In this document: piece by piece, positions 1 to 64,000 of the stretch
Numbering within the stretch: the first letter of the stretch is position 1
How the letters are laid out: the number at the start of each line of letters is the position of its first letter
Source of the DNA: an uncultured Acetatifactor sp.
GTDB taxonomy: Bacteria; Bacillota; Clostridia; Lachnospirales; Lachnospiraceae
Assembly: GCA_944384205.1 (NCBI GenBank)
Contig: CALWSL010000015.1
Span: 1 to 64,000, forward strand
Direction of reading: 5' to 3'
Length of the DNA stretch: 64,000 nucleotides
Position numbers and translations under genes: made by a program
The notes under the pieces: model-generated
What the model was told of the DNA's origin: nothing
The model's database searches: none
Seen by the model: the letters and a program-made list of their open reading frames with translations, nothing else

Positions 1-264
1 GGGGCGTATGAAGCGCCGAGTACGGTAGGGATTATGTGCAGGGCGGCAAAGAAGAAAGTGAAAGGGCTTGAGGATTTCCATTTCCACACGCTCCGCCACA
101 CCTACACAAGCAATCTGCTTTCCGGCGGCGCAAAGCCGAAAGATGTGCAGGAACTTCTCGGACACTCCGATGTCAGTACCACAATGAACATCTACGCTCA
201 CTCTACAAGGGAAGCGAAGCGTACTTCCGCAAGGCTGCTGGATAAGGTGGTCGGCGGGGAATAA
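1..264 (+). CDS. Tyrosine recombinase/integrase, C-terminal part
   Basis: The frame is open from base 1 and ends at TAA 262-264, so only about the last 87 codons are present and the start lies outside the window. The visible part carries the end of a phage or ICE integrase catalytic domain: HTLRHTY with the catalytic Arg, LLGHSD with the second catalytic His, and NIYAH with the Tyr nucleophile. Such enzymes cut and rejoin DNA at att sites to integrate or excise an element. Because the integrase usually lies next to one end of its element, the window probably begins at the edge of an integrated element that extends to the left. I could not identify the attachment site. Confidence 0.9.
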
Positions 265-268
265 AAAG

Positions 269-308
269 TTGCCCTTGTTTCGGCTCGTAAGGGCAAAAAC
301 AAGGGCAA
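269..308 (+). terminator. Stem-loop after the integrase
   Basis: TTGCCCTT (269-276) can pair with AAGGGCAA at 289-296, or with a second AAGGGCAA at 301-308. There is no U tract, so termination is plausible but weak. The duplicated arm could also belong to the recombinase arm sites of the element. Confidence 0.4.
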
Positions 309-394
309 ACAGATAAGGTTTGAATGAAAAACAGGCGTGAAGCCTTGAAAAATCAATGGTTTTTGAGGATTAGATAGTTAAATGATAATTTGTC

Positions 395-423
395 TTGCAC
401 ATGGCATGAGAACATAATAAAAT
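395..423 (+). promoter_or_regulatory. Sigma-A promoter flanked by an inverted repeat
   Basis: TTGCAC (395-400), 17-bp spacer, TAAAAT (418-423). The hexamers are flanked by ATGATAAT (382-389) and its exact inverse ATTATCAT (436-443), a possible operator for an unlinked repressor. It would drive the ABC exporter starting at 461. Confidence 0.5.
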
Positions 424-460
424 AAATGCAATAATATTATCATGAAATCGAGGGATTAGA

Positions 461-2221
461 ATGGAACAAAAGGAATATACCACGGGCGAACTGTTAAAGC
501 GGTTCATTCCTTATTTTAAGAAATACAGAGGAACCTTGTGCCTTGATTTATTTTGTGCGGCGCTTACGACAGTCTGCGAGCTGGTGCTGCCGCTGATTAT
601 GCGATATATCACCAATGAAGGACTGAGAGACCTGGCGGCGCTTTCCGTGCGCACGATTGCCGGGCTCGGTCTGTTGTATTTTGCGCTTCGCATTGTGGAT
701 TGTTTTGCCAGCTATTATATGGCGGATATGGGACATGTAATGGGAGCCAGAATAGAGACGGACATGAGGCGGGATGCTTACAGTCATCTCCAGAAGCTTT
801 CCAATACGTATTACAGCAATACGAAAATCGGACAGATTATGGGGAGAATCACCAATGATTTGTTCGATGTGACGGAGTTTGCCCACCATTGTCCGGAGGA
901 ATTTTTTATTGCGGCAATCAAAACCGTGATTTCCTTTGTGATACTGGTAAGAATTAATGTGGCTTTGACGATTCTGATTTTTTTGTGTGTACCGCTGATG
1001 CTTCTGGTATGTATGGTATTAAACCGCAGGATGCGCAAGGCGTTCAGCAGACAGCGCAATCAGATTGGTGAGCTGAATGCCCGGATTGAGGACAGTCTGC
1101 TGGGACAAAAGGTGGTCAAGGCGTTTGCCAATGAGGATGTGGAAAATGATAAGTTCGGTCATGACAACGCTGTTTTTTTTGAGATTAAAAAAATGACCTA
1201 TCGCTATATGGCGCTGTTTCAGACCTCTGTAAAAATGTTTGACGGCATTATGTATCTGCTGGTGGTGGTGGCAGGCGGAATTTTTATGATAAGGGGTCAG
1301 ATAGCGCCGGGTGATTTGGTGGCATATATGATGTATGTGACCACGCTGATTGCCACCGTCCGCAGAATTATTGAGTTTGCGGAACAGTTTCAGAGAGGCG
1401 TGACGGGAATTGAGCGTTTCTTTCAGATTATGGATGCCGATATAGAAATTTTTGACGAGGAGGACGCGGTGGAACTGGAAAATCCCCGGGGAGATATTGT
1501 GTTTGAGGATGTAAGTTTTGCCTATGCCGACGACCATAATCAGGTGTTTGAAGATTTGAATTTGCATATAAATGCCGGAGAAAAGGTGGCGATTGTAGGT
1601 CCCTCCGGCGGAGGAAAAACCACGCTCTGCAACCTGATTCCGAGATTCTATGATGTTTCAAAAGGGAAAATTACCATAGACGGAGAGAATATCAGGCATT
1701 TTACCTTAAAGAGTCTGCGCAGTAATATCGGTATCGTGCAGCAGGATGTCTATCTGTTCTCGGGAACCATTTTTGAGAATATTGTATATGGCAGACCCGG
1801 CGCGGACAGAAGTGAAGTGATAGAGGCGGCAAAGCGTGCCGGAGCCCATGACTTTATTATGGAGCTGAAGGATGGCTATGATACTTATGTGGGCGAGCGG
1901 GGGGTGAAGCTTTCCGGCGGACAGAAGCAGAGGATCAGCATTGCCAGAGTATTTTTGAAAAATCCGCCGATTATTATACTGGACGAAGCAACCTCGGCAC
2001 TTGACAATGAGAGCGAGTTTGCTGTGGCACGGTCCCTTGATAAGCTTTCCGAGGGACGAACCACGCTGACCATTGCGCACCGCCTGTCCAGTATCCGCAA
2101 TGCTGACAGAATTTTGGTATTGACGGACGAGGGAATTGTGGAAGAGGGGAAACATGAGGAATTGATTGCAAGGGAAGGCATTTATCATCGGTTTTATGAG
2201 ATGGCAAATGCAATACGATAA
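461..2221 (+). CDS. ABC exporter, fused permease and ATPase
   Basis: 586 residues in the MsbA/LmrA/BmrA half-transporter arrangement: a six-helix transmembrane domain over roughly residues 20-320, then an ATPase domain. Walker A is GPSGGGKTT near residue 380, the signature LSGGQ near 484, and the Walker B region IIILDEATSALD near 504 has the catalytic Glu. All motifs are consensus, so it probably works as a homodimer exporting lipids, drugs or peptides; the substrate cannot be read. It starts at ATG 461, about 200 bp from the integrase end, and has its own promoter. The downstream MBL gene follows after 30 bp and may be co-transcribed. Confidence 0.93.
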   Translation: MEQKEYTTGELLKRFIPYFKKYRGTLCLDLFCAALTTVCELVLPLIMRYITNEGLRDLAALSVRTIAGLGLLYFALRIVDCFASYYMADMGHVMGARIETDMRRDAYSHLQKLSNTYYSNTKIGQIMGRITNDLFDVTEFAHHCPEEFFIAAIKTVISFVILVRINVALTILIFLCVPLMLLVCMVLNRRMRKAFSRQRNQIGELNARIEDSLLGQKVVKAFANEDVENDKFGHDNAVFFEIKKMTYRYMALFQTSVKMFDGIMYLLVVVAGGIFMIRGQIAPGDLVAYMMYVTTLIATVRRIIEFAEQFQRGVTGIERFFQIMDADIEIFDEEDAVELENPRGDIVFEDVSFAYADDHNQVFEDLNLHINAGEKVAIVGPSGGGKTTLCNLIPRFYDVSKGKITIDGENIRHFTLKSLRSNIGIVQQDVYLFSGTIFENIVYGRPGADRSEVIEAAKRAGAHDFIMELKDGYDTYVGERGVKLSGGQKQRISIARVFLKNPPIIILDEATSALDNESEFAVARSLDKLSEGRTTLTIAHRLSSIRNADRILVLTDEGIVEEGKHEELIAREGIYHRFYEMANAIR

Positions 2222-2251
2222 AAAATACAGACAAAGAAAGGGGTTTTGCAT

Positions 2252-3850
2252 ATGAAATTAGTGTTTATCGGGGCAGACCATGAGGTTACGGGAAGCTGTC
2301 ATTATCTTGAGGTGGGCGATAAGCATATGCTTGTGGATTACGGCATGGAGCAGGGGGTAAATGTATTTGAGAATGCGCCGCTGCCGGTGAGTGAGGCGCA
2401 GATTGATTATGTGTTTCTTACTCATGCGCATGTGGACCATTCGGGACTTTTACCGCTTCTGTATGCACGAGGGTTCCGAGGTCAGGTTTTTATGACGGAT
2501 GCGTCCGCCGATTTGTGCAGCATTATGCTGCGTGACTGTGCGCATATTCAGATGATGGAGACGGAGTGGAAGAACCGCAAAGCGAAAAGAAGCGCGAACA
2601 TGGAAATGCAGGAACCTCTCTTTCATATGGAGGATGCCGACGGTGTGATTAAAAGAATTGTTCCCTGCCATTATAACCGTATCATAGAGGTTTGTGAGGG
2701 CGTGAAAATCCGTTTTACGGATATCGGACACCTTCTGGGTTCGGCAAGTATTGAAATATGGATGACGGAAAACGGCAATCAGAAGAAGATTGTGTTTTCC
2801 GGAGATATCGGTAATAAAAATCAGCCCCTGCTGAAGGACCCTGCCTTCACGGAGGAAGCGGATTATGTTGTGATGGAATCAACTTACGGCGACAGACTGC
2901 ATTCCACGGAAAAACCGGATTATGTGAAAGAGCTGGCAGGTATTTTGCAGGAAACCTTTGACAGGGGCGGAAATGTGGTGATTCCTTCTTTTGCAGTGGG
3001 AAGGACACAGGAAATGTTGTACTTTCTGCGGAAGGTCAAGGTGGAACGTCTGGTGAAGGGACATGAAGATTTTCCGGTATATGTGGACAGTCCCATGGCG
3101 GTGGAAGCCACAGATGTTTTTAATGAGAACAGAATGGAGTGCTTTGACGAAGAGGCGATGGAGCTGGTGAAGGAAGGAATTAATCCGATTTCTTTTGCCG
3201 GATTGAAGCTGACGATTACCAGCGAGGAATCCAAGGAAATTAATTTTAACGACACCCCGAAGGTTATTTTATCGGCATCCGGTATGTGTGAGGCAGGAAG
3301 AATCCGTCACCATTTGAAGCACAATCTGTGGAGACCGGAATGTACGATTTTGTTTGTGGGTTATCAGTCTGTGGGAACCTTGGGAAGAAGTCTGGTTGAG
3401 GGAGCGGAAGAGGTCAAACTGTTTGGCGAATCCATTCAGGTGAGAGCGCAGATAAAAATTCTGGCAGGTATCAGTGGACATGCGGATAAGAACGGTCTGA
3501 TTGAATGGATATCTGCTTTTAAAGAAAAACCGAAAAAGGTGTTCATTGTACATGGTGAAGACAGAGTATGTACTTCTTTTGCAGAATGCCTGAAAATGGA
3601 ATACGGACAGCGGGCTTACGCACCGTACAGCGGAACGGAATTTAACCTGCTTACCAACAGATTTGAGTACGAAGCGGAGCCTGTGCCTATTAAGAAGAAG
3701 GCGAAAGCTGCTTCCGGAGTGTACGCAAGACTGCTTGCCGCAGGACAGAGGCTGATGGCATTAATCGGCAGAAGTGACGGACTGGCAAATAAGGATATGG
3801 CGAAGTTTGCCGACCAGATAAATTCCATCTGCGACAAGTGGGAGAGCTGA
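2252..3850 (+). CDS. Metallo-beta-lactamase/beta-CASP RNase
   Basis: 532 residues. The zinc motif H-A-H-V-D-H is at 58-63, followed by a later metal His segment (GHLLGSAS), a beta-CASP domain and a C-terminal RMMBL segment (ISGHADKNGL). This is the CPSF73/Ysh1-like layout of bacterial exonucleases acting on RNA 3' ends. About 70 residues follow the usual fold as a helical tail of unknown role. I chose ATG 2252, preceded by AAAGAAAGGGG, over an in-frame TTG at 2246. It sits between the exporter and dihydrofolate reductase, all same strand and closely spaced. RNA as substrate is inferred from the family. Confidence 0.88.
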   Translation: MKLVFIGADHEVTGSCHYLEVGDKHMLVDYGMEQGVNVFENAPLPVSEAQIDYVFLTHAHVDHSGLLPLLYARGFRGQVFMTDASADLCSIMLRDCAHIQMMETEWKNRKAKRSANMEMQEPLFHMEDADGVIKRIVPCHYNRIIEVCEGVKIRFTDIGHLLGSASIEIWMTENGNQKKIVFSGDIGNKNQPLLKDPAFTEEADYVVMESTYGDRLHSTEKPDYVKELAGILQETFDRGGNVVIPSFAVGRTQEMLYFLRKVKVERLVKGHEDFPVYVDSPMAVEATDVFNENRMECFDEEAMELVKEGINPISFAGLKLTITSEESKEINFNDTPKVILSASGMCEAGRIRHHLKHNLWRPECTILFVGYQSVGTLGRSLVEGAEEVKLFGESIQVRAQIKILAGISGHADKNGLIEWISAFKEKPKKVFIVHGEDRVCTSFAECLKMEYGQRAYAPYSGTEFNLLTNRFEYEAEPVPIKKKAKAASGVYARLLAAGQRLMALIGRSDGLANKDMAKFADQINSICDKWES

Positions 3851-3872
3851 AAAGAAAGGAATCGGACAGTGT

Positions 3873-4367
3873 ATGAATATGATTGTAGCGGCAGACAATA
3901 ACTGGGCAATCGGAAACCGGAATGAACTTTTGATTCGTATCCCCAATGACCACAGGCATTTCAGGGAGGAGACTGCCGGAAAGATAGTAGTGCTGGGACG
4001 TAAGACGTTGGCAACCTTTCCTCAGGGGATGCCTTTGGGCAACCGGATAAATATTGTTTTGTCCAGAAATGCAGATTACAAGGTGAAAGGTGCAACGGTG
4101 GTGCATTCCATAGACGAGCTGATGAAGGAATTGGAACCGTATAACAGCGAGGATATTTATATCATCGGTGGAGAGAGCGTATATCGTCAGATGCTTCCCT
4201 ATTGCAATGTGGTGCATGTAACCAGAATTGACCATGAATATGCGGCAGACGCCTATTTTCCCAATCTTGATGCAGATAATGAGTGGGAGATTACGGCGGA
4301 CAGTGACGAACAGACTTATTTTGATATAGCGTATGAGTTTGTGAAATATGAGAGAAAAAAGAAGTAA
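3873..4367 (+). CDS. folA: Dihydrofolate reductase
   Basis: 164 residues, a normal length for bacterial DHFR, which reduces dihydrofolate to tetrahydrofolate with NADPH for thymidylate and purine synthesis. Visible motifs are the N-terminal strand MNMIVAADNNWAIG, the substrate segment IPNDHRHFREET, the NADPH-binding VVLGRKTLATF and the IIGGESVY strand. The usual Trp-Asp/Glu pair of the active-site loop appears as IPND. It starts 22 bp after the RNase gene and shares its strand. No thyA lies nearby. Confidence 0.93.
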   Translation: MNMIVAADNNWAIGNRNELLIRIPNDHRHFREETAGKIVVLGRKTLATFPQGMPLGNRINIVLSRNADYKVKGATVVHSIDELMKELEPYNSEDIYIIGGESVYRQMLPYCNVVHVTRIDHEYAADAYFPNLDADNEWEITADSDEQTYFDIAYEFVKYERKKK

Positions 4368-4396
4368 TTGACTTTTACGTGGAAAAGTATAATAAT
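4368..4396 (+). promoter_or_regulatory. Sigma-A promoter of ilvE
   Basis: TTGACT (4368-4373), 17-bp spacer, AATAAT (4391-4396), directly after the DHFR stop codon and 45 bp before ilvE. Confidence 0.5.
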
Positions 4397-4440
4397 GTTA
4401 GACAGATAAATGATAATCCAAGGAAAGAGGGAATATACCA

Positions 4441-5466
4441 ATGGAAAAGAAAAATATCGATTGGAGTAATTTAGGTTTTGGATACGTAAAGACAGACAAA
4501 AGATATGTATCCAACTTTAAAGACGGCGCATGGGATGAGGGCGCTCTCATCGAGGATGCAGACATTGTTTTAAATGAGTGTGCCTGTGTTCTGCAGTATG
4601 CACAGACTATTTTTGAAGGTTTGAAGGCTTATACTACCGAGGATGGACACATTGTTACCTTCCGTCCTGACCTGAATGCGGAACGTATGATAGCATCCGC
4701 CGAGAGACTGGAAATGCCGGTGTTTCCCAAAGACCGTTTTATAGATGCAGTTACCAAGGTGGTTGCAGCAAATGCAGCCTATGTGCCTCCTTACGGAAGT
4801 GGAGCAACACTGTACTTACGTCCTTATATGTTTGGAAGTAATTCCGTAATCGGTGTAAAACCCGCAGAGGAGTATCAGTTCCGTGTTTTTGCCACTCCCG
4901 TCGGTCCTTATTTCAAGGGCGGCGTAAAGCCTCTGACCATCCGTGTCAGTGATTTTGACCGTGCGGCGCCGCACGGCACAGGACATATTAAGGCAGGTCT
5001 TAATTATGCAATGAGCCTGCATGCAATCGTGTCTGCACATGAAGAAGGCTACGACGAGAATATGTATCTTGATCCCGGTACCAGAACCAAGGTTGAGGAA
5101 ACCGGCGGAGCAAACTTCCTGTTTGTTACAAAGGACAACAAGATTGTTACCCCGAAGTCCGGCAGTATTCTTCCCTCTATCACACGCCGTTCTTTGGTAT
5201 ATGTAGCGAAAGAATATTTGGGACTGGAAGTAGAAGAGAGAGAAGTATTTTTGGATGAAGTAAAGGATTTTGCCGAGTGCGGTCTCTGCGGTACGGCAGC
5301 AGTTATCTCTCCTGTCGGAAAGATTGTTGACCATGGCAAAGAAATCTGTCTGCCCAGCGGTATGACAGAGATGGGACCTACCACTAAGAAGCTGTATGAT
5401 ACTCTGACCGGCATTCAGATGGGCAGAATTGAGGCTCCGGAAGGTTGGATTCACGTAATCGAGTAA
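4441..5466 (+). CDS. ilvE: Branched-chain amino-acid aminotransferase
   Basis: 341 residues, the length of the fold-type IV BCAT group. It transfers the amino group between glutamate and the 2-oxo acids of leucine, isoleucine and valine. The PLP lysine is most likely K184 in GHIKAGLNYA. The Y-L-R-P-Y and C-G-L-C-G-T-A-A motifs of the clostridial BCAT group are present; the latter may be the redox CxxC seen in some BCATs. The gene is monocistronic by context, with a promoter just upstream and a strong terminator at 5509. No other ilv or leu gene is in the window. Confidence 0.94.
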   Translation: MEKKNIDWSNLGFGYVKTDKRYVSNFKDGAWDEGALIEDADIVLNECACVLQYAQTIFEGLKAYTTEDGHIVTFRPDLNAERMIASAERLEMPVFPKDRFIDAVTKVVAANAAYVPPYGSGATLYLRPYMFGSNSVIGVKPAEEYQFRVFATPVGPYFKGGVKPLTIRVSDFDRAAPHGTGHIKAGLNYAMSLHAIVSAHEEGYDENMYLDPGTRTKVEETGGANFLFVTKDNKIVTPKSGSILPSITRRSLVYVAKEYLGLEVEEREVFLDEVKDFAECGLCGTAAVISPVGKIVDHGKEICLPSGMTEMGPTTKKLYDTLTGIQMGRIEAPEGWIHVIE

Positions 5467-5508
5467 GCGGTATGGACAGGTATTGATAGGAAATTAAGAA
5501 TGCAGAAT

Positions 5509-5556
5509 GAAGTCTCCATAAATCAGGGAAGGTTTGTGGAGGCTTCTTTGGTTTTT
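5509..5556 (+). terminator. Rho-independent terminator of ilvE
   Basis: Fourteen-base arms 5509-5522 and 5533-5546 pair throughout with two G-U pairs and a 10-nt loop, followed by a T-rich tract (5547-5556). Confidence 0.8.
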
Positions 5557-5577
5557 GCGCACAGGATATGTTATAAT
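5548..5577 (+). promoter_or_regulatory. Sigma-A promoter of sbcDC
   Basis: TTGGTT (5548-5553), 18-bp spacer, perfect TATAAT (5572-5577) with an extended -10 TG at 5569-5570. The -35 overlaps the T tract of the ilvE terminator. Confidence 0.6.
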
Positions 5578-5621
5578 CAATTTGTACCGGCGTACCATTT
5601 TTGGATAAGGAACAGGTGACT

Positions 5622-6761
5622 ATGAAGATTTTGCACACAGCCGACCTTCATATCGGTAAAAAAATATTTGAACTTTCTATGATTGAAGACCAGAAATATA
5701 TATTGAGGCAGATATATGAAATTGCTGTCAGGGAACAGGCGGACGTGGTTCTGATAGCAGGGGATGTTTATGACAGAGCGGTGCCTTCCACAGAGGCAGT
5801 CAGTCTGCTGGATGATTTTCTCACAGATTTTATCCGGGCAGAAATCCCTGTTATTATGATTAGCGGCAATCACGATTCGCCGGAAAGGATTGCGTTTGCG
5901 GACAGGATTCTGGAAAAGCGGGGGCTCTATATTGCAGGTAATTATTGTGAGCCTTTGAAAACCGTCACATTAAAAGATGAATACGGTCCCGTCACCTTTG
6001 TGTGTATGCCTTTTGTAAAGCCCGCCGTGACGGGAAATGCGACTGCTTCTCAGGCGGTGGAACAGATGCTTTCCACATTACCCGTTACCTTGGACGGCAG
6101 CCGCAGACAGGTGCTTTTGACACATTTCTTTGTGACGGGCGAGCAGGGGGAGACGCCGGAGCTGTCAGATTCGGAAAGTGATGTCAATGTGGGCGGACTG
6201 GATAATGTATCCGCAGGCTTATTTCAAGGCTTTGCGTATGTGGCGTTGGGGCATATTCACAGACCCCAGCATATTGGAAACGGGAATGTATACTATGCGG
6301 GAGCGCCTCTGAAATATTCCTTTGGCGAGGCATTCAATGAAAAATCGGTGAATCTGGTAGAGCTGGGGAAACCCGGTGAGGTAACGGTCAGAAAAATACC
6401 CCTTAAGCCATTGCGGGAAATGCGCTGTATCAAAGGGAAGCTGGGGGATTTGATGAGCAGGGAGGTGCTGGAAATGCTGGGGGATTCCAGAGAAGACTAT
6501 GTGCAGGCGACATTGACGGACACGGAGGAACTGATTGATCCGATTGGTACCCTGCGCAGCGTGTATCCCAATGTATTGCAGATTCTTTTAGAAAAGAATC
6601 AGATGGCAGAGATGCAGGAGTACGAGAGCGGCGTACATGCTGTAAAGAAGAGTACTGCCGCGTTGTTTGGGGAATTTTATGAGATGTTGAAAGGGGAACC
6701 TTTGGATGAGAAGCGTCGCTTAGTGGTGGAGGAAGCGGCACGGGAGGCAGAGGAGCTGTAA
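5622..6761 (+). CDS. sbcD: Exonuclease subunit SbcD
   Basis: 379 residues. This is the nuclease subunit of SbcCD (bacterial Mre11-Rad50), which opens hairpins and trims blocked double-strand ends. The phosphoesterase motifs are in order: TADLHIGKK (D-x-H), AGDVYDRA (GDxxD), SGNHDSPER (GNHD), THFFVTG and GHIHRPQ (GHxH). I prefer ATG 5622, with AGGAACAGG upstream, to an in-frame TTG at 5601. The gene is followed 43 bp later by sbcC, its partner. Confidence 0.95.
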   Translation: MKILHTADLHIGKKIFELSMIEDQKYILRQIYEIAVREQADVVLIAGDVYDRAVPSTEAVSLLDDFLTDFIRAEIPVIMISGNHDSPERIAFADRILEKRGLYIAGNYCEPLKTVTLKDEYGPVTFVCMPFVKPAVTGNATASQAVEQMLSTLPVTLDGSRRQVLLTHFFVTGEQGETPELSDSESDVNVGGLDNVSAGLFQGFAYVALGHIHRPQHIGNGNVYYAGAPLKYSFGEAFNEKSVNLVELGKPGEVTVRKIPLKPLREMRCIKGKLGDLMSREVLEMLGDSREDYVQATLTDTEELIDPIGTLRSVYPNVLQILLEKNQMAEMQEYESGVHAVKKSTAALFGEFYEMLKGEPLDEKRRLVVEEAAREAEEL

Positions 6762-6804
6762 CAGGTTTTAAGATATCCAACATTAATAGAAAGGCAGCAG
6801 GTGT

Positions 6805-9471
6805 ATGAAACCCAAGAAACTGTGTTTATGTGCATGGGGACCTTATAAAAATAAAGAAGAAGTAGATTTTACGGCATTTGATGACAGAGGGATTTTCCTG
6901 ATTACCGGAGCTACCGGCGCGGGAAAGACCACGATTTTTGATGCGATTACTTATGCGCTGTACGGTGCGCTGAGCGGCGATGAGAGGGACAAGGAGCGGA
7001 ACAGTGTGCGCAGTGATTTTGCAGACCCGCAGACGCCGACTTATGTGGAGCTTACCATGGAGCATGGCGGGAAGAATTATGAAATCAGAAGAAATCCCGA
7101 ATATTTCCGTCCGAAGAAAAAAAAGAGTGGAAAGGAGGAAGGAAATCAGCTCACAAAAGAGAAGGAAAATGCCATTCTCCGCTATCCTGACGGACGGGTA
7201 CTGGAAGGGGTGAGGGAGGTCAATGCGGCGTTACAGGAGCTTTTGGGATTGGATTACCAGCAGTTTAAGAAAATTTCCATGATTGCGCAGGGCGAGTTTG
7301 CAAGACTTCTTGTGGCGTCTCCGAAGGAAAAGACGAAGATTTTCAGGGAAATCTTTGGAACCGGAATTTATGAGCGTTTTACGCAAGGGTTAGGTGTGCG
7401 GGCAAGACAGCTTTACGTTAAAGTAGCGGAGCACAAATCCAAGCTTACAGAGGATGTGCGAATGCTAGGTGTGGATATTCGGAAAAACGGCTGGAATGAG
7501 GCAACGAAAGAGCGATTTGAGACAATTATCGCCGGGGATAATTGGAATTATGAGGAACTGGCAGACTGTTTAAAGCAGATGGAACAGGAGGCTTTTGAAG
7601 CAAAACAGGAGCAGAAGCGGCAGTATGAAAAGGCGGACAAAGAGGTGGAAAAACTGACCGCAGCACTGGCGGAGCAGGAGCAGGTGAACAAAAATTTGGA
7701 AAAGCTTGAGACAGCGAAAAAAGAGCAGGAACGTCTGTCTGCGCTTGCGGAAGGATACCGGGAGAAGGAAAGATGCTTTCACAAGGCGCAGAATGCGGGC
7801 TTTGTGGAAGGGGCAGAGGAGAAGGAAAAGCAACTGAATCAACAGCTTTCCGTAAACCGCGGGGAGCAGGAGCGGACGGCGCAGGAACAACAGGAATTGC
7901 TTTCAGAAAAACAGGCGCTTTCAGAGCTGGTAAAGCAGGCGGACAGAATCCGGGAGCTGATAAATCAGAAAAAAGCGATGGATGAGCTTACAGAGGAGCT
8001 GCATCAGACCCAGACGGAATGGAAGGAAAAGACAAAACAGCTAAAAGCAGGACAGGAACGTTATCTGGAGGAGGAAACGACTTTTCAGAGACAGAAGGCG
8101 GAATATGAGGAGGCAGACCACAGGCGGAAGCTGGCGGCCATCGGACTTGCGGCGGCTCTTCTGGAGGAGGGAAAGCCCTGTCCCGTCTGCGGCTCCAGGT
8201 CGCATCCCGCTCCGGCACGGATGGAAGAAGATATTGTGTCCGAGGAGGAACTGAAGAAACGCAAAAAGAGAATGGAGCAGAGCGAGGAAAGGCTTCACAG
8301 GCTTCATGAGAAAGTGATTTCGGTCAGGACACAGGCAGAGAGTCTTGCACAGCAGAGTAGTCAGATACAGGAAAAGCTTACTGCGGCAGAAGCGGTTTTT
8401 TCCGGGGAACAGAATCCTCTTTGCAGAAAGTATCTGGAGCTTTCACCCGGGCAGGCTTTGACGGATTTGCAAAAGGGATGTGACAGAGCCGGGCAGCTTG
8501 AGGGATTCTTACAGGAAAAGAAGGCGTATGGGGAGCGTTTACACACGCAGGAAAAGCAGCTTTTGCAGGAGATAGCGGAAGCGGAAAAACTTCTGACACA
8601 GCAATTACGGCAATATGGCTTTGCGGACAGGGCGGCGTATGAGCAGGCAAAGCTTTCTGCAAAGGAGCGGAATGATCTGCAAAAAGAAATCATAAGCTAT
8701 CAGAATCAGGTGGCGGCAAACAAAGAGCTTTATGCCCATCTGCAGGAGGCGGTCCGGGGCAAAGAGAAGGTTGATTTAGAGAAGAAAAGGGAGGCGCTTT
8801 CCCTGATAAGGCAGACCAGGGATGAGACATTGAAAAGTCAAAAGCTGTGGGAGCAGAATTTAAACGAGGTGAAAAAAACAGGGCGGCTTGTGGGTGAAAA
8901 GCTGGATTTGATTGAAAAGGACAGTAAAGAATATGGCTATATTAAGGATTTGGAGAATATGGCAACGGGAAATAACGCCAAAAAGCTGGTTTTTGAACAG
9001 TACGTGCTGGCAGGATATTTCGAGGAAATTTTAAAAGCTGCCAATATCCGTTTCCGAAAAATGACTTCAGGACGTTATGAGATGGAGCGCGTCAGCGAGG
9101 TGGGAGACGGCAGGGTCAAGGACAATCTGGAAATACAGGTTTTGGATTATTATACGGGAAAATACCGTTCCGTAAGAACACTGTCGGGGGGCGAGACCTT
9201 CAAGGCATCCCTGGCACTGGCTTTGGGCATGAGTGATGTGATTCAGTGCATGAATGGGGGGATTCGCGTGGATACCCTGTTTGTGGACGAGGGATTTGGG
9301 GCACTGGATGAGGAAAGTCTGAATCAGGCATGTGATACACTGATGGGACTTGTGGAGAAAAACCGCCTGATTGGGATTATATCCCATGTGGCTGAACTGC
9401 GGGAGAGAATTGACCGTCAGCTTATTATCGACAAAACGGGCAGCGGAAGTACCATCCGGTATAGCAGATAG
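6805..9471 (+). CDS. sbcC: Exonuclease subunit SbcC (Rad50-like ATPase)
   Basis: 888 residues. Walker A GATGAGKTT is at 35-43, a long coiled coil runs from about 190 to 730 and is broken by the zinc hook C459-P-V-C462, and the C-terminal ATPase half carries TLSGGETFKASL and the Walker B LFVDEGFGALD. The paired ATPase halves open and close the SbcD nuclease, and the hook joins two arms. Length, hook position and operon order sbcD-sbcC are all typical. It is expressed from the promoter at 5548. Confidence 0.96.
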   Translation: MKPKKLCLCAWGPYKNKEEVDFTAFDDRGIFLITGATGAGKTTIFDAITYALYGALSGDERDKERNSVRSDFADPQTPTYVELTMEHGGKNYEIRRNPEYFRPKKKKSGKEEGNQLTKEKENAILRYPDGRVLEGVREVNAALQELLGLDYQQFKKISMIAQGEFARLLVASPKEKTKIFREIFGTGIYERFTQGLGVRARQLYVKVAEHKSKLTEDVRMLGVDIRKNGWNEATKERFETIIAGDNWNYEELADCLKQMEQEAFEAKQEQKRQYEKADKEVEKLTAALAEQEQVNKNLEKLETAKKEQERLSALAEGYREKERCFHKAQNAGFVEGAEEKEKQLNQQLSVNRGEQERTAQEQQELLSEKQALSELVKQADRIRELINQKKAMDELTEELHQTQTEWKEKTKQLKAGQERYLEEETTFQRQKAEYEEADHRRKLAAIGLAAALLEEGKPCPVCGSRSHPAPARMEEDIVSEEELKKRKKRMEQSEERLHRLHEKVISVRTQAESLAQQSSQIQEKLTAAEAVFSGEQNPLCRKYLELSPGQALTDLQKGCDRAGQLEGFLQEKKAYGERLHTQEKQLLQEIAEAEKLLTQQLRQYGFADRAAYEQAKLSAKERNDLQKEIISYQNQVAANKELYAHLQEAVRGKEKVDLEKKREALSLIRQTRDETLKSQKLWEQNLNEVKKTGRLVGEKLDLIEKDSKEYGYIKDLENMATGNNAKKLVFEQYVLAGYFEEILKAANIRFRKMTSGRYEMERVSEVGDGRVKDNLEIQVLDYYTGKYRSVRTLSGGETFKASLALALGMSDVIQCMNGGIRVDTLFVDEGFGALDEESLNQACDTLMGLVEKNRLIGIISHVAELRERIDRQLIIDKTGSGSTIRYSR

Positions 9472-9487
9472 AAAGGTTTGATTTCGT

Positions 9488-10555
9488 ATGAAAATGAAGA
9501 ACAGAATGATAGCGGCAGGTCTGATTGCCGTTTTGATGATGACGGGCATAACAGCCTGCGGCGGAGATGGGGGTGGCACCAGAGTAGTATTTACAACAGG
9601 CTTTGGAAAAAACGAGGTATTCAGAATCGGCAATGAAGTCTGTACCAGGGCTGAGGTGATGGTGTATCTGACAAACACACAGAATCAGTATGAAAATGTG
9701 TATGGGGCAGAGATTTGGAACACGGAACTGGACGGGGTGACTTTGGAGGAAAATGTAAAAGAAACGGTTCTTGCCAAGATTGCCCAGATAAAAACAATGT
9801 ATCTGCTGGCATTGGAAAAAAAGGTTACGCTGGATGAAACAGAAGAGGCAAAGGTGAAACAGGCGGCGGCGGAGTATTTTAACTCGTTAAATGAGACGGA
9901 AACAGAGCTGATGGGGGTGTCTCTGGAAACCATAGAAAACCTGTACCGGGAGTATGCTATGGCGGATAAGGTGTATCGGCAGATTATACAGGATATTAAC
10001 CCGGAAATCAGCGATGACGAGGCGAGAACCATCACCGTACAGCATATCCTGATTCGTACCGTAACGACGGATGGAGAGGGAAACAGGGTACCGTATTCTG
10101 AGGAGGATAAGAATGCCGCTTATGAAAAAATTTGCGAAATCAGGGAATTGGCGGTAAGCGGTGAATATGATTTTGCAGAGTTGGCGTCCCAATACAGCGA
10201 GGATTCCACACTGACCTATTCCTTTGGAAAAGGTGAGATGGACGAGGCGTTTGAAAAGGCTTCCTTCGAGCTTGGCACGGACGAAATCAGCAGTGTAGTG
10301 GAAAGCGAAGCGGGCTATCATATCATTAAATGTATCAATACCTTTAACCGGGAGGAAACTGACGCCAACAAAATAGAGATAGTGGAAGAGAGACGAAAAG
10401 AGGCGTTCGGGCAGGAGTATGACGCCTTTGTGTCTACTCTTGCCCGCAAGCTGAATCAGAAGCTGTGGGATGAAATTACGCTGATTCACGACAGCAATGT
10501 AAATACATCGAATTTTTTTGAGGTATTTTTAAACTATTTTCCGGTTCAGGAATAG
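9488..10555 (+). CDS. PrsA-like parvulin foldase lipoprotein
   Basis: 355 residues. A signal peptide ends in a lipobox-like GITAC, giving a probable lipid-anchored Cys near residue 24. A helical SurA-like chaperone region follows, then a parvulin domain at about 180-290 (VQHILIRTV, FAELASQYSEDS, ESEAGYHIIK). The family speeds peptidyl-prolyl isomerisation of secreted proteins outside the membrane. About 60 C-terminal residues show no recognised domain. The gene starts 16 bp after sbcC and may share its transcript although the functions differ. Confidence 0.88.
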   Translation: MKMKNRMIAAGLIAVLMMTGITACGGDGGGTRVVFTTGFGKNEVFRIGNEVCTRAEVMVYLTNTQNQYENVYGAEIWNTELDGVTLEENVKETVLAKIAQIKTMYLLALEKKVTLDETEEAKVKQAAAEYFNSLNETETELMGVSLETIENLYREYAMADKVYRQIIQDINPEISDDEARTITVQHILIRTVTTDGEGNRVPYSEEDKNAAYEKICEIRELAVSGEYDFAELASQYSEDSTLTYSFGKGEMDEAFEKASFELGTDEISSVVESEAGYHIIKCINTFNREETDANKIEIVEERRKEAFGQEYDAFVSTLARKLNQKLWDEITLIHDSNVNTSNFFEVFLNYFPVQE

Positions 10556-10583
10556 TTTCTATATAACCTTTGGGTATAAACTG

Positions 10584-10625
10584 ATAAACAAATCGAGACT
10601 TCTGCGGAGGGCGTGATTTGTTTAT
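10584..10625 (+). terminator. Stem-loop after the foldase gene
   Basis: Perfect 11-bp arms ATAAACAAATC (10584-10594) and GATTTGTTTAT (10615-10625) with a 20-nt loop. There is no clean U tract, so it may be a weak terminator or an RNA-stability element. Confidence 0.45.
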
Positions 10626-10673
10626 ACTTTAAGAAAATAAAACGATGAGATAAGCACAGATAGGAGGATACCC

Positions 10674-11804
10674 GTGAAACAAATGAAAAAAAAGCTTTTT
10701 CCTCTGATTTTAGCAGGAGGCATTTTGGTATTAGGCGCCTGCGGCAATGATAATTCAGACAATGAAAACGATACATCAGCATCACCTGAAACAATAAGCG
10801 GGCAAGCGGAAGAATTTGATGAAAAGACAGAGAATGCCGAAACGGCAGAATCGGAGGAGCGGATTGGCGGGCAGATTGTAACAAATACCGGCAGTACCCT
10901 GGCAATCGCTGATCTTGCGTATCAGGATTCCGATTCGGAAACGGTGGTATATTTTATTTCGGATATCAGTTCTGAGGCTTTATTGGAAATATATGAGGCA
11001 TTGGAGTGGACGCCGACCGGCAAGGTGGCGGTAAAGCTGTCAACCGGAGAGCCGCCTGCCAGCAATTATCTGGATCCGGAGCTGATAAAGGATCTGGTGC
11101 AAAGTGTGGACGGGACGATTGTGGAGTGTAATACCGCATACGGCGGTTCCCGCTCTTCAACGGCGTATCATATGCAGGTTGCGGAGGATCACGGTTTCAC
11201 GGCTATAGCCGATGTGGATATTCTGGATGCAGAAGGCTCTATGAGCCTTCCGGTTACCGGAGGCAGCCGTCTGAGTGAAAATCTGGTCGGTTCCCATTTT
11301 GCGGACTATGACTCTTATTTGGTGCTCTCTCATTTTAAAGGACATGCTATGGCGGGATTTGGCGGAGCGATTAAAAATATTTCCATCGGTCTGGGTTCAC
11401 AGGAGGGCAAATGCCTGATTCATACATCCGGACAAAGCAGCAGAAGTCCGTGGGGCGGCGATCAGGACGGCTTTCTGGAATCTATGGGTGAAGCGGGAAA
11501 GTCGGTTTCGGATTATCTGGGAAACGGCGAGAATATTGTTTATATCAATGTGATGAATCGCATTTCCATTGATTGCGATTGTGATGGAAATCCTGCGGAA
11601 CCGGATATTCATGACATAGGTATTCTGGCGTCCGCGGATCCCGTTGCCGTTGATCAGGCTTGTATTAATCTTGTGTATATTTCTGAAGGCAATGAGAGTC
11701 TGCTGGCAAGAATTGAAGCGCAGAACGGATTGCATACGCTGGAACATGCGGAAGAAATCGGTCTGGGAAGCCGCAACTATCAGCTTGTTGTTCTTGATAA
11801 ATAG
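10674..11804 (+). CDS. DUF362 domain lipoprotein
   Basis: 376 residues starting at GTG, with AGGAGGAT 10 bp upstream. A lipoprotein signal ends at VLGAC (Cys about residue 23). An Asp/Glu/Ser-rich linker runs to about residue 60 and is followed by a DUF362 domain (KVAVKLSTGE, ECNTAYGGSR, LSHFKGHAMAGFGGAIKN, DPVAVDQACINLV). Related DUF362 proteins often carry C-terminal ferredoxin clusters; none is seen here. The function is unknown. It lies 12 bp upstream of a permease gene, and the two probably form a unit. Confidence 0.85.
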   Translation: MKQMKKKLFPLILAGGILVLGACGNDNSDNENDTSASPETISGQAEEFDEKTENAETAESEERIGGQIVTNTGSTLAIADLAYQDSDSETVVYFISDISSEALLEIYEALEWTPTGKVAVKLSTGEPPASNYLDPELIKDLVQSVDGTIVECNTAYGGSRSSTAYHMQVAEDHGFTAIADVDILDAEGSMSLPVTGGSRLSENLVGSHFADYDSYLVLSHFKGHAMAGFGGAIKNISIGLGSQEGKCLIHTSGQSSRSPWGGDQDGFLESMGEAGKSVSDYLGNGENIVYINVMNRISIDCDCDGNPAEPDIHDIGILASADPVAVDQACINLVYISEGNESLLARIEAQNGLHTLEHAEEIGLGSRNYQLVVLDK

Positions 11805-11816
11805 GAAGAGAAGAAT

Positions 11817-12716
11817 ATGGAAGTATTAAGACGGGAATTTGTTTACATATGGTATTATTTCGATATTCAGTTCCGGCAGATTTTTTCCTATTGGGTGCTT
11901 GGCATGGTTATCGGTTCCGCAGTTTCGGTTTTTGCAAAGGAACGAATCCATCGCTTATTTGAAGGAATGAAGGACAAGCCGTTTGGTATTTTCGGTATAA
12001 TACCGGCGTGTATTCTGGGTATTCTTTCGCCGCTTTGCATGTACGGAACAATTCCGATTGCGGCATCCTTTTCACAAAAAGGGATGCGTCAGGACTGGCT
12101 TGCCGCTTTTATGATGAGTTCCGTGCTGCTGAATCCCCAGCTTGTTGTTTACAGTACGGCGCTGGGTACCAAGATGGTTCTGATCCGTGTCATTTCCTGC
12201 TTTTTCTGCGGAATTGCAGCAGGAATGGCGGTGCATTTTTTCTATAAAGGAAAAGAGTTTTTCCGCTTTGACGGGTTTGCGGCTCCGCAGAATCGGGATA
12301 CGGATCCGAATCTTCTTGTCTGTTTTTTGAAAAATCTGTGGCGCAATATCAAGGCGACGGCAGGATATTTTTTGCTTGGCGTAATTTTGTCTGCGCTGTT
12401 TCAGAGATATGTTCCGGCAGACGCATTTGCGGCTCTGTTTGGGAAAAATGAGGGCTTCGGTGTTTTGATGGCGGCAACAATCGGCGTTCCCCTGTATGTC
12501 TGCGGCGGCGGTACGATTCCGCTTTTACAGCAGTGGCTTTATGACGGTATGAGTGCGGGAGCGGCGGCTTCTTTTATGATTACCGGACCTGCAACCAAAA
12601 TTACGAATTTGGGAGCTTTAAAAATTGTGCTTGGAACAAAACGTTTTTTCCTGTATCTTATGTTTGTAATCACGTTCTCGCTGCTGAGCGGGTTGGTTGT
12701 TAATTTTATCGGATAG
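11817..12716 (+). CDS. ArsP/YraQ-like permease (DUF318 family)
   Basis: 299 residues with about eight hydrophobic helices in two similar halves. The half-repeats are marked by SPLCMYGTIPIAASF and VPLYVCGGGTIPLLQ, each with a Cys before a G-T-I-P turn, as in the two-fold repeats of this permease family (including methylarsenite exporter ArsP). The substrate cannot be told. A location downstream of a DUF362 lipoprotein and without arsR or redox genes argues against a classical arsenic operon. The stop codon TAG overlaps the Shine-Dalgarno region of the moxR gene, so it may be the first part of that transcript. Confidence 0.82.
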   Translation: MEVLRREFVYIWYYFDIQFRQIFSYWVLGMVIGSAVSVFAKERIHRLFEGMKDKPFGIFGIIPACILGILSPLCMYGTIPIAASFSQKGMRQDWLAAFMMSSVLLNPQLVVYSTALGTKMVLIRVISCFFCGIAAGMAVHFFYKGKEFFRFDGFAAPQNRDTDPNLLVCFLKNLWRNIKATAGYFLLGVILSALFQRYVPADAFAALFGKNEGFGVLMAATIGVPLYVCGGGTIPLLQQWLYDGMSAGAAASFMITGPATKITNLGALKIVLGTKRFFLYLMFVITFSLLSGLVVNFIG

Positions 12717-12727
12717 GAGATAAGCGG

Positions 12728-13657
12728 GTGAGGATTGAGTCGGCAGAAAAATTAAAAAGTAATATCAATCAGTTTTTTGTAGGTAAGGAAGAAATTGTGG
12801 AGGACTTACTTATCTGTCTGCTGGCAGGGGGGCATGTGCTGCTGGAGGATGTGCCCGGAGTGGGTAAGACGACTTTGGCGCTGACCCTTGCCAAAAGCAT
12901 GAAGAGCAGCTTCGGAAGAATTCAGTTTACGCCGGATACTCTGCCCGGAGATGTGGCGGGGGTGTCTGTTTACCATATGAAGACTGGCGAGTTTGTTTAT
13001 CAGCCCGGTGCGGTCATGAATCAGATTCTTTTGGCGGATGAGATTAACAGGACGTCGCCCAAGACGCAGGCAAGTCTGCTGGAGGCGATGGCGGAGGGAC
13101 AGGTGACAGTGGACGGTGTTGTACATAAGCTGCCCCAGCCGTTTCTGGTAATTGCTACTCAGAATCCGGTGGAATTTCTGGGCACTTATCCTTTGCCGGA
13201 AGCGCAGATGGATCGTTTTATGATGCGGCTTTCGATAGGATATCCGGAAAGGGAGCAGGAGATTAAGATGGCGGAACAGTTTCTGCAGGGCAGAACGCCC
13301 GACAAGATACAAGCGGTATGCAGTGCGGAGGATGTTCTTGGCATGCGGGAAGAGGTGGCGGCAGTCACCGTCAGGGAAAATGTGCTTGGCTATATGGAAA
13401 ATATTGTAAACGCCACCAGAGAGGAGACCCGCTTTGTATTGGGAGCCAGCCCCAGAGCGCTTCTGGCGCTGATAAGGGCTTCCCAGGCAAAAGCTTTTTT
13501 GCAGGGGCGTGATTATGTAAAACCGGATGATGTAAAGGCAGTGGCAAAACAGGTTTTATTACACCGTCTTGTGCTGTCTTCTGAGGCGCGGATTCAGAAA
13601 GCGGATGCGGGCGAGGTGTTCAGAAGCCTGATAGTTAAAGTGAAGGTGCCGGTCTGA
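12728..13657 (+). CDS. MoxR-type AAA+ ATPase
   Basis: 309 residues, GTG start with TAGGAGAT upstream. Walker A is GVGKTTLA (about 45), Walker B LLADEINR (about 106), followed by sensor 1 ATQNPVE and the arginine-finger region EAQMDRFMM. MoxR ATPases act as chaperones that help mature or insert metal enzymes and surface complexes. The gene is followed by DUF58 and transglutaminase genes, the standard MoxR-DUF58-TGase order found in many bacteria, whose client is usually unknown. No VWA-domain gene is present in this operon. Confidence 0.93.
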   Translation: MRIESAEKLKSNINQFFVGKEEIVEDLLICLLAGGHVLLEDVPGVGKTTLALTLAKSMKSSFGRIQFTPDTLPGDVAGVSVYHMKTGEFVYQPGAVMNQILLADEINRTSPKTQASLLEAMAEGQVTVDGVVHKLPQPFLVIATQNPVEFLGTYPLPEAQMDRFMMRLSIGYPEREQEIKMAEQFLQGRTPDKIQAVCSAEDVLGMREEVAAVTVRENVLGYMENIVNATREETRFVLGASPRALLALIRASQAKAFLQGRDYVKPDDVKAVAKQVLLHRLVLSSEARIQKADAGEVFRSLIVKVKVPV

Positions 13658-13668
13658 GCGCCTGTTAT

Positions 13669-14856
13669 ATGAAAAGAGAGTGGAATGCGATGCGGAAGCG
13701 CAGATTAGGTTTGTTAGGTTTGTGGATTTTATCATTGACGGCAATCAGTTTTTACGGCGGCGCCGTCAGCTATGGCTTTTTTTTCGGAATTACGTTATTG
13801 CCGGTGATTTCACTGGTTTATTTGGCGTTGGTCTATTGGCGTTTTAAAATTTATCAGAAGGTGGAGAGCAGAAATATGGTGTGCGGTCAGCCCATGCCAT
13901 ATTTTTTTGTGCTGCAAAACGATGATTATTGCCCTTTTGCCAGTATCAGCGTCAGAATGTTTTCCTCTTTTTCCTATGTGGAAAAGCTGCCCGGAGATAC
14001 GGAGTATGAGCTGCTTCCCGGAGATAAGTATACCTATGAGACGATGTTGGTTTGTAAATATCGGGGAGAGTATGAGGTAGGGGTAAAGGAGATCGTCGTA
14101 ACAGATTTTTTCCGCCTGTTTCGGTTTACTTATCGTATTCCCGGTACGATAAAGGCGATAGTATTGCCAAAGGTTACGAGACTGACAGCGTTAAACAGTA
14201 TCGAAAGCCTGGCAGTGCTTTTGCAGAGGGACGCTGTCCGGGCGGACACGGAGCCGGACGTGACGGTGCGGGATTATATTGCGGGAGATGCGCTGAAACA
14301 GATTCATTGGAAAGCGACGGCAAGAGAACAGAAGCTGAAAGTCCGCAGCCGGATGGGAGAGGAAAAGCAGGGGATTGCTCTTTTTTGCGATACAAAGCGT
14401 TACAGCCGGCATATAGAAAAATATCTGCCTGTGGAAAATAAGCAGCTGGAGATTATGCTGGCGCTTGGGATTTTTCTGGCGGAGAGAAATATGGCGTTTA
14501 CGGCTTTTTATGGACAGAACGGCATGAGGAAGAAGCGGGTAGATGGCATCGGGGATTTTGACGTTTTTTATGAAGCGATGTCAAAGGTAATTTACAGTGA
14601 AGATGAGAGTTTTATCCGGACCCTGACAGACGCCGTGGAAAAAGGTGAAATTTTGGAAAACAGAGTTATTTTCTGCATACTGCATGAATTGACGGAAGAA
14701 CTGATGCGGATGACGGCGAAGATAGCGGATGCCGGAATTTTGGTTATCCTCTATGTGGTTACGGAGGTAAATCTTGAGGAGTATTTGCGGCAGAGCAACG
14801 AGAGAAGAAAGATTATGGCAATACCGGTGGAAGCCGAGCTGGAAGGGAGATTGTGA
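13669..14856 (+). CDS. DUF58 membrane-anchored protein
   Basis: 395 residues. Two N-terminal helices lie at about 12-55, followed by a large soluble part with the DUF58 signature DYIAGDALKQIHWKATAR at about 201-220, then a VWA-like fold region. DUF58 proteins are the regular partner of MoxR ATPases. It begins 12 bp after moxR and its stop overlaps the start of the next gene, so all three are translated from one message. Confidence 0.88.
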   Translation: MKREWNAMRKRRLGLLGLWILSLTAISFYGGAVSYGFFFGITLLPVISLVYLALVYWRFKIYQKVESRNMVCGQPMPYFFVLQNDDYCPFASISVRMFSSFSYVEKLPGDTEYELLPGDKYTYETMLVCKYRGEYEVGVKEIVVTDFFRLFRFTYRIPGTIKAIVLPKVTRLTALNSIESLAVLLQRDAVRADTEPDVTVRDYIAGDALKQIHWKATAREQKLKVRSRMGEEKQGIALFCDTKRYSRHIEKYLPVENKQLEIMLALGIFLAERNMAFTAFYGQNGMRKKRVDGIGDFDVFYEAMSKVIYSEDESFIRTLTDAVEKGEILENRVIFCILHELTEELMRMTAKIADAGILVILYVVTEVNLEEYLRQSNERRKIMAIPVEAELEGRL

Positions 14857-17174
14857 TGGATATCCGGTTCCGTTTAGGGGAAAAAGATCTTTATCGTATT
14901 GTAAATATAGTCCTTCTGACAGGAATCGGTCTGTTTGGGGCAGGAAGTTATCTGGGAATTGCTGCGCCGGGATCGCTGCATATTGTCGCTGCGTCGGCGG
15001 CGATGCTAATGCTGGCATTTATCAGTTATTTATCTGCAAGAGGGAAAGTTTTGTGTCTGCTGGGCGCAACGGTGGTTGTGGCAGGCTTGGAAAAGAGTAT
15101 CCATTTTATAGCGTCTTATATCCATTGGCTGATGAACAGACCTTCGTGGCAGGAAGAATGGGTAAAGGGATACGAGCTGATACAGGTTTTTTGGCTTGTA
15201 CTGTTTTGTTATTTGCTACAGATACTAATAGATAAAGATTTCAGGATAAAAGCGGCAGGGGCATTTATGCTTCTGGCAGTGATGGTTTATTGTCTTTTGG
15301 GACAAAAAGAACAGGAGCATACTGCTGTTGCATTTGCCATCTGCTATCTTGTACTGGTGATGCTTGAGGGAACACAGAGGCGCTGGAACAAGGTAAAGAG
15401 CAGAAGCGTTCAGGCGTATATGCTTTGGATAACGCCGTTTCTGGCAGTTTATTTTCTGCTGTTTCTATGGATTCCGGCACCGCAGAAGCCCTACGACTGG
15501 CAGTTATTTAAGGATGTTTACCGTCAGATAAAGCAGTCTGTTCTGACGTTTTCCCAGAATATGCTGAGCGGAGGCAGAGAGGATTACGATTTGGGACTGA
15601 GCGGCTTTTCGGAGAGCGGCAGCATCGGAGGAGGATTCCTGGAAAGTAACCGGGAGGTTATGGTATTGGAAGGCAGCAAGGGACTGGTCACAAATGTATA
15701 TTTGATTGGTAAGGTTTATGACAGGTTTGACGGTAATCAGTGGGAGCAGAGCGTACAAAGTGAGAATATTTCCGGAGAACGATTTTTGGATATGATTGAG
15801 ACCTTATATGCTGCACAGAGATATGATAAGGAGTATTTGCAGGACTATTTGTCAAGAGTAGATTTAAAGATAAGCTATCGCTATTTTCATTCCGGTTTTC
15901 TCTTCGCGCCTCTGAAAGCATGGAGCATTCAAAAGGATGGGGCGGACTTGTATTTTGAGGATTTGGGCGGTACCTTACTCTTTGAGGAAAAGCGGGGATA
16001 TGGTACGGAATATGAGGTTTCCTTTTATCAGATGAATCTGGACAGGGAGGCATTTTACACATTTCTGGAGACGGAGACTGAGCCTGACTGGCAGCTTTTG
16101 GAAAATATTTTAAGCAGTTTCAGGGCGCGTACCGGCGAGATTTTGACGGCGGAAGAAATACGGAACCATAAACGGCTGATTTATGAGAATTATCTGGAGG
16201 ATTTCGGTCTTTCTGAGGAGACGGAAGCTTATCTGGAACAGATAGTAAGGAATGCAGATACGGATGTGGAAAAGCTTAGAGCAATCGAAGCGGAATTATC
16301 TTCCTTTACTTATAATCGGACGCCCGGAGGATTGCCCGATACGGTTACCGACGCCGGTTCCTTTCTGGATTATTTTCTGCTGGATAGCAGGGAGGGGTAT
16401 TGCAGCCATTTTGCAACCGCCTTTGTATTGCTGGCGAGGGCAGAAGGAATTCCCGCCCGTTATGTGCAGGGCTATTGTGTTCCGATGAATGCGGAGAAAG
16501 AGATAGTTGTCACTTCCAATATGGCGCATGCGTGGCCGGAGGTATATCTGGAGGATATCGGCTGGATACCCTTTGAGCCCACGCCGGGATATGGAGAATT
16601 GCGGTATACGCCATGGGATACACAAAGAGAGGAGAGGGAAAGCTTTGTGACGGAAGCGCAGGAGCCGGAGACGGCAGGGGAATTTATGGAGGAAAGAAAA
16701 GCAGAGGAAGCGACAGACGGGGAGAAATCGGACGAGACAGCGAAAGAGCAGGACATTCCGGGGCGTTTTGGTGAGTTTCTGCGGATTGCCGGTATGACAG
16801 GTCTGTCAGTTGTTTTTGCAGGATTGTTCCTGCTTTTTGTGGAGCGACAGATTGGCAGGTGGAGATATCGGAGGATGAATGAGAATCAGAGATATATCGT
16901 GGAAACCGGCAAAAATTTCAGGATACTGTCTGAGCTTGGAATCGACAGAGAAGACAGCGAGACGTTAGAGGAATTAAGGGTAAGGATATCTAAGTCTCTG
17001 TCGATGGAAGGGGAACTGCAATTTGTGGAAGATTATGAAAAATTTTTGTATGGGAATCAATGCGCCACCCGGCGAATGATACAGCTTGCAAAAGAGGAGC
17101 AGAACAGATTGCTGCAGCTGATGAAGCAGAAGAAGAGATGGCGGTATATTTATTATTTTGTTTTTCTGAAGTAA
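14856..17174 (+). CDS. Membrane transglutaminase-like protein
   Basis: 772 residues from ATG 14856 (AAGGGAG 7 bp upstream); a GTG three bases earlier is less well spaced. Six or so N-terminal helices (about 15-225) are followed by an outside part with a transglutaminase core: Cys in EGYCSHFATAF, His in MAHAWPEVYLED, Asp in EDIGWIPFEPTPG. A Glu-rich stretch and one more helix (about 645) lead to a cytoplasmic tail. The triad suggests a thiol protease or crosslinker acting on the cell surface. It is the last gene of the moxR operon. Confidence 0.88.
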   Translation: MDIRFRLGEKDLYRIVNIVLLTGIGLFGAGSYLGIAAPGSLHIVAASAAMLMLAFISYLSARGKVLCLLGATVVVAGLEKSIHFIASYIHWLMNRPSWQEEWVKGYELIQVFWLVLFCYLLQILIDKDFRIKAAGAFMLLAVMVYCLLGQKEQEHTAVAFAICYLVLVMLEGTQRRWNKVKSRSVQAYMLWITPFLAVYFLLFLWIPAPQKPYDWQLFKDVYRQIKQSVLTFSQNMLSGGREDYDLGLSGFSESGSIGGGFLESNREVMVLEGSKGLVTNVYLIGKVYDRFDGNQWEQSVQSENISGERFLDMIETLYAAQRYDKEYLQDYLSRVDLKISYRYFHSGFLFAPLKAWSIQKDGADLYFEDLGGTLLFEEKRGYGTEYEVSFYQMNLDREAFYTFLETETEPDWQLLENILSSFRARTGEILTAEEIRNHKRLIYENYLEDFGLSEETEAYLEQIVRNADTDVEKLRAIEAELSSFTYNRTPGGLPDTVTDAGSFLDYFLLDSREGYCSHFATAFVLLARAEGIPARYVQGYCVPMNAEKEIVVTSNMAHAWPEVYLEDIGWIPFEPTPGYGELRYTPWDTQREERESFVTEAQEPETAGEFMEERKAEEATDGEKSDETAKEQDIPGRFGEFLRIAGMTGLSVVFAGLFLLFVERQIGRWRYRRMNENQRYIVETGKNFRILSELGIDREDSETLEELRVRISKSLSMEGELQFVEDYEKFLYGNQCATRRMIQLAKEEQNRLLQLMKQKKRWRYIYYFVFLK

Positions 17175-17179
17175 AACCG

Positions 17180-17208
17180 TTGACAATCGTCTGAAATACA
17201 CTGATAAT
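17180..17208 (+). promoter_or_regulatory. Near-consensus sigma-A promoter
   Basis: TTGACA (17180-17185), 17-bp spacer, GATAAT (17203-17208). It fires toward the small ORF at 17249 and no other gene before htpG. Confidence 0.6.
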
Positions 17209-17248
17209 TTAGAAAAAAGTTTGATTTTAGGGCGGTTGCAACTGTCAG

Positions 17249-17539
17249 TTGACAAATTGGCGGGTGGATGTGGCAATTTTTATTTCCTGCGGCGCAAAAA
17301 CAAGTTCTTTTGCATATCTGGAGACAGATGTCTTTGAGACGGAATACGGTGTTTGGGGTATGGTAAGGGAGCGGCAGAAACAGTATAAGGATACCTATCT
17401 TGTGGGTATGCTTTCCCTGATGCTTGTTCTGGTTGGAATCGGAGTGTTCTTTTTTATTACGGCAGGTATTCCTTGGGAAAGTATGCAGAAGCTTTTGCAG
17501 GAGGGAGATTATACAAAGCACAAAAAAGACAGGCTTTAG
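17249..17539 (+). CDS. Small membrane protein, possible regulator remnant
   Basis: Up to 96 codons from TTG 17249; GTG 17264 or 17270 are other possible starts, and none has a good ribosome site. It has one strong membrane helix at about 50-72. The segment ETEYGVWGMVRERQKQY before the helix resembles the juxtamembrane part of Lachnospiraceae XRE-type regulators with membrane tails, but the helix-turn-helix is absent. It could be the relic of such a gene or a small protein in its own right; the strong promoter at 17180 favours expression. Confidence 0.4.
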   Translation: MTNWRVDVAIFISCGAKTSSFAYLETDVFETEYGVWGMVRERQKQYKDTYLVGMLSLMLVLVGIGVFFFITAGIPWESMQKLLQEGDYTKHKKDRL

Positions 17540-17592
17540 AAAAATTTTAGAAATGCACAAATGCCCAAAAACAGTGGATTCTTAGCAAATTA

Positions 17593-17619
17593 TTAGCACT
17601 CGCTTTTATTGAGTGCTAA
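17593..17619 (+). promoter_or_regulatory. CIRCE operator (HrcA site)
   Basis: TTAGCACTC (17593-17601), 9-nt spacer, GAGTGCTAA (17611-17619) is an exact match to the CIRCE element bound by the heat-shock repressor HrcA. It lies just upstream of the htpG promoter -35. Confidence 0.95.
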
Positions 17620-17626
17620 TTTTGTG

Positions 17627-17655
17627 TTGACTTTTGTCCTTTTCAGTTTTAAACT
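17627..17655 (+). promoter_or_regulatory. htpG promoter
   Basis: TTGACT (17627-17632), 17-bp spacer, TAAACT (17650-17655). CIRCE ends 8 bp before the -35, so HrcA would hinder polymerase binding. Confidence 0.65.
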
Positions 17656-17720
17656 TGAGATAATGAGGGCGCAGGATAGCCCGGCAGGCAAAAACAGAAA
17701 AAGAAAAGGATGTGTTAGAA

Positions 17721-19826
17721 ATGGCAGCAAAAAGAGGCAATTTATCAATCAACAGCGATAATATCTTTCCGATTATTAAAAAGTGGTTATATTCCGATCA
17801 CGACATTTTTTACAGGGAGTTAATTTCCAACGGCTGTGATGCAGTTACAAAGTTGAAGAAGCTCGACATGATGGGAGAATATACCCTTCCCGAAGGCTAC
17901 AAGGGCAAAATTGAGGTTATTGTAAATCCTGAAAAGAAGACATTGACCTTTGTGGACAATGGTCTTGGTATGACGGCGGACGAAGTGGAAGAGTATATTA
18001 ATCAGATTGCGTTCTCCGGTGCGACGGATTTTATTGAAAAATATAAGGACAAGAGTAATTCCGACCAGATTATCGGACATTTCGGTCTGGGATTCTACTC
18101 CGCATTTATGGTTGCGGATGAGGTTCATATTGATACCTTGTCTTATAAAGACGGCGCAAAGGCTGTTCACTGGGAATGCGACGGCGGCACTGAGTTTTCC
18201 ATGGAGGATGGCGACAGGACGGAGGTGGGTACTGCCATTACTTTGTTTCTGAACGAGGATTGCCTTGAGTTCTGCAATGAGTATAAGGCACGCGAGGTAG
18301 TGAAGAAATACTGTTCCTTTATGCCCACTGAGATTTATCTTTCCAAGGCGGATACCAAAGAAACACAGATTATCAAAGAGGACGAAAAGCTTGATACCGA
18401 TGAGGTAATCGAGGTAATCGAGCCTGAAAAGAAGGAAAATACTGAGGGTGAAAACGCCGAAGCGAAGGAGGAAAAAGCTCCTGAACCGAAGAAGCTGAAA
18501 ATTAAAAAACGTCCTGAATTAATCAATGAAACCAATCCGTTGTGGACAAAACACCCCAATGACTGCACCAGAGAGGAATATCTGGAATTTTACCGCAAGG
18601 TATTTCAGGATTACAAAGAGCCTTTGTTCTGGATTCACCTGAACATGGATTATCCTTTCAATCTGAAAGGTATTTTGTATTTTCCTAAGATTAACATGGA
18701 ATATGAATCTATCGAGGGGACCATTAAGCTGTACAACAATCAGGTGTTTATCGCAGATAATATCAAGGAAGTAATTCCTGAGTTCCTGCTTTTGTTAAAG
18801 GGCGTAATCGACTGTCCTGACCTGCCGCTGAATGTATCCAGAAGCGCATTGCAGAATGACGGATTTGTGAAGAAGATTGCAGAATATATCACCAAGAAGG
18901 TGGCGGATAAGCTTTCGGGCATGTGCAAGACAGAGAAGGAAGAGTATGAAAAGTATTGGGATGATATCAGTCCGTTCATCAAGTTTGGCTGCCTGAAGGA
19001 CGACAAGTTCTGCGAGAAGATGAACGACTACATTCTTTTTAAGAATCTGGACGGTAAATATCTGACACTGCCGGAGTGTCTGGAAATCAAGCCCACGGAT
19101 GAAGCGGAGGGCGAGAGCGCTGTGGATGAAAACGGCGAAAAGGTGGAAGCGGAGGTGGTAGCAGATGCCGGATCCGTTGAGGAAACCGAAACTGATGCAG
19201 AGGAAGAGAAAAAAGAAAAGACTATCTACTATGTAACCGATGAACAGCAGCAGAGCCAGTATATCAATATGTTTAAGGCGGCAAAGATGGATGCGGTGAT
19301 CCTGACTCACAATATTGACCAGCCCTTTATCTCCCAGTTGGAGGCTAAGAATGAGGGGATTAAGTTCCAGCGCATCGATGCAGATGTGACTGACGCACTG
19401 AAATCCAAGACCTCCAAGAAGGCTGAGAAGGAGATGGAAGAGCAGGCAGAGGCAATTGCTAAGATTATGAAGAAAGCTCTGAAAAACGATAAGATTATCG
19501 TCAAAGTGGAGAAGCTGAAGAATAAGAAAATTTCTTCGATGATTACGCTGTCCGAGGAAAGCAGACGTATGCAGGATATGATGAAGATGTACTCCATGTC
19601 CGGCATGGATATGAACGCATTCGGATCTGAGGGTGAGACTTTGATTCTGAATGCGAACCATCCGCTGGTACAGTATGTGACGGAGCATCAGGATGGTGAA
19701 AATGTGGAAATGATCTGCGAACAGCTCTACGATTTAGCGAAGCTCCAGCATGCGCCGCTTGCACCTGAGGCGATGACCAAGTTCATCAACAGAAGTAATG
19801 AAATCATGATGATGCTGGCAAAATAA
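17721..19826 (+). CDS. htpG: Hsp90 chaperone HtpG
   Basis: 701 residues from ATG 17721, which has AAAAGGA 10 bp upstream; the in-frame GTG at 17712 is too close to it. The ATPase domain carries the Hsp90 motifs ELISNGCDA, FVDNGLGMT and GHFGLGFYSAF. A charged linker at about 210-260 is rich in Glu and Lys, and a second acidic insert lies near 460-500 (EGESAVDENGEK, VEETETDAEEEK), longer than in E. coli HtpG. A middle domain and a dimerisation domain follow. It works as an ATP-dependent dimeric chaperone. Regulation by HrcA is indicated by the CIRCE site. Confidence 0.96.
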   Translation: MAAKRGNLSINSDNIFPIIKKWLYSDHDIFYRELISNGCDAVTKLKKLDMMGEYTLPEGYKGKIEVIVNPEKKTLTFVDNGLGMTADEVEEYINQIAFSGATDFIEKYKDKSNSDQIIGHFGLGFYSAFMVADEVHIDTLSYKDGAKAVHWECDGGTEFSMEDGDRTEVGTAITLFLNEDCLEFCNEYKAREVVKKYCSFMPTEIYLSKADTKETQIIKEDEKLDTDEVIEVIEPEKKENTEGENAEAKEEKAPEPKKLKIKKRPELINETNPLWTKHPNDCTREEYLEFYRKVFQDYKEPLFWIHLNMDYPFNLKGILYFPKINMEYESIEGTIKLYNNQVFIADNIKEVIPEFLLLLKGVIDCPDLPLNVSRSALQNDGFVKKIAEYITKKVADKLSGMCKTEKEEYEKYWDDISPFIKFGCLKDDKFCEKMNDYILFKNLDGKYLTLPECLEIKPTDEAEGESAVDENGEKVEAEVVADAGSVEETETDAEEEKKEKTIYYVTDEQQQSQYINMFKAAKMDAVILTHNIDQPFISQLEAKNEGIKFQRIDADVTDALKSKTSKKAEKEMEEQAEAIAKIMKKALKNDKIIVKVEKLKNKKISSMITLSEESRRMQDMMKMYSMSGMDMNAFGSEGETLILNANHPLVQYVTEHQDGENVEMICEQLYDLAKLQHAPLAPEAMTKFINRSNEIMMMLAK

Positions 19827-19854
19827 GAGACTGGAATTTAAGATAAGTTACGAT

Positions 19855-19886
19855 AAGCCCGGAGAAGAATGCCTTCTTCCGGGCTT
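19855..19886 (+). terminator. Stem-loop between htpG and sleC
   Basis: AAGCCCGG (19855-19862) pairs with CCGGGCTT (19879-19886), extended by AAGAA/TTCTT with a bulge. It may act for htpG and, from the other side, for the convergent sleC. U tracts are poor on both strands. Confidence 0.55.
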
Positions 19887-19990
19887 GACTTATGGTTATC
19901 GCTGGGAAGTGCCGTTTTTGCCGAAACGCTGATATTCGGGGAAGAATAGCCTTAGTTAGAGGCAGGGGCGGTCTTTTTATCCCTTTTCCG

Positions 19991-20572
19991 TCATCCCGGC
20001 TCCGAAATTCTTGTAACTCCTACATAAATGTCCGAAATGGCATACCAGGTGGGATAGTCGGTGATGCCCGTCTGGGGGAGATTAAATATTTTCTGAAAGG
20101 TACGGACCGCTTCGGCAGTGGCAGGACCATAGATACCGTCGGCAGTGACAGAGGGTATCGCAGGATAGTTGCGGGCGATGCGGTTTAGCTGGTTTTGCAG
20201 TTGAAGGACTTTCTCTCCGGAGGAACCGATTGTCAGTGCGTAGCCCGGATATGAGGAGGGCACACCTGAGATTACCTCCGCAGTGTTGATGTACATATCG
20301 TCCCCGTAAAAGTATCGGATAATTTCAATGGCGGAGTAGCCCTGTTGTGCAAGATACTGGGAACCCCACTGACTTAAACCGTCACAGGTCACACGGTTGC
20401 CGTCACAGTAAGAGGTAAAAATCGGCTGCCGTACGCCGGGTCTGGACAGATAATTTGCAAAAACAGTGTCTACCAGATAGTCGATATTTTCAAAGATATT
20501 TCGTCCGTACACCCATTTCTGATCATAGGCGGTGGATGAGGTAATGGTGAAATCATAACCCTGATTCCGGTA
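19991..20572 (-). CDS. sleC: sleC 3' segment (C-terminal 193 codons)
   Basis: This is the second part of the spore cortex-lytic enzyme. It begins inside the codon series TAC CGG AAT CAG (Y-R-N-Q) at 20572 and continues YDFTITSSTAYDQKW. The end of the SpoIID-like domain follows (TSYCDGNRVTCDGLSQWGSQ), then a peptidoglycan-binding domain (LTIGSSGEKVLQLQNQLN, DGIYGPATAEAVRTFQ). Upstream in-frame codons (20716-20573) are element sequence and show no SleC similarity. No start codon or ribosome site is found at the break, so alone it should not be translated into a working enzyme. Residues align in sequence and order with clostridial SleC as I recall it. Product requires joining to 24284-25003. Confidence 0.9.
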   Translation of the reverse strand, partial: YRNQGYDFTITSSTAYDQKWVYGRNIFENIDYLVDTVFANYLSRPGVRQPIFTSYCDGNRVTCDGLSQWGSQYLAQQGYSAIEIIRYFYGDDMYINTAEVISGVPSSYPGYALTIGSSGEKVLQLQNQLNRIARNYPAIPSVTADGIYGPATAEAVRTFQKIFNLPQTGITDYPTWYAISDIYVGVTRISEPG

Positions 20573-20601
20573 CCCCGGAATCACTCTTTTTTCATAATAA
20601 A
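20561..20601. other. Left recombination junction (sleC 3' / element)
   Basis: Read on the minus strand, element DNA ending TGATTCCGG meets the shared core GGTA (20574-20571) and then sleC codons CCGGAATCAG. The core and the following GGAATCA are repeated at the other junction (24288-24285 and on), with two mismatches between them. Confidence 0.85.
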
Positions 20602-20691
20602 ACAGAATATGGCATGTCCCCTCAGAATAGAATGTATTGGAACAGAATAGGAATATAAAAAGTGAGTTGACGAAAAACAGGAAGCAAAGAC

Positions 20692-20856
20692 GTGAGTGAA
20701 CGGAGCAAACTGTCAATCACAGTAGAATTTCCCATAGTATCGGACCTTGCGGCAAAAGCGGAATTTGTGGACAGATTAAAAGGTCTTTATATAAAAAAGC
20801 TGGAAGCCGGCATGGAAGAATACTCGGAGATAGAAGAAGGGGAAAATCATGAGTAA
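20692..20856 (+). CDS. 54-codon ORF overlapping the recombinase
   Basis: GTG 20692 has a well-spaced AGGAAG (20679-20684), and the frame ends at TAA 20854-20856, overlapping the recombinase start by 8 bp, which suggests translational coupling. The product begins MSERSKLSITVEF, is Glu/Lys-rich and lacks hydrophobic helices. I do not recognise a family. Position and size resemble small partner genes of large serine recombinases such as the SprB excision factor of SP-beta (58 residues), so an excision (directionality) factor is one reasonable guess. The coding status rests on the ribosome site, coupling and an open frame. Confidence 0.65.
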   Translation: MSERSKLSITVEFPIVSDLAAKAEFVDRLKGLYIKKLEAGMEEYSEIEEGENHE

Positions 20857-22477
20857 ACGGGTAAGAACATTGCTTCGGGTATCCTCCAGACAGCAGCTGC
20901 ATGATGACGATATCCCGGTGCAGAGAGCAGAGACGCTGCAGTACATAGAAAAACAGGCGGACTGGGTGTTTGATAAGGAGTATATTGAAAAAGCGGTATC
21001 CGCTTATAAAAACAGCGTGGAGGAACGGGAAATCCTTATGGAAATTTTGCAGGATGCCAAAAAGCAGGAGTTTGACATTCTGCTCACCTATATGTCGGAC
21101 CGCATCGGGCGGAAGGAAGAATACAGCACCTATGTCGCCACTCTGAACACGTTGGGGATTGAGGTCTGGACCATAAAGGACGGACAGCTAAAGACGGAGG
21201 AGCATATTGACAAGCTGCTGAATTTTATCCGGTTCTGGCAGAATGAAGGGGAAAGCAAGAAAACCAGCGCCAGAGTCAGGGATGCACAGCGGGAAATGGT
21301 AAAATCGGGAAAATTCGTGGGCGGCAAAGCGCCGTTCGGTTACAGATTAGTGCCCTCAGGAGAAGTCAGCAACCATGGACGGCTGCTAAAAAAGTTGGAA
21401 ATTGTTGAGGCGGATGCGGAAGTAGTGAAGAAAATATATTCCTATGCCATCCATCAGGGGATGGGTTATGAAAGAATTGCGCGTGCCCTCAATGAAAAGG
21501 GGATTCCGCCTATCAGCACAGACCGATGGAAGGGGTCCACCATTGCAGGCATTTTAAAAAATCCGGTTTATATGGGGTATTTTGCGGTAAACAGACGGGT
21601 GAACCATGGCAGCTTTACAAGACTGGACAGGACAAACTGGATTTATTCCAGATATCCCAATCCTGATATTGTGATTATATCGGAAGAGGACTGGGTTCGT
21701 GCGCAGGAGATACGGGAGGAACGAAAAAAGCGTCTGCAGGCTTCGAGACAGGAGAACCTTATAAAACAGGCGCAGCAGTCTCAGATTCCTTTCAGTACGA
21801 AAGGAGCGCTTGCATTAATCGGAATCGCCTATTGCGGATATTGTGGGAAGCCATTGAAAAACGGAAGCTACTGCAACAAATGGACGGTGAAATCCACAGG
21901 GGAAAAAAAGGTGTCATTCACAGGAAGATACCGTTGTCCTAATCAGTGTAGGGAGAGATATGTCTATTCAGGGAAAACTCTGGAGGATGCTGTATTTCAG
22001 GCAGTGGAAAAATATCTGGAGATGATAAAAGGAATCGATGTGACTGAGGAATGGCGAAAGAGACAGATACAGCACAGAATGAGGATGGAAAGGCAACTGC
22101 AGGCAGTTGAGCGGGAAATCCGGATGATGGAGTTGGATATGGAGACATTGGAGGGCAAAATACCGGAGGCAATACGCGGAGACTATTGTTTCAGTGCGGA
22201 AAAACTTTCCTGTCTTCTTAAGGAAAAAGCGGAAATACTTAGCCAAAAGAGGGACGAGGAAAAACGCATCAGAGAGAACCTGAGAAATACGGTATCGCAG
22301 AATGGTAAAATGGCAAATCGATTTGGTGTGCCGCCTGACTGGGGACAGGAGTTTGGCGAGGCAGACACAGAGACAAAGCGTATGCTGTTATCATCTCTGA
22401 TAGAGAGGATAGAGGTAAGGGACAGCGCCGTAAACATAAAATTCCGGTTCCGCATGGAGGAGCTTACAGAGAGCTGA
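20849..22477 (+). CDS. Large serine recombinase
   Basis: 542 residues. The resolvase catalytic domain begins RVRTLLRVSSRQQ with the nucleophile probably S12, and ends near residue 140. A recombinase domain (GGKAPFGYRLVPSG, ILKNPVYMGYF) spans about 155-270. A zinc ribbon has C329-x2-C332 and a second Cys pair in RCPNQCRER, followed by a coiled coil (about 395-480). Such enzymes join attP to attB alone and need a partner protein for the reverse reaction. ATG 20849 has AGAAGGGG upstream. The gene lies within the element and points opposite to the host gene, as spoIVCA does in some skin elements. Confidence 0.95.
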   Translation: MSKRVRTLLRVSSRQQLHDDDIPVQRAETLQYIEKQADWVFDKEYIEKAVSAYKNSVEEREILMEILQDAKKQEFDILLTYMSDRIGRKEEYSTYVATLNTLGIEVWTIKDGQLKTEEHIDKLLNFIRFWQNEGESKKTSARVRDAQREMVKSGKFVGGKAPFGYRLVPSGEVSNHGRLLKKLEIVEADAEVVKKIYSYAIHQGMGYERIARALNEKGIPPISTDRWKGSTIAGILKNPVYMGYFAVNRRVNHGSFTRLDRTNWIYSRYPNPDIVIISEEDWVRAQEIREERKKRLQASRQENLIKQAQQSQIPFSTKGALALIGIAYCGYCGKPLKNGSYCNKWTVKSTGEKKVSFTGRYRCPNQCRERYVYSGKTLEDAVFQAVEKYLEMIKGIDVTEEWRKRQIQHRMRMERQLQAVEREIRMMELDMETLEGKIPEAIRGDYCFSAEKLSCLLKEKAEILSQKRDEEKRIRENLRNTVSQNGKMANRFGVPPDWGQEFGEADTETKRMLLSSLIERIEVRDSAVNIKFRFRMEELTES

Positions 22478-22506
22478 GCGGATGTGCTGAGCGTTTCAGC
22501 TGTTAA

Positions 22507-22536
22507 TTGACATGCACAATGACAGTGTTATATAAT
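22507..22536 (+). promoter_or_regulatory. Consensus sigma-A promoter of the gtrII-like gene
   Basis: TTGACA (22507-22512), 18-bp spacer, TATAAT (22531-22536); 45 bp before the ATG. This suggests expression in growing cells, separate from the recombinase. Confidence 0.75.
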
Positions 22537-22580
22537 ATATCGAAACATGGGGAAACGGATGTACAAAAAAGGAGAGAAGA

Positions 22581-24257
22581 ATGGCACAGGAAATCTTCGC
22601 TGAAGTTAAGGCAATGTGGAAAAGAAGATATTTTGCGGTGGCGCTGCCGTTTGTGGCAGTCATAAGCTTTTGCACCTTGCTGATAAATCCCACAGTGGGA
22701 ATCGATGATACGGCATTTGACATGTATTTTGAACAGGGAGTTGCACCGGCGGCGGGACGTTGGTGTCTTTTTTTGATTAACAGAATATTTGCCCTGGCGT
22801 ATAATCCCTACTTTATGGAAGCTGTGGGACTGGCTTTATTCTGTGTCTCTGTCAGTTTGTGGTGTGTTGTGTTTTACAGGGTGTACGGTTCCAAAATACC
22901 GGATTGGGGCTATTTGCTGTTCGGCTGCGTGATGATTTCCAGTCCCATTACCTCGGAGGTCATAGTTTACTATCTTCACAACGGAATTTTTCTGGCTTAC
23001 GGCATGTGTGCGCTGGCAGTGCTCATAGGAATGCAGTTATTTCGGACAGATTGCAGTTATCGCCGGACACAAAAATTAAAATATCTGCTTCTGTCAGCTT
23101 TGTGCCTGACCGTTGCGCTGGGATGCTATGAATCCTTTATGATTGTATTTTTGATGGGATGCTTAATGGTTTATCTGTCGGTCCGGATTACAGGAGAGAA
23201 AAAGTATTGCGAAAAAACAATACCCTGGATGTTATATATTGTATTGACTGCGGTCTGTGCGCTTTTGTTCAGAACGCTGATTGTGAATGCGATGATTGCA
23301 GGATTCGGATTACAGGAGGAGACTAAGGTTTTAAATTCCAGAGGGCTTCACGAATTTCTCGGATGGTTTGACGGTACCAGAAGCTTTTCCGATTTTATCT
23401 ACGTGATGAAGGACTTTTTTGTAAAATTTTACATAAACGGCGCCGTGTATGTTCCGATAACGATTCTGGTGCTTGCAATCGGCATTTTGCTTTTGTTTGC
23501 GATCGGACTTGCCGTGAAAAAGAAGGACGGACTGATAGCAGCGGCGGCGGCAGGCATTGTTTTGCTGCCGTGGCTGATGCCTGTGCTGGAGGGGAGCGCT
23601 ACCTATTATCGTTCCTGTCAGTATATACCGCTGTTAACGGCGTTTGCCGTGCTGTTGGCTGGCAGGTATGTGGCTTTGGCAACTTCCGGGGCGGCAGCCC
23701 GCAGGAGAAAGCTTATCAGATACACGGCGGCTTTTCTGGCAGGGGTTCTGCTTTATGCTCAGGCATATGAAATGAATCGGTGGCTCTATCTGGATGCTTT
23801 GAAATATGAGGATACACAAAAGACACTGGATGCCATTGCCTATGCGATACAGCAGTGTGAGAATCCCGGGAAGCCTGTGTGTATCGTGGGAACGTATGAG
23901 GTACCCCAAAGCCTTGCAGAATGGGCAATCTGCCCCTCCTGGTCAAAGAAATATGCGATTGTGGAAGTTCTGGTAAAGAATCTGGATGAGGATATTTGGG
24001 ACAAGTATTGTACGGATACGGGATATGTGTTTGCGGAAACCCCCGAACTGTCTTTTTTGAGATGGGGAGCAACTGCCTTTTATGGATTTGACAGACAGAT
24101 TATTAAGTTTTGGGAAATGCACGGGTATACCTTTACGGAGGATAACAATCTGGCGCACTATGTGGAGGCAAGAGAGGAAATGAAGGACGGACCGGTGTTC
24201 CCCAAGGAGGGTTCGGTTGTGGAAAAGGAAGATTATATTATTGTGAATCTGGGATGA
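22581..24257 (+). CDS. GtrII-like glycosyltransferase membrane protein
   Basis: 558 residues with about eleven hydrophobic helices. The first outside loop carries IDDTAFD (41-47) and GRW (59-61), and a C-terminal soluble part begins near 430. The D-D and G-R-W pattern with this topology is that of the GtrII/GT-C family, in which phage-borne members add glucose to surface polysaccharide and change serotype. Ribosome site AAAGGAGAG precedes ATG 22581. It is cargo of the sleC element, ending 27 bp before the right junction. The acceptor is unknown: a teichoic acid, capsule or spore-surface glycan is possible. It could be a related DUF6056-type membrane protein instead. Confidence 0.72.
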   Translation: MAQEIFAEVKAMWKRRYFAVALPFVAVISFCTLLINPTVGIDDTAFDMYFEQGVAPAAGRWCLFLINRIFALAYNPYFMEAVGLALFCVSVSLWCVVFYRVYGSKIPDWGYLLFGCVMISSPITSEVIVYYLHNGIFLAYGMCALAVLIGMQLFRTDCSYRRTQKLKYLLLSALCLTVALGCYESFMIVFLMGCLMVYLSVRITGEKKYCEKTIPWMLYIVLTAVCALLFRTLIVNAMIAGFGLQEETKVLNSRGLHEFLGWFDGTRSFSDFIYVMKDFFVKFYINGAVYVPITILVLAIGILLLFAIGLAVKKKDGLIAAAAAGIVLLPWLMPVLEGSATYYRSCQYIPLLTAFAVLLAGRYVALATSGAAARRRKLIRYTAAFLAGVLLYAQAYEMNRWLYLDALKYEDTQKTLDAIAYAIQQCENPGKPVCIVGTYEVPQSLAEWAICPSWSKKYAIVEVLVKNLDEDIWDKYCTDTGYVFAETPELSFLRWGATAFYGFDRQIIKFWEMHGYTFTEDNNLAHYVEAREEMKDGPVFPKEGSVVEKEDYIIVNLG

Positions 24258-24264
24258 TGTGATA

Positions 24265-24300
24265 CGGAAAACTATTGATTCCTCTACCACTCCGTATATA
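24265..24300. other. Right recombination junction (element / sleC 5')
   Basis: On the minus strand sleC codons ACG GAG TGG run into the shared core GGTA (24288-24285), then element bases GAGGAATCAATAG. The element supplies the TAG stop that ends the 5' fragment one codon after the crossover. Confidence 0.85.
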
Positions 24301-25003
24301 CCCTGTTTAATGTAAAGGACATAATTACCAGAATATTTGCATAAAGAGCGCTCTCTTCCCAGGTGGAGTATATCTCGCAGGAAGCTACATTTTTGATATA
24401 ATCCTTATAGCGCACCCAATAGTTCGTCGCAGTGGGGTCGCTCGGTACTCCGTCATGTACAACGACGTATTCCGGGATTACCACACGGCTCAATACAATT
24501 TCACCGGTTTCCGGCATGGGTTTGATTTCTGCCTCCGGTATTTTAGGAGGGAAATTGCCGAAGAGGGTATGGGCGGGAATAATAACGATTTTTTCCGCTT
24601 CTTTTGTGGTATCAATCGGGTTCATACGGATGGGCTGCAGGGAAAGCTCACCGGCAAAAATTTCTGAGCCTGATACCAACACAGGCTCGTAGTCCGGTGC
24701 CGTAACAAAAATGTTGTATTCGGAATAGGGCTGCTGCTCGGTGTCCGGACTTAAGGAGAGAGCCAGCGGCGGTGCGGGAAGCTCAATAACAGGCGTCTGA
24801 CCAGAGCTGTCGGTGATTAATGTCTCGATAGGAGAATCCGGGTCGCCGGTATAGGATATGACAACGGTGGCATTTGCCACCGGGATAAGACCTATAGTGG
24901 ATACCACGCTGATTTTCAGTTCACCGGCATAGGCGGCGTCAATGGGTTCCGGCTGCTGCCCGGATTCCTGCGCCGCATGTAAATCAAAAGTAAAATCTGA
25001 CAT
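24284..25003 (-). CDS. sleC: sleC 5' segment (N-terminal 239 codons)
   Basis: This is the first part of the pre-pro cortex-lytic enzyme SleC, which degrades cortex peptidoglycan during germination after Csp-type proteases remove the pro-region. An N-terminal beta-sandwich-like pro-domain (TIGLIPVANATVVISYTG) leads to AHTLFGNFPPKIPEAEIKP, then VVIPEYVVVHDGVPSD at about 174, where mature SleC starts in relatives. The SpoIID-like catalytic domain has probable catalytic E210 in VASCEIYSTW. The frame stops at TAG right after NRVYTEW; relatives continue W-Y-R-N, as does the segment at 20572. Complete joined product is 432 residues, close to clostridial SleC (420-440). Confidence 0.92.
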   Translation of the reverse strand: MSDFTFDLHAAQESGQQPEPIDAAYAGELKISVVSTIGLIPVANATVVISYTGDPDSPIETLITDSSGQTPVIELPAPPLALSLSPDTEQQPYSEYNIFVTAPDYEPVLVSGSEIFAGELSLQPIRMNPIDTTKEAEKIVIIPAHTLFGNFPPKIPEAEIKPMPETGEIVLSRVVIPEYVVVHDGVPSDPTATNYWVRYKDYIKNVASCEIYSTWEESALYANILVIMSFTLNRVYTEW

Positions 25004-25031
25004 AATAATACCTTTGTATTGTTTTTACCGT

Positions 25032-25061
25032 ATATATATGAATGATTCAAAAAAAATATGA
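25032..25061 (-). promoter_or_regulatory. Sigma-E-like sporulation promoter of sleC
   Basis: On the minus strand, TCATATT (25061-25055), 14-nt spacer, CATATATA (25040-25033). The sigma-E consensus is roughly kmATATT, 13-15 nt, CATAcAnT. A start near 25026 would leave about 22 nt before ATG 25003, with AAAGG (25015-25011) as ribosome site. The consensus is from Bacillus; clostridial sigma-E sites are similar. Confidence 0.6.
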
Positions 25062-25067
25062 AAATCG

Positions 25068-25096
25068 TTGACTAATTCCCAAACAAAGCGTATTAT
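25068..25096 (+). promoter_or_regulatory. Promoter of the gntR-ABC operon
   Basis: TTGACT (25068-25073), 17-bp spacer, TATTAT (25091-25096). It is back to back with the sleC promoter. Confidence 0.65.
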
Positions 25097-25117
25097 TGTA
25101 TTGTAATACTAATACAA
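25096..25117 (+). promoter_or_regulatory. Probable GntR (YtrA-type) operator
   Basis: TTGTATT (25096-25102), 8-nt spacer, AATACAA (25111-25117): an inverted repeat starting on the -10 and covering the transcription start. A repressor here would block its own operon. Confidence 0.6.
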
Positions 25118-25177
25118 CGATAAGTAAAAGAAAAAGCCTGAACGATAACCGAATAAAAAACAGAAAGGAAGATGTAG

Positions 25178-25552
25178 ATGGCGTGGGATTTAGATTCTGA
25201 CAGACCGATTTACACACAGTTGGTGGAGCGGATTCAGATGCAGATTGTATCCGGCAACTATCCGCCGGGAGGAAAGCTTCCCAGTGTGAGGGAGCTGGCT
25301 ATGGTAGCTGCCGTGAATCCGAATACGATGCAGAAGGCGTTTGCGGAGCTGGAGCGGAGCGGTCTGATTATTACTCAGAGAACAAACGGAAGAACTGTAA
25401 CGGAGGATGCGGAGATGATTCAGCGTACCAGAAAAGAACTTGCCAGAGATCATGTAAATGTTTTCTTCACTAAAATGAAAGAACTGGGCTATACCAAACA
25501 GGAGATTATTGATTTGATTCAGCAGGCATATGAGAGGGAGAGTAATATATGA
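25178..25552 (+). CDS. GntR-family repressor (YtrA type)
   Basis: 124 residues: a GntR winged helix (residues 10-75; PIYTQLVERIQ, PPGGKLPSVRELA, NPNTMQKAFAELE) and only a short helical C-terminus, the size of the YtrA subgroup that controls ABC transporters and senses an as yet unclear signal. The stop codon overlaps the ATG of the ATPase gene, so the three genes 25178-27098 form an operon. The inverted repeat on the promoter is its likely site. Confidence 0.92.
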   Translation: MAWDLDSDRPIYTQLVERIQMQIVSGNYPPGGKLPSVRELAMVAAVNPNTMQKAFAELERSGLIITQRTNGRTVTEDAEMIQRTRKELARDHVNVFFTKMKELGYTKQEIIDLIQQAYERESNI

Positions 25553-26250
25553 ATGGATTAGTTGAAATCACAGGCGTTACAAAGGCTTATGATGCGCAGC
25601 ATGTGGCGGTTAACAATGTCACATTGACCCTGCCTAAGGGAAAAATCATAGGATTGCTGGGACCCAACGGAAGCGGAAAGACCACATTGATTAAGATGAT
25701 GAACGGTCTGCTGACACCTACCGGCGGAAGTATCCGTATCGGCGGATATGAGGTGGGAGTGGAGAGCAAGGCGCATGTGGCGTATCTTCCAGACAGAACC
25801 TATCTTGCAGGAAATCAGAAAATAAATGATATTTTGGAATACTTTGTGGATTTCTATGCTGATTTTTCCAAAGAAAAGGCGTTGGAAATGTTAAAGAGTC
25901 TTGATATTAATCCCGATGCAAAGATGAAAACACTTTCCAAAGGCACCAGAGAGAAGGTACAGCTGATTCTTGTTATGAGCCGCAATGCGGATTTGTATAT
26001 TCTGGATGAGCCTATTGCCGGTGTGGATCCTGCGGCGAGAGATTATATTTTGCGTACGATTATCAACAACTATAACCCGGATGCCACAGTGCTGATTTCC
26101 ACACATTTAATCGGCGATATAGAACAGGTGTTGGATGAGGTTATTTTCATGCGTTACGGACATCTTGTCCTTTATACTTCCGTAGACAATATCAGGGAGG
26201 AGAAGGGCAAATCCGTAGATGCTTATTTCAGGGAGGTGTTCGCATGTTAG
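25549..26250 (+). CDS. ABC transporter ATP-binding protein
   Basis: 233 residues with Walker A GPNGSGKTT near 38-46 and Walker B LYILDEPIAGVDP. The usual LSGGQ signature is altered to LSKGTREKV, common in this YtrB-like ABC-2 group. It couples ATP hydrolysis to the permease encoded next, with which it overlaps by 7 bp. Substrate unknown; related ytr/bce-type operons respond to cell-wall stress. Confidence 0.92.
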   Translation: MNGLVEITGVTKAYDAQHVAVNNVTLTLPKGKIIGLLGPNGSGKTTLIKMMNGLLTPTGGSIRIGGYEVGVESKAHVAYLPDRTYLAGNQKINDILEYFVDFYADFSKEKALEMLKSLDINPDAKMKTLSKGTREKVQLILVMSRNADLYILDEPIAGVDPAARDYILRTIINNYNPDATVLISTHLIGDIEQVLDEVIFMRYGHLVLYTSVDNIREEKGKSVDAYFREVFAC

Positions 26251-27098
26251 CAAAGTTAATCAAGCATGAATGGAAAAGTGTATACAAAGTGGGAAGTATT
26301 CTGCTGATTGTCATTTTTGCAGTGACCCTGCTGGGATATATAGGATTGAGGACTCCTGTTATGAGCGCATTGTTTGCTGATGGAAATAATTTAACGGAGA
26401 GACAGAGTATATTAGTGGTTTTTGCAAGTGTATCCAGTCTGATGATATATGTGATGTTACTGGTGGGTGCAATGTATGGTATCATAATTTACATGGGGGT
26501 ACATTTTTATAAAACGATGTATACGGAACAGGGATATCTTACGCATACGCTTCCTGTGAAGACATATCAGCTATTAGGAAGTAAGGTTTTGGTTTCGGGA
26601 GTCTGGGTGTTCCTGATTGATGTGGCGCTGTATCTATCGGTGGCGGTACTGGTGATTGGTATGCTGCAGGGAGTGATGGAAGGTATTCAGGCAGACATAG
26701 CATGGGACGCGTTTTGGAGGGAATTAATACAAGGCTTGGCATTGATGAATTTTGAAACGGCTCATTTTCTCATTATCCTGATATTGATGCTTTTGATTTC
26801 GCCGTTTGTATCCGTAATTTTATTGTTCGGTGCGCTGACAATAGGACAGCTTTCCGGGAAACACAAGTTAATGATGGGAATTCTGGTATATATTGGAATT
26901 ACGGTTGCGAATTACATATTGAACTCGCTGGTGCAGGCGATTCTTTCTTTTCGATATGCAGCGTCCTTTACGGATGAGTTGCCCTTGAGCTATATGTCAC
27001 TCACATATGATATTTCACTGATTGCTTCGTGTGTGGTGGGAGCTGTAATCTGCTTTGTATCCCATTACATTATCAGTAAAAAACTGAATCTGGATTAG
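26244..27098 (+). CDS. ABC-2 type permease
   Basis: 284 residues with six predicted membrane helices (about 15-35, 65-90, 110-135, 165-190, 200-225, 255-280). It begins MLAKLIKHEWKSVYK, typical of ABC-2 permeases that start with a short amphipathic segment. It is the partner of the ATPase upstream. A terminator follows directly at 27106. Confidence 0.88.
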   Translation: MLAKLIKHEWKSVYKVGSILLIVIFAVTLLGYIGLRTPVMSALFADGNNLTERQSILVVFASVSSLMIYVMLLVGAMYGIIIYMGVHFYKTMYTEQGYLTHTLPVKTYQLLGSKVLVSGVWVFLIDVALYLSVAVLVIGMLQGVMEGIQADIAWDAFWRELIQGLALMNFETAHFLIILILMLLISPFVSVILLFGALTIGQLSGKHKLMMGILVYIGITVANYILNSLVQAILSFRYAASFTDELPLSYMSLTYDISLIASCVVGAVICFVSHYIISKKLNLD

Positions 27099-27105
27099 CA
27101 GTAAG

Positions 27106-27132
27106 GAGTGGTGCTTTTGTACCGCTCTTTTT
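27106..27132 (+). terminator. Terminator of the gntR-ABC operon
   Basis: Nine-bp stem GAGTGGTGC (27106-27114) / GTACCGCTC (27119-27127), loop TTTT, then TTTTT. Confidence 0.8.
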
Positions 27133-27145
27133 CCATGAAAATTAT

Positions 27146-27174
27146 TTGCCCTGTGTCCGATAATTTGCTATAAT
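27146..27174 (+). promoter_or_regulatory. Promoter of the DUF5717 operon
   Basis: TTGCCC (27146-27151), 17-bp spacer, perfect TATAAT (27169-27174) with an extended -10 (TGC). Confidence 0.7.
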
Positions 27175-27211
27175 AATTTTATACTTTGGATAAAAGCGGG
27201 TGAGAGTATAA

Positions 27212-30200
27212 ATGCAGGAGATGATTGACAGAATCTTGGAGGGAAACTTCGACTATGAGAATGGTTCTCTTGATTTTTCATGTGCAAAAGTAGAAATCCG
27301 TATTTCTGCGGGTGCGGTCTATGAAGGAGCCTTCCGTATCCGTTCCACTCCGGGCTGCTTCACCAACGGCTATGTCAGCGCTACTGACCTTCGCATGAAA
27401 TGCCTTACTCCCGAATTTTCGGGGAGCGATGAGGAAATCTCTTTTTGCTTTCATGGAGAGAATATGGAAGAAGGTGAGGTAGTAAAGGGTGCTTTCAATG
27501 TAATCAGCAACCACGGGGAGTATTATCTTCCGTTTGTGGTATCTATTGAACATACGGTTCTGAATTCTTCCATCGGTACAATTAAAAATCTGTTTCACTT
27601 TGCCAATCTGGCGAAAAGCAACTGGAAGGAAGCTGTAAATCTGTTTTATTCACCGCAGTTTACACATATTTTTACGGGGAGTGATGAAAAGGTTTATGAC
27701 AGCTATAAAGGATTGTCAGTGTATCCCGGAAATGAACAGAATGTGGAAGAATTTCTGATTCAGATAAATAAGAAACAGAAGGTAGAGTTTCTGGTGGAGG
27801 AGCAGGAGGTAAGCCTGGAGCCGGAAGCTTTTGAGAGTCCGTACAGGGTATTGGAGCAGGAAATCGGGATTGTACGCAACGGATGGGGTTATACGGCATT
27901 GAATGTGGAGTGCGACGGGGATTTCCTTTTTACGGAAAAAGAGTTTCTGACGGATGATGATTTCCTTGGAAACAGATGCAGGCTTCCTGTTTTTATAGAC
28001 TGTGGTCTATGCAGAAGGGGAAAAAATTTCGGACAGGTGGTACTTTTTAATTCCCATGTGTGCCTTACGATTCCGGTAACGGTGAAGATAGGTGAAGAGG
28101 GAAGGGCAAAGCTCTCCCAAAAGCGTATTGTGGTACAGCTGATGGAATTTTATCAGGCATTCCGCATGAAGAAAATCAGCTCTTCCACATGGATGAAGGA
28201 GACCGGCAAGCTGGTGGACAAGCTTGTGGCGTTTAATGAAAACGATGTGTCTGCCAGACTGTTTCAGGCACAGCTTTTAATCTCGGAGGAGCGTTATAAC
28301 GAAGCGGGCTGGCTGCTTGACCATGCCATGTCCCTGATGGAGCAGGGAGGCATGGAGGATGACACGCTTTTGGCATATTATTTGTATCTGACAACCTTGA
28401 TTCACAGAGAGGAAAAGTATGTGAACCAAATTACGGATGAGGTACGTCAGATATTCAGACGGGAGCCCTCCAACTGGCGTGTGGCTTGGCTTTTGCTGTA
28501 TTTGTCGGAGGAATTTTCAAAATTACCGGCTAACAAATGGCAGTTTCTGCAAAAGCAGTTTTATTATGGCTGCTATAGTCCCATCCTTTACATGGAAGCG
28601 TTGCAGCTTTTGGCGAACAATCCGACACTTCTGCGCAAATTGGATTCTTATGAGCTGCAGGTGCTGTATTTCGGTGCAAAGAATCAGATATTGAGCGCCG
28701 AACTGGTTGAGCAGATTCTGTATCTGGCGGGTAGGATGAAGGAGTATTCTCCAGTGCTTTTTGGTATTTTGAGTAATTTGTATGAAAAAAAATACGATGT
28801 GAGAATTCTGCAGGAGATTTGTACGCTGTTAATCAAAGGAGGAAAGGCAGGGTACAAATATTTTAACTGGTATAAAAGCGGTGTGGAAGCTCAGCTTCGT
28901 ATTACAAATCTGTACGAGTATTATATGATGTCACTGGATTTGTCTATGCCGCAGAATCTGCCCAAGATGCTTTTGATGTATTTTTCTTATCAGAATAATC
29001 TGGATTATGAGCACAGTGCCTATCTGTATCAGTATATTTTACAGCGTCGGAAGGAGTATGCTGAAATTTATGAAAATTACCGGGGAAGAATGGAGCACTT
29101 TGTGGTGGACCAGATACGGAAACTGCATATTAACCGGAATTTAGCTGCTGTTTATCAGGAGATGCTGACGCCGGGCATGGTGACGGAGGAAACAGCAGAA
29201 GCATTATCGAAGCTTCTTTTTGCCAATCAGGTGCAGGTGGAGGACTTGCGGATGCGCAAGGTGATTGTCTACCAGTCGGGGAGTCTGGAAGCCGGAGAAT
29301 ATACGCTGCAGGATGGCTGTACGTGGATTCCGTTGTACGGAAGTGACTATACAATTCTGTTTGAGGACGGCTGGGGAAATCGCTTTGTGAAAAGTGTGGA
29401 ATACACGCTGGAGAAACTTATGGTGCCCGGTAAATACTTGCGCATGATAGCCCATTATGACAGGAACTGTCCTGAACTGGACAGGTATCTGTGTAAGATG
29501 GAACATGGTGAGGTTACGCCGGAAAACATTGCAAGGGTGCTGAGAGTTGTGGCGTCTGAGAATGTGACGGACGAAATCAAACGGGCTGGATATTTAAAAA
29601 TCCTGCAATATTATTATGATATGGATGATATGCGGGCATTGGATGATTATCTGGAGGAGATTCCCTTTGAAAAGCTTACCATGGAGGAGAGGGGACAAGT
29701 GCTGAGATTCATGGTAATCCGCGGGAAATACAAGACGGCGTACCAGTGGGTGGTAACGTATGGTCCTTATTTTGCGGATGTGAAAACTCTGGTGAGACTG
29801 ATTAGCGAGATAATACAGCGCACCGGTATGGTGGAGGAGGAAACGCTGACTGCAGCCGCCTTGTATGTATTTCAAAGGGGAAAGTATAACAGTACAATCC
29901 TTTCCTATTTAATTCTGTATTTTGAAGGAATGACAAAGGATTTGAGAGAGGTCTGGAAAGCGTCCCGTTCCTTTGATGTGGACTGCTACAGGCTTTCCGA
30001 GCGGATTATTCTGCAAATGCTCTATTCCGGGGCGTTTGTAGGAGAAAAAATGGATATTTTCCGTTATTATGTGTCTCAGGGCGCCAAACAGGAGGTAGAG
30101 GAAGCCTTTCTGATGCAGTGTGCATATGATTATTTCGTTAAAGAAAACCTGACTGACAGATATGTATTTCAGGAAATCAGATATGCTTATCTGCGCGGTG

Positions 30201-30772
30201 AGCAAATCAGTCAGGTTTGCAGACTGGCGTTTTTGAAATATTATGCGGAACATCCCGAAGATTTGTCGGAGGAGGACAGACCTCTGATAGAAAGCTTTCT
30301 GGGCGAAATGCTCGGAAAGGGAATTTACCTGAATTTCTTCCGTGAGCTGAAGGACTTTACTTATCTGACAAGGGTGATGGGAGACAGAACGATTGTGGAA
30401 TACCGGACCCGTCCGGGCGGAAAGGCGCGTATTCATTATGTGGTGATGAATGAGAGCGGAGAGGCGGATGAGTATCTGACGGAATACATGACAGATGTGT
30501 ACGGCGGTGTGTGCTTCAAGGATTTTGTGCTGTTTTTCGCGGAAACCCTGCAATATTATATTACGGAAGAGTATGACGGAGAGGAACAGCTTACGGAGAG
30601 CGGAACGGTTCAAAAAAGTGATATTGTGGGAGACGCCCACGGGAGCAGGTATGATATCATCAACGACATGGTGATTTGTAAGACTATGCAGGATTATGAT
30701 ACACTGGATCATCTGCTGGAGAATTTTTATTGCAGGGAATTCTGGAATAAGAATCTGTTTTGGCTGCAATAA
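27212..30772 (+). CDS. DUF5717-family large protein
   Basis: 1186 residues with no signal peptide and no membrane helix. The first 250 residues are beta-rich; the rest is almost all helical with TPR-like spacing (for example NDVSARLFQAQLLISEERYNEAGWLL near 345). I recognise it only as the DUF5717 family found in Lachnospiraceae; function unknown. It is the first gene of an operon with 30802, 32099 and 32971. The combination of a giant scaffold-like protein, an actin-fold protein, a helical-repeat protein and a membrane coiled-coil protein suggests an intracellular assembly, which is inference. Confidence 0.85.
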   Translation: MQEMIDRILEGNFDYENGSLDFSCAKVEIRISAGAVYEGAFRIRSTPGCFTNGYVSATDLRMKCLTPEFSGSDEEISFCFHGENMEEGEVVKGAFNVISNHGEYYLPFVVSIEHTVLNSSIGTIKNLFHFANLAKSNWKEAVNLFYSPQFTHIFTGSDEKVYDSYKGLSVYPGNEQNVEEFLIQINKKQKVEFLVEEQEVSLEPEAFESPYRVLEQEIGIVRNGWGYTALNVECDGDFLFTEKEFLTDDDFLGNRCRLPVFIDCGLCRRGKNFGQVVLFNSHVCLTIPVTVKIGEEGRAKLSQKRIVVQLMEFYQAFRMKKISSSTWMKETGKLVDKLVAFNENDVSARLFQAQLLISEERYNEAGWLLDHAMSLMEQGGMEDDTLLAYYLYLTTLIHREEKYVNQITDEVRQIFRREPSNWRVAWLLLYLSEEFSKLPANKWQFLQKQFYYGCYSPILYMEALQLLANNPTLLRKLDSYELQVLYFGAKNQILSAELVEQILYLAGRMKEYSPVLFGILSNLYEKKYDVRILQEICTLLIKGGKAGYKYFNWYKSGVEAQLRITNLYEYYMMSLDLSMPQNLPKMLLMYFSYQNNLDYEHSAYLYQYILQRRKEYAEIYENYRGRMEHFVVDQIRKLHINRNLAAVYQEMLTPGMVTEETAEALSKLLFANQVQVEDLRMRKVIVYQSGSLEAGEYTLQDGCTWIPLYGSDYTILFEDGWGNRFVKSVEYTLEKLMVPGKYLRMIAHYDRNCPELDRYLCKMEHGEVTPENIARVLRVVASENVTDEIKRAGYLKILQYYYDMDDMRALDDYLEEIPFEKLTMEERGQVLRFMVIRGKYKTAYQWVVTYGPYFADVKTLVRLISEIIQRTGMVEEETLTAAALYVFQRGKYNSTILSYLILYFEGMTKDLREVWKASRSFDVDCYRLSERIILQMLYSGAFVGEKMDIFRYYVSQGAKQEVEEAFLMQCAYDYFVKENLTDRYVFQEIRYAYLRGEQISQVCRLAFLKYYAEHPEDLSEEDRPLIESFLGEMLGKGIYLNFFRELKDFTYLTRVMGDRTIVEYRTRPGGKARIHYVVMNESGEADEYLTEYMTDVYGGVCFKDFVLFFAETLQYYITEEYDGEEQLTESGTVQKSDIVGDAHGSRYDIINDMVICKTMQDYDTLDHLLENFYCREFWNKNLFWLQ

Positions 30773-30801
30773 TGGGGAGTGCGACGGAAAGGAGGAGAGA
30801 G

Positions 30802-32088
30802 ATGCACAGTTTGTTTCATAGTGAAAAACTGATTGTGGGTTATGATCTTGGAGATGATTATTGTCAAATCAGTTACTGCATAAACGGAAGTGATGTAGAA
30901 ACTCTCTCTTCCGTGGCAGGAGCCGAACATTACAGCATTCCCACTGTGCTGTGTAAACGGGAAGGCGTTAATCAGTGGTTTTACGGCAGGGAAGCCCTTC
31001 GCTATGCCGATGAAAACGGAGGAATCCTTATCAGGAATCTGCTGCGTCTGGCAGTGGATGGAGAAGCCGTGCAGATTGAAGGAAAAGCCTTTGATCCGAT
31101 AGCGCTTTTGACACTGTTCGTGAAAAGAAGTCTGGGCAGGCTGTCACAGATAACTTCTCCCGACAGGATGGAAGCCTTGATGATTACCTGCATGAAGCTG
31201 GATACCCGTGTGCATGAGGTGCTGTCACAGGTGGTGGCGGGGCTGAAAATAAAGCTTCATCAGGTCAGGTTTCAGAATCATGCGGAGAGCTTCTATTACT
31301 ATATGATTTATCAGCAGGAGGAGCTGTGGAATTTTCAGACGCTGCTCTGTGATTATCGGGACAGCAGTATAAATGTCTACCGGATGGAATGTAATAAACG
31401 AACCATGCCGATAGTGGCATATATAGATAATACAACGTATCCTTTTCCTGCCTACGAACCGATGCCGGAGACGGAAACGCTGCGCAGGGAGAAGATGGAA
31501 CGGCTGGATGAAGAGTTTTTGGAGCTGATGACAAAGGTTTGCGGGGAACGGAGAATTTCCGCCGTCTATTTAATTGGCGAGCACTATTCCGACGAATGGA
31601 TGAAGGATTCCCTGCGTTTTCTGTGCAGAGGCAGAAGGGTTTTTCAGGGAAGCAATCTGTACAGCAAGGGAGCCTGCTTTGGTATGCTGGAGCGCATATT
31701 TCCCAGCGAGACGGGGAAAAACCATGTTTTTCTGGGAAACGACAAGCTGAAAGCCAATATTGGCATGAAAATTCTGCGAAGGGGCGAGGAATCCTATTTT
31801 GCGCTTCTGGATGCCGGAGTAAACTGGTTTGAAGCGGAAAACACGATGGAATGCTATTTGCAGGAAGAGAATGCGATAGAACTGATGATTACGCCGTTGA
31901 TTGGCAAATGCGGCAAGCTTGCAAGAATTGTGCTGGATGAGCTTCCGGATACGCTAAGCCGTCTGCGTATTCACCTGTATCTGCAGGAGGAAAGCCGTCT
32001 GACGGTGGAGATCACAGACCTGGGACTGGGAGAAATCCGGGCAGGAACGGGACGCATATGGAAGGAAGAAATAGAATTGTATAAATGA
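30802..32088 (+). CDS. DUF5716-family actin/Hsp70-fold protein
   Basis: 428 residues from ATG 30802, chosen because AAAGGAGGAGAG lies just before it; an in-frame earlier start would overlap the upstream gene. The N-terminus IVGYDLGDDYCQISYC looks like the phosphate-1 loop of the Hsp70/actin superfamily. LLCDYRDSSINVYRM suits phosphate-2, and AVYLIGEHYSDEWM plus LYSKGACFGM suit the adenosine motif, though the usual G-G is lost (LIGEH). The family is annotated DUF5716 and has no known role. It probably binds a nucleotide, but the altered motifs leave ATPase activity open. Confidence 0.8.
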   Translation: MHSLFHSEKLIVGYDLGDDYCQISYCINGSDVETLSSVAGAEHYSIPTVLCKREGVNQWFYGREALRYADENGGILIRNLLRLAVDGEAVQIEGKAFDPIALLTLFVKRSLGRLSQITSPDRMEALMITCMKLDTRVHEVLSQVVAGLKIKLHQVRFQNHAESFYYYMIYQQEELWNFQTLLCDYRDSSINVYRMECNKRTMPIVAYIDNTTYPFPAYEPMPETETLRREKMERLDEEFLELMTKVCGERRISAVYLIGEHYSDEWMKDSLRFLCRGRRVFQGSNLYSKGACFGMLERIFPSETGKNHVFLGNDKLKANIGMKILRRGEESYFALLDAGVNWFEAENTMECYLQEENAIELMITPLIGKCGKLARIVLDELPDTLSRLRIHLYLQEESRLTVEITDLGLGEIRAGTGRIWKEEIELYK

Positions 32089-32098
32089 GGATTAAGTT

Positions 32099-32953
32099 AT
32101 GCGGGTGAGTGTATGTGTCGGTAATTATGCAGCGGTTTCTTATTGTATAGCAGGTTTGGAGATGCGGGTTTACTGTATGGAAGAATTGTGCTACTGTCTG
32201 CGTGAAAATGCTTTTTTATTGGACTTGTCCGTAATGGATGAGGGACTGGTGAAATGGATTGACGAGGAGTGCGGGATAAAGGAGCTGGCAAAGGAGCTTT
32301 ATCCCATGGTGCGCAGACAGGGGGCACTCAGCGCTTTCGTCACAATGATTCTGGAATATACAGGATTGTATGACAGAGGCATTATTCTGGAAGTGGAGAA
32401 GGTGCTGAAGGAAGGTTCGGGGTTAAGCGGAATCGAAAAGCGCAAGAAGCAGATAGATTATCTGGTGCGCAAGCAACAATATCCTGCGGCAGTACACCGC
32501 TATGATGACTTGCTTTCCAGATGGCAGGAGGAGTCCGAACGCGGAATGGAAATGCCGGGCGCTAAAGTCAGGGCGGGGATTCTCCATAATAAAGGTGTTG
32601 CGCTGGCGGGAATGATGGAATACAAAGCCGCAGCGGAATGCTTCCGGGAGGCAAATGAGATAGAACGGAATGCGGAGCACTATCAGGCATATCTTGCAGC
32701 CAAGCGAATGGAACTGGACGAGAGCGGGTATCTTTCTTTTATCGCAGACCTGCCGGACAGCTATGAGCAGTCCCTTGAGCTGGAGAAGCGGATAGAGCGG
32801 CTTAAGGATGAATTTCGGGAATCGGAAACAGGAAAGCGCCTTGCCGGATTGCGGGAATGGCGGTTTGGCAAAGACAAGCAGAGATATTATGATGAACTTG
32901 AAAAAATTGTCCGGTCGTTAAAGGACGATTACAGGAACAGCGTAAGTGAGTAG
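32099..32953 (+). CDS. Helical-repeat protein of unknown function
   Basis: 284 residues, cytoplasmic, no recognised family. The middle has a TPR-like pair (KAGILHNKGVALAGM-type spacing followed by EYKAAAECFREANEIE, about 165-200), and the C-terminus is a charged coiled coil (RIERLKDEFRES, EKIVRSLKDDYRN). Start ATG 32099 follows the DUF5716 stop by 10 bp. As third gene of the operon it likely acts with the other three products. Confidence 0.75.
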   Translation: MRVSVCVGNYAAVSYCIAGLEMRVYCMEELCYCLRENAFLLDLSVMDEGLVKWIDEECGIKELAKELYPMVRRQGALSAFVTMILEYTGLYDRGIILEVEKVLKEGSGLSGIEKRKKQIDYLVRKQQYPAAVHRYDDLLSRWQEESERGMEMPGAKVRAGILHNKGVALAGMMEYKAAAECFREANEIERNAEHYQAYLAAKRMELDESGYLSFIADLPDSYEQSLELEKRIERLKDEFRESETGKRLAGLREWRFGKDKQRYYDELEKIVRSLKDDYRNSVSE

Positions 32954-32970
32954 CAGCATGGAGGAATTAT

Positions 32971-34134
32971 ATGGGATTTTTCGGCAGGTTATTCAAAAGA
33001 AAACAACGGGAAACCGGTCATGAGGACGATTGGGAACAGATTGTCTATGCGAGAGACGAGGTGGATTTTAGCAATGCGGAGCAGCGGAATATCTATATCA
33101 CAAATTGTCTGGAGCAGATAGCGGAGGCAACAAAGGAAATGAACCTGCTTTCGGGTGAATATTCCCTTGTAACCTCCTATCTGACGGATATTGAGGAGAT
33201 AGAAGCCCTGCCCGAGGATGAGAGAGAGGACTTGGACGGAATTGCAAGAAGGCTGCAGGCGCTCGAAACAGAAAGAGAAAAATATCGTGAAAAAAAGAAC
33301 AGAATGAACGATGCGGATTATTACAGTATCCGCAAGCAGGAAGATGAGGTGGAGCAGGGCATTCAGAAAATAAAGCGGGAAGAACAGTATAATACGCTTA
33401 TAAAACAGGATTTAAAGCGCCTTGACAGGGAACGCCATGCCTATACATACCGCAGGGATGAGCTGGACACCATGCAGTTGAATCTGCGCGGTATGGCGTT
33501 AATCTTTTTGGCAGCGCTTTTTCTTTGTCTGATTATGCTTGCCATTTTGCAGTTTGGTTTTGGAATGAATACTTATGTAGGATATATTGTGACAATTCTG
33601 GCGGGGGCAATTGCCGTGACGGTTCTTTGTGTGAAATATACGGATGCAAATAAAGAGCGTGTGCGTGTGGAGAATACTGTTAATAAATTGATACAACTGC
33701 AGAATAAGGTAAAAATCCGTTATGTAAATAATGTCAACCTGCTGGAATATCTCTATATGAAATATAATACGGACAGCGGCGAAAGGCTGGAAAAGTTATG
33801 GACGGCATATCAGCAGGAGAAGGAGGAGAGAAAGCAGTTTGCAGAGGCAGAGGCGAAAACGGAATATTACAGCAGACAACTGGTGGATAAGCTCTCCAAC
33901 TACCGCGTGGCAGTTCCGTCAAGGTGGATACAGCAGACAAGAGCGCTTTTGGACAAGCGTGAGATGGTGGAAATCAGACATGATCTGATTCTGCGCAGGC
34001 AGGCGCTCAGAAAACAGATGGATTACAATAAAAATGTTGCGGATACCGCACAAAATGAGATTATGGAGGTGGCGGCACAGTATCCCGCCTATGCCAAAGA
34101 GATTATGAGTATGGTGGACGGATACCAAATTTAA
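32971..34134 (+). CDS. Coiled-coil protein with two membrane helices
   Basis: 387 residues. A long coiled coil (about 45-165) precedes a hairpin of two membrane helices (about 175-195 and 203-222), then a second coiled coil (about 225-370). Both ends should face the cytoplasm, giving a membrane anchor with two long arms. Family not recognised. ATG 32971 with GGAGGAA upstream. It is the last gene of the DUF5717 operon and may tether the complex to the membrane (inference). Confidence 0.78.
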   Translation: MGFFGRLFKRKQRETGHEDDWEQIVYARDEVDFSNAEQRNIYITNCLEQIAEATKEMNLLSGEYSLVTSYLTDIEEIEALPEDEREDLDGIARRLQALETEREKYREKKNRMNDADYYSIRKQEDEVEQGIQKIKREEQYNTLIKQDLKRLDRERHAYTYRRDELDTMQLNLRGMALIFLAALFLCLIMLAILQFGFGMNTYVGYIVTILAGAIAVTVLCVKYTDANKERVRVENTVNKLIQLQNKVKIRYVNNVNLLEYLYMKYNTDSGERLEKLWTAYQQEKEERKQFAEAEAKTEYYSRQLVDKLSNYRVAVPSRWIQQTRALLDKREMVEIRHDLILRRQALRKQMDYNKNVADTAQNEIMEVAAQYPAYAKEIMSMVDGYQI

Positions 34135-34159
34135 AAATTTTCAAAATTTAAAAATATGG

Positions 34160-34188
34160 TTGATTTTTTTGCTTAAATCTGTTTATCT
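34160..34188 (+). promoter_or_regulatory. Promoter of purC
   Basis: TTGATT (34160-34165), 17-bp spacer, TTATCT (34183-34188). About 60 nt of leader follow, with no purine riboswitch visible. Confidence 0.45.
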
Positions 34189-34247
34189 ATAAGATGGAGT
34201 AATGATTCTGAAGCATACTAACCAAATAGAGAAAAGAGGTATAAAGA

Positions 34248-35129
34248 ATGAGTGTAGAGGAATTAAAGCCGATAAAAGAAGGCAAGGTTCGTGAGATTTA
34301 TGACAATGGCGACAGTCTTATTATGGTGGCAACAGATCGTATCAGTTGTTTTGATGTCATTCTTAAAAACACTGTAACCAAAAAGGGAACTGTCCTGACA
34401 CAGATGTCGAAATTCTGGTTTGAGATGACGGAGGATATTATTCCGAATCATATGATTTCCACAGATGTAAAGGATATGCCTGAATTTTTCCGTCAACCTA
34501 AGTTTGATGGCAACAGCATGATGTGCCGGAAATTAAATATGCTGCCCATCGAATGTATTGTTCGCGGTTATATTACCGGCAGCGGCTGGGCAAGCTATCA
34601 GGAGAACGGAACAGTATGCGGTATTAAGCTTCCGGAGGGCTTACAGGAGTCCGATAAGCTTCCTGAGCCTATCTATACTCCCTCCACGAAAGCTGAGATT
34701 GGAGATCACGATGAGAATATCTCCTATGAGCAGAGTGTGGAGTATCTTGAAAAGAGGTTTCCCGGAAAAGGTGAGGAGTATGCTTCCAAATTGCGTGATT
34801 ATACCATTGCAATTTATAAAAAGTGCGCGGACTATGCGCTTACCCGCGGTATCATTATTGCGGATACCAAGTTTGAGTTTGGTCTGGATGAAGACGGCAA
34901 CATTGTGCTTGGCGATGAAGTGTTAACTCCTGACAGTTCCCGTTTCTGGCCCGTTGAAGGATATGAACCGGGGCACAGTCAGCCTTCCTTTGACAAACAG
35001 TTTGCCCGTGACTGGCTGAAAGCAAATCCTGACAGCAACTGGGAACTGCCGGAGGAGGTTGTAAACAAGACAATTGACATTTATCTGCGGGGCTATGAGC
35101 TGCTGACAGGTAAAAAGATTACTCTATAA
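34248..35129 (+). CDS. purC: SAICAR synthetase
   Basis: 293 residues, the longer PurC type. It ligates aspartate to CAIR with ATP in purine synthesis. Conserved segments include EGKVREIYDNGD, VATDRISCFDVI, PIECIVRGYITGSGW, IADTKFEFG and DEVLTPDSSRFW. It is followed by purF after 155 bp containing a stem-loop, so the two may be separately controlled. Confidence 0.96.
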   Translation: MSVEELKPIKEGKVREIYDNGDSLIMVATDRISCFDVILKNTVTKKGTVLTQMSKFWFEMTEDIIPNHMISTDVKDMPEFFRQPKFDGNSMMCRKLNMLPIECIVRGYITGSGWASYQENGTVCGIKLPEGLQESDKLPEPIYTPSTKAEIGDHDENISYEQSVEYLEKRFPGKGEEYASKLRDYTIAIYKKCADYALTRGIIIADTKFEFGLDEDGNIVLGDEVLTPDSSRFWPVEGYEPGHSQPSFDKQFARDWLKANPDSNWELPEEVVNKTIDIYLRGYELLTGKKITL

Positions 35130-35169
35130 GATTTAACAGGTTATACTGCCTGTAGAACAAAAATTGGAC

Positions 35170-35205
35170 AAAGGCGTCCGAGTCCCCGGGATTCGTATGC
35201 CTTTT
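35170..35205 (+). terminator. Stem-loop between purC and purF
   Basis: Twelve-base arms 35170-35181 and 35193-35204 pair in 11 of 12 positions, ending in TTTT. It could terminate or attenuate transcription into purF. Confidence 0.5.
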
Positions 35206-35284
35206 GACGGGTGTCGGGTGAATTGTCGGCAGCATGCCTTGGGTTCGGGAAAGGTATGGTTAATCAGTGGCTGAAAGAATTTAT

Positions 35285-36715
35285 ATGCAAACAGACAATA
35301 TTGATAAATTAAAGGAGGAATGCGGCGTATTCGGCGTGTATGACTTTGACGGCGGAGATGTCGCTTCCACAATTTATTACGGCTTACTTGCACTGCAGCA
35401 CAGAGGACAGGAAAGCTGCGGTATTGCGGTCAGCGATACAAACGGTCCTAAGGGAAAGGTTTTAAGCAGCAAGGATATGGGGCTTGTGAACGAGGCGTTT
35501 ACCCATGAACAGATAGAGAAGCTGAAAGGTGATATCGGCGTGGGGCATGTGCGTTATTCCACGGCTGGAAGCTCTACCAGAGAAAATGCGCAGCCTTTGG
35601 TTTTGAATTATGTGAAGGGAACACTGGGTCTTGCCCATAACGGTAATCTGATTAATGCTCCTGAGCTTAGAAGAGAACTGGAGTATACCGGTGCAATTTT
35701 CCAGACAACGATTGATTCAGAGGTGATTGCTTATCATATTGCAAGGGAACGTCTGAATTCCAAGACGGTTGAGGAAGCGGTGGGACGTGCTATGGATAAG
35801 ATAAAGGGCGCGTATTCTCTGGTGATTATGTCACCCCGCAAGTTAATCGGGGCAAGAGACCCCTTCGGTTTCCGCCCGTTGTGCATCGGAAAAAGAGATA
35901 ACGCTTATCTTCTGGCTTCGGAGAGCTGCGCCCTTGATACAGTGGGAGCGACCTTTGTAAGAGATGTGCTTCCCGGTGAGATTGTCACCATATCTCCCGA
36001 AAAGGGAATTGAATCCGATCTGAGCCATGCGCTTCCCAAAGAGAAAAGTGCAAGATGTGTCTTTGAATATATTTATTTTGCAAGACCGGACAGCATTATG
36101 GATGGCGTCAGCGTATATCATTCCCGAATTATGGCGGGAAAATTCCTTGCCATGGACTCGCCGGTGGATGCGGATCTGGTAGTAGGAGTGCCGGAGTCCG
36201 GAAACTGTGCGGCGCTTGGATATTCGCTGCAGTCAGGGATTCCCTACGGTACCGCTTTTGTGAAGAATGCCTATGTGGGCAGGACCTTCATCAAACCAAA
36301 ACAGAAGAATCGTGAGAACAGCGTGCAGGTGAAGCTGAATCCTATCAGGGAGGCAGTGGAAGGCAAGCGCGTGATTATGATAGACGATTCCATCGTCAGA
36401 GGTACGACCTCGGACAGAATTGTACGTTTGCTTCGGGAAGCCGGGGCAAAGGAAGTGCATATGAGAGTAAGTTCCCCGCCTTTTTTGTGGCCCTGCTATT
36501 TCGGAACCGATGTTCCTGCAAGGGAACAGTTGATTGCCTACAATCGCAGTGTGCAGGAAATCAGCGATATTATCGGTACAGACAGTCTGGACTATCTGAA
36601 AGTCGAGCGGTTAGAGGAAATTGTGGATAACCTCGGCATCTGCAAAGGGTGTTTTACCGGAAAATATCCGCTGGAACCGCCAAAAGAGGATATCCGCGGG
36701 GAATTTGAAAAATAA
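35285..36715 (+). CDS. purF: Amidophosphoribosyltransferase
   Basis: 476 residues from ATG 35285; GTG 35267 is an alternative start. From the ATG, a 12-residue propeptide precedes the Ntn nucleophile Cys (EE-CGVFGVYDF), matching the 11-residue propeptide of B. subtilis PurF. The glutaminase domain has ALQHRGQESCGIA and the PRTase motif VIMIDDSIVRGTT. Four cysteines near the end (CYF, CKGCF) suit the 4Fe-4S cluster of the Bacillus-type enzyme. It makes phosphoribosylamine from PRPP and glutamine, the first committed step of purine synthesis. Confidence 0.96.
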   Translation: MQTDNIDKLKEECGVFGVYDFDGGDVASTIYYGLLALQHRGQESCGIAVSDTNGPKGKVLSSKDMGLVNEAFTHEQIEKLKGDIGVGHVRYSTAGSSTRENAQPLVLNYVKGTLGLAHNGNLINAPELRRELEYTGAIFQTTIDSEVIAYHIARERLNSKTVEEAVGRAMDKIKGAYSLVIMSPRKLIGARDPFGFRPLCIGKRDNAYLLASESCALDTVGATFVRDVLPGEIVTISPEKGIESDLSHALPKEKSARCVFEYIYFARPDSIMDGVSVYHSRIMAGKFLAMDSPVDADLVVGVPESGNCAALGYSLQSGIPYGTAFVKNAYVGRTFIKPKQKNRENSVQVKLNPIREAVEGKRVIMIDDSIVRGTTSDRIVRLLREAGAKEVHMRVSSPPFLWPCYFGTDVPAREQLIAYNRSVQEISDIIGTDSLDYLKVERLEEIVDNLGICKGCFTGKYPLEPPKEDIRGEFEK

Positions 36716-36735
36716 AAACAATAAAGGAGAAGTCA

Positions 36736-38187
36736 ATGAGTACAGACAGATACCAAAGCCCCTTATCGGAGAGATATGCAAGTAAAGAGATGCAGTACAT
36801 TTTTTCGCCGGATATGAAATTCCGTACCTGGAGAAAACTGTGGATTGCATTGGCAGAGACAGAGAAGGAATTGGGACTTTCCCAGAACGGAAAGCCTGTT
36901 ATTACCGATGAACAGATTGAGGAATTGAAGGCTCATGCCGATGACATCAATTATGATGTGGCAAAGGCAAGAGAGAAGGAAGTGCGCCATGACGTTATGA
37001 GCCATGTATATGCTTATGGGCAGCAGTGTCCCAAGGCGGCAGGAATCATCCATCTCGGTGCAACTTCCTGCTATGTCGGCGATAATACTGATATCATCAT
37101 TATGACAGAAGGCTTGAAGCTGGTGAAGAAAAAACTGATTAATGTCATGAAGGAGCTGGCTGATTTTGCAGACAAATACAAGGCACAGCCTACGCTTGCA
37201 TTTACCCATTTCCAGCCCGCACAGCCTACCAGCGTGGGCAAGAGAGCAACCCTTTGGCTACAGGAATTTGCCCTTGATTTGGAGGATTTGGATCATGTGC
37301 TTAACAATATGAAGCTGCTTGGCTCCAAAGGAACTACGGGTACCCAGGCATCCTTCCTTGAGTTGTTTGACGGCGACCAGGAGACTATCGACAAGATTGA
37401 TCCCATGATTGCGGCAAAAATGGGCTTTCAGGAATGCTATCCCGTTTCCGGTCAGACCTATTCCCGCAAGGTGGACACCAGAGTGGCAAACGTGCTGGCA
37501 GGTATCGCTGCTTCCGCACACAAGATGAGCAACGACATCCGTCTGCTCCAGCATTTGAAGGAAGTAGAAGAGCCGTTTGAGAAAAGTCAGATTGGTTCCT
37601 CCGCTATGGCGTACAAGAGAAATCCCATGAGAAGTGAGAGAATTGCTTCTCTGTCCAGATATGTGATGATTGATGCGCTGAATCCCGCCATTACCTCAGC
37701 GACACAGTGGTTTGAGAGAACCCTGGATGATTCCGCAAACAAGCGTCTTTCCATTCCAGAAGCATTTCTTGCTGTTGATGGGATTCTGGATTTGTGCCTG
37801 AATGTGGTTGACGGACTTGTAGTATATCCTAAGGTAATTGAAAAGCATTTGATGAGCGAACTTCCTTTCATGGCAACCGAGAATATTATGATGGATGCCG
37901 TAAAGATGGGCGGAAACCGTCAGGAGCTGCATGAGCGTATCCGTGAGCTGTCTATGGAAGCGGGACGCAATGTAAAGGTAGAAGGCAAGGACAACAATCT
38001 GTTAGAGCTGATTGCCGCTGATCCTGCATTCAATATGTCTCTGGAAGACTTACAGAAAACCATGGATCCTGCAAGATATATCGGATGCTCCAAGGAGCAG
38101 GTGGAAGCATTCCTTACAAAAGTGATTCATCCTATTTTGGAAGAGAACAAAGAACTTTTGGGAATAAAAGCAGAAATCAATGTTTAA
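36736..38187 (+). CDS. purB: Adenylosuccinate lyase
   Basis: 483 residues. It removes fumarate from SAICAR and from adenylosuccinate. The signature SSAMAYKRNPMRSE is present at about 289-302, with HLGATSCYVGDN and TFTHFQPAQPTS-like segments of the fumarase superfamily. Ribosome site AAAGGAGAAG. It begins 20 bp after purF and is followed 20 bp later by the purF paralogue, so the three are one operon. Confidence 0.96.
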   Translation: MSTDRYQSPLSERYASKEMQYIFSPDMKFRTWRKLWIALAETEKELGLSQNGKPVITDEQIEELKAHADDINYDVAKAREKEVRHDVMSHVYAYGQQCPKAAGIIHLGATSCYVGDNTDIIIMTEGLKLVKKKLINVMKELADFADKYKAQPTLAFTHFQPAQPTSVGKRATLWLQEFALDLEDLDHVLNNMKLLGSKGTTGTQASFLELFDGDQETIDKIDPMIAAKMGFQECYPVSGQTYSRKVDTRVANVLAGIAASAHKMSNDIRLLQHLKEVEEPFEKSQIGSSAMAYKRNPMRSERIASLSRYVMIDALNPAITSATQWFERTLDDSANKRLSIPEAFLAVDGILDLCLNVVDGLVVYPKVIEKHLMSELPFMATENIMMDAVKMGGNRQELHERIRELSMEAGRNVKVEGKDNNLLELIAADPAFNMSLEDLQKTMDPARYIGCSKEQVEAFLTKVIHPILEENKELLGIKAEINV

Positions 38188-38207
38188 AGACCAGAGGAGA
38201 GAAAATC

Positions 38208-39614
38208 ATGGGTGGCTTTTTTGGAGTCGCAGCAAAGGAAGACTGCGTATTTGATTTGTTTTTTGGAACAGACTATCATTCCCATCTGGGTACGCGGCGT
38301 GCGGGAATGGCTGTTTACAGCAAGGAAAAGGGTTATGACAGGGCAATTCACAATATTGAGAATGCGCCTTTTCGTACGAAATTTGATAAAGATGTAAATG
38401 AAATGAGCGGAAATATCGGTATCGGCTGTATTTCCGACTATGAGCCGCAGCCGCTGATGGTGCGTTCCCATCACGGAACCTATGCAATCAGCACCGTTGG
38501 TAAAATCAATAATACGGACGCGATTTTGAAGGATATTTTTGCAAAAGGACATTCCCACTTTCTGGAAATGAGCGGCGGCGATATCAACGCAACAGAGCTG
38601 GTAGCTGCCATTGTGAACCAGAAGGATAATCTGGTGGAGGGTATCCGGTATGCACAGGAGATTATAGATGGTTCCATGACGATTCTGATTATGACGCCGA
38701 AAGGAATTTATGCGGCGCGTGACCGCATGGGAAGAACGCCTGTTGCGATTGGAAAAAAGGATGATGCGCACTGCGTTTCCTTTGAGAGCTTTGCGTATCT
38801 GAATCTGGGTTATACTCCGGTAAGGGAGTTGGGACCCGGCGAAATCGTGGTAGTGGAGCCGGACGGTGTGCACACGCTGGTAAATCCCGGGAAGGATATG
38901 AAAATCTGTACCTTTTTGTGGGTATATTACGGTTATCCTTCTTCTTCCTATGAGGGAATCAGCGTAGAGAAGATGCGTTATAACTGTGGTTCCCGGCTTG
39001 CAGAGAGGGATGATGTGAAGCCGGATATCGTGGCAGGGGTGCCGGATTCGGGAACTGCTCATGCAGTCGGTTATGCGAACCGTTCGGGAATTCCCTTTTC
39101 CAGACCGTTCATCAAGTACACTCCCACATGGCCAAGGTCTTTTATGCCGACGATTCAGACCCAGCGTAATCTGATTGCCAGGATGAAGCTGATTCCGGTG
39201 CATGATTTGATTCAGGATCAGAGCCTGCTTTTGATAGACGATTCCATCGTGCGCGGCACACAGCTCCGTGAGACTACGGAGTTCCTTTATCAGAGCGGCG
39301 CAAAGGAGGTTCATATCCGCCCGGCGTGTCCTCCGCTTTTGTTTGGCTGTAAGTATCTGAACTTCTCCCGTTCCTCTTCGGAGATGGATTTGATTACCAG
39401 AAGAGTGTTGAAGGAGATTGAACAGGAGGGTAAGGAGATTGACTTAAAGGCTTATGTGGACCCGGATACGCCGGAATATGCCGATATGGTGGAACGTATC
39501 CGTAAGCAGCTTAATTTCACCAGTCTGCGTTTCCATAGGCTGGATGATATGATTGCATCCGTGGGAATTGACAGAGAGAAGCTCTGTACCTATTGCTGGG
39601 ATGGAAGAGAGTAA
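38208..39614 (+). CDS. PurF paralogue lacking the glutaminase Cys
   Basis: 468 residues from ATG 38208 (GAGGAGAG upstream). The PRTase half is intact (LLLIDDSIVRGTQ, PDSGTAHAVGYA), and the N-terminal half keeps the Ntn fold (HSHLGTRRAGMAV, GCISDYEPQPL). But the N-terminus reads MGGFFGVAAKEDC: aligned on F-G-V, the Cys nucleophile of PurF is replaced by Gly, and no Cys can become N-terminal after Met removal. Glutamine hydrolysis is therefore unlikely by the usual route. It may use ammonia, act on another phosphoribosyl acceptor, or regulate PurF. Similar paralogues occur in Clostridia under the PurF name. Confidence 0.85.
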   Translation: MGGFFGVAAKEDCVFDLFFGTDYHSHLGTRRAGMAVYSKEKGYDRAIHNIENAPFRTKFDKDVNEMSGNIGIGCISDYEPQPLMVRSHHGTYAISTVGKINNTDAILKDIFAKGHSHFLEMSGGDINATELVAAIVNQKDNLVEGIRYAQEIIDGSMTILIMTPKGIYAARDRMGRTPVAIGKKDDAHCVSFESFAYLNLGYTPVRELGPGEIVVVEPDGVHTLVNPGKDMKICTFLWVYYGYPSSSYEGISVEKMRYNCGSRLAERDDVKPDIVAGVPDSGTAHAVGYANRSGIPFSRPFIKYTPTWPRSFMPTIQTQRNLIARMKLIPVHDLIQDQSLLLIDDSIVRGTQLRETTEFLYQSGAKEVHIRPACPPLLFGCKYLNFSRSSSEMDLITRRVLKEIEQEGKEIDLKAYVDPDTPEYADMVERIRKQLNFTSLRFHRLDDMIASVGIDREKLCTYCWDGRE

Positions 39615-39639
39615 AAGTAAATAAGAAAAAGTAAGTTAG

Positions 39640-39687
39640 GTTCCGATGAATTGTTTGTGAAAATAATCATCGGAACTTTTTGTTTTT
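39640..39687 (+). terminator. Terminator of the purF-purB operon
   Basis: GTTCCGATGA (39640-39649) and TCATCGGAAC (39667-39676) form a perfect 10-bp stem followed by TTTTTGTTTTTTT. Confidence 0.9.
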
Positions 39688-39831
39688 TTAAATATTTTGG
39701 AAAAACTTTATAAAAGTTTATTTGTGTTTTCTTGAAAGACATGATAATCTAAACATATCATCAAATTCTGTTCGGCAATCTCTGCCGGGGAATCCCATTT
39801 TTTAAAATTTACAATGAGGAGGATTATGCGT

Positions 39832-40953
39832 ATGCAGAATCGATTGAAAGAGTATTTTCCGATGATTCGGGAAAGGAGCGAGGTACTTGCCGGGATATAT
39901 GAAAACCGGCAGCTGTTAACTGTTTTTAACGGCTGGCAGACGGAACAGCAGGAGGAGTTTTTGGATTTCTGTACGGGCGTGCGGGGCGTGAAGCTTTTGT
40001 ATGATTCTTTTTTCAAGGAAATCATGAACCCGGAGTATGATGCGGGACGTCTGGAGAACTTCCTGTCAGGTCTCTTAAAGCAGCAGGTGAAAATCGTAAA
40101 GGTTTTACCTAATGATTCCGTGCGAATTGCTGCGGAGCACAGTCTGTTAATTACGGACCTGGTGGTGGAGCTTGAGGACGGCAGCCTTGCTAATATCGAA
40201 ATCCAGAAGATAGGTTACCTGTTTCCGGGGGAGCGGGCGTCCTGCTATTCTGCGGATCTCCTGCTGCGGCAGTACAAGAGGGTGCGTGACGAGCGGAAAA
40301 AGAAATTCCGTTATCAGGATATTAAGCCTGTTTATACTATTGTGCTTTTTGAACAGAGCCCGAAGGAATTTCAACAGTTTCAGGATATCTATCTTCACTA
40401 TATCGAACCAAAATCGGATAGCGGAATTTCGTTAAATTTACTTCAGAAATTTCTCTTTGTTCCACTTGACATCTTCCGTAAAATTTATCACAATAAAAGA
40501 GTAACCGATAGAGTGGACGCATGGCTGGCGTTTTTGTGCATGGATGAGCCGGAGGATATCATCCGGCTGATAACGGATTACCCGGAGTTCAAACCCATGT
40601 ATGAAGAGATGTACCGGCTGTGTATGGATACGGAGAAGATTATGGGACTGTTTTCAAAGGAATTAGAGATTTTGGATGAGAATACGGTGCAGTACATGAT
40701 GGATGTGATGCAGGATGAGATTAACGATCATAAAGCTGCGATTGAGGAAATGAACAACATTATGGAGGAGCGGCAGAACACGATCAATGAACAGAATGAA
40801 ACCATCAATTACCAGCAAAGTAAAATCAATTACCAGCAAAGTAAAATCAATGACCAGCAAAGTAAGATCGATGCTCAGCAGAAGCAACTCACGGAAAAAG
40901 AATCCGTGATTCAGGCTTTACAAAAGCGTATTGAGGAATTAGAGCGGAAGTAA
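39832..40953 (+). CDS. PD-(D/E)XK nuclease family transposase-like protein
   Basis: 373 residues from ATG 39832, with GAGGAGG 9 bp upstream; ATGs at 39814 and 39826 are poorly spaced. The nuclease core is visible as ITDLVVELEDGSLANIEIQK (D, then E-x-Q at about 101-125), as in the Rpn/PDDEXK_2 family once called transposases. Members cut DNA and promote RecA-independent exchange. The tail from about 295 is a coiled coil ending in heptads encoded by tandem 21-bp repeats. It sits alone between the purF operon and purA, with its own terminator-bounded unit. Confidence 0.85.
   Translation: MQNRLKEYFPMIRERSEVLAGIYENRQLLTVFNGWQTEQQEEFLDFCTGVRGVKLLYDSFFKEIMNPEYDAGRLENFLSGLLKQQVKIVKVLPNDSVRIAAEHSLLITDLVVELEDGSLANIEIQKIGYLFPGERASCYSADLLLRQYKRVRDERKKKFRYQDIKPVYTIVLFEQSPKEFQQFQDIYLHYIEPKSDSGISLNLLQKFLFVPLDIFRKIYHNKRVTDRVDAWLAFLCMDEPEDIIRLITDYPEFKPMYEEMYRLCMDTEKIMGLFSKELEILDENTVQYMMDVMQDEINDHKAAIEEMNNIMEERQNTINEQNETINYQQSKINYQQSKINDQQSKIDAQQKQLTEKESVIQALQKRIEELERK
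40783..40887 (+). repeat. Tandem 21-bp coding repeat (heptads)
   Basis: Five 21-bp units; units at 40804-40824 and 40825-40845 are identical, 40846-40866 differs at two positions, and the flanking units are more diverged. Each encodes one heptad of the type I-N-Y-Q-Q-S-K. Whole-unit slippage would change coiled-coil length without a frameshift. Confidence 0.8.
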
Positions 40954-41019
40954 AAATAAATAGCAATGCTATCTGTGAAGATATAAGAAAAAATTATCAT
41001 ACATATAAAAAATATTAAT

Positions 41020-41048
41020 TTTACTTATAAAACAAATTGAGGTATACT
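41020..41048 (+). promoter_or_regulatory. Promoter of purA
   Basis: TTTACT (41020-41025), 17-bp spacer, TATACT (41043-41048). The leader of about 95 nt ends in a CACCGC/GCGGTG hairpin (41117-41132) just ahead of the ribosome site. Confidence 0.5.
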
Positions 41049-41152
41049 TTTCATGTTAGCAGAGAATGGATAAAAGTATTCTTTATCGACGAAAATTCTA
41101 AAATAATGTTTATGCACACCGCGAATGCGGTGGAAAAGAAAGGATTAAGTTT

Positions 41153-42445
41153 ATGGTTAAGGCAGTTGTAGGAGCAAACTGGGGCGACGAAGGAAAAGGA
41201 AAAATCACAGATATGATGGCGGAGAAAGCGGACATTATTGTACGTTTTCAGGGCGGTGCCAACGCAGGTCATACGATTGTAAACAATTACGGTAAATTTG
41301 CACTGCATACCTTGCCGTCAGGTGTATTTTACAATCATACCACCAGCGTAATCGGTAACGGTGTAGCACTGAATATTCCTTTATTGTTTAAAGAAATCAA
41401 GTCCATCACGGACAGAAACGTACCGATGCCTAAGATTCTGGTATCCGACCGTGCACAGATTGTAATGCCTTACCATATTTTGTTTGATCAGTATGAGGAG
41501 GAGAGACTGGGCGGTAAGTCCTTCGGCTCTACCAAGTCCGGTATCGCACCTTTTTATTCTGATAAATATGCAAAAATCGGTTTTCAGGTAAGTGAGCTTT
41601 TTGATGAAGAGCTGTTAAAAGAAAAGGTTGAGCGCGTGTGCCAGACCAAGAACGTGCTGTTAGAGCATTTGTATCACAAGCCGTTAATCGATACCGAAGA
41701 ATTGTTAAATACGTTACAGGAATACAGAGATATGGTTGCGCCTTATGTGTGCGATGTATCCGCTTTTCTGGATAAAGCATTGAAAGAGGGCAAGACTGTA
41801 TTGTTAGAGGGACAGCTTGGCACATTAAAGGACCCCGACCACGGCATCTATCCGATGGTTACTTCCTCCTCCACACTGGCTGCTTACGGCGCTATCGGCG
41901 CAGGTGTGCCTCCCTATGAAATCAAGGAGATTATTACGGTATGTAAGGCATATTCCTCCGCAGTAGGCGCGGGTGCGTTTGTATCCGAAATCTTCGGAGA
42001 TGAGGCAGACGAGCTTCGCCGCCGCGGTGGTGACGGTGGTGAGTACGGCGCGACTACAGGTCGTCCCAGACGTATGGGATGGTTTGACTGTGTTGCATCC
42101 AAATACGGCTGTCGTCTGCAGGGAACTACCGACGTAGCGTTTACCGTGCTTGACGTGCTGGGATATCTTGACGAGATTCCCGTTTGTGTGGGCTATGAGA
42201 TTGACGGAGAGGTTACGACAGACTTCCCTGTAACCTGTAAATTAGAGAAGGCAAAACCTGTACTGAAAACCCTGCCCGGCTGGAAGTGCGAAATCCGCGG
42301 CATTAAGAAGTATGAGGACCTTCCTGAGAACTGCAGAAAATATGTGGAGTTCGTTGAGGAGCAGATTGGCTATCCGATTACCATGGTAAGCAACGGTCCC
42401 AGCCGTGATGACATTATCTACAGAGAGAGTCCGTTGAAAAAGTAA
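41153..42445 (+). CDS. purA: Adenylosuccinate synthetase
   Basis: 430 residues. It joins aspartate to IMP with GTP, the first step from IMP to AMP; PurB encoded upstream completes it. Motifs: GANWGDEGKGKITD (phosphate loop and catalytic Asp), GGANAGHTIV (catalytic His), GSTKSGIAPFY and TTGRPRRMGWFD. It is followed after 12 bp by a LysR gene, which is probably co-transcribed. Confidence 0.96.
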   Translation: MVKAVVGANWGDEGKGKITDMMAEKADIIVRFQGGANAGHTIVNNYGKFALHTLPSGVFYNHTTSVIGNGVALNIPLLFKEIKSITDRNVPMPKILVSDRAQIVMPYHILFDQYEEERLGGKSFGSTKSGIAPFYSDKYAKIGFQVSELFDEELLKEKVERVCQTKNVLLEHLYHKPLIDTEELLNTLQEYRDMVAPYVCDVSAFLDKALKEGKTVLLEGQLGTLKDPDHGIYPMVTSSSTLAAYGAIGAGVPPYEIKEIITVCKAYSSAVGAGAFVSEIFGDEADELRRRGGDGGEYGATTGRPRRMGWFDCVASKYGCRLQGTTDVAFTVLDVLGYLDEIPVCVGYEIDGEVTTDFPVTCKLEKAKPVLKTLPGWKCEIRGIKKYEDLPENCRKYVEFVEEQIGYPITMVSNGPSRDDIIYRESPLKK

Positions 42446-42457
42446 TAAAGGGGATTT

Positions 42458-43348
42458 ATGATTAGCAATCTGGAATATTACAAGGTATTCTATTATGTGG
42501 CAAAAACAGAAAGTGTGACCAAAGCGGCGGGAGAGCTTGCAATCTCCCAGCCGGCGGTAAGTCAGGCGATAAAGCAGTTGGAGAGACAGCTGGAGGTGTC
42601 GCTGTTCTACAGGGCAGCGAAAGGCGTAAAGCTTACCAGCGAAGGACAACTGCTTTACAGCTATGTGGAAAAAGGCTATGAGCAGATAGAATTGGGGGTA
42701 AAAAAGATCCGGCAGCTAGAGAATCTGGAACTGGGCGAGATTCGCATCGGCGCCAGCGATATGACCCTGCAATACTATCTGCTTCCCTATTTGGAAAAAT
42801 TTCACGAAAAATATCCTGAAATCAAGGTCACGGTTACCAATGCCCCCACGCCGGAGACGCTTATCTTTCTGCGGGAGGGCAGCATTGATTTCGGTATTGT
42901 CAGCACGCCTTTTTCCGAAATGGCAGATATGAAGGTTACAGCAGTACGGGAAATCGAGGATGTTTTTGTGGCAGGACGTCGTTTTATTTCTTATAAGAAT
43001 AAGACCCTGGATTTGCAGGAGTTAGAAAAGCTCCCGTTAATCTGCCTGGAAAAAAATACCAGTACCAGAAGCTATATGGATGAATTTTTAAGACAGAACA
43101 ATGTTTCCATACAGCCGGAGTTTGAGCTGGCTACCAGTGATATGATTGTGCAGTTTGCCCTGCGCAGTCTCGGTGTGGGCAGCGTGGTAAAGGACTTTGC
43201 CAGAGATTATGTGGAATCCGGCTTGCTGTTTGAATTGCGGTTTAACAAAATTATTCCCAAGCGCAGCTTCTGTGTGGTACAGAATATGAAAGTACCCCTG
43301 TCTGCGGCATCGCGAAAATTATTGGAAATTATGGAATTGCAAATATAG
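42458..43348 (+). CDS. LysR-family transcription regulator
   Basis: 296 residues. N-terminal winged helix (NLEYYKVFYYVAKTESVTKAAGELAISQPAVSQAIKQLE pattern at about 3-42) and a substrate-binding domain from about 88. Unusually for LysR genes it is not divergent from a target but follows purA in the same direction. Its ligand and targets cannot be seen; the CysL/YwfK type is the closest in feel. GGGGATTT precedes ATG 42458. Confidence 0.92.
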   Translation: MISNLEYYKVFYYVAKTESVTKAAGELAISQPAVSQAIKQLERQLEVSLFYRAAKGVKLTSEGQLLYSYVEKGYEQIELGVKKIRQLENLELGEIRIGASDMTLQYYLLPYLEKFHEKYPEIKVTVTNAPTPETLIFLREGSIDFGIVSTPFSEMADMKVTAVREIEDVFVAGRRFISYKNKTLDLQELEKLPLICLEKNTSTRSYMDEFLRQNNVSIQPEFELATSDMIVQFALRSLGVGSVVKDFARDYVESGLLFELRFNKIIPKRSFCVVQNMKVPLSAASRKLLEIMELQI

Positions 43349-43363
43349 GATAGGAGAAGCGAA

Positions 43364-43969
43364 ATGATAAAGAACGTGATATTTGATATTGGAAATGTAT
43401 TAACAGATTTCCGTTGGAGAGAGTTCCTCAGAGAGAAGGGCTTTGATGAGGAGATGATTGACCGTATCGCCGGGGCGTCGCTTTTGAGTGAGGTGTGGTG
43501 CGAATATGACAGAGGCGCATGGACGCAGGAACAACTGATGGAGGCATTTGTAAAGAACGATCCTGCCATTGAAAAGGAACTCCATATGGCGTTTGATGAT
43601 TTCACGGGTATGGTGACGCCGAGGGAGTATGCGATTCCCTGGCTGCAAAGCCTGAAAGCTAATGGCTATCGCGTGCTGTATCTGTCCAACTTTTCCCGTA
43701 AGGCAGAAGTGGAATGCGCGGATGCACTGAACTTTATGCCTTACATGGACGGCGGTATTTTGTCCTATCGGGATAAGCTGATTAAACCGAATCCGGACAT
43801 TTATAAGCTGATTTTGTCACGCTACGGGCTGGTGGCAGAGGAGAGTGTGTTTATTGACGATACGCTGGTGAATGTGGAGGCTGCCGAAAAGGTGGGAATA
43901 CACGGCATTCATTTTAAGACGAAGGAACAGGTGGATTGCCAGCTTCGTGCGCTTGGCGTAGAGTATTAA
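43364..43969 (+). CDS. HAD-superfamily phosphatase
   Basis: 201 residues. HAD motif 1 is FDIGNVLTD (D9 and N/D region; the second position is Asn rather than Asp, as in YihX-type sugar phosphatases), motif 2 YLSNFS, motif 3 K in KLIKPNPDIY, motif 4 FIDDTLVNV. This is the HAD-IA group that dephosphorylates small sugar phosphates or nucleotides. It follows lysR by 15 bp and overlaps the convergent gene at 43966 by 4 bp. Confidence 0.9.
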   Translation: MIKNVIFDIGNVLTDFRWREFLREKGFDEEMIDRIAGASLLSEVWCEYDRGAWTQEQLMEAFVKNDPAIEKELHMAFDDFTGMVTPREYAIPWLQSLKANGYRVLYLSNFSRKAEVECADALNFMPYMDGGILSYRDKLIKPNPDIYKLILSRYGLVAEESVFIDDTLVNVEAAEKVGIHGIHFKTKEQVDCQLRALGVEY

Positions 43970-44322
43970 GCCTTATCACTGGTGTCCGTGCCGTCTGTTT
44001 CTGTTGCCTGCCTGATTAAAAAGTCCTGAATTTCCTCGTCGGTCATATGATCCTTACCCCCGATATTCAGGTCTGCCATGGTGGATTTGCCTGTCAGTCT
44101 GCCGTACATCCAGGTGTAAATCCAGACCAGCACCGGAACAGCGATGGTGGCGAATAAACACATGCCAAACAGCCTGCCGGATGCGGAGGTATCCACAAAA
44201 GCCACGACAAGCGTGACGATATACAGAAGTACCAGCAGGACAACGCCGACGATGGCAACGATTTGTTTGGAGGTTATTTTTTTATTTGCTTTGTTTTCTG
44301 ATTTATTATCGTTCCGACTCAT
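43966..44322 (-). CDS. Small membrane protein with two helices
   Basis: 118 residues: basic N-terminus (SENKANKKITSK), helices at about 21-45 and 52-73, and an acidic soluble tail (DEEIQDFLIRQATETDGT). Family not recognised. ATG 44322 is preceded on the minus strand by a GAGGAAAT-type site. It is the only gene on this strand in the region. Confidence 0.7.
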   Translation of the reverse strand: MSRNDNKSENKANKKITSKQIVAIVGVVLLVLLYIVTLVVAFVDTSASGRLFGMCLFATIAVPVLVWIYTWMYGRLTGKSTMADLNIGGKDHMTDEEIQDFLIRQATETDGTDTSDKA

Positions 44323-44466
44323 ATTTCCTCATTTCTGCGCATGGCGCGTATCATTTTATGTATTGTTACTATGATAACATTTTGGGTGCTTTTTTACAAG
44401 CAATAGAAGCAATACAAGTAATAATAAAAAAATTTAAAATAAATGTATAAACCCTTCATCCTGTGG

Positions 44467-44584
44467 CATACTACTACTATCATTGGAACCCCCTCCTTTG
44501 ATATAACCAATGATAAAAATAATACTTAATCCTCCCCTTTAAGAATCCCGGACTTAAAATTTGCTTTGAGTTCGGGGTTTTTGC
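44467..44584 (+). ncRNA. Candidate small RNA with anti-Shine-Dalgarno loop
   Basis: A perfect 9-bp stem TATCATTGG (44478-44486) / CCAATGATA (44507-44515) has a loop holding CCCCCTCC, complementary to ribosome binding sites. A second C-rich stretch CCTCCCC (44531-44537) is single-stranded. A 13-bp terminator stem (44546-44558 / 44565-44577, all paired with G-U) then ends in TTTTT. A -10-like CATACT is at 44467, with no good -35. No ORF overlaps. The layout resembles C-rich-loop regulatory RNAs of Firmicutes (CsfG, RsaE, csRNAs). The start is uncertain. Confidence 0.55.
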
Positions 44585-44632
44585 ATGTATACAATGAACA
44601 GTTTTTTCCTCGCGTATATTTCAAAATAAATA

Positions 44633-44661
44633 TTGTCTAAATTTGCAATCTGTTATATACT
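44633..44661 (+). promoter_or_regulatory. Promoter of the SEC-C gene
   Basis: TTGTCT (44633-44638), exact 17-bp spacer, TATACT (44656-44661). Confidence 0.7.
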
Positions 44662-44681
44662 ATCCTTTGTGAAAACAAAAT

Positions 44682-44745
44682 CGCCGCAGAAGGCGAAAGG
44701 TTCATCGGATAGCTGTTGAAATTCAAATATTTTGGGGCTGTCCGG
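44682..44745 (+). ncRNA. Structured 5' leader of the SEC-C gene
   Basis: Starting about 15 nt after the predicted transcription start are a hairpin CGCC (44682-44685) / GGCG (44692-44695) and a second stem CGGATAGC (44706-44713) / GCTGTCCG (44737-44744). The leader is about 110 nt. I do not match it to a known riboswitch class. Confidence 0.35.
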
Positions 44746-44777
44746 CAATATCATTAAAAATTAAGGATGGTAACAGT

Positions 44778-45281
44778 ATGGCATTATTAGAACAGTGGAG
44801 AAGTATTGCATATAATGAAACAACAGGCAGGGACAAGCTTCAGCAGCTTTGGGCGAAGTATTTTCAGGAGGAGAAGGACATTTATGCCCAGCTTTTGAAA
44901 AACCCTGACGAGGTCGTAAAGGGCACGGTAAAGGAACTTGCTGAGAAGTTTAATGTTTCAGTCATGACAATGACCGGTTTTCTGGATGGTATTGACGAGA
45001 GCCTTGTAGAGGCTAACCCTATCGAGGAAATGGAAGAGGATACCGTTGTTAATCTTGGTTTTGACAAGGCGCTGCTTTACAAGAACATGGTAGCGGCAGA
45101 GGCTGACTGGCTGTACAATTTGGAAGAGTGGAATGACATTTTCGATGAGGATACCAGAAAAGCGCTTTATAAAGAGCAGAAATCTTCTACCACCATCGTG
45201 AAGGACAAGAAAGTTTATCCCAATGATCCCTGTCCCTGCGGAAGCGGCAAGAAGTATAAGAAATGCTGTGGAAAGAAGTAA
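44778..45281 (+). CDS. SEC-C zinc-motif protein
   Basis: 167 residues. The C-terminus [18 protein letters not shown] is the zinc-binding SEC-C motif (CxC...CC) also found at the end of SecA, where it contacts SecB and ribosomes. The N-terminal 140 residues are helical and acidic and match no domain I know. A role at the ribosome or Sec machinery is possible but unproven. It is monocistronic: own promoter, long leader and terminator. Confidence 0.85.
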
Positions 45282-45295
45282 ATAGTTGAATATAG

Positions 45296-45338
45296 TGAAC
45301 AGAGAAGCTTTTCCGGTTAAGAGCCTCTGTTCATTTTT
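45296..45338 (+). terminator. Terminator of the SEC-C gene
   Basis: TGAACAGAG (45296-45304) and CTCTGTTCA (45325-45333) form a perfect 9-bp stem, followed by TTTTTG. Confidence 0.85.
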
Positions 45339-45446
45339 GTTTCAATATTTTTTTGTTTACATGGTTTCCTATCTTTGATAAAAGGTGTATACTGGATATG
45401 TTTGACAGGAAGAGGAATCAGTTGAAATGTACAAAGGAGTATTACG

Positions 45447-45875
45447 GTGAATATTGCATCTTTTTTGTTACCGAAAGTAGAAGTGTCATATCTGCATGAT
45501 CAAATGACCGTCAGGCAGGGCTTAGAAAAGCTGCGAAGAAGCGGATATTCTGCAATACCTGTAATTGACGGGGAAGACAGATATGTGGGAGTTGTCAGTG
45601 AAGGAGACTTTTTGTGGAATATTCTGGAATATAATGAGCGCATAGAGAAGATTACGAAAAAAGGGCTGGAAAAGCTGACGCTTCGCGACATCATTCAGAG
45701 CGGCAGGATACAGGCTGTCTGTATTGATACGGATATGGAGCAGCTGTTGGGGCAGGCGCAGTATCAGAATTTTGTTCCGGTCATTGATGACAGAAATGTA
45801 TTTATTGGAATTATTACAAGAGGCGACATTATCAAATATTTTGTGAAGAAACAATTGGAAAGTGTGAAAGACTAA
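45447..45875 (+). CDS. CBS-domain pair protein
   Basis: 142 residues built of two CBS motifs (MTVRQGLEKLRRSGYSAIPVID... and ...FVPVIDDRNVFIGIITRGDIIKYF) and nothing else. Such stand-alone pairs bind adenosine nucleotides and act as sensors; no partner is fused. GTG 45447 has AAAGGAG upstream. The next gene, apt, has its own promoter. Confidence 0.88.
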   Translation: MNIASFLLPKVEVSYLHDQMTVRQGLEKLRRSGYSAIPVIDGEDRYVGVVSEGDFLWNILEYNERIEKITKKGLEKLTLRDIIQSGRIQAVCIDTDMEQLLGQAQYQNFVPVIDDRNVFIGIITRGDIIKYFVKKQLESVKD

Positions 45876-45878
45876 GTT

Positions 45879-45907
45879 TTGACTTTCCGGCGGAAAGCAT
45901 ATATAAT
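45879..45907 (+). promoter_or_regulatory. Strong sigma-A promoter of apt-relA
   Basis: TTGACT (45879-45884), 17-bp spacer, perfect TATAAT (45902-45907). Confidence 0.8.
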
Positions 45908-45966
45908 CTAACGTATAATTTATCGAAAAAAAAGGAATAGTATTTGGAAAGGATAAATTACAGTAT

Positions 45967-46491
45967 ATGAAGAAGTTAGAAGAATACGTAAGGAGTATAC
46001 CGGATTTCCCTGAAAAGGGTATTATTTTCCGGGATGTAACCAGTGTTTTGCAGGATGCGGAGGGTCTGCATCTTGCAATCGACACAATGCAGGATTTGGT
46101 AAAGGATTTGGATTATGATGTGGTAGTAGGTGCGGAATCCCGTGGATTTATTTTTGGCACCCCTATTGCATATAATATGGGAAAACCCTTTGTGTTGATT
46201 CGGAAGAAGGGTAAGCTTCCCTGCGAGACGGTGGAAACCTCTTATGATTTGGAATATGGGAAAGCCACCATTGAAATGCACAAAGACAGCATCAAACCGG
46301 GACAGAAGGTTCTGATTGTCGACGATTTGATTGCTACCGGCGGAACTACAGAGGCTATGATTAAGCTGGTAGAGTCTCTGGGCGGCGAGGTTGTAGGTGT
46401 GGTAGTGTTAATAGAGCTTGCAGGGCTGAAGGGTAGAGAGCGTATTGCAGAGTATCGTCTGGATGCCGCAATTTGTTATCCGGGTAAGTAA
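45967..46491 (+). CDS. apt: Adenine phosphoribosyltransferase
   Basis: 174 residues. Salvages adenine to AMP with PRPP. Motifs: IPDFPEKGIIFRD at the start, VVVGAESRGFIFG, and the PRPP loop VLIVDDLIATGGTTEA. It is followed 50 bp later by relA/spoT, a very common Firmicutes order linking purine salvage with (p)ppGpp control. Confidence 0.96.
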   Translation: MKKLEEYVRSIPDFPEKGIIFRDVTSVLQDAEGLHLAIDTMQDLVKDLDYDVVVGAESRGFIFGTPIAYNMGKPFVLIRKKGKLPCETVETSYDLEYGKATIEMHKDSIKPGQKVLIVDDLIATGGTTEAMIKLVESLGGEVVGVVVLIELAGLKGRERIAEYRLDAAICYPGK

Positions 46492-46541
46492 ACGCGTTCC
46501 TTGAGGAGCGATTACAATAAAAATAAAAAGAGTATAATTTT

Positions 46542-48848
46542 ATGACAGAAGAAAAGGTGGATGTTATCTTTGATGATAGCAAAATAAGTAAATCACAGGA
46601 ATTTGTGAATCCTGATGAGCTCTATCAGGATCTTATTAAGCGTGTGCAAAAATATCACCCCAGTGATGACATATCCATGATTGCAAAAGCATACAGGATT
46701 GCCGGTGATGCTCATAAGGATCAATTCAGAAAATCGGGAGAGCCCTATATCATTCATCCGCTGAATGTAGCGATTATACTGGCAGATTTGGAACTGGATA
46801 AGGAGACTATTGTGGCAGGCATTCTTCATGATGTGGTGGAGGATACCATCATGACTGAGGAGGATTTGAAGAGGGAGTTTGGCGACGATGTAGCGCTCTT
46901 GGTGGACGGTGTTACCAAGCTGGAAAAAATACCTCTTTCCGGCAGTGGGGAGCAGTCCGATGCCAAACTGGAAATGCAGGCGGAAAACCTTAGAAAAATG
47001 TTTCTTGCGATGGCAAAGGATATCCGTGTTATCATGATAAAGCTGGCGGACAGACTGCATAATATGCGCACTCTGAAGTACAAAAACCCCGAAAGCCAGC
47101 AGCGTATCGCCAAAGAAACACTGGAAATTTACTGTCCCATTGCACAGCGTCTTGGTATCAGCAAACTGAAAATCGAATTGGATGACCTTTCCTTAAAATA
47201 TCTGGAGCCGGATATTTATTATGATCTGGTAGATAAAATAGCTGTACGTAAGAGTGTCCGCGAGAAATATATCCAGGGTATCGTTGACGAGGTCAGCGAG
47301 CATATCGCCAATGCAGGAATTAAGGCAAAGGTGGATGGTCGTGTCAAGCACTTCTTTAGTATCTATAAGAAAATGAAGAACCAGAACAAGACACTTGACC
47401 AGATTTATGATTTATTTGCGGTTCGTATTATTGTGGATTCCGTAAAAGACTGCTATGCAGCGCTGGGAGTAATTCATGAGATGTATAAGCCTATTCCGGG
47501 GCGTTTCAAGGATTATATTGCTATGCCAAAAGCGAATATGTACCAGTCTCTGCATACTACATTGATTGGAAGCAACGGTCAGCCTTTTGAAATTCAGATT
47601 CGAACCTTTGAAATGCACAAGGCTGCTGAGTACGGTATTGCGGCGCACTGGAAATATAAAGAGGCTTCGGATGGCAAGAAGGTTGAGGCGCAGGAGGAAG
47701 AAAAGTTAGTATGGCTCCGTCAGATTCTGGAGTGGCAGCGTGATATGTCTGACAACAGGGAATTCATGAATTTGTTAAAGAATGACCTGGATTTGTTTTC
47801 GGACAATGTATACTGCTTTACTCCCAGCGGAGAAGTCAAAAATCTTCCGGCAGGGTCAACGCCTATTGATTTTGCCTACAGCATTCATTCAGCGGTGGGC
47901 AACAAGATGGTTGGGGCGAGAGTGAACGGAAAGCTGGTGACCATTGATTATGAGATAAAGAACGGTGACCGCATTGAGATTATCACTTCCCAGAACTCCA
48001 AAGGACCAAGCCGCGACTGGCTGAATGTGGTAAAGAGTACTCAGGCGAAGAATAAAATCAATCAGTGGTTCAAAGCGGAATTGAAGGAAGACAATATCCT
48101 TAAGGGAAAAGAACTTTTATCAGCGTATTGTAAGATAAAATCCATTAATTTTTCCAATCTGCTTACACAGGAATATATGGATGCAGTGATGAGAAAATAC
48201 GGCTTTCGTGATTGGGAATCGGTTTTGGCGGCAATTGGACACGGTGCGCTGAAAGAGGGACAGATTGTCAATAAGATGCAGGAGCTGTATGACAGAAGCC
48301 ATAGGAAGGAGATGACCAACGAGGAGGTGCTGGCAAGCATTGCCGAGGCTGGGAATGCTGCGGCTCATAAGCCTCCTATGATGAAATCCAAGAGTGGAAT
48401 TGTGGTAAAGGGTATTGCAGACCTCTCCGTGCGTTTTTCCAAGTGCTGTTCTCCTGTTCCGGGTGATGAGATTGTAGGTTTTGTCACCAGAGGGCGAGGA
48501 ATTTCCATTCACAGGACGGACTGTGTAAACATGATGAATCTGCCGGAGATAGAGCGGGCGAGACTGATTGACGCAGAGTGGCAGGCACCGGAGCATACGG
48601 CTTCAGAGAAGTATACTACCGAGATTATCATCTATGCCAACAATCGTAACGGTCTGCTGGCAGATATTTCCAGAGCCCTTACGGAAAAAAATATTGATAT
48701 CATATCGATGAACACCCGCACCAGCAAACAGGGACTTGCAACCATGCAGACCACCTTTGAAGTCAGCAGTCGTGAGGAACTGAACAGGGTAATTGACAAA
48801 ATTCGCAGTATTGAAAGTGTGATTGATATAGAAAGGACTACCGGTTAA
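46542..48848 (+). CDS. relA: Bifunctional (p)ppGpp synthetase/hydrolase
   Basis: 768 residues of the long Rel type. The HD hydrolase domain retains H96-D97 in GILHDVVEDT, and the synthetase domain has RFKDYIAMPKANMYQSLHTT. A TGS domain (VYCFTPSGEVKNLPAGSTP) begins near 423, a zinc-finger/RIS region with CCSPVPGD near 630, and a C-terminal ACT domain (TTEIIIYANNRNGLLADIS) near 690. It makes and removes the stringent-response alarmone. Both activities are expected, as the HD residues are present. The stop overlaps the next start by one base. Confidence 0.96.
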   Translation: MTEEKVDVIFDDSKISKSQEFVNPDELYQDLIKRVQKYHPSDDISMIAKAYRIAGDAHKDQFRKSGEPYIIHPLNVAIILADLELDKETIVAGILHDVVEDTIMTEEDLKREFGDDVALLVDGVTKLEKIPLSGSGEQSDAKLEMQAENLRKMFLAMAKDIRVIMIKLADRLHNMRTLKYKNPESQQRIAKETLEIYCPIAQRLGISKLKIELDDLSLKYLEPDIYYDLVDKIAVRKSVREKYIQGIVDEVSEHIANAGIKAKVDGRVKHFFSIYKKMKNQNKTLDQIYDLFAVRIIVDSVKDCYAALGVIHEMYKPIPGRFKDYIAMPKANMYQSLHTTLIGSNGQPFEIQIRTFEMHKAAEYGIAAHWKYKEASDGKKVEAQEEEKLVWLRQILEWQRDMSDNREFMNLLKNDLDLFSDNVYCFTPSGEVKNLPAGSTPIDFAYSIHSAVGNKMVGARVNGKLVTIDYEIKNGDRIEIITSQNSKGPSRDWLNVVKSTQAKNKINQWFKAELKEDNILKGKELLSAYCKIKSINFSNLLTQEYMDAVMRKYGFRDWESVLAAIGHGALKEGQIVNKMQELYDRSHRKEMTNEEVLASIAEAGNAAAHKPPMMKSKSGIVVKGIADLSVRFSKCCSPVPGDEIVGFVTRGRGISIHRTDCVNMMNLPEIERARLIDAEWQAPEHTASEKYTTEIIIYANNRNGLLADISRALTEKNIDIISMNTRTSKQGLATMQTTFEVSSREELNRVIDKIRSIESVIDIERTTG

Positions 48849-49510
48849 TGGCAGAGATAAAGATTGGGCGCATGGTGCTTGGCGTGTGCCAGACAAATTG
48901 TTACTTTTTGTACAGGGCGGGAGCGCCCGAAGCGATTGTTGTGGATCCTGGCGACCATGGGGATAAGATTGCGTCGGCTTTGGAGCGCAACGGTTTTCAG
49001 GTGGCGGGTATTTTGATTACCCACGGGCATTTTGACCACATCTGGGGCTGCAAGGAGCTTAAGGAGGCGGCAAATGCTGCAGCGGCACAGAGAGGCACAG
49101 AACCGGTGAAGGTGTATGCGCTCGAGGAGGAGAGGGAACTTATGATGGACGCTCATATGAATGTTTCCCGGCAGATGAACAGACCCTACACCTGTGAGGC
49201 AGATGTTTATGTGAAAGACGGAGAAGAGATAACTCTTGCGGGGATGACCTGCAGGGTGATTGCAACACCGGGGCACACGGCGGGCGGATGCTGCTATTAT
49301 TTTGAGGAAGCAGGAATCCTGCTGAGCGGTGACACATTGTTTCAGGAATCGGTGGGACGTACGGACTTTCCGACGGGAAGTATGGGAACACTGATTCGCT
49401 CCGTCAAAGACAAACTGTTTCTTTTGCCGGACGAAACTCTTGTTTATCCGGGACACGGTGACAGTACCACTATTGGAAATGAGAAAAAGTACAATCCGTT
49501 TTGCGTTTAA
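48848..49510 (+). CDS. MBL-fold hydrolase (glyoxalase II-like)
   Basis: 220 residues with THGHFDHIWG (H-x-H-x-D-H), a third metal His in TPGHTAGGCCY, the bridging Asp in LSGDTLF and the last His in YPGHGDST. This is the YqgX/GloB-like small hydrolase layout; substrate probably a thioester, but unassigned. It is translationally coupled to relA (TAATG), as in many Firmicutes. Confidence 0.9.
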   Translation: MAEIKIGRMVLGVCQTNCYFLYRAGAPEAIVVDPGDHGDKIASALERNGFQVAGILITHGHFDHIWGCKELKEAANAAAAQRGTEPVKVYALEEERELMMDAHMNVSRQMNRPYTCEADVYVKDGEEITLAGMTCRVIATPGHTAGGCCYYFEEAGILLSGDTLFQESVGRTDFPTGSMGTLIRSVKDKLFLLPDETLVYPGHGDSTTIGNEKKYNPFCV

Positions 49511-49637
49511 TGTGATAAGGTAGAGAGACGGTGAAATTTTATTCGCAGAAATTTGGGACGATTGAGATAGCGGACAATTGTTTTTTTAAACAGCTCTTTT
49601 TTGTAACAATATATTATATAGTAAAGGGAGTAGAGAA

Positions 49638-50759
49638 ATGTCACTTTTTGGGTACAGGAATCCATATGATACGGAAAAAACAGAAAAAAATTTTTGGGAT
49701 AACATGAAAAAAAATTTCATTTATCACTATGTATGGTGTAAAGCGTATCGTCTGATGATTTCGGCGCAGGGATGGGACGCCGAAAGGATTATAAAGGTTT
49801 CGTCCGTAAAGGATATTCCGTTTATGTCCACCGCATACTTAAAGCATCATAAAATGCGTTCTGTTCCGCTTGATAAGCCGGCGAGAAAAAAGGTGTCCGA
49901 AACCGGCGGTCAAAAAAGCGCTTTCGACTTTGAGTGGAATGGTTTAGGAATGTCGCTTTCGATGGGCAAAGTACATAAGCTGCGGTCACTTCGTCCCTGT
50001 CACTATATTATTTTGGGATACGAGCCGAAGATTGAATCGCAGAAGGGGAAAAAGAATAGGAAAAAAGCGGTTGCCGAAGCGGCATATGGGTTTTCCTGTT
50101 TTGCACCGGCGAAATCCCGAACCTATGCACTGAAAAATGTAAACGGTGAATATAAGCTGGATTTGGATGATATAAAGGATAAACTGACTTATTTCATGAG
50201 AGGAAGGACGCCTGTAAGAATTATAGGAGCTCCCTTTCTTGCTTATTTGCTGCTTGACATGATGAAAGAGAAAAATGTCAGGTATATTCTTCCGAAGAAT
50301 TCCATGATTGCATTTGGAGGAGGCAGGAAGGAGTACTATACTCCCAGTGTGGACAAGAAGACCCTGTATCGGCTGGCGGAGGAGGTTCTGGGTATTTCGG
50401 AGGACAGGTGCATGGAATTCTTCAAAGCAGTGGAGCATCCCGTTTTGTATTGCTCTTGTCCGAAGCATCATTTTCATGTGCCGGTTTACAGCAGGGTAAT
50501 TATTCGTGATGTGGATACCTTTGAACCGGTGGAAAACGGTACGCCGGGACTGGTAAATCTTGTAACGCCCATGGTGAACAGCGCCCCCATGTTAAGTATT
50601 ATGACGGATGATTTGGGAATTCTCCATGACGGTGCCGAGTGCGGATGTGGTATTGAGACGCCTTATCTTGAAATATTGGGAAGAGTGGGAGCCGAAGACA
50701 TTCCTACCTATGCCGAAGAAGTGGAAAAACTTGACCGGAATATGTTGGGGGAGGTATAA
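49638..50759 (+). CDS. LuxE-like acyl-protein synthetase
   Basis: 373 residues. Recognised as the LuxE family (ANL-superfamily acyl-activating enzyme) by the block SVKDIPFMSTAYLKHHKM at about 56-72, by VSETGGQKS (phosphate loop position) and by the C-terminal GTPGLVNLVTPM segment. LuxE activates a fatty acid and passes it to LuxC for reduction to an aldehyde. ATG 49638 with AAAGGGAGT. The next gene starts one base after its stop codon and is LuxC-like, so the pair is a fatty-acid reductase without luciferase genes. Confidence 0.85.
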   Translation: MSLFGYRNPYDTEKTEKNFWDNMKKNFIYHYVWCKAYRLMISAQGWDAERIIKVSSVKDIPFMSTAYLKHHKMRSVPLDKPARKKVSETGGQKSAFDFEWNGLGMSLSMGKVHKLRSLRPCHYIILGYEPKIESQKGKKNRKKAVAEAAYGFSCFAPAKSRTYALKNVNGEYKLDLDDIKDKLTYFMRGRTPVRIIGAPFLAYLLLDMMKEKNVRYILPKNSMIAFGGGRKEYYTPSVDKKTLYRLAEEVLGISEDRCMEFFKAVEHPVLYCSCPKHHFHVPVYSRVIIRDVDTFEPVENGTPGLVNLVTPMVNSAPMLSIMTDDLGILHDGAECGCGIETPYLEILGRVGAEDIPTYAEEVEKLDRNMLGEV

Positions 50760-50760
50760 A

Positions 50761-52038
50761 ATGATTTTATTTGAAGGAAAACTTTTACCGGAAGAAAAAT
50801 TGAACATAGTGCTTGAAAAGTTATGGGATTCCTGCCTGAATGCTATTGAGAACCGGACGGACATTTCTGTGCGTGTAATGGAGGCTTGCGGACGCATTTC
50901 AGAGAAAATAAAGACGGGAGAGTATGACGACATCATACAGCAGCTTCTTCGCAGCGGAACCTTTCCTGAGCAGCAGTTGGAAGAGGCGGTTTCCCGTCTT
51001 GACAGGGAACATCTGCAGTTAAAGTATGAGATGGAGCTTGGCACGTTAAGACGGGAGTGTAATATGACAAAACGGTTGGAACCTTTGGGGATTCTGTTTC
51101 ATATTGCCGTGGGAAATGTGAATGGATTTCCTTTTTACAGCGTGCTGGAAGGGATGATTGCGGGTAATGTAAACATATTGAAACTGCCTTATATGGATAA
51201 TGGATTGACAGTGAGGCTTTTTCATGAGATGGTGCAGGAGGAACCGATACTGGCGCCTTATGTATGCGTATTAGATATACCATTTACTAAACTTGCGGAG
51301 ATGAAGCCGCTTGCAGAAATGGCTGACGGAATTGTGGTGTGGGGCGGTGATGAAACTGTCCGTGCGATGCGGAATATGGCAGATCCTTCTACGGAGATTA
51401 TGAATTGGGGACATAAAATCAGCTTTGCTTATGTAACGCCTGATATGTTTGAAGACGGAGATGATGCAAAAAAAGATGCGCTTTACGCATTGGCAGAGCA
51501 TATTTGCGATACGAAGCAGCTTCTGTGCAGCTCCTGTCAGGGAATTTTTGTGGACAGCGAGGATGAGGAAGTGATTCTGACGGCAGCAGAAAAATTTTTG
51601 AAAATTCTGGAGGAGGTAAGCGCCAGATATCCCCGGGATGCGATTGGCATCCGCGGAAAGAGGAGCATAGAGCTTTATAATGAGGAATTGCAGACAAGAT
51701 TCACCGGACGTAAAATACGGAAAGGCAAAGATGTAAGCGTAATTGCTTCGATGGAGCAGGATCTTACCCCGTCCTATCGCTATAAAAACTGTTGGATAAG
51801 ACCACTTGCCAGAAAAAATATTGTCCGTATACTTAAGAGAAACAGAGAGTATTTACAGACTGTGGGGCTTATCTGTCCTGCGCAGGAGCGGGAGACACTT
51901 GCGGATTTGCTGGTGAAGGCCGGCATTACCAGAGTTGCGGAAGCCGGGGATATGTCTTACCTGACGCCGGGAGAGGTACATGACGGAGAGTATTCTCTCA
52001 GAAGTTATTGCAGGATTGTCGAAGTGGAAAACGCTTAG
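50761..52038 (+). CDS. LuxC-like acyl-CoA/acyl-protein reductase
   Basis: 425 residues from ATG 50761 (GGGGGAGGT upstream); longer in-frame starts would overlap luxE. Aldehyde-dehydrogenase-like fold: IAVGNVNGFPFYSVLEGMIAGN, VVWGGDETVRAM, and catalytic Cys most likely C256 in KQLLCSSCQG. LuxC reduces an acyl group to a long-chain aldehyde with NADPH. Here no luxAB is present, so the aldehyde serves another end, for example ether lipid or plasmalogen building, or a signalling or surface product. That use is inference. Confidence 0.87.
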   Translation: MILFEGKLLPEEKLNIVLEKLWDSCLNAIENRTDISVRVMEACGRISEKIKTGEYDDIIQQLLRSGTFPEQQLEEAVSRLDREHLQLKYEMELGTLRRECNMTKRLEPLGILFHIAVGNVNGFPFYSVLEGMIAGNVNILKLPYMDNGLTVRLFHEMVQEEPILAPYVCVLDIPFTKLAEMKPLAEMADGIVVWGGDETVRAMRNMADPSTEIMNWGHKISFAYVTPDMFEDGDDAKKDALYALAEHICDTKQLLCSSCQGIFVDSEDEEVILTAAEKFLKILEEVSARYPRDAIGIRGKRSIELYNEELQTRFTGRKIRKGKDVSVIASMEQDLTPSYRYKNCWIRPLARKNIVRILKRNREYLQTVGLICPAQERETLADLLVKAGITRVAEAGDMSYLTPGEVHDGEYSLRSYCRIVEVENA

Positions 52039-52083
52039 GATGTATGTCAGGTATTTTCAGTATGATAATTTTCAGGAGATGTT

Positions 52084-53595
52084 ATGTTTGCAGTAGATTT
52101 AAACAGAGTAAATTATGAATATGATGTGAATTCCATTGTAAAAGCATTTTGGTCCGGAGAAACCGTGAGTGTACTGACGCCGGAGACGAAAGAAGAGAAG
52201 AGGAACGCCATGGAACAGGAAGTACGCATTCGCATCAATATCCGGATGGATGGAGCGGACATTGATGTGGATGAGAGCGTTTTCCTATTACCGGAAGACA
52301 GCGCTGCGAAGGAACGGAGCTTTTTGTGGGAGTACACCGGGCAGCGGTCAGGCGGCGGTTACGAAAGTCCGGAAACCTACAAGGACGGTTTCAAGCGTTT
52401 TTTATATAAAACCCTGAGCGAAGTTACCGGAAAAACGCTTCCCTGGGGTAATCTGACAGGAATTCGTCCTACAAAAATTGCCTATGGTATGCTGGAGGAG
52501 GGGAAACCCGAGAGCGAAATACTTTCCTTTTACGAAAATCAGCATTATGTCAGCCGGGAAAAGGCACAGCTTAGTATTGAGATTGCTAAACGGGAGAGGG
52601 AGCTGTTAAAAGGTGTGCACTATGAGGGCGGATATAGTCTTTATATAGGAATTCCTTTTTGCCCTACTACTTGTCTGTATTGTTCCTTTACCTCTTATCC
52701 CATAGCTGCTTACCGAAAGCTTGTGGAGGATTACATTGATTGTGTGATTCGGGAGATGGAATATGTTTCCGGGCGTTATGCCGGCAAAATTCTGGACAGC
52801 GTTTATATCGGAGGCGGTACGCCGACTACATTGGAGGCGGAACAGCTTGACCGGCTGATTACCGCATTAAAAGAACTGTTTGACTTTGGCACTGTGAAGG
52901 AATTTACCGTGGAAGCGGGACGGGCAGACAGTATCACGGAGGAAAAATTACGGGTTCTCTACCGTCACGGCGTCAGCCGTATTTCCGTAAATCCCCAAAC
53001 CATGAAACAGGAAACACTGGATATCATCGGACGCAGGGCGAGCGTCGAACAGGTGTATACTGCCTTCCGGCTTGCCAGAGAAGCGGGTTTTACCAATATT
53101 AATATGGATTTGATTCTGGGACTGCCGGGAGAGCTGGAAGCAGATGTGCAGAATACCATAGACAGAGTAATTGAGCTGAATCCGGACAGCCTTACCGTGC
53201 ATTCTCTGGCAATCAAGCGTGCATCGGGATTGAATCAGTGGATTTTGGAAAATGGCGTATCCATGCTGCGCAACACGGACGAGACTATGCGTATTGCGGC
53301 AGATGGGGCAAAGAAGCTGGGGATGGAGCCTTATTATCTTTATCGCCAGAAAAATATGTCGGGAAATTTTGAGAATGTGGGTTATGCCCGCCCGGGGAAG
53401 CTGGGGCTATATAATATTCTGATAATGGAAGAAAAACAGACCATCGTGGCATTGGGAGCCGGAAGCATTACCAAACTGGTTCTGCCCGGAGGAAGGATAG
53501 AACGCTGTGATAATGTGAAGGATGTAGGTCTTTATATTGAGAAGATTGATGAAATGGTGGAACGAAAGCGTCAGTTGTTTGCCTTGTCGGATTAA
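52084..53595 (+). CDS. hemZ: HemZ-like radical SAM protein
   Basis: 503 residues. The radical SAM cluster motif is C193-PTT-C197-LY-C200, followed by GGGTPTTLEAEQL. The first 180 residues are the extra N-terminal domain that separates HemZ from HemN/HemW. HemZ is annotated as an oxygen-independent coproporphyrinogen dehydrogenase, but its activity is doubtful in many anaerobes, where it may be HemW-like in heme handling. No other heme gene is near. ATG 52084 follows AGGAGATGTT. Confidence 0.85.
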   Translation: MFAVDLNRVNYEYDVNSIVKAFWSGETVSVLTPETKEEKRNAMEQEVRIRINIRMDGADIDVDESVFLLPEDSAAKERSFLWEYTGQRSGGGYESPETYKDGFKRFLYKTLSEVTGKTLPWGNLTGIRPTKIAYGMLEEGKPESEILSFYENQHYVSREKAQLSIEIAKRERELLKGVHYEGGYSLYIGIPFCPTTCLYCSFTSYPIAAYRKLVEDYIDCVIREMEYVSGRYAGKILDSVYIGGGTPTTLEAEQLDRLITALKELFDFGTVKEFTVEAGRADSITEEKLRVLYRHGVSRISVNPQTMKQETLDIIGRRASVEQVYTAFRLAREAGFTNINMDLILGLPGELEADVQNTIDRVIELNPDSLTVHSLAIKRASGLNQWILENGVSMLRNTDETMRIAADGAKKLGMEPYYLYRQKNMSGNFENVGYARPGKLGLYNILIMEEKQTIVALGAGSITKLVLPGGRIERCDNVKDVGLYIEKIDEMVERKRQLFALSD

Positions 53596-53636
53596 ATATC
53601 CTTGCCGGAGCAGAGAATATCCGTATTTTCTGACAG

Positions 53637-53665
53637 TTGACAGTTTCGGCGAAAAAATATATGAT
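53637..53665 (+). promoter_or_regulatory. Promoter of hisS
   Basis: TTGACA (53637-53642), 17-bp spacer, TATGAT (53660-53665). The leader is only about 40 nt, too short for a T-box. Confidence 0.75.
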
Positions 53666-53710
53666 GTATAAGATGTAAAAAATGAAAAATCGAAAGGTTT
53701 GGTTGATAAA

Positions 53711-54973
53711 ATGGCACTTAGCAAAAAGCCGACAACGGGCATGAAGGACATTTTGCCGGAGGAAATGCAGATTCGTGATTATGTGATGAGCGTAATCAGG
53801 GAAACCTATGGCAAATTCGGATTTACCTCCATTGAGACTCCATGTGTGGAAAATATTGCGAATTTGAGCAGTAAGCAGGGCGGAGACAACGAGAAACTGA
53901 TTTTTAAGATTTTAAAACGCGGCGAGAAGCTGAATGTGGAAGCGGCAACCACCGAAGCGGAAGTGGTTGACAGCGGACTCCGCTATGATCTGACCGTGCC
54001 GTTGGTGCGCTTTTATTCCAATAATGCAGCCCAGCTCCCCTCGCCCTTCAAGGCGTTACAGATGGGAAATGTGTGGAGAGCGGACAGACCTCAGAGGGGC
54101 AGATACCGTCAGTTTATGCAGTGTGATATTGATATTCTGGGGGAACCCTCCAACTTGGCGGAAATCGAACTGATTCTGGCTACCACGACCACGCTGACAA
54201 AGCTTGGTTTCCGAAATTTTCAGATTCGTATAAATGACAGAAGAATCTTAAAGGCAATGGCGGCTTATGCAGGATTTGCGGAAAATGCCTATGACAGCGT
54301 GTTCATCACCCTTGATAAGATGGACAAGATAGGCATGGACGGCGTTAAGGAAGAACTGCTTGCAAACGGTTACAGCGGGGAACAGTGTGACAGGTATCTG
54401 GAGCTGTTTGCAGCTATCGGGAAAGAAAGTGACGCAGTCGCTTATTTAAGGGAGAAGCTGGGTGATTATCTGGATGCTGAGGTAATGGATTCCTTTCAGG
54501 AGATTATGGAAAGTGTACGTGCGACCAAAGCAGACAGCTTTGAACTGGTATTTGACCCAACACTGGTACGAGGAATGTCTTACTATACAGGAACTATTTT
54601 TGAGATTGCCATGCCGGAATTCGGCGGAAGCTGCGGCGGCGGCGGGCGTTACGACAAGATGGTAGGAAAATTTACCGGTAATGATGTTCCTGCCTGCGGA
54701 TTTTCCATCGGATTTGAGCGTATTGTGCTGCTGTTAATGGAAAGCGGATTTAAAGTGCCCGCCAGACCGAAGCAGGTCGCTTATTTAATTGAGAGAGGCG
54801 TAAATGGGAAGGAATTGTGCGATATCATTGCAAAGGCACAGGATGCCCGCAAGGAAGGAACGCAGGTACTGGTAGCCCGTATGAATAAGAATAAAAAATT
54901 TCAGAAGGAACAGCTTAACAAGGAGGGCTATGAGGAATTTGTGGAATTTTACAAAAATCCTTTGAAGAATTAA
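53711..54973 (+). CDS. hisS: Histidyl-tRNA synthetase
   Basis: 420 residues from ATG 53711 (GAAAGG upstream; TTG 53699 is in frame). Class II motifs: motif 1 around SIETPCVENIANL, motif 2 GNVWRADRPQRGRYRQF, histidine motifs LVRGMSYYTGTIFE and the motif 3 region GFSIGFERIVLLL. Charges tRNA-His. It is followed 53 bp later by the aspS remnant, in the standard hisS-aspS order of Firmicutes. Confidence 0.96.
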   Translation: MALSKKPTTGMKDILPEEMQIRDYVMSVIRETYGKFGFTSIETPCVENIANLSSKQGGDNEKLIFKILKRGEKLNVEAATTEAEVVDSGLRYDLTVPLVRFYSNNAAQLPSPFKALQMGNVWRADRPQRGRYRQFMQCDIDILGEPSNLAEIELILATTTTLTKLGFRNFQIRINDRRILKAMAAYAGFAENAYDSVFITLDKMDKIGMDGVKEELLANGYSGEQCDRYLELFAAIGKESDAVAYLREKLGDYLDAEVMDSFQEIMESVRATKADSFELVFDPTLVRGMSYYTGTIFEIAMPEFGGSCGGGGRYDKMVGKFTGNDVPACGFSIGFERIVLLLMESGFKVPARPKQVAYLIERGVNGKELCDIIAKAQDARKEGTQVLVARMNKNKKFQKEQLNKEGYEEFVEFYKNPLKN

Positions 54974-55026
54974 AATAAATTTTGGTGAAGAAATGATTCC
55001 CTGAGAGGGGTGGGTCGAGGTTTAAA

Positions 55027-55934
55027 ATGGCAGAGTCAATGAAAGGGCTGAAACGAACACACCACTGCGGCGAGCTCTCGGCGGCAAATGAAGGTGAGAC
55101 TGTTACCGTCATGGGATGGGTTCAGAAACAGCGAAACAAGGGCGGCATTATCTTTGTGGATTTAAGAGATTGTGCGGGAATTTTGCAGGTTATATTTGAG
55201 GAAAGCGACTGCGGAGCAGATAATTTTGCCAAGGCAGAGAAATTAAGAAGTGAATATGTGGCAGCAGTTGTGGGTAAGGTAGAGAAGCGTGCCGGTGCGG
55301 TAAACGGGCATCTGGCTACCGGTGAGATTGAGGTGCGTGCCACAGAGGTGCGTATTCTTTCTGAGGCGGAAACGCCTCCCTTTAAGGCAATGAACCGCTT
55401 CGGTTCCGATAAGCCGGATACCCGTTTCGGCATGGAGCTTACCGATGTATCTGAAGTCGTTGCAGGCTGCGGTTTCGGTGTTTTTACTTCTGCGTTGGAA
55501 AACGGCGGAAGTGTAAGAGGTATCAATGTAAAAGGACAGGCGGATGGCAGCTATAAATCCTCCTTTGCAAAATTCATGACTAAGGAGGAGTTGAAAACTC
55601 TGGTTGAGGCTATGGACGGACAACCCGGCGACTTATTATTGTTTGCGGCAGACAAGCTGAAAATTGTATGCTCCGTTTTGGGCGCCCTTCGCTGTGAAAT
55701 TGCAAAACAGCTTGAGATGATTGACAATGACAGGTTTGACTTTCTGTGGGTGATGGAGTTCCCCCTGCCCGTTTTGTTATGCTGCTTGTGAAGGCGGACA
55801 GTATCCGCGAGGTTATCGCATTCCCGAAGGTGAAGGATGCCTCCTGTCTGATGACCAATGCGCCGGATGTGGTAGACAATGTTCAGTTGGAAGAGCTGTG
55901 CCTGCAGATTAAAAAAGCGGGGCAGCAGGGATAA
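55027..55934 (+). pseudogene. aspS: aspS remnant with two internal deletions
   Basis: Three collinear pieces of bacterial aspartyl-tRNA synthetase. First comes the anticodon-binding domain through SEAETPPF (to about 55383). It joins in frame to KAMNRFGSDKPDTRFG, losing about 145 residues with motif 1 and motif 2. The bacterial insert domain then runs to WVMEFPL (about 55767). A second deletion of about 100 residues with a shift of frame leads to [32 protein letters not shown] (to 55934), the end of motif 3 onward. Total about 300 codons against about 590. It cannot charge tRNA. The surviving pieces are still well conserved, so the loss is recent or the assembly is faulty. A functional aspS must exist elsewhere. 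Confidence 0.88.
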
Positions 55935-55945
55935 AGGATAGAAAT

Positions 55946-55978
55946 AAGCTGTCATGGCAGAGAATGCCATGACAGCTT
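55946..55978 (+). terminator. Perfect 14-bp stem-loop after aspS
   Basis: AAGCTGTCATGGCA (55946-55959), loop GAGAA, TGCCATGACAGCTT (55965-55978). There is no U tract on the plus strand. It probably ends or protects the hisS-aspS transcript. Confidence 0.6.
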
Positions 55979-56011
55979 CCGTATTATAAAGAATTATAAG
56001 AACGAGGGAAT

Positions 56012-56734
56012 ATGAAGGATATCAGATATCTTCTTTCCATAAAAGAATTGTGGGACAATCCGGCGTCAGATCAGCTTGCGAAGCGGGCATATGAGATGCT
56101 GGACAGTGAACGGAAGCGGAAGCTGGAGGGCATAAAGGCAAAGAAAAGGTATGCAGAATGTCTTGGCGGAGGACTGCTGCTACAGCTTGGAGTGCAGGAA
56201 CTATACAGGGAAAAATCAGGCGTTCATAAAGAGGGCAATGGGAATGTGGAAGCTGCAGGTACGGAATCTGTGCGCCGACTGACCATATCTCAGGCACTTT
56301 CGGTGCTTGGAGAGCCGATGGAGATTACTTATACCTATGGTGCGAAAGGAAAGCCTTTTTTTCAGGATATCCCTGTGTTTTTTAGTCTTTCTCATTCCGG
56401 GCATTATGTGTGCTGTGTCTTTTCCGGGCAGGAAGTTGGCGTGGATATTCAATATCGTACCCCCCTTACAAGTGACCGCATCGTAAGGCGTTTTTTTGCG
56501 GAGGCAGAACGGAGGCTTTGGGAGAATTGTTCCTCCACGGAAGAAGCAGAAAAGCTTTTTTACCGGCTATGGACGAGAAAGGAAGCCTACGGAAAGCTGA
56601 CGGGGGAGGGAATTGCGAAAGCGGCTTCGGTGGATGTTTTAACGGGAGACAGCCTCTCTGTGCGTTGGGAGGACTATGAGATTTTGGATGGCTATCAGCT
56701 TGCCATCTGTAAACGAATCCGGGAAAAGGAGTAG
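56012..56734 (+). CDS. Sfp-type 4'-phosphopantetheinyl transferase
   Basis: 240 residues. It transfers phosphopantetheine from CoA to carrier proteins. Motifs: FFSLSHSGHYVCC (PPT-1 region), GVDIQ with Mg-binding D145, and W187-T-R-K-E-A-Y-G-K. The Sfp type usually serves polyketide or nonribosomal peptide carriers or, when alone, the fatty-acid carrier protein. No synthase gene is in the window. It stands just upstream of an ABC exporter pair. Confidence 0.9.
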   Translation: MKDIRYLLSIKELWDNPASDQLAKRAYEMLDSERKRKLEGIKAKKRYAECLGGGLLLQLGVQELYREKSGVHKEGNGNVEAAGTESVRRLTISQALSVLGEPMEITYTYGAKGKPFFQDIPVFFSLSHSGHYVCCVFSGQEVGVDIQYRTPLTSDRIVRRFFAEAERRLWENCSSTEEAEKLFYRLWTRKEAYGKLTGEGIAKAASVDVLTGDSLSVRWEDYEILDGYQLAICKRIREKE

Positions 56735-56744
56735 TATTTTTATC

Positions 56745-58556
56745 ATGAAGAGATTAATGATTTACTTGAAGGATTATAAGAAAGAGTCGATTTTGGCGCC
56801 GCTTTTTAAACTGCTGGAGGCATTTTTTGAACTGCTGGTGCCCCTTGTTATGGCGAATATCATTGATAAGGGTATTGCAGATGCAGATATGGGATACATC
56901 GGTAAGATGGGGCTTTGCCTTTTGACCCTTGGCGTTGTGGGACTGGTGTCCTCCATTACGGCGCAGTTTTTTGCGGCGAAGGCGGCAGTGGGTTTTTCCA
57001 CCAAGCTGCGTCAGGCTTTGTTTGACCATATCCAGAGCTTAAATTTTACCAATATTGATAAAGCGGGAACCTCCACTATGATTACCCGTATGACCAGTGA
57101 TATCAATCAGGTGCAGTCAGGTGTCAATATGGTGCTTCGTCTGTTCCTGCGTTCCCCGATTATCGTTTTCGGCGCTATGATTATGGCGTTTACCATAGAC
57201 GTAAAAAGCGCCCTTGTCTTTGTCGTGGCAATTCCCCTTCTGGCAGTGGTGGTATTCGGTATCATGCTTTGGACGATGCCTTTGTATAAGAAGGTACAGG
57301 CAAGTCTTGACAAGGTGCTGGGAATCACCAGAGAGAATCTGACCGGTGTGCGTGTGATTCGTGCTTTTCATCAGGAGAAGACCGAGGAGGCGCGTTTTGA
57401 GGAAAGTAACCGTACGCTTGCTTCCCTGCAGATGTTTGTGGGAAAAATCAGCGCTGTCATGAACCCGGTGACTTATATTATTGTAAACGGCGCTACGATT
57501 GTACTGATTTATATTGGTGCCATTCAGGTAAATGTGGGTAACTTAACCCAGGGTGAAGTGGTAGCCATTATCAACTATATGTCGCAGATTCTGGTGGAGC
57601 TGGTGAAGCTGGCAAACCTGATTATTCTGCTTACGAAGGCATTGGCGAGTGCAGACCGTGTGGCTTCTGTGTTTGAGATTGCAGGCGGGGAAGAGGTGTC
57701 TGCGGCTAAGCGCGTTGAGATACAAAAGAAAGTCGATACAGATATGAGTCCGTCACAGGCTCCTTATCTTGTCTTCCATCATGTATCCCTGACTTACAGC
57801 GGTGCGGGTGCGGCAACCTTGCAGGATATCCATTTTACAGTGAACAAAGGAGATACGGTTGGTATTATCGGCGGTACGGGTTCCGGTAAATCCTCTCTGG
57901 TGAATCTGATTCCGAAGTTCTATCCGGCAACGGAAGGAGCCATTTACCTAGAGGGCAGGGATATCAAGGATATGACCGATGAGGAGCTGCGAAACCGTAT
58001 CGGAGTGGTTCCGCAGAAAGCAGTATTGTTTAAGGGAACTATCCGCAGCAATTTACAGTGGGGAAAGGCGGATGCCACAGAGGAAGAGATGTGGAATGCC
58101 CTTGATATTGCTCAGGCAAGAGAGGTTGTAGAGGGAAAAGCCGGGAAGCTGGATGCGGAGATTACCCAGAATGGCAAGAACCTGTCGGGCGGACAGAGGC
58201 AGCGTCTTACCATTGCAAGGGCGCTGGTGCGCAAACCTGAAATTCTGATTCTGGATGACAGCGCTTCTGCGCTGGACTATGCGACGGACGCCAAGCTTCG
58301 CAGTGCATTGCGCACACTGGAGGATACCACGACAACCTTTATCGTGTCACAGAGAGCATCCACTATACGCCATGCGGACAAAATTATTGTACTGGATGAC
58401 GGTGAGATGGCTGGTGTTGGCACCCATGAGGAGCTGTTAAAGACCTGTACGGTATACAGGGAAATATATTATTCCCAATATCCCGAAGAAAAGGAAAAGA
58501 AAACGGATAGCAGCATGACCCAAAAAGTAAGTATGGAAGGAGGCAGTTTGGGATGA
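56745..58556 (+). CDS. ABC exporter subunit A (degenerate Walker B)
   Basis: 603 residues from ATG 56745. Six-helix domain to about 320, then ATPase with GGTGSGKSS and NLSGGQRQR. The residue after Walker B is Asp (ILILDDSASALD) where the catalytic Glu is expected. The partner encoded next has the Glu but a changed signature, so together they form a heterodimer with one working and one degenerate ATP site, as in BmrCD or TM287/288. Substrate probably drug-like or lipid. It starts 10 bp after the transferase gene. Confidence 0.92.
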   Translation: MKRLMIYLKDYKKESILAPLFKLLEAFFELLVPLVMANIIDKGIADADMGYIGKMGLCLLTLGVVGLVSSITAQFFAAKAAVGFSTKLRQALFDHIQSLNFTNIDKAGTSTMITRMTSDINQVQSGVNMVLRLFLRSPIIVFGAMIMAFTIDVKSALVFVVAIPLLAVVVFGIMLWTMPLYKKVQASLDKVLGITRENLTGVRVIRAFHQEKTEEARFEESNRTLASLQMFVGKISAVMNPVTYIIVNGATIVLIYIGAIQVNVGNLTQGEVVAIINYMSQILVELVKLANLIILLTKALASADRVASVFEIAGGEEVSAAKRVEIQKKVDTDMSPSQAPYLVFHHVSLTYSGAGAATLQDIHFTVNKGDTVGIIGGTGSGKSSLVNLIPKFYPATEGAIYLEGRDIKDMTDEELRNRIGVVPQKAVLFKGTIRSNLQWGKADATEEEMWNALDIAQAREVVEGKAGKLDAEITQNGKNLSGGQRQRLTIARALVRKPEILILDDSASALDYATDAKLRSALRTLEDTTTTFIVSQRASTIRHADKIIVLDDGEMAGVGTHEELLKTCTVYREIYYSQYPEEKEKKTDSSMTQKVSMEGGSLG

Positions 58557-60289
58557 GCCAGAAAGAGACAATGAAAAAAGTGTTAGCTTACATTAGTAAG
58601 TACTGGTTTATGGTGGTATTGTCCATCGTTTTAGCGACAGTGACCGTAGTCCTTACCCTCTATGTACCGATTCTGACCGGTGATGCAGTGGATTTGATTG
58701 TGGACAAGGGACTGGTGGATATGCCGGGCATCTTTGTCATTTTGAAAAAGATTGGCATTGTAATGATTATTACAGCCATATCCCAGTGGGTGATGAATAC
58801 CTGCAATAACTACATTACGTATCATGTTGTCCGCGATATCAGGGAGGATGCTTTTCATAAGCTGGAGATTTTACCGTTAAAATATATGGATACCCATGCC
58901 TACGGTGATGTGGTGAGCCGTGTCATTGCGGATGTGGATACCTTTGCGGACGGACTGTTGATGGGATTTACCCAGCTTTTCACAGGTGTTCTGACGATTC
59001 TGGGAACCCTTGGCTTTATGCTGGTGACCAATGTCCCGATTACGCTTGTGGTGGTATGTATTACCCCGGTTTCCTTTTTGGTGGCGCGTTTTATTGCGAC
59101 CAAAACCTACACCATGTTTAAGGAGCAGTCGGAGACCAGAGGCGAGCAGACCTCCCTCATTGAGGAGATGGTGGGAAATCAGAAAATTGTAAAGACCTTT
59201 TCCAGAGAAAAGGCGGTGAAAGAGCAGTTTGCCGAGATTAACGGCAGATTGGAGAAATGCTCCCTGAAGGCAATTTTTTTCTCCTCGATTACCAACCCGG
59301 CGACCCGTTTTGTCAACAGTCTGGTGTATGCGGGAGTTGGCATTTTCGGTGCGTTTATTGCAATCAGGGGCGGCATCAGTGTCGGACGGCTGTCCTGCTT
59401 TTTAAGCTATGCGAACCAGTACACCAAGCCCTTTAACGAGATTTCCGGCGTTGTTACGGAATTGCAGAACGCCATTGTCTGTGCGGGAAGAATTTTTGCA
59501 CTGATTGAGGAGGAGCCTCAGATTCCCGATGCAGAGGATGCAAGGGTGCTTACGGAAGCGCAGGGCAATGTGGAGCTTTCAAAGGTTTATTTCCAGTACG
59601 TGCCTGAAAGGAAGCTGATTCAGAACTTTAATCTAAAGGTAAAGCCGGGACAGAGAGTGGCAATAGTAGGTCCTACAGGCTGCGGAAAGACCACGGTCAT
59701 CAATCTGCTGATGCGTTTTTATGACGTGAATGAGGGCAGTATTAAAGTGGACGGCACGGATATCCGCGAGATTACCAGAGGAAGCCTTAGAACCAATTAT
59801 GGTATGGTGCTGCAGGAGACCTGGCTGAGAGCGGGCACCATCCGCGATAATATCCGCATGGGAAAACCGGATGCCACGGAGGAAGAGGTAATCGAAGCGG
59901 CAAGGGCGGCTCATGCCCACAGCTTTATTAAGCGTCTCCCTAACGGTTATGATACAGTGATTACAGAGGATGGCGGAAGTCTTTCCCAGGGGCAGAAACA
60001 GCTTTTGTGTATTGCCAGAGTGATGCTTTGTCTGCCGCCGATGCTGATACTGGATGAGGCGACCTCCTCCATTGATACCCGTACAGAGCTTAAGATACAG
60101 AGCGCTTTTGCAAGGATGATGGAGGGAAGAACCAGCTTTATTGTAGCCCACCGTCTGTCCACGATACAGGAGGCGGATGTGATTCTTGTCATGAAGGACG
60201 GAAATATTATTGAGCAGGGGAATCACGAAAGCCTGCTTGCCCAGGGCGGTTTTTATGCAAAGCTGTATAACAGTCAGTTTGCGCTTTAA
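58553..60289 (+). CDS. ABC exporter subunit B (consensus Walker B)
   Basis: 578 residues, overlapping subunit A by 4 bp (ATGA). Six-helix domain, then Walker A GPTGCGKTT, signature SLSQGQKQL (changed from LSGGQ) and Walker B MLILDEATSSID with catalytic Glu. The intact Walker B here faces the intact LSGGQ of subunit A, giving one good site; the other site combines the Asp Walker B and LSQGQ. Confidence 0.93.
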   Translation: MSQKETMKKVLAYISKYWFMVVLSIVLATVTVVLTLYVPILTGDAVDLIVDKGLVDMPGIFVILKKIGIVMIITAISQWVMNTCNNYITYHVVRDIREDAFHKLEILPLKYMDTHAYGDVVSRVIADVDTFADGLLMGFTQLFTGVLTILGTLGFMLVTNVPITLVVVCITPVSFLVARFIATKTYTMFKEQSETRGEQTSLIEEMVGNQKIVKTFSREKAVKEQFAEINGRLEKCSLKAIFFSSITNPATRFVNSLVYAGVGIFGAFIAIRGGISVGRLSCFLSYANQYTKPFNEISGVVTELQNAIVCAGRIFALIEEEPQIPDAEDARVLTEAQGNVELSKVYFQYVPERKLIQNFNLKVKPGQRVAIVGPTGCGKTTVINLLMRFYDVNEGSIKVDGTDIREITRGSLRTNYGMVLQETWLRAGTIRDNIRMGKPDATEEEVIEAARAAHAHSFIKRLPNGYDTVITEDGGSLSQGQKQLLCIARVMLCLPPMLILDEATSSIDTRTELKIQSAFARMMEGRTSFIVAHRLSTIQEADVILVMKDGNIIEQGNHESLLAQGGFYAKLYNSQFAL

Positions 60290-60382
60290 TTTGCAGTATG
60301 AACGAATATATGCCTTCTGCATACTATATACAAAAGGGAAAATGCAGTCCTGATGTATACGGATATGCAGGAGGTGTTTTTT

Positions 60383-60919
60383 TTGGCTCTTGTGGTATTA
60401 GACGCCGGTCATGGAGGAGCGAACCCCGGCGCAGTGTATAACGGCAGACAGGAAAAAGATGATGCACTGGCACTGACTTTGGCAATAGGAAGTATTTTAG
60501 AGCAGAATGGTATTGATGTTTATTATACCAGAACAACGGATATTTATGAGACACCTTATCAGAAAGCGACAGAGGGAAATGAGGTGGGAGCCGACTATTT
60601 TGTATCCATCCACCGCAATTCCAGTCCATATGCCAACCAGTATTCCGGTGTCGAATCACTTGTTTACAATCGTTACGGTGAGGCAGCCAGACTCGCATAT
60701 AATATCAATGCGCAGTTGGAGGAGATCGGATTTATTAATCTGGGAATCAGTGAACGTCCTAATCTGGTGGTGCTGAACAGCACACAGATGCCGGCTGTGC
60801 TTGTGGAGGTTGGATTTATCAATACGGACGCAGATAATGTGTTGTTTGATGAACGCTTCTATGACATTGCACAAGCGATTGCGGACGGGATAATGCAGAC
60901 GATATGGGGAAGAATGTAA
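60383..60919 (+). CDS. N-acetylmuramoyl-L-alanine amidase (Amidase_3)
   Basis: 178 residues from TTG 60383, chosen because AGGAGGT lies 7 bp upstream and the product then starts ALVVLDAGHGG, right at the domain; ATG 60353 is the other option. Zinc ligands: His in DAGHGG, Glu near RQEKDD, His in VSIHRNSS; catalytic Glu in VLVEVGFINT. It cuts the amide between muramic acid and the stem peptide. No signal peptide is seen with either start, so the site of action is unclear; a germination or spore role is possible. Confidence 0.88.
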   Translation: MALVVLDAGHGGANPGAVYNGRQEKDDALALTLAIGSILEQNGIDVYYTRTTDIYETPYQKATEGNEVGADYFVSIHRNSSPYANQYSGVESLVYNRYGEAARLAYNINAQLEEIGFINLGISERPNLVVLNSTQMPAVLVEVGFINTDADNVLFDERFYDIAQAIADGIMQTIWGRM

Positions 60920-60929
60920 TTATTTTTTG

Positions 60930-60966
60930 AAGGGAATGTGCTGTACATGGTACATTCCTTTTTTTA
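60930..60966 (+). terminator. Terminator of the amidase gene
   Basis: GGAATGTGC (60933-60941) / GTACATTCC (60950-60958), then TTTTTTT. A second smaller hairpin with a T run lies at about 60965-60994. The rest of the 280-bp gap to 61200 is AT-rich with no further gene. Confidence 0.85.
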
Positions 60967-61121
60967 ATGAGGGCTGCTGTCTGAAAAGCCTTTTTTGTCT
61001 GGTTATGAACAACAAAAGATAAAAATGCACAAAAAAAGACAAATAAAATCGTTTTAAAATTATCCGAATTGCCTTAATCATATGAAAAACAGAGAAAAAC
61101 GTTTTTAGAAAAATAAAAAAA

Positions 61122-61150
61122 TTGAATTTGCGTAAACAGATTGATATACT
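61122..61150 (+). promoter_or_regulatory. Promoter of the GH81 gene
   Basis: TTGAAT (61122-61127), 17-bp spacer, TATACT (61145-61150), 50 bp before the ATG. AGAAGGAAGG is the ribosome site. Confidence 0.7.
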
Positions 61151-61200
61151 CAAATTATAAGTCATTTTTAGTTATTTTTTGTAGAAGGAAGGATTTACTT

Positions 61201-64000
61201 ATGAAGAAGGAAAGGATTTCAGGCAAGCGGCTATGCGCGGGCGCGTTAGCTACCATTTTGGGATTGTCACCTATGGTAAGTGACATAGGAACGCTGACGG
61301 TAGAAGCTGCAGCCACTGCCAAAGGTGCAGGAAGCTATTCTACGGAGGTAGTAGGTCAGTATTCCTATTGGAATGGAACTACTACCGTATATGTGAACAA
61401 CTCCACCCTCACGGATAAGCTCCCCTATGAAGGAAGCGCTTATCGTTACACAACGGAAAATTATGATGCAAACAACGGTGCATTTGACACGACGAACTGG
61501 GCAACCTCCTTTATGTGGGATTTGAACGGGAGCCAGCCCTATTCTTATCAGGTGTATGCGATTCCTTTTGCGTTCAAGGGAGAGGATTATGGTCTGCAGG
61601 TTACGGCGCCTTCCTCCCTGTCTGACACTGCAAATAAGGTTTATACCATGCAGATGGCAGAAAACGGAACGATAACGGATTTCTATATTAAGACCGGTTT
61701 TACATCAACCAGTGCAAAGGTGGATGCAGTGACCGACTGGTCCTATGATATTGTCTGGGAGAATTCTTCGAATGCGTCACAGAAGATGAAGGCAACGCTG
61801 GTGCAGGGAATTCCCTTTGCGTACTTCCAGATGTCAGGAACCACTCAGCTTACCGTGGAGAGAGGCGGAAAGTCCGGACTTCCTGCCTCAGTTGTTTATC
61901 AGAGCGATGACGAAAGCTGGTTGATTGTCAGATGCTTTGATAACGGAGACAATGATTACGATTACTATGCTTTCTATGCGGCGAACGGAACAAGCTGGGA
62001 TATTACGGCGACAGGCACCCACCTTACCAACATAGTGGCAAATCTGCCCTCCGGAAAAGAATATGTTTCAATGGCATATTTGGGTTCAACGCCGAATCTT
62101 ACTCCGAATGATGCCTGGGCAATCGGAATAGGAGAAGCATATTATGCTTATGCGTATAATTTCATTACGGATACCAGGGCAACCTATTCCTATGATGAGA
62201 ACGCAAGTACGGTAACAACGCAGTATACCTATACTTTTGATAAAAAAGCAGAGAGTACCGCAGACGGTACTGTTATGGGAATTCTGCCCCACCAGTATAA
62301 AAATATGGATGCAGGCACTGACTTTGCGGAATATACCTATCAGACCATCCGCGGTACTATGAAGACTATCATAGGCTCTTACTTTACCACAGTGCAGACT
62401 TACAGCGGTATTTTGCCTTGGATGCCGGATATTGAGGATGAGTATAATGATGAGCTTTCCGCTTATCTGCAAGAGTATATTGATGGATTTGGCGACAGTT
62501 ATTTTGAAAACTATGAAGGCAGCGGAGATACCTACTGGGACGGTAAGGGGTTAAACCGTCTGGTGAATGCTATGATTGCCGCAGAAGATGCAGGTGATGT
62601 CGAGACCGCGGAAAAGCTGTTGAATGCGTTGAAAACCCGTTTGGAAAACTGGTTTACCTATTCAGGAGAAGATGACGATGCCTACTTTTATTATGATGAA
62701 GGCGTAGGTTCTCTGTTTGGTTTTCCGCAGAGCTATAACTCCGTTGACCAGATGAACGACCATCATTTCCATTACGGCTATTTTATCTACGCGGCAGCAC
62801 AGGTTGCCATGAGAGTGGACGGTTGGGGAGATGATGATCAGTACGGAGCAATGGTAAAGGAACTGATTTATGATATTGCGTGTCCCGAAAGAAACAGCAG
62901 TACCAGCAAGTATCCTTACTTAAGGGCGTTTGCTCCTTACGAGGGACATTCCTGGGCATCAGGACACCAGAACTTCGGTATGGGCAACAATCAAGAGTCC
63001 AGCTCCGAGGCATTGAATGCCTGGGCGGGAATTATCCTCTTTGGTGAAGCAACCGGAAATGAAGAACTGAGAGATTTGGGTGTTTACCTTTACACTACAG
63101 AGTCGGAAGCGGTAAACAACTATTGGTTTGACGTGGATGAGGATGTATTAAGTGACGCATATCGTTATGGAGTGCCTAATTCACAGGTAGGCTCCATTAA
63201 TAAAGATACTGCGGAAGTAAAATATAATTCGGCAGCAATTGTATGGGGTGGTTCCTACTGCTATGCAACCTGGTTTTCCGCTAACCCTCTTTACATTCAG
63301 GGAATCAACTTACTGCCAATGAACCCTACAGGCTTTTATCTGGCGGGCAATAAAGAATACATAGAAGAGAACATCCGTCTGGCATACAAATATGCGGCGG
63401 AGGGCAGAGACCCTGCAACGGGCAGCGCATGGGCGGAAGATTCATGGATTGATATCTGGTGTGAGTATCAGGCGCTGGCTGATCCCGAAGCAGCTCTTAC
63501 AAGATGGGAGGCGGCAGAGGCTGCTAACTACGGCGTGGAAGGCGGAGAGACCAAGGCGCATACCTATCACTTTATCCGTTCCTTGTGCCGTTACGGTACG
63601 CCGGAGACGTCCATCACAGGCGACTGCGCATTAAGTACCGTATTTGTGCAGGACGGTGAGAAAACCTATGCAGCATACAATGCTTCCGATGCACCAATCA
63701 CGGTCAACTTTAGTGACGGCGGTTACATCACTGTGGCGGCGAATTCTATGTATGCGGGAGCGAGCGGAACCGGAAATGGTGAAGCAAGTGAAAATCAGGC
63801 AACCTACAAGGTTGAGCACTATCAGCAGAATCTTGCACAGAACGGTTATGACCTGGTGCGTACGGCAACTTATAACACAGTGAAGGATACTGTTATTGAT
63901 GTGGAAAGTACCAATGCTTCCTTAGTAAGAAGCTATACAGGATTTAGTTTTAATAAGAACGCATCCGGCAGTGTCCTTTCGGGAACGGCAACTGCTGATA
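61201..64000 (+). CDS. Secreted GH81 endo-beta-1,3-glucanase, partial
   Basis: At least 933 codons, open at the window end. Signal peptide about 1-37 (KKERISGKR, hydrophobic core, cut near VEAAA). A GH81 catalytic region follows: D520 in NDHHFHYGYF, and E599 and E603 in NNQESSSEALNAW, matching in spacing the Asp and two Glu of Thermobifida Lam81A as I recall it. From about 840 a beta-rich segment (TVFVQDGEKTYAAYNAS, TYKVEHYQQNLAQNGYDLV) looks like a MucBP-like or carbohydrate-binding module. It would hydrolyse beta-1,3-glucans of fungi, algae or plants outside the cell. Confidence 0.92.
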   Translation, partial: MKKERISGKRLCAGALATILGLSPMVSDIGTLTVEAAATAKGAGSYSTEVVGQYSYWNGTTTVYVNNSTLTDKLPYEGSAYRYTTENYDANNGAFDTTNWATSFMWDLNGSQPYSYQVYAIPFAFKGEDYGLQVTAPSSLSDTANKVYTMQMAENGTITDFYIKTGFTSTSAKVDAVTDWSYDIVWENSSNASQKMKATLVQGIPFAYFQMSGTTQLTVERGGKSGLPASVVYQSDDESWLIVRCFDNGDNDYDYYAFYAANGTSWDITATGTHLTNIVANLPSGKEYVSMAYLGSTPNLTPNDAWAIGIGEAYYAYAYNFITDTRATYSYDENASTVTTQYTYTFDKKAESTADGTVMGILPHQYKNMDAGTDFAEYTYQTIRGTMKTIIGSYFTTVQTYSGILPWMPDIEDEYNDELSAYLQEYIDGFGDSYFENYEGSGDTYWDGKGLNRLVNAMIAAEDAGDVETAEKLLNALKTRLENWFTYSGEDDDAYFYYDEGVGSLFGFPQSYNSVDQMNDHHFHYGYFIYAAAQVAMRVDGWGDDDQYGAMVKELIYDIACPERNSSTSKYPYLRAFAPYEGHSWASGHQNFGMGNNQESSSEALNAWAGIILFGEATGNEELRDLGVYLYTTESEAVNNYWFDVDEDVLSDAYRYGVPNSQVGSINKDTAEVKYNSAAIVWGGSYCYATWFSANPLYIQGINLLPMNPTGFYLAGNKEYIEENIRLAYKYAAEGRDPATGSAWAEDSWIDIWCEYQALADPEAALTRWEAAEAANYGVEGGETKAHTYHFIRSLCRYGTPETSITGDCALSTVFVQDGEKTYAAYNASDAPITVNFSDGGYITVAANSMYAGASGTGNGEASENQATYKVEHYQQNLAQNGYDLVRTATYNTVKDTVIDVESTNASLVRSYTGFSFNKNASGSVLSGTATAD

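Follow-up and report, generated by a model that had tools for sequence, protein, structure and literature searches.

Introduction

In C. difficile, the skin element splits sigK, a mother-cell sporulation gene, by means of the large serine recombinase CD1231, and direction is given to the reaction by a small second protein, the recombination directionality factor (RDF) CD1234, whose gene is placed under sigma-E and SpoIIID in that account (PMC5025042). In B. subtilis, SP-beta resides in spsM, and according to a study with a minimised SP-beta, SprA and the 58-aa SprB suffice for excision during sporulation (PMC4191935). Additional recombinase elements, namely vfbin (in spoVFB), vrin (in spoVR) and yin (in yabG), have been described in sporulation genes that are restored on excision. 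Here, we analyse a gut bacterium in which sleC is cut in two by 3,714 bp carrying their own large serine recombinase. The term window refers to the whole stretch of 64,000 nucleotides analysed.

The sleC gene is split at an exact joint

The 5' half of sleC (24284..25003, minus strand) comprises 239 codons, the last one being TGG, followed by a stop formed with element sequence, whereas the 3' half (19991..20572, minus strand) consists of 193 codons starting from TAC, plus the stop. In agreement with the initial annotation, the frame 25003-24284 closes with NRVYTEW-stop, the frame from 20572 opens with YRNQGYDF and runs to the stop at 19991, and GGTA is common to both joints. Summed, the halves give 432 codons split at TGG|TAC, an interrupted germination gene whose frame can be exactly restored. 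In-frame restoration alone proves little, since any precise insertion by a serine recombinase is reversible without loss. The joint was tested with the two halves searched apart, not as joined sequence. Residues 61-282 of PDB chain 9h68_A ('Spore cortex-lytic enzyme pre-pro-form') match the N half (E 1.8e-52) and residues 283-474 match the C half (E 2.3e-65), with the ends abutting at 282|283 and homology to the solved SleC along the protein. Furthermore, the halves abut at the joint in all 29 intact sleC loci fetched from the same genus (28 as 239|2, and one as 238 plus one codon). These two results rule out a chance joint and bear out the joint proposed for sleC, including the comparison with uninterrupted relatives that had been suggested as a check.

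A PG_binding_1 domain was found in the 3' half by domain search, together with a short SpoIID_LytB match below the cut-off. Apart from this gene, nothing in the window genome matched the SleC N half, which rules out the second intact SleC that might have weakened the original proposal; the other PG_binding_1 match in this genome is an endolysin-like ORF, as judged by eye. The genome also encodes three Hydrolase_2 (SleB/CwlJ-type) proteins, by which sleC could be made dispensable.

Composition of the intervening element

The element occupies 20573..24286. On the sleC 5' side, the attachment joint (24276..24289, minus strand) reads TGG|TAG and includes the element arm GGAATCA (24282-24276), which makes up half of an inverted repeat about GT. 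At the joint with the 3' half of sleC (20570..20583, minus strand), the arm TGATTCC (20583-20577) is followed by GGGG|TAC. The recombinase and cargo announced for this interval were both recognised. The large serine recombinase (20849..22477, plus strand; 542 aa) contains Resolvase and Recombinase domains and keeps the motifs RVSS and DRIGR, which we take to be the catalytic Ser/Arg motifs, so that the element possesses its own, apparently intact, site-specific recombinase. A PDB search with this protein returned chains of YokA (E 3e-6), YokA being SprA. The only cargo gene (22581..24257, plus strand) encodes a GtrII-like membrane protein of 558 aa (PF14264, E 1.4e-23) with no PHROG match.

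A small ORF of 54 aa (20692..20856, plus strand) overlaps the recombinase start and is a candidate RDF. Its core, V-x-V-x-F-P ... R-L-K, is shared with partners in other elements, and its predicted structure is a single helix in an uninformative model (mean pLDDT 78, pTM 0.39). The ORF is preceded by a sigma-E-like promoter motif (20624..20658, plus strand), GAATAGA-N13-GAATAGGAATATAA, with an imperfect -10.

The same joint is occupied across many species

Out of 340 recombinase loci found by contig search, the best 78 were inspected, and 77 of these are flanked at this joint by a sleC half, the target being a sleC paralogue in at least nine; the initial annotation had proposed looking for the same element at the same site elsewhere. 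Within the genus, 11 of 121 genomes carry such a recombinase at E 1e-90, and the ten carriers besides the window's are all likewise flanked by a sleC half there. Among the 150 sleC matches listed, 18 look split without being contig ends. Carriers of an element include the cultured commensals Mediterraneibacter catenae SW178, Sellimonas caecigallum SW451 and Schaedlerella arabinosiphila DSM 106076. No sleC was present within up to 1.5 kb on each side in 14 of 14 class-level relatives of the recombinase outside the window genome. SpoIVA was present in all 23 checked genomes with a split sleC or with this recombinase beside it.

In the recombinase tree, 72 sequences, including that of the window, form one clade against 12 outgroup and four site-2 rows (SH-aLRT 99); the trees were quick ones with long-branch warnings. 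The near-identical copies L051, L052, L084, L110, L122 and L124 were left out of the trees and of the motif and partner counts, and L119 was additionally left out of the trees. The L084 recombinase is frameshifted, and the C half of L070 stops matching at residue 108. At a second site in sleC (site 2), unrelated recombinases are found, and both sites are occupied in at least one sleC.

Bounded elements range from 1.9 kb, with only the small ORF and the recombinase, to 18 kb. All 55 right joints read G|TAC or G|TAT, and 59 of 60 left joints read TGG|T (the exception being TTC|T in L058), and therefore the crossover dinucleotide is probably GT. The element ends form inverted repeats about this dinucleotide at 11.2 of 20 positions (37 elements), versus 8.8 for ends taken from different elements.

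Phage links and cargo

Eight loci lie on viral contigs. Two of them (L219 and L221) include sleC halves, and none was seen in the stretches examined for the other six. Two sleC-less viral loci were placed in the tree, L220 within the site-1 clade and L222 among the outgroups. On the phage contig of L220, 42 bp after the recombinase, 28 of 32 positions are symmetric about TGG|TA, the form predicted for a free attP, and there is no sleC within the 13.6 kb examined. A search of viral contigs for the circle joint of the window element returned 0 exact matches.

Cargo differs between elements. The 37 bounded elements considered, with lengths up to 11.3 kb, hold 99 cargo ORFs, of which the family scans covered 61. 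Among the first 25 of 37 PHROG families matched, the virion-related ones were limited to endolysin families and one structural family with an Ig domain (2 ORFs). Thus, the prophage-like gene content of the described cases was not found by scanning elements up to 11.3 kb, and the window element was rejected as a prophage on gene content. The element lineage probably has a phage origin and continues to pass from one species to another.

Split sleC genes in sister lineages remain under purifying selection

No in-frame stop was found, as aligned, in 60 N halves and 55 C halves. In three sister pairs (L065-L067, L061-L083 and L060-L075), recombinase dS was 0.92, 0.90 and 0.66, respectively, versus 0.39-1.21 in flanking genes. 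The sleC halves of the same pairs showed dN/dS of 0.027-0.052 (Fisher p 1e-33 to 2e-37), selection being approximately as strong as on the flanking genes. Retention of the element across species splits, together with these low ratios, speaks for excision that is regular and precise rather than for dead genes. In the window, the C/N divergence ratio of sleC (0.655 versus 0.65 in intact relatives) indicates that the C half is not relaxed. Over all pairs, the median dN/dS of split C halves was 0.167 versus 0.085 in intact congeners.

A different pattern was detected in two groups of loci. In L050/L051/L052, recombinase pS is 0-0.05 versus 0.61-0.76 for the sleC N half, and in L120/L122/L124 it reaches up to 0.01 versus 0.73-0.85 for the sleC C half, indicating recent transfer. 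By these divergence estimates, some elements have jumped between species recently, whereas others have persisted through species divergence.

Promoter-like motifs precede many recombinase operons and sleC genes

Sigma-E and sigma-K promoters have recognisable consensus forms, and sigma-E acts before sigma-K. Scored against generic sigma consensus forms, the regions before the recombinase did no better than shuffles until spacing was examined. With a matrix fitted on the same rows, a sigma-E-like motif above 9 bits was found in 30 of 42 clade-A elements versus 1 of 42 reverse strands. When each row and its near kin were removed, 28 of 42 scored above 9 bits and 25 above 15 (1 and 0 on the reverse strand). 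The window motif, with AATA in place of CATA in its -10, scores 20.1 bits with the fitted matrix and 17.7 once it and its near kin are excluded from the fit. The signal is weaker in clade B (13 of 31 above 9 bits, 6 above 15), and control recombinases without sleC nearby gave 3 of 14 above 9 bits, the top score being 10.5. In 13 of the 30 clade-A matches, the motif is found within an open frame with the partner. Upstream of spoIVA, the same spacing recurs (a spacing of 16 occurs 9 times in 25 regions), but only 5 of 25 regions exceed 9 bits; none of 19 regions upstream of the best sigK-like gene did, although sigK appears as a sigma-E target in the C. difficile list.

Upstream of split sleC (n=51), AC-N16-CATAnnnT occurs in 21 and AC-N17-CATAnnnT in 13 (1 and 3 on the reverse strand); for intact sleC (n=29), the counts are 9 and 6 (1 and 0). 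The window sleC has no AC-N15-18-CATA match upstream, where TCATATT-N14-CATATATATA was seen by eye. Taken together, most clade-A operons are preceded by a sigma-E-like motif and many sleC genes by a sigma-K-like one. These motifs lend indirect support to the developmental role that the initial annotation had assigned to the element, the timing of which we infer.

Discussion

Sequence comparison established the split and the exact position of its joint, the apparent integrity of the recombinase, the recurrence of the arrangement and long-term purifying selection in sister lineages that share the element. Recurrence in dozens of related species, with sleC in good order, suggests removal of the insert during spore formation. 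The best explanation, which we consider likely, is a sleC intervening element precisely excised in the mother cell at sporulation. A large serine recombinase would have placed the element at a GT core inside the sleC coding region. During sporulation, a sigma-E-type promoter would drive the partner-recombinase operon in the mother cell, and the small partner would direct the recombinase to excision. The element would depart as a circle, rejoining sleC with no base gained or lost, and sigma-K would then transcribe the joined gene. The forespore chromosome would retain the element, which would therefore be inherited.

Unregulated, occasional excision of a mobile element could also restore sleC, though only in some of the growing cells, on which selection would act with no developmental programme. 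The recent interspecies spread, the variable cargo and the clade member on a phage contig are consistent with this possibility, which we nevertheless regard as rather improbable: a sigma-E-like motif precedes most clade-A operons, and sleC selection in sister pairs about equals that on flanking genes. Plain insertional inactivation, the alternative raised initially, would leave sleC dead, with spores using SleB/CwlJ-type hydrolases or germinating poorly. Despite the three Hydrolase_2 proteins, the split near the middle of the enzyme and the higher median dN/dS of split C halves, this is very unlikely, and is contradicted by purifying selection in three element-keeping sister pairs, the aligned halves without stops, the unrelaxed C half of the window and the conservation of SpoIVA. 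Hardly credible is the view that the halves act together as separate polypeptides without DNA excision. The C half does sit inside a larger program-called frame opening with TTG, but the split falls within one solved chain, the sequences before the C half vary among elements with no common start seen by eye, and the recombinase clade and the att symmetry would be left unexplained.

With mother-cell excision as the preferred reading, we lean towards a broader picture, in which an old, probably phage-born recombinase lineage has settled in sleC across gut Lachnospiraceae, with elements of as few as two genes that would act much as an intron removing itself at the DNA level in connection with sporulation. 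An unrelated second lineage at another sleC codon would mean that some species must excise twice for one germination enzyme. If this is correct, the programmed excision of DNA in spore formers would no longer be a matter of a few prophage accidents but a recurring and heritable arrangement within a major gut family, and germination competence would be tied to a recombination event. The elements would serve as naturally occurring recombinase systems of two genes, for which the att sites are defined and directionality factors are probable, and why sporulation genes attract them would become testable across many independent cases.

Like skin, as far as the published account describes it, the sleC element has a large serine recombinase splitting a spore-related gene, and a small second ORF. 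The target here differs, being the germination enzyme gene sleC, which is listed as a sigma-K target in C. difficile (PMC5025042). Moreover, the small ORF, a candidate RDF, lies side by side with the recombinase and overlaps it, and the bounded sleC elements scanned are not prophage-like. The likeness to SP-beta extends to a recombinase with a small partner ORF and to the YokA matches; however, SP-beta is an active prophage, whereas the smallest natural sleC elements consist of the small ORF and the recombinase alone. The available descriptions present vfbin, vrin and yin as prophage-like, and yin as reported from one strain, in contrast to one recombinase clade at one sleC codon across dozens of species. 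We conclude that the sleC element most likely belongs with the intervening elements of the skin and SP-beta kind.

The split sleC gene

The spore cortex-lytic enzyme gene sleC is split by a recombinase element in the window, as the initial annotation had proposed. Its 5' piece (N half; 25003-24284, minus strand) has 239 codons, the last of them TGG followed by a stop, and its 3' piece (C half; 20572-19991, minus strand) has 193 codons starting at TAC, again followed by a stop. Searched separately, the two halves matched consecutive residues of the SleC pre-pro-form (PDB chain 9h68_A), 61-282 and 283-474, respectively. The 3,714 bp separating them contain, all on the plus strand, a small ORF (20692-20856, 54 codons; hereafter the partner, a candidate recombination directionality factor), a large serine recombinase (20849-22477, 542 codons) and an ORF encoding a GtrII-like protein (22581-24257, 558 codons). 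The joint, TGG^TAC (site 1), also agrees with the uninterrupted sleC of relatives, a comparison proposed at the outset: the halves abut there in 29 of 29 fetched intact loci of the window's genus. In 32 of 36 other genomes of the genus, sleC is canonical (open frame, 417-551 aa), and none of these 32 was split; the remaining four comprise three in which sleC found no match and one with nothing beyond a remote match. The window genome also carries a remote recombinase relative (L139; G000:C31:10409-11485) with one in-frame TAA in the matched stretch.

Recurrence and anatomy of the element

sleC intervening elements are a real, widespread family. Recombinase relatives at E 1e-60 or better were found in 14 of 397 genomes of the window's family, and 12 of them (window included) adjoin a sleC half cut at the codon of site 1; for the other two (L045, L046), no such half was detected within the stretch examined. 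A scan of genome_contigs with an alignment of these recombinases gave 340 relatives, the best 80 of which correspond to 78 loci, since two assemblies gave two each. Whether the identical site is occupied elsewhere was a check proposed at the outset: 77 of these 78 loci show a sleC half at the joint, the sole exception, L119, being cut by a contig end. The loci are labelled as Lachnospiraceae (63), without family (10) or as another group (5). Such a recombinase occurs in 11 of the 121 genomes of the genus to which the window belongs, and all 10 non-window genomes have a sleC half at the joint. In at least nine loci (L056, L057, L059, L060, L068, L075, L084, L087, L091), it is a sleC paralogue (N-half identity 31-37%) that is split at the homologous codon. 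In a quick protein tree with 12 outgroup and four second-site rows, the 72 non-redundant site-1 recombinases fell on one side of one branch (SH-aLRT 99). Across the 78 loci, the recombinase is oriented as sleC in 45 and oppositely in 33. At L070 (6139-6459), where no insertion is known, the C-half match extends only to residue 108, possibly owing to a frameshift or assembly error.

At the right joint, all 55 cases read G^TAC or G^TAT; at the left, 59 of 60 read TGG^T, the exception being L058 with TTC^T. The ends form partly inverted repeats about GT, with a mean of 11.2 of 20 positions symmetric (37 elements) versus 8.8 when ends of different elements are paired; those of the window element are TGATTCC and GGAATCA. 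In the first set, 37 elements could be bounded, and these measure 1.9-11.3 kb (median 3.8); larger ones reach 14.0 kb (L158) and 18.1 kb (L155). One sleC (L047:4966-17507, 11.3 kb) holds two site-1 recombinases in tandem. In 74 of 79 loci, a short ORF terminates close to where the recombinase begins, and the partner core was matched in 53 of the 68 non-redundant loci with a short ORF of at least 40 aa. Four elements (L057, L059, L060, L075) hold the small ORF and the recombinase and otherwise lack ORFs of at least 90 aa. Family scans, covering 61 of 99 cargo ORFs, found DUF5722 in seven of the 61; virion-related PHROG families comprised an Ig-domain structural family (two ORFs) and endolysins (first 25 of 37 families), and there were matches to some PADLOC models for candidate defence systems. 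Several elements (e.g., L064, L065, L085) carry cargo ORFs of one recurring size class, roughly 550-580 aa.

Mobility, retention and probable excision

Some elements moved recently: recombinases of L050, L051 and L052 differ at 0-5% of synonymous sites and their sleC N halves at 61-76%, and those of L120, L122 and L124 at up to 1% versus 73-85% for sleC. Others have been kept, namely those of the sister pairs L065-L067, L061-L083 and L060-L075 (the last in the sleC paralogue), with recombinase dS of 0.92, 0.90 and 0.66, respectively, similar to the 0.39-1.21 of flanking genes. The sleC halves of these pairs (C half only for L061-L083) show dN/dS of 0.027-0.052 (Fisher p 1e-33 to 2e-37). Constraint is stronger still in the L069-L081 C half (66 synonymous versus three nonsynonymous changes); there, dS is lower in the genes of the element (0.37-0.62) than in the flanks (0.89-1.04), making the element genes the younger and a later exchange possible.

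Across all pairs with 0.05<dS<1.5, median C-half dN/dS was higher in split sleC (0.167, 36 pairs) than in intact congeners (0.085, 103 pairs), which counts against retained function; the N-half medians were 0.119 (36 pairs) and 0.148 (46 pairs), respectively. Since the split set mixes many genera, distant pairs and paralogues, more weight was put on the matched sister pairs. The C/N divergence ratio of the window sleC is 0.655, the intact median being 0.65. So clean a C half would not be expected, once cut off, without regular rejoining of sleC; selection strongly indicates precise excision of the element.

Promoter motifs and proposed timing

The motif GAATA-N16-CATA precedes the partner-recombinase operon and is common to elements of clade A, a subgroup of site-1 recombinases. 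In 42 clade-A upstreams, 18 GAATA/CATA occurrences had spacing 16 and eight were spread over all other spacings from 8 to 25. A matrix fitted on the same rows that it scored exceeded 9 bits in 30 of 42, versus one of 42 reverse strands and none of 42 shuffles; when every row was scored with itself and its close relatives excluded from the fit, 28 exceeded 9 bits and 25 exceeded 15 (reverse strands, one and none). In 17 of the 30 matches, no open frame joins the motif to the partner core, so its conservation is at the DNA level. In clade B, 13 of 31 upstreams exceeded 9 bits and six exceeded 15. Control recombinases without sleC nearby gave three of 14 above 9 bits (maximum 10.5). Upstreams of spoIVA, among the sigma-E targets listed in PMC5025042, show the same spacing of 16 in relatives (nine occurrences in 25), with just five of 25 above 9 bits; none of 19 upstreams of the best sigK-like genes passed 9 bits with the clade-A matrix. 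Many upstreams of sleC, listed in PMC5025042 as a sigma-K target, carry instead AC-N16/17-CATAnnnT, which would be the form expected for sigma-K. The window's own motif copies are imperfect. Its genome encodes SpoIVA, found in 23 of 23 genomes examined with a split sleC or a site-1 recombinase adjoining a sleC half, and SigK/SigE-like factors, the best SigK match scoring 269 bits, below the curated 298.65. The best reading of these promoter motifs is that excision would take place in the mother cell.

A second insertion site and a phage relative

The SleC N half matched 260 of 396 genomes; among the 150 matches listed, 19 have an open frame of at most 350 aa, and the surroundings of the 18 non-window ones were fetched. 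Site 1 fits 11 of the 19: both halves and the recombinase are present in six (the window, G409, G164, G379, G485, G481), and the N half with recombinase and a C half on a separate stretch or contig in three (G092, G424, G470); in the last two (G375, G509), the N half breaks off at the joint and no recombinase was observed. Seven are interrupted solely at another position, W-(M/L)-T^QWG; G136 was rejected, being merely a contig end. A C half lies near this second joint in L142, L143, L144, L146, L147, L149, L151, L152, L219 and L221, and in L152 both halves are visible around a 2.6-kb insert. Where a recombinase was seen, it belongs to a serine recombinase lineage unrelated to that of site 1; four second-site recombinases group in a clade of their own (support 100, quick protein tree). 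By eye, L142 and L146 are prophage-like. One sleC (L151) bears both insertions, and both breaks also occur in L092, L108, L117, L219 and L221. In L144 and L149, the broken sleC is followed by metabolic-looking genes, judged by eye as a flavin oxidoreductase and a glycyl-radical enzyme with its activase; such loci may be large elements or the outcome of rearrangement from one att site to another.

When viral-contig recombinases were added to the tree, that of L220 (a 13.6-kb stretch of an IMG/VR contig 68 kb long), 65% identical to L095, nested inside the site-1 clade. L220 encodes an anaerobic ribonucleotide reductase, a dUTPase, and pre-neck-appendage and tail-fibre families; no sleC lies within the 13.6-kb stretch. 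In L220:5986-7711, 42 bp past the recombinase stop, a near-perfect inverted repeat is centred on TGG^TA (28 of 32 positions symmetric; runner-up in the region, 19), as a free attP for sleC site 1 should look. Bearing this predicted attP, L220 suggests that the site-1 lineage came from phages.

Comparison with known intervening elements

No published intervening element in sleC came up in the literature examined; as that literature lacked all bioRxiv preprints and many papers behind a subscription, this absence is not proof of novelty. The targets of intervening elements described in the sources consulted are sigK, spsM, spoVFB, spoVR and yabG (PMC10747680, PMC5025042, PMC4191935; reviewed in PMC8987985).
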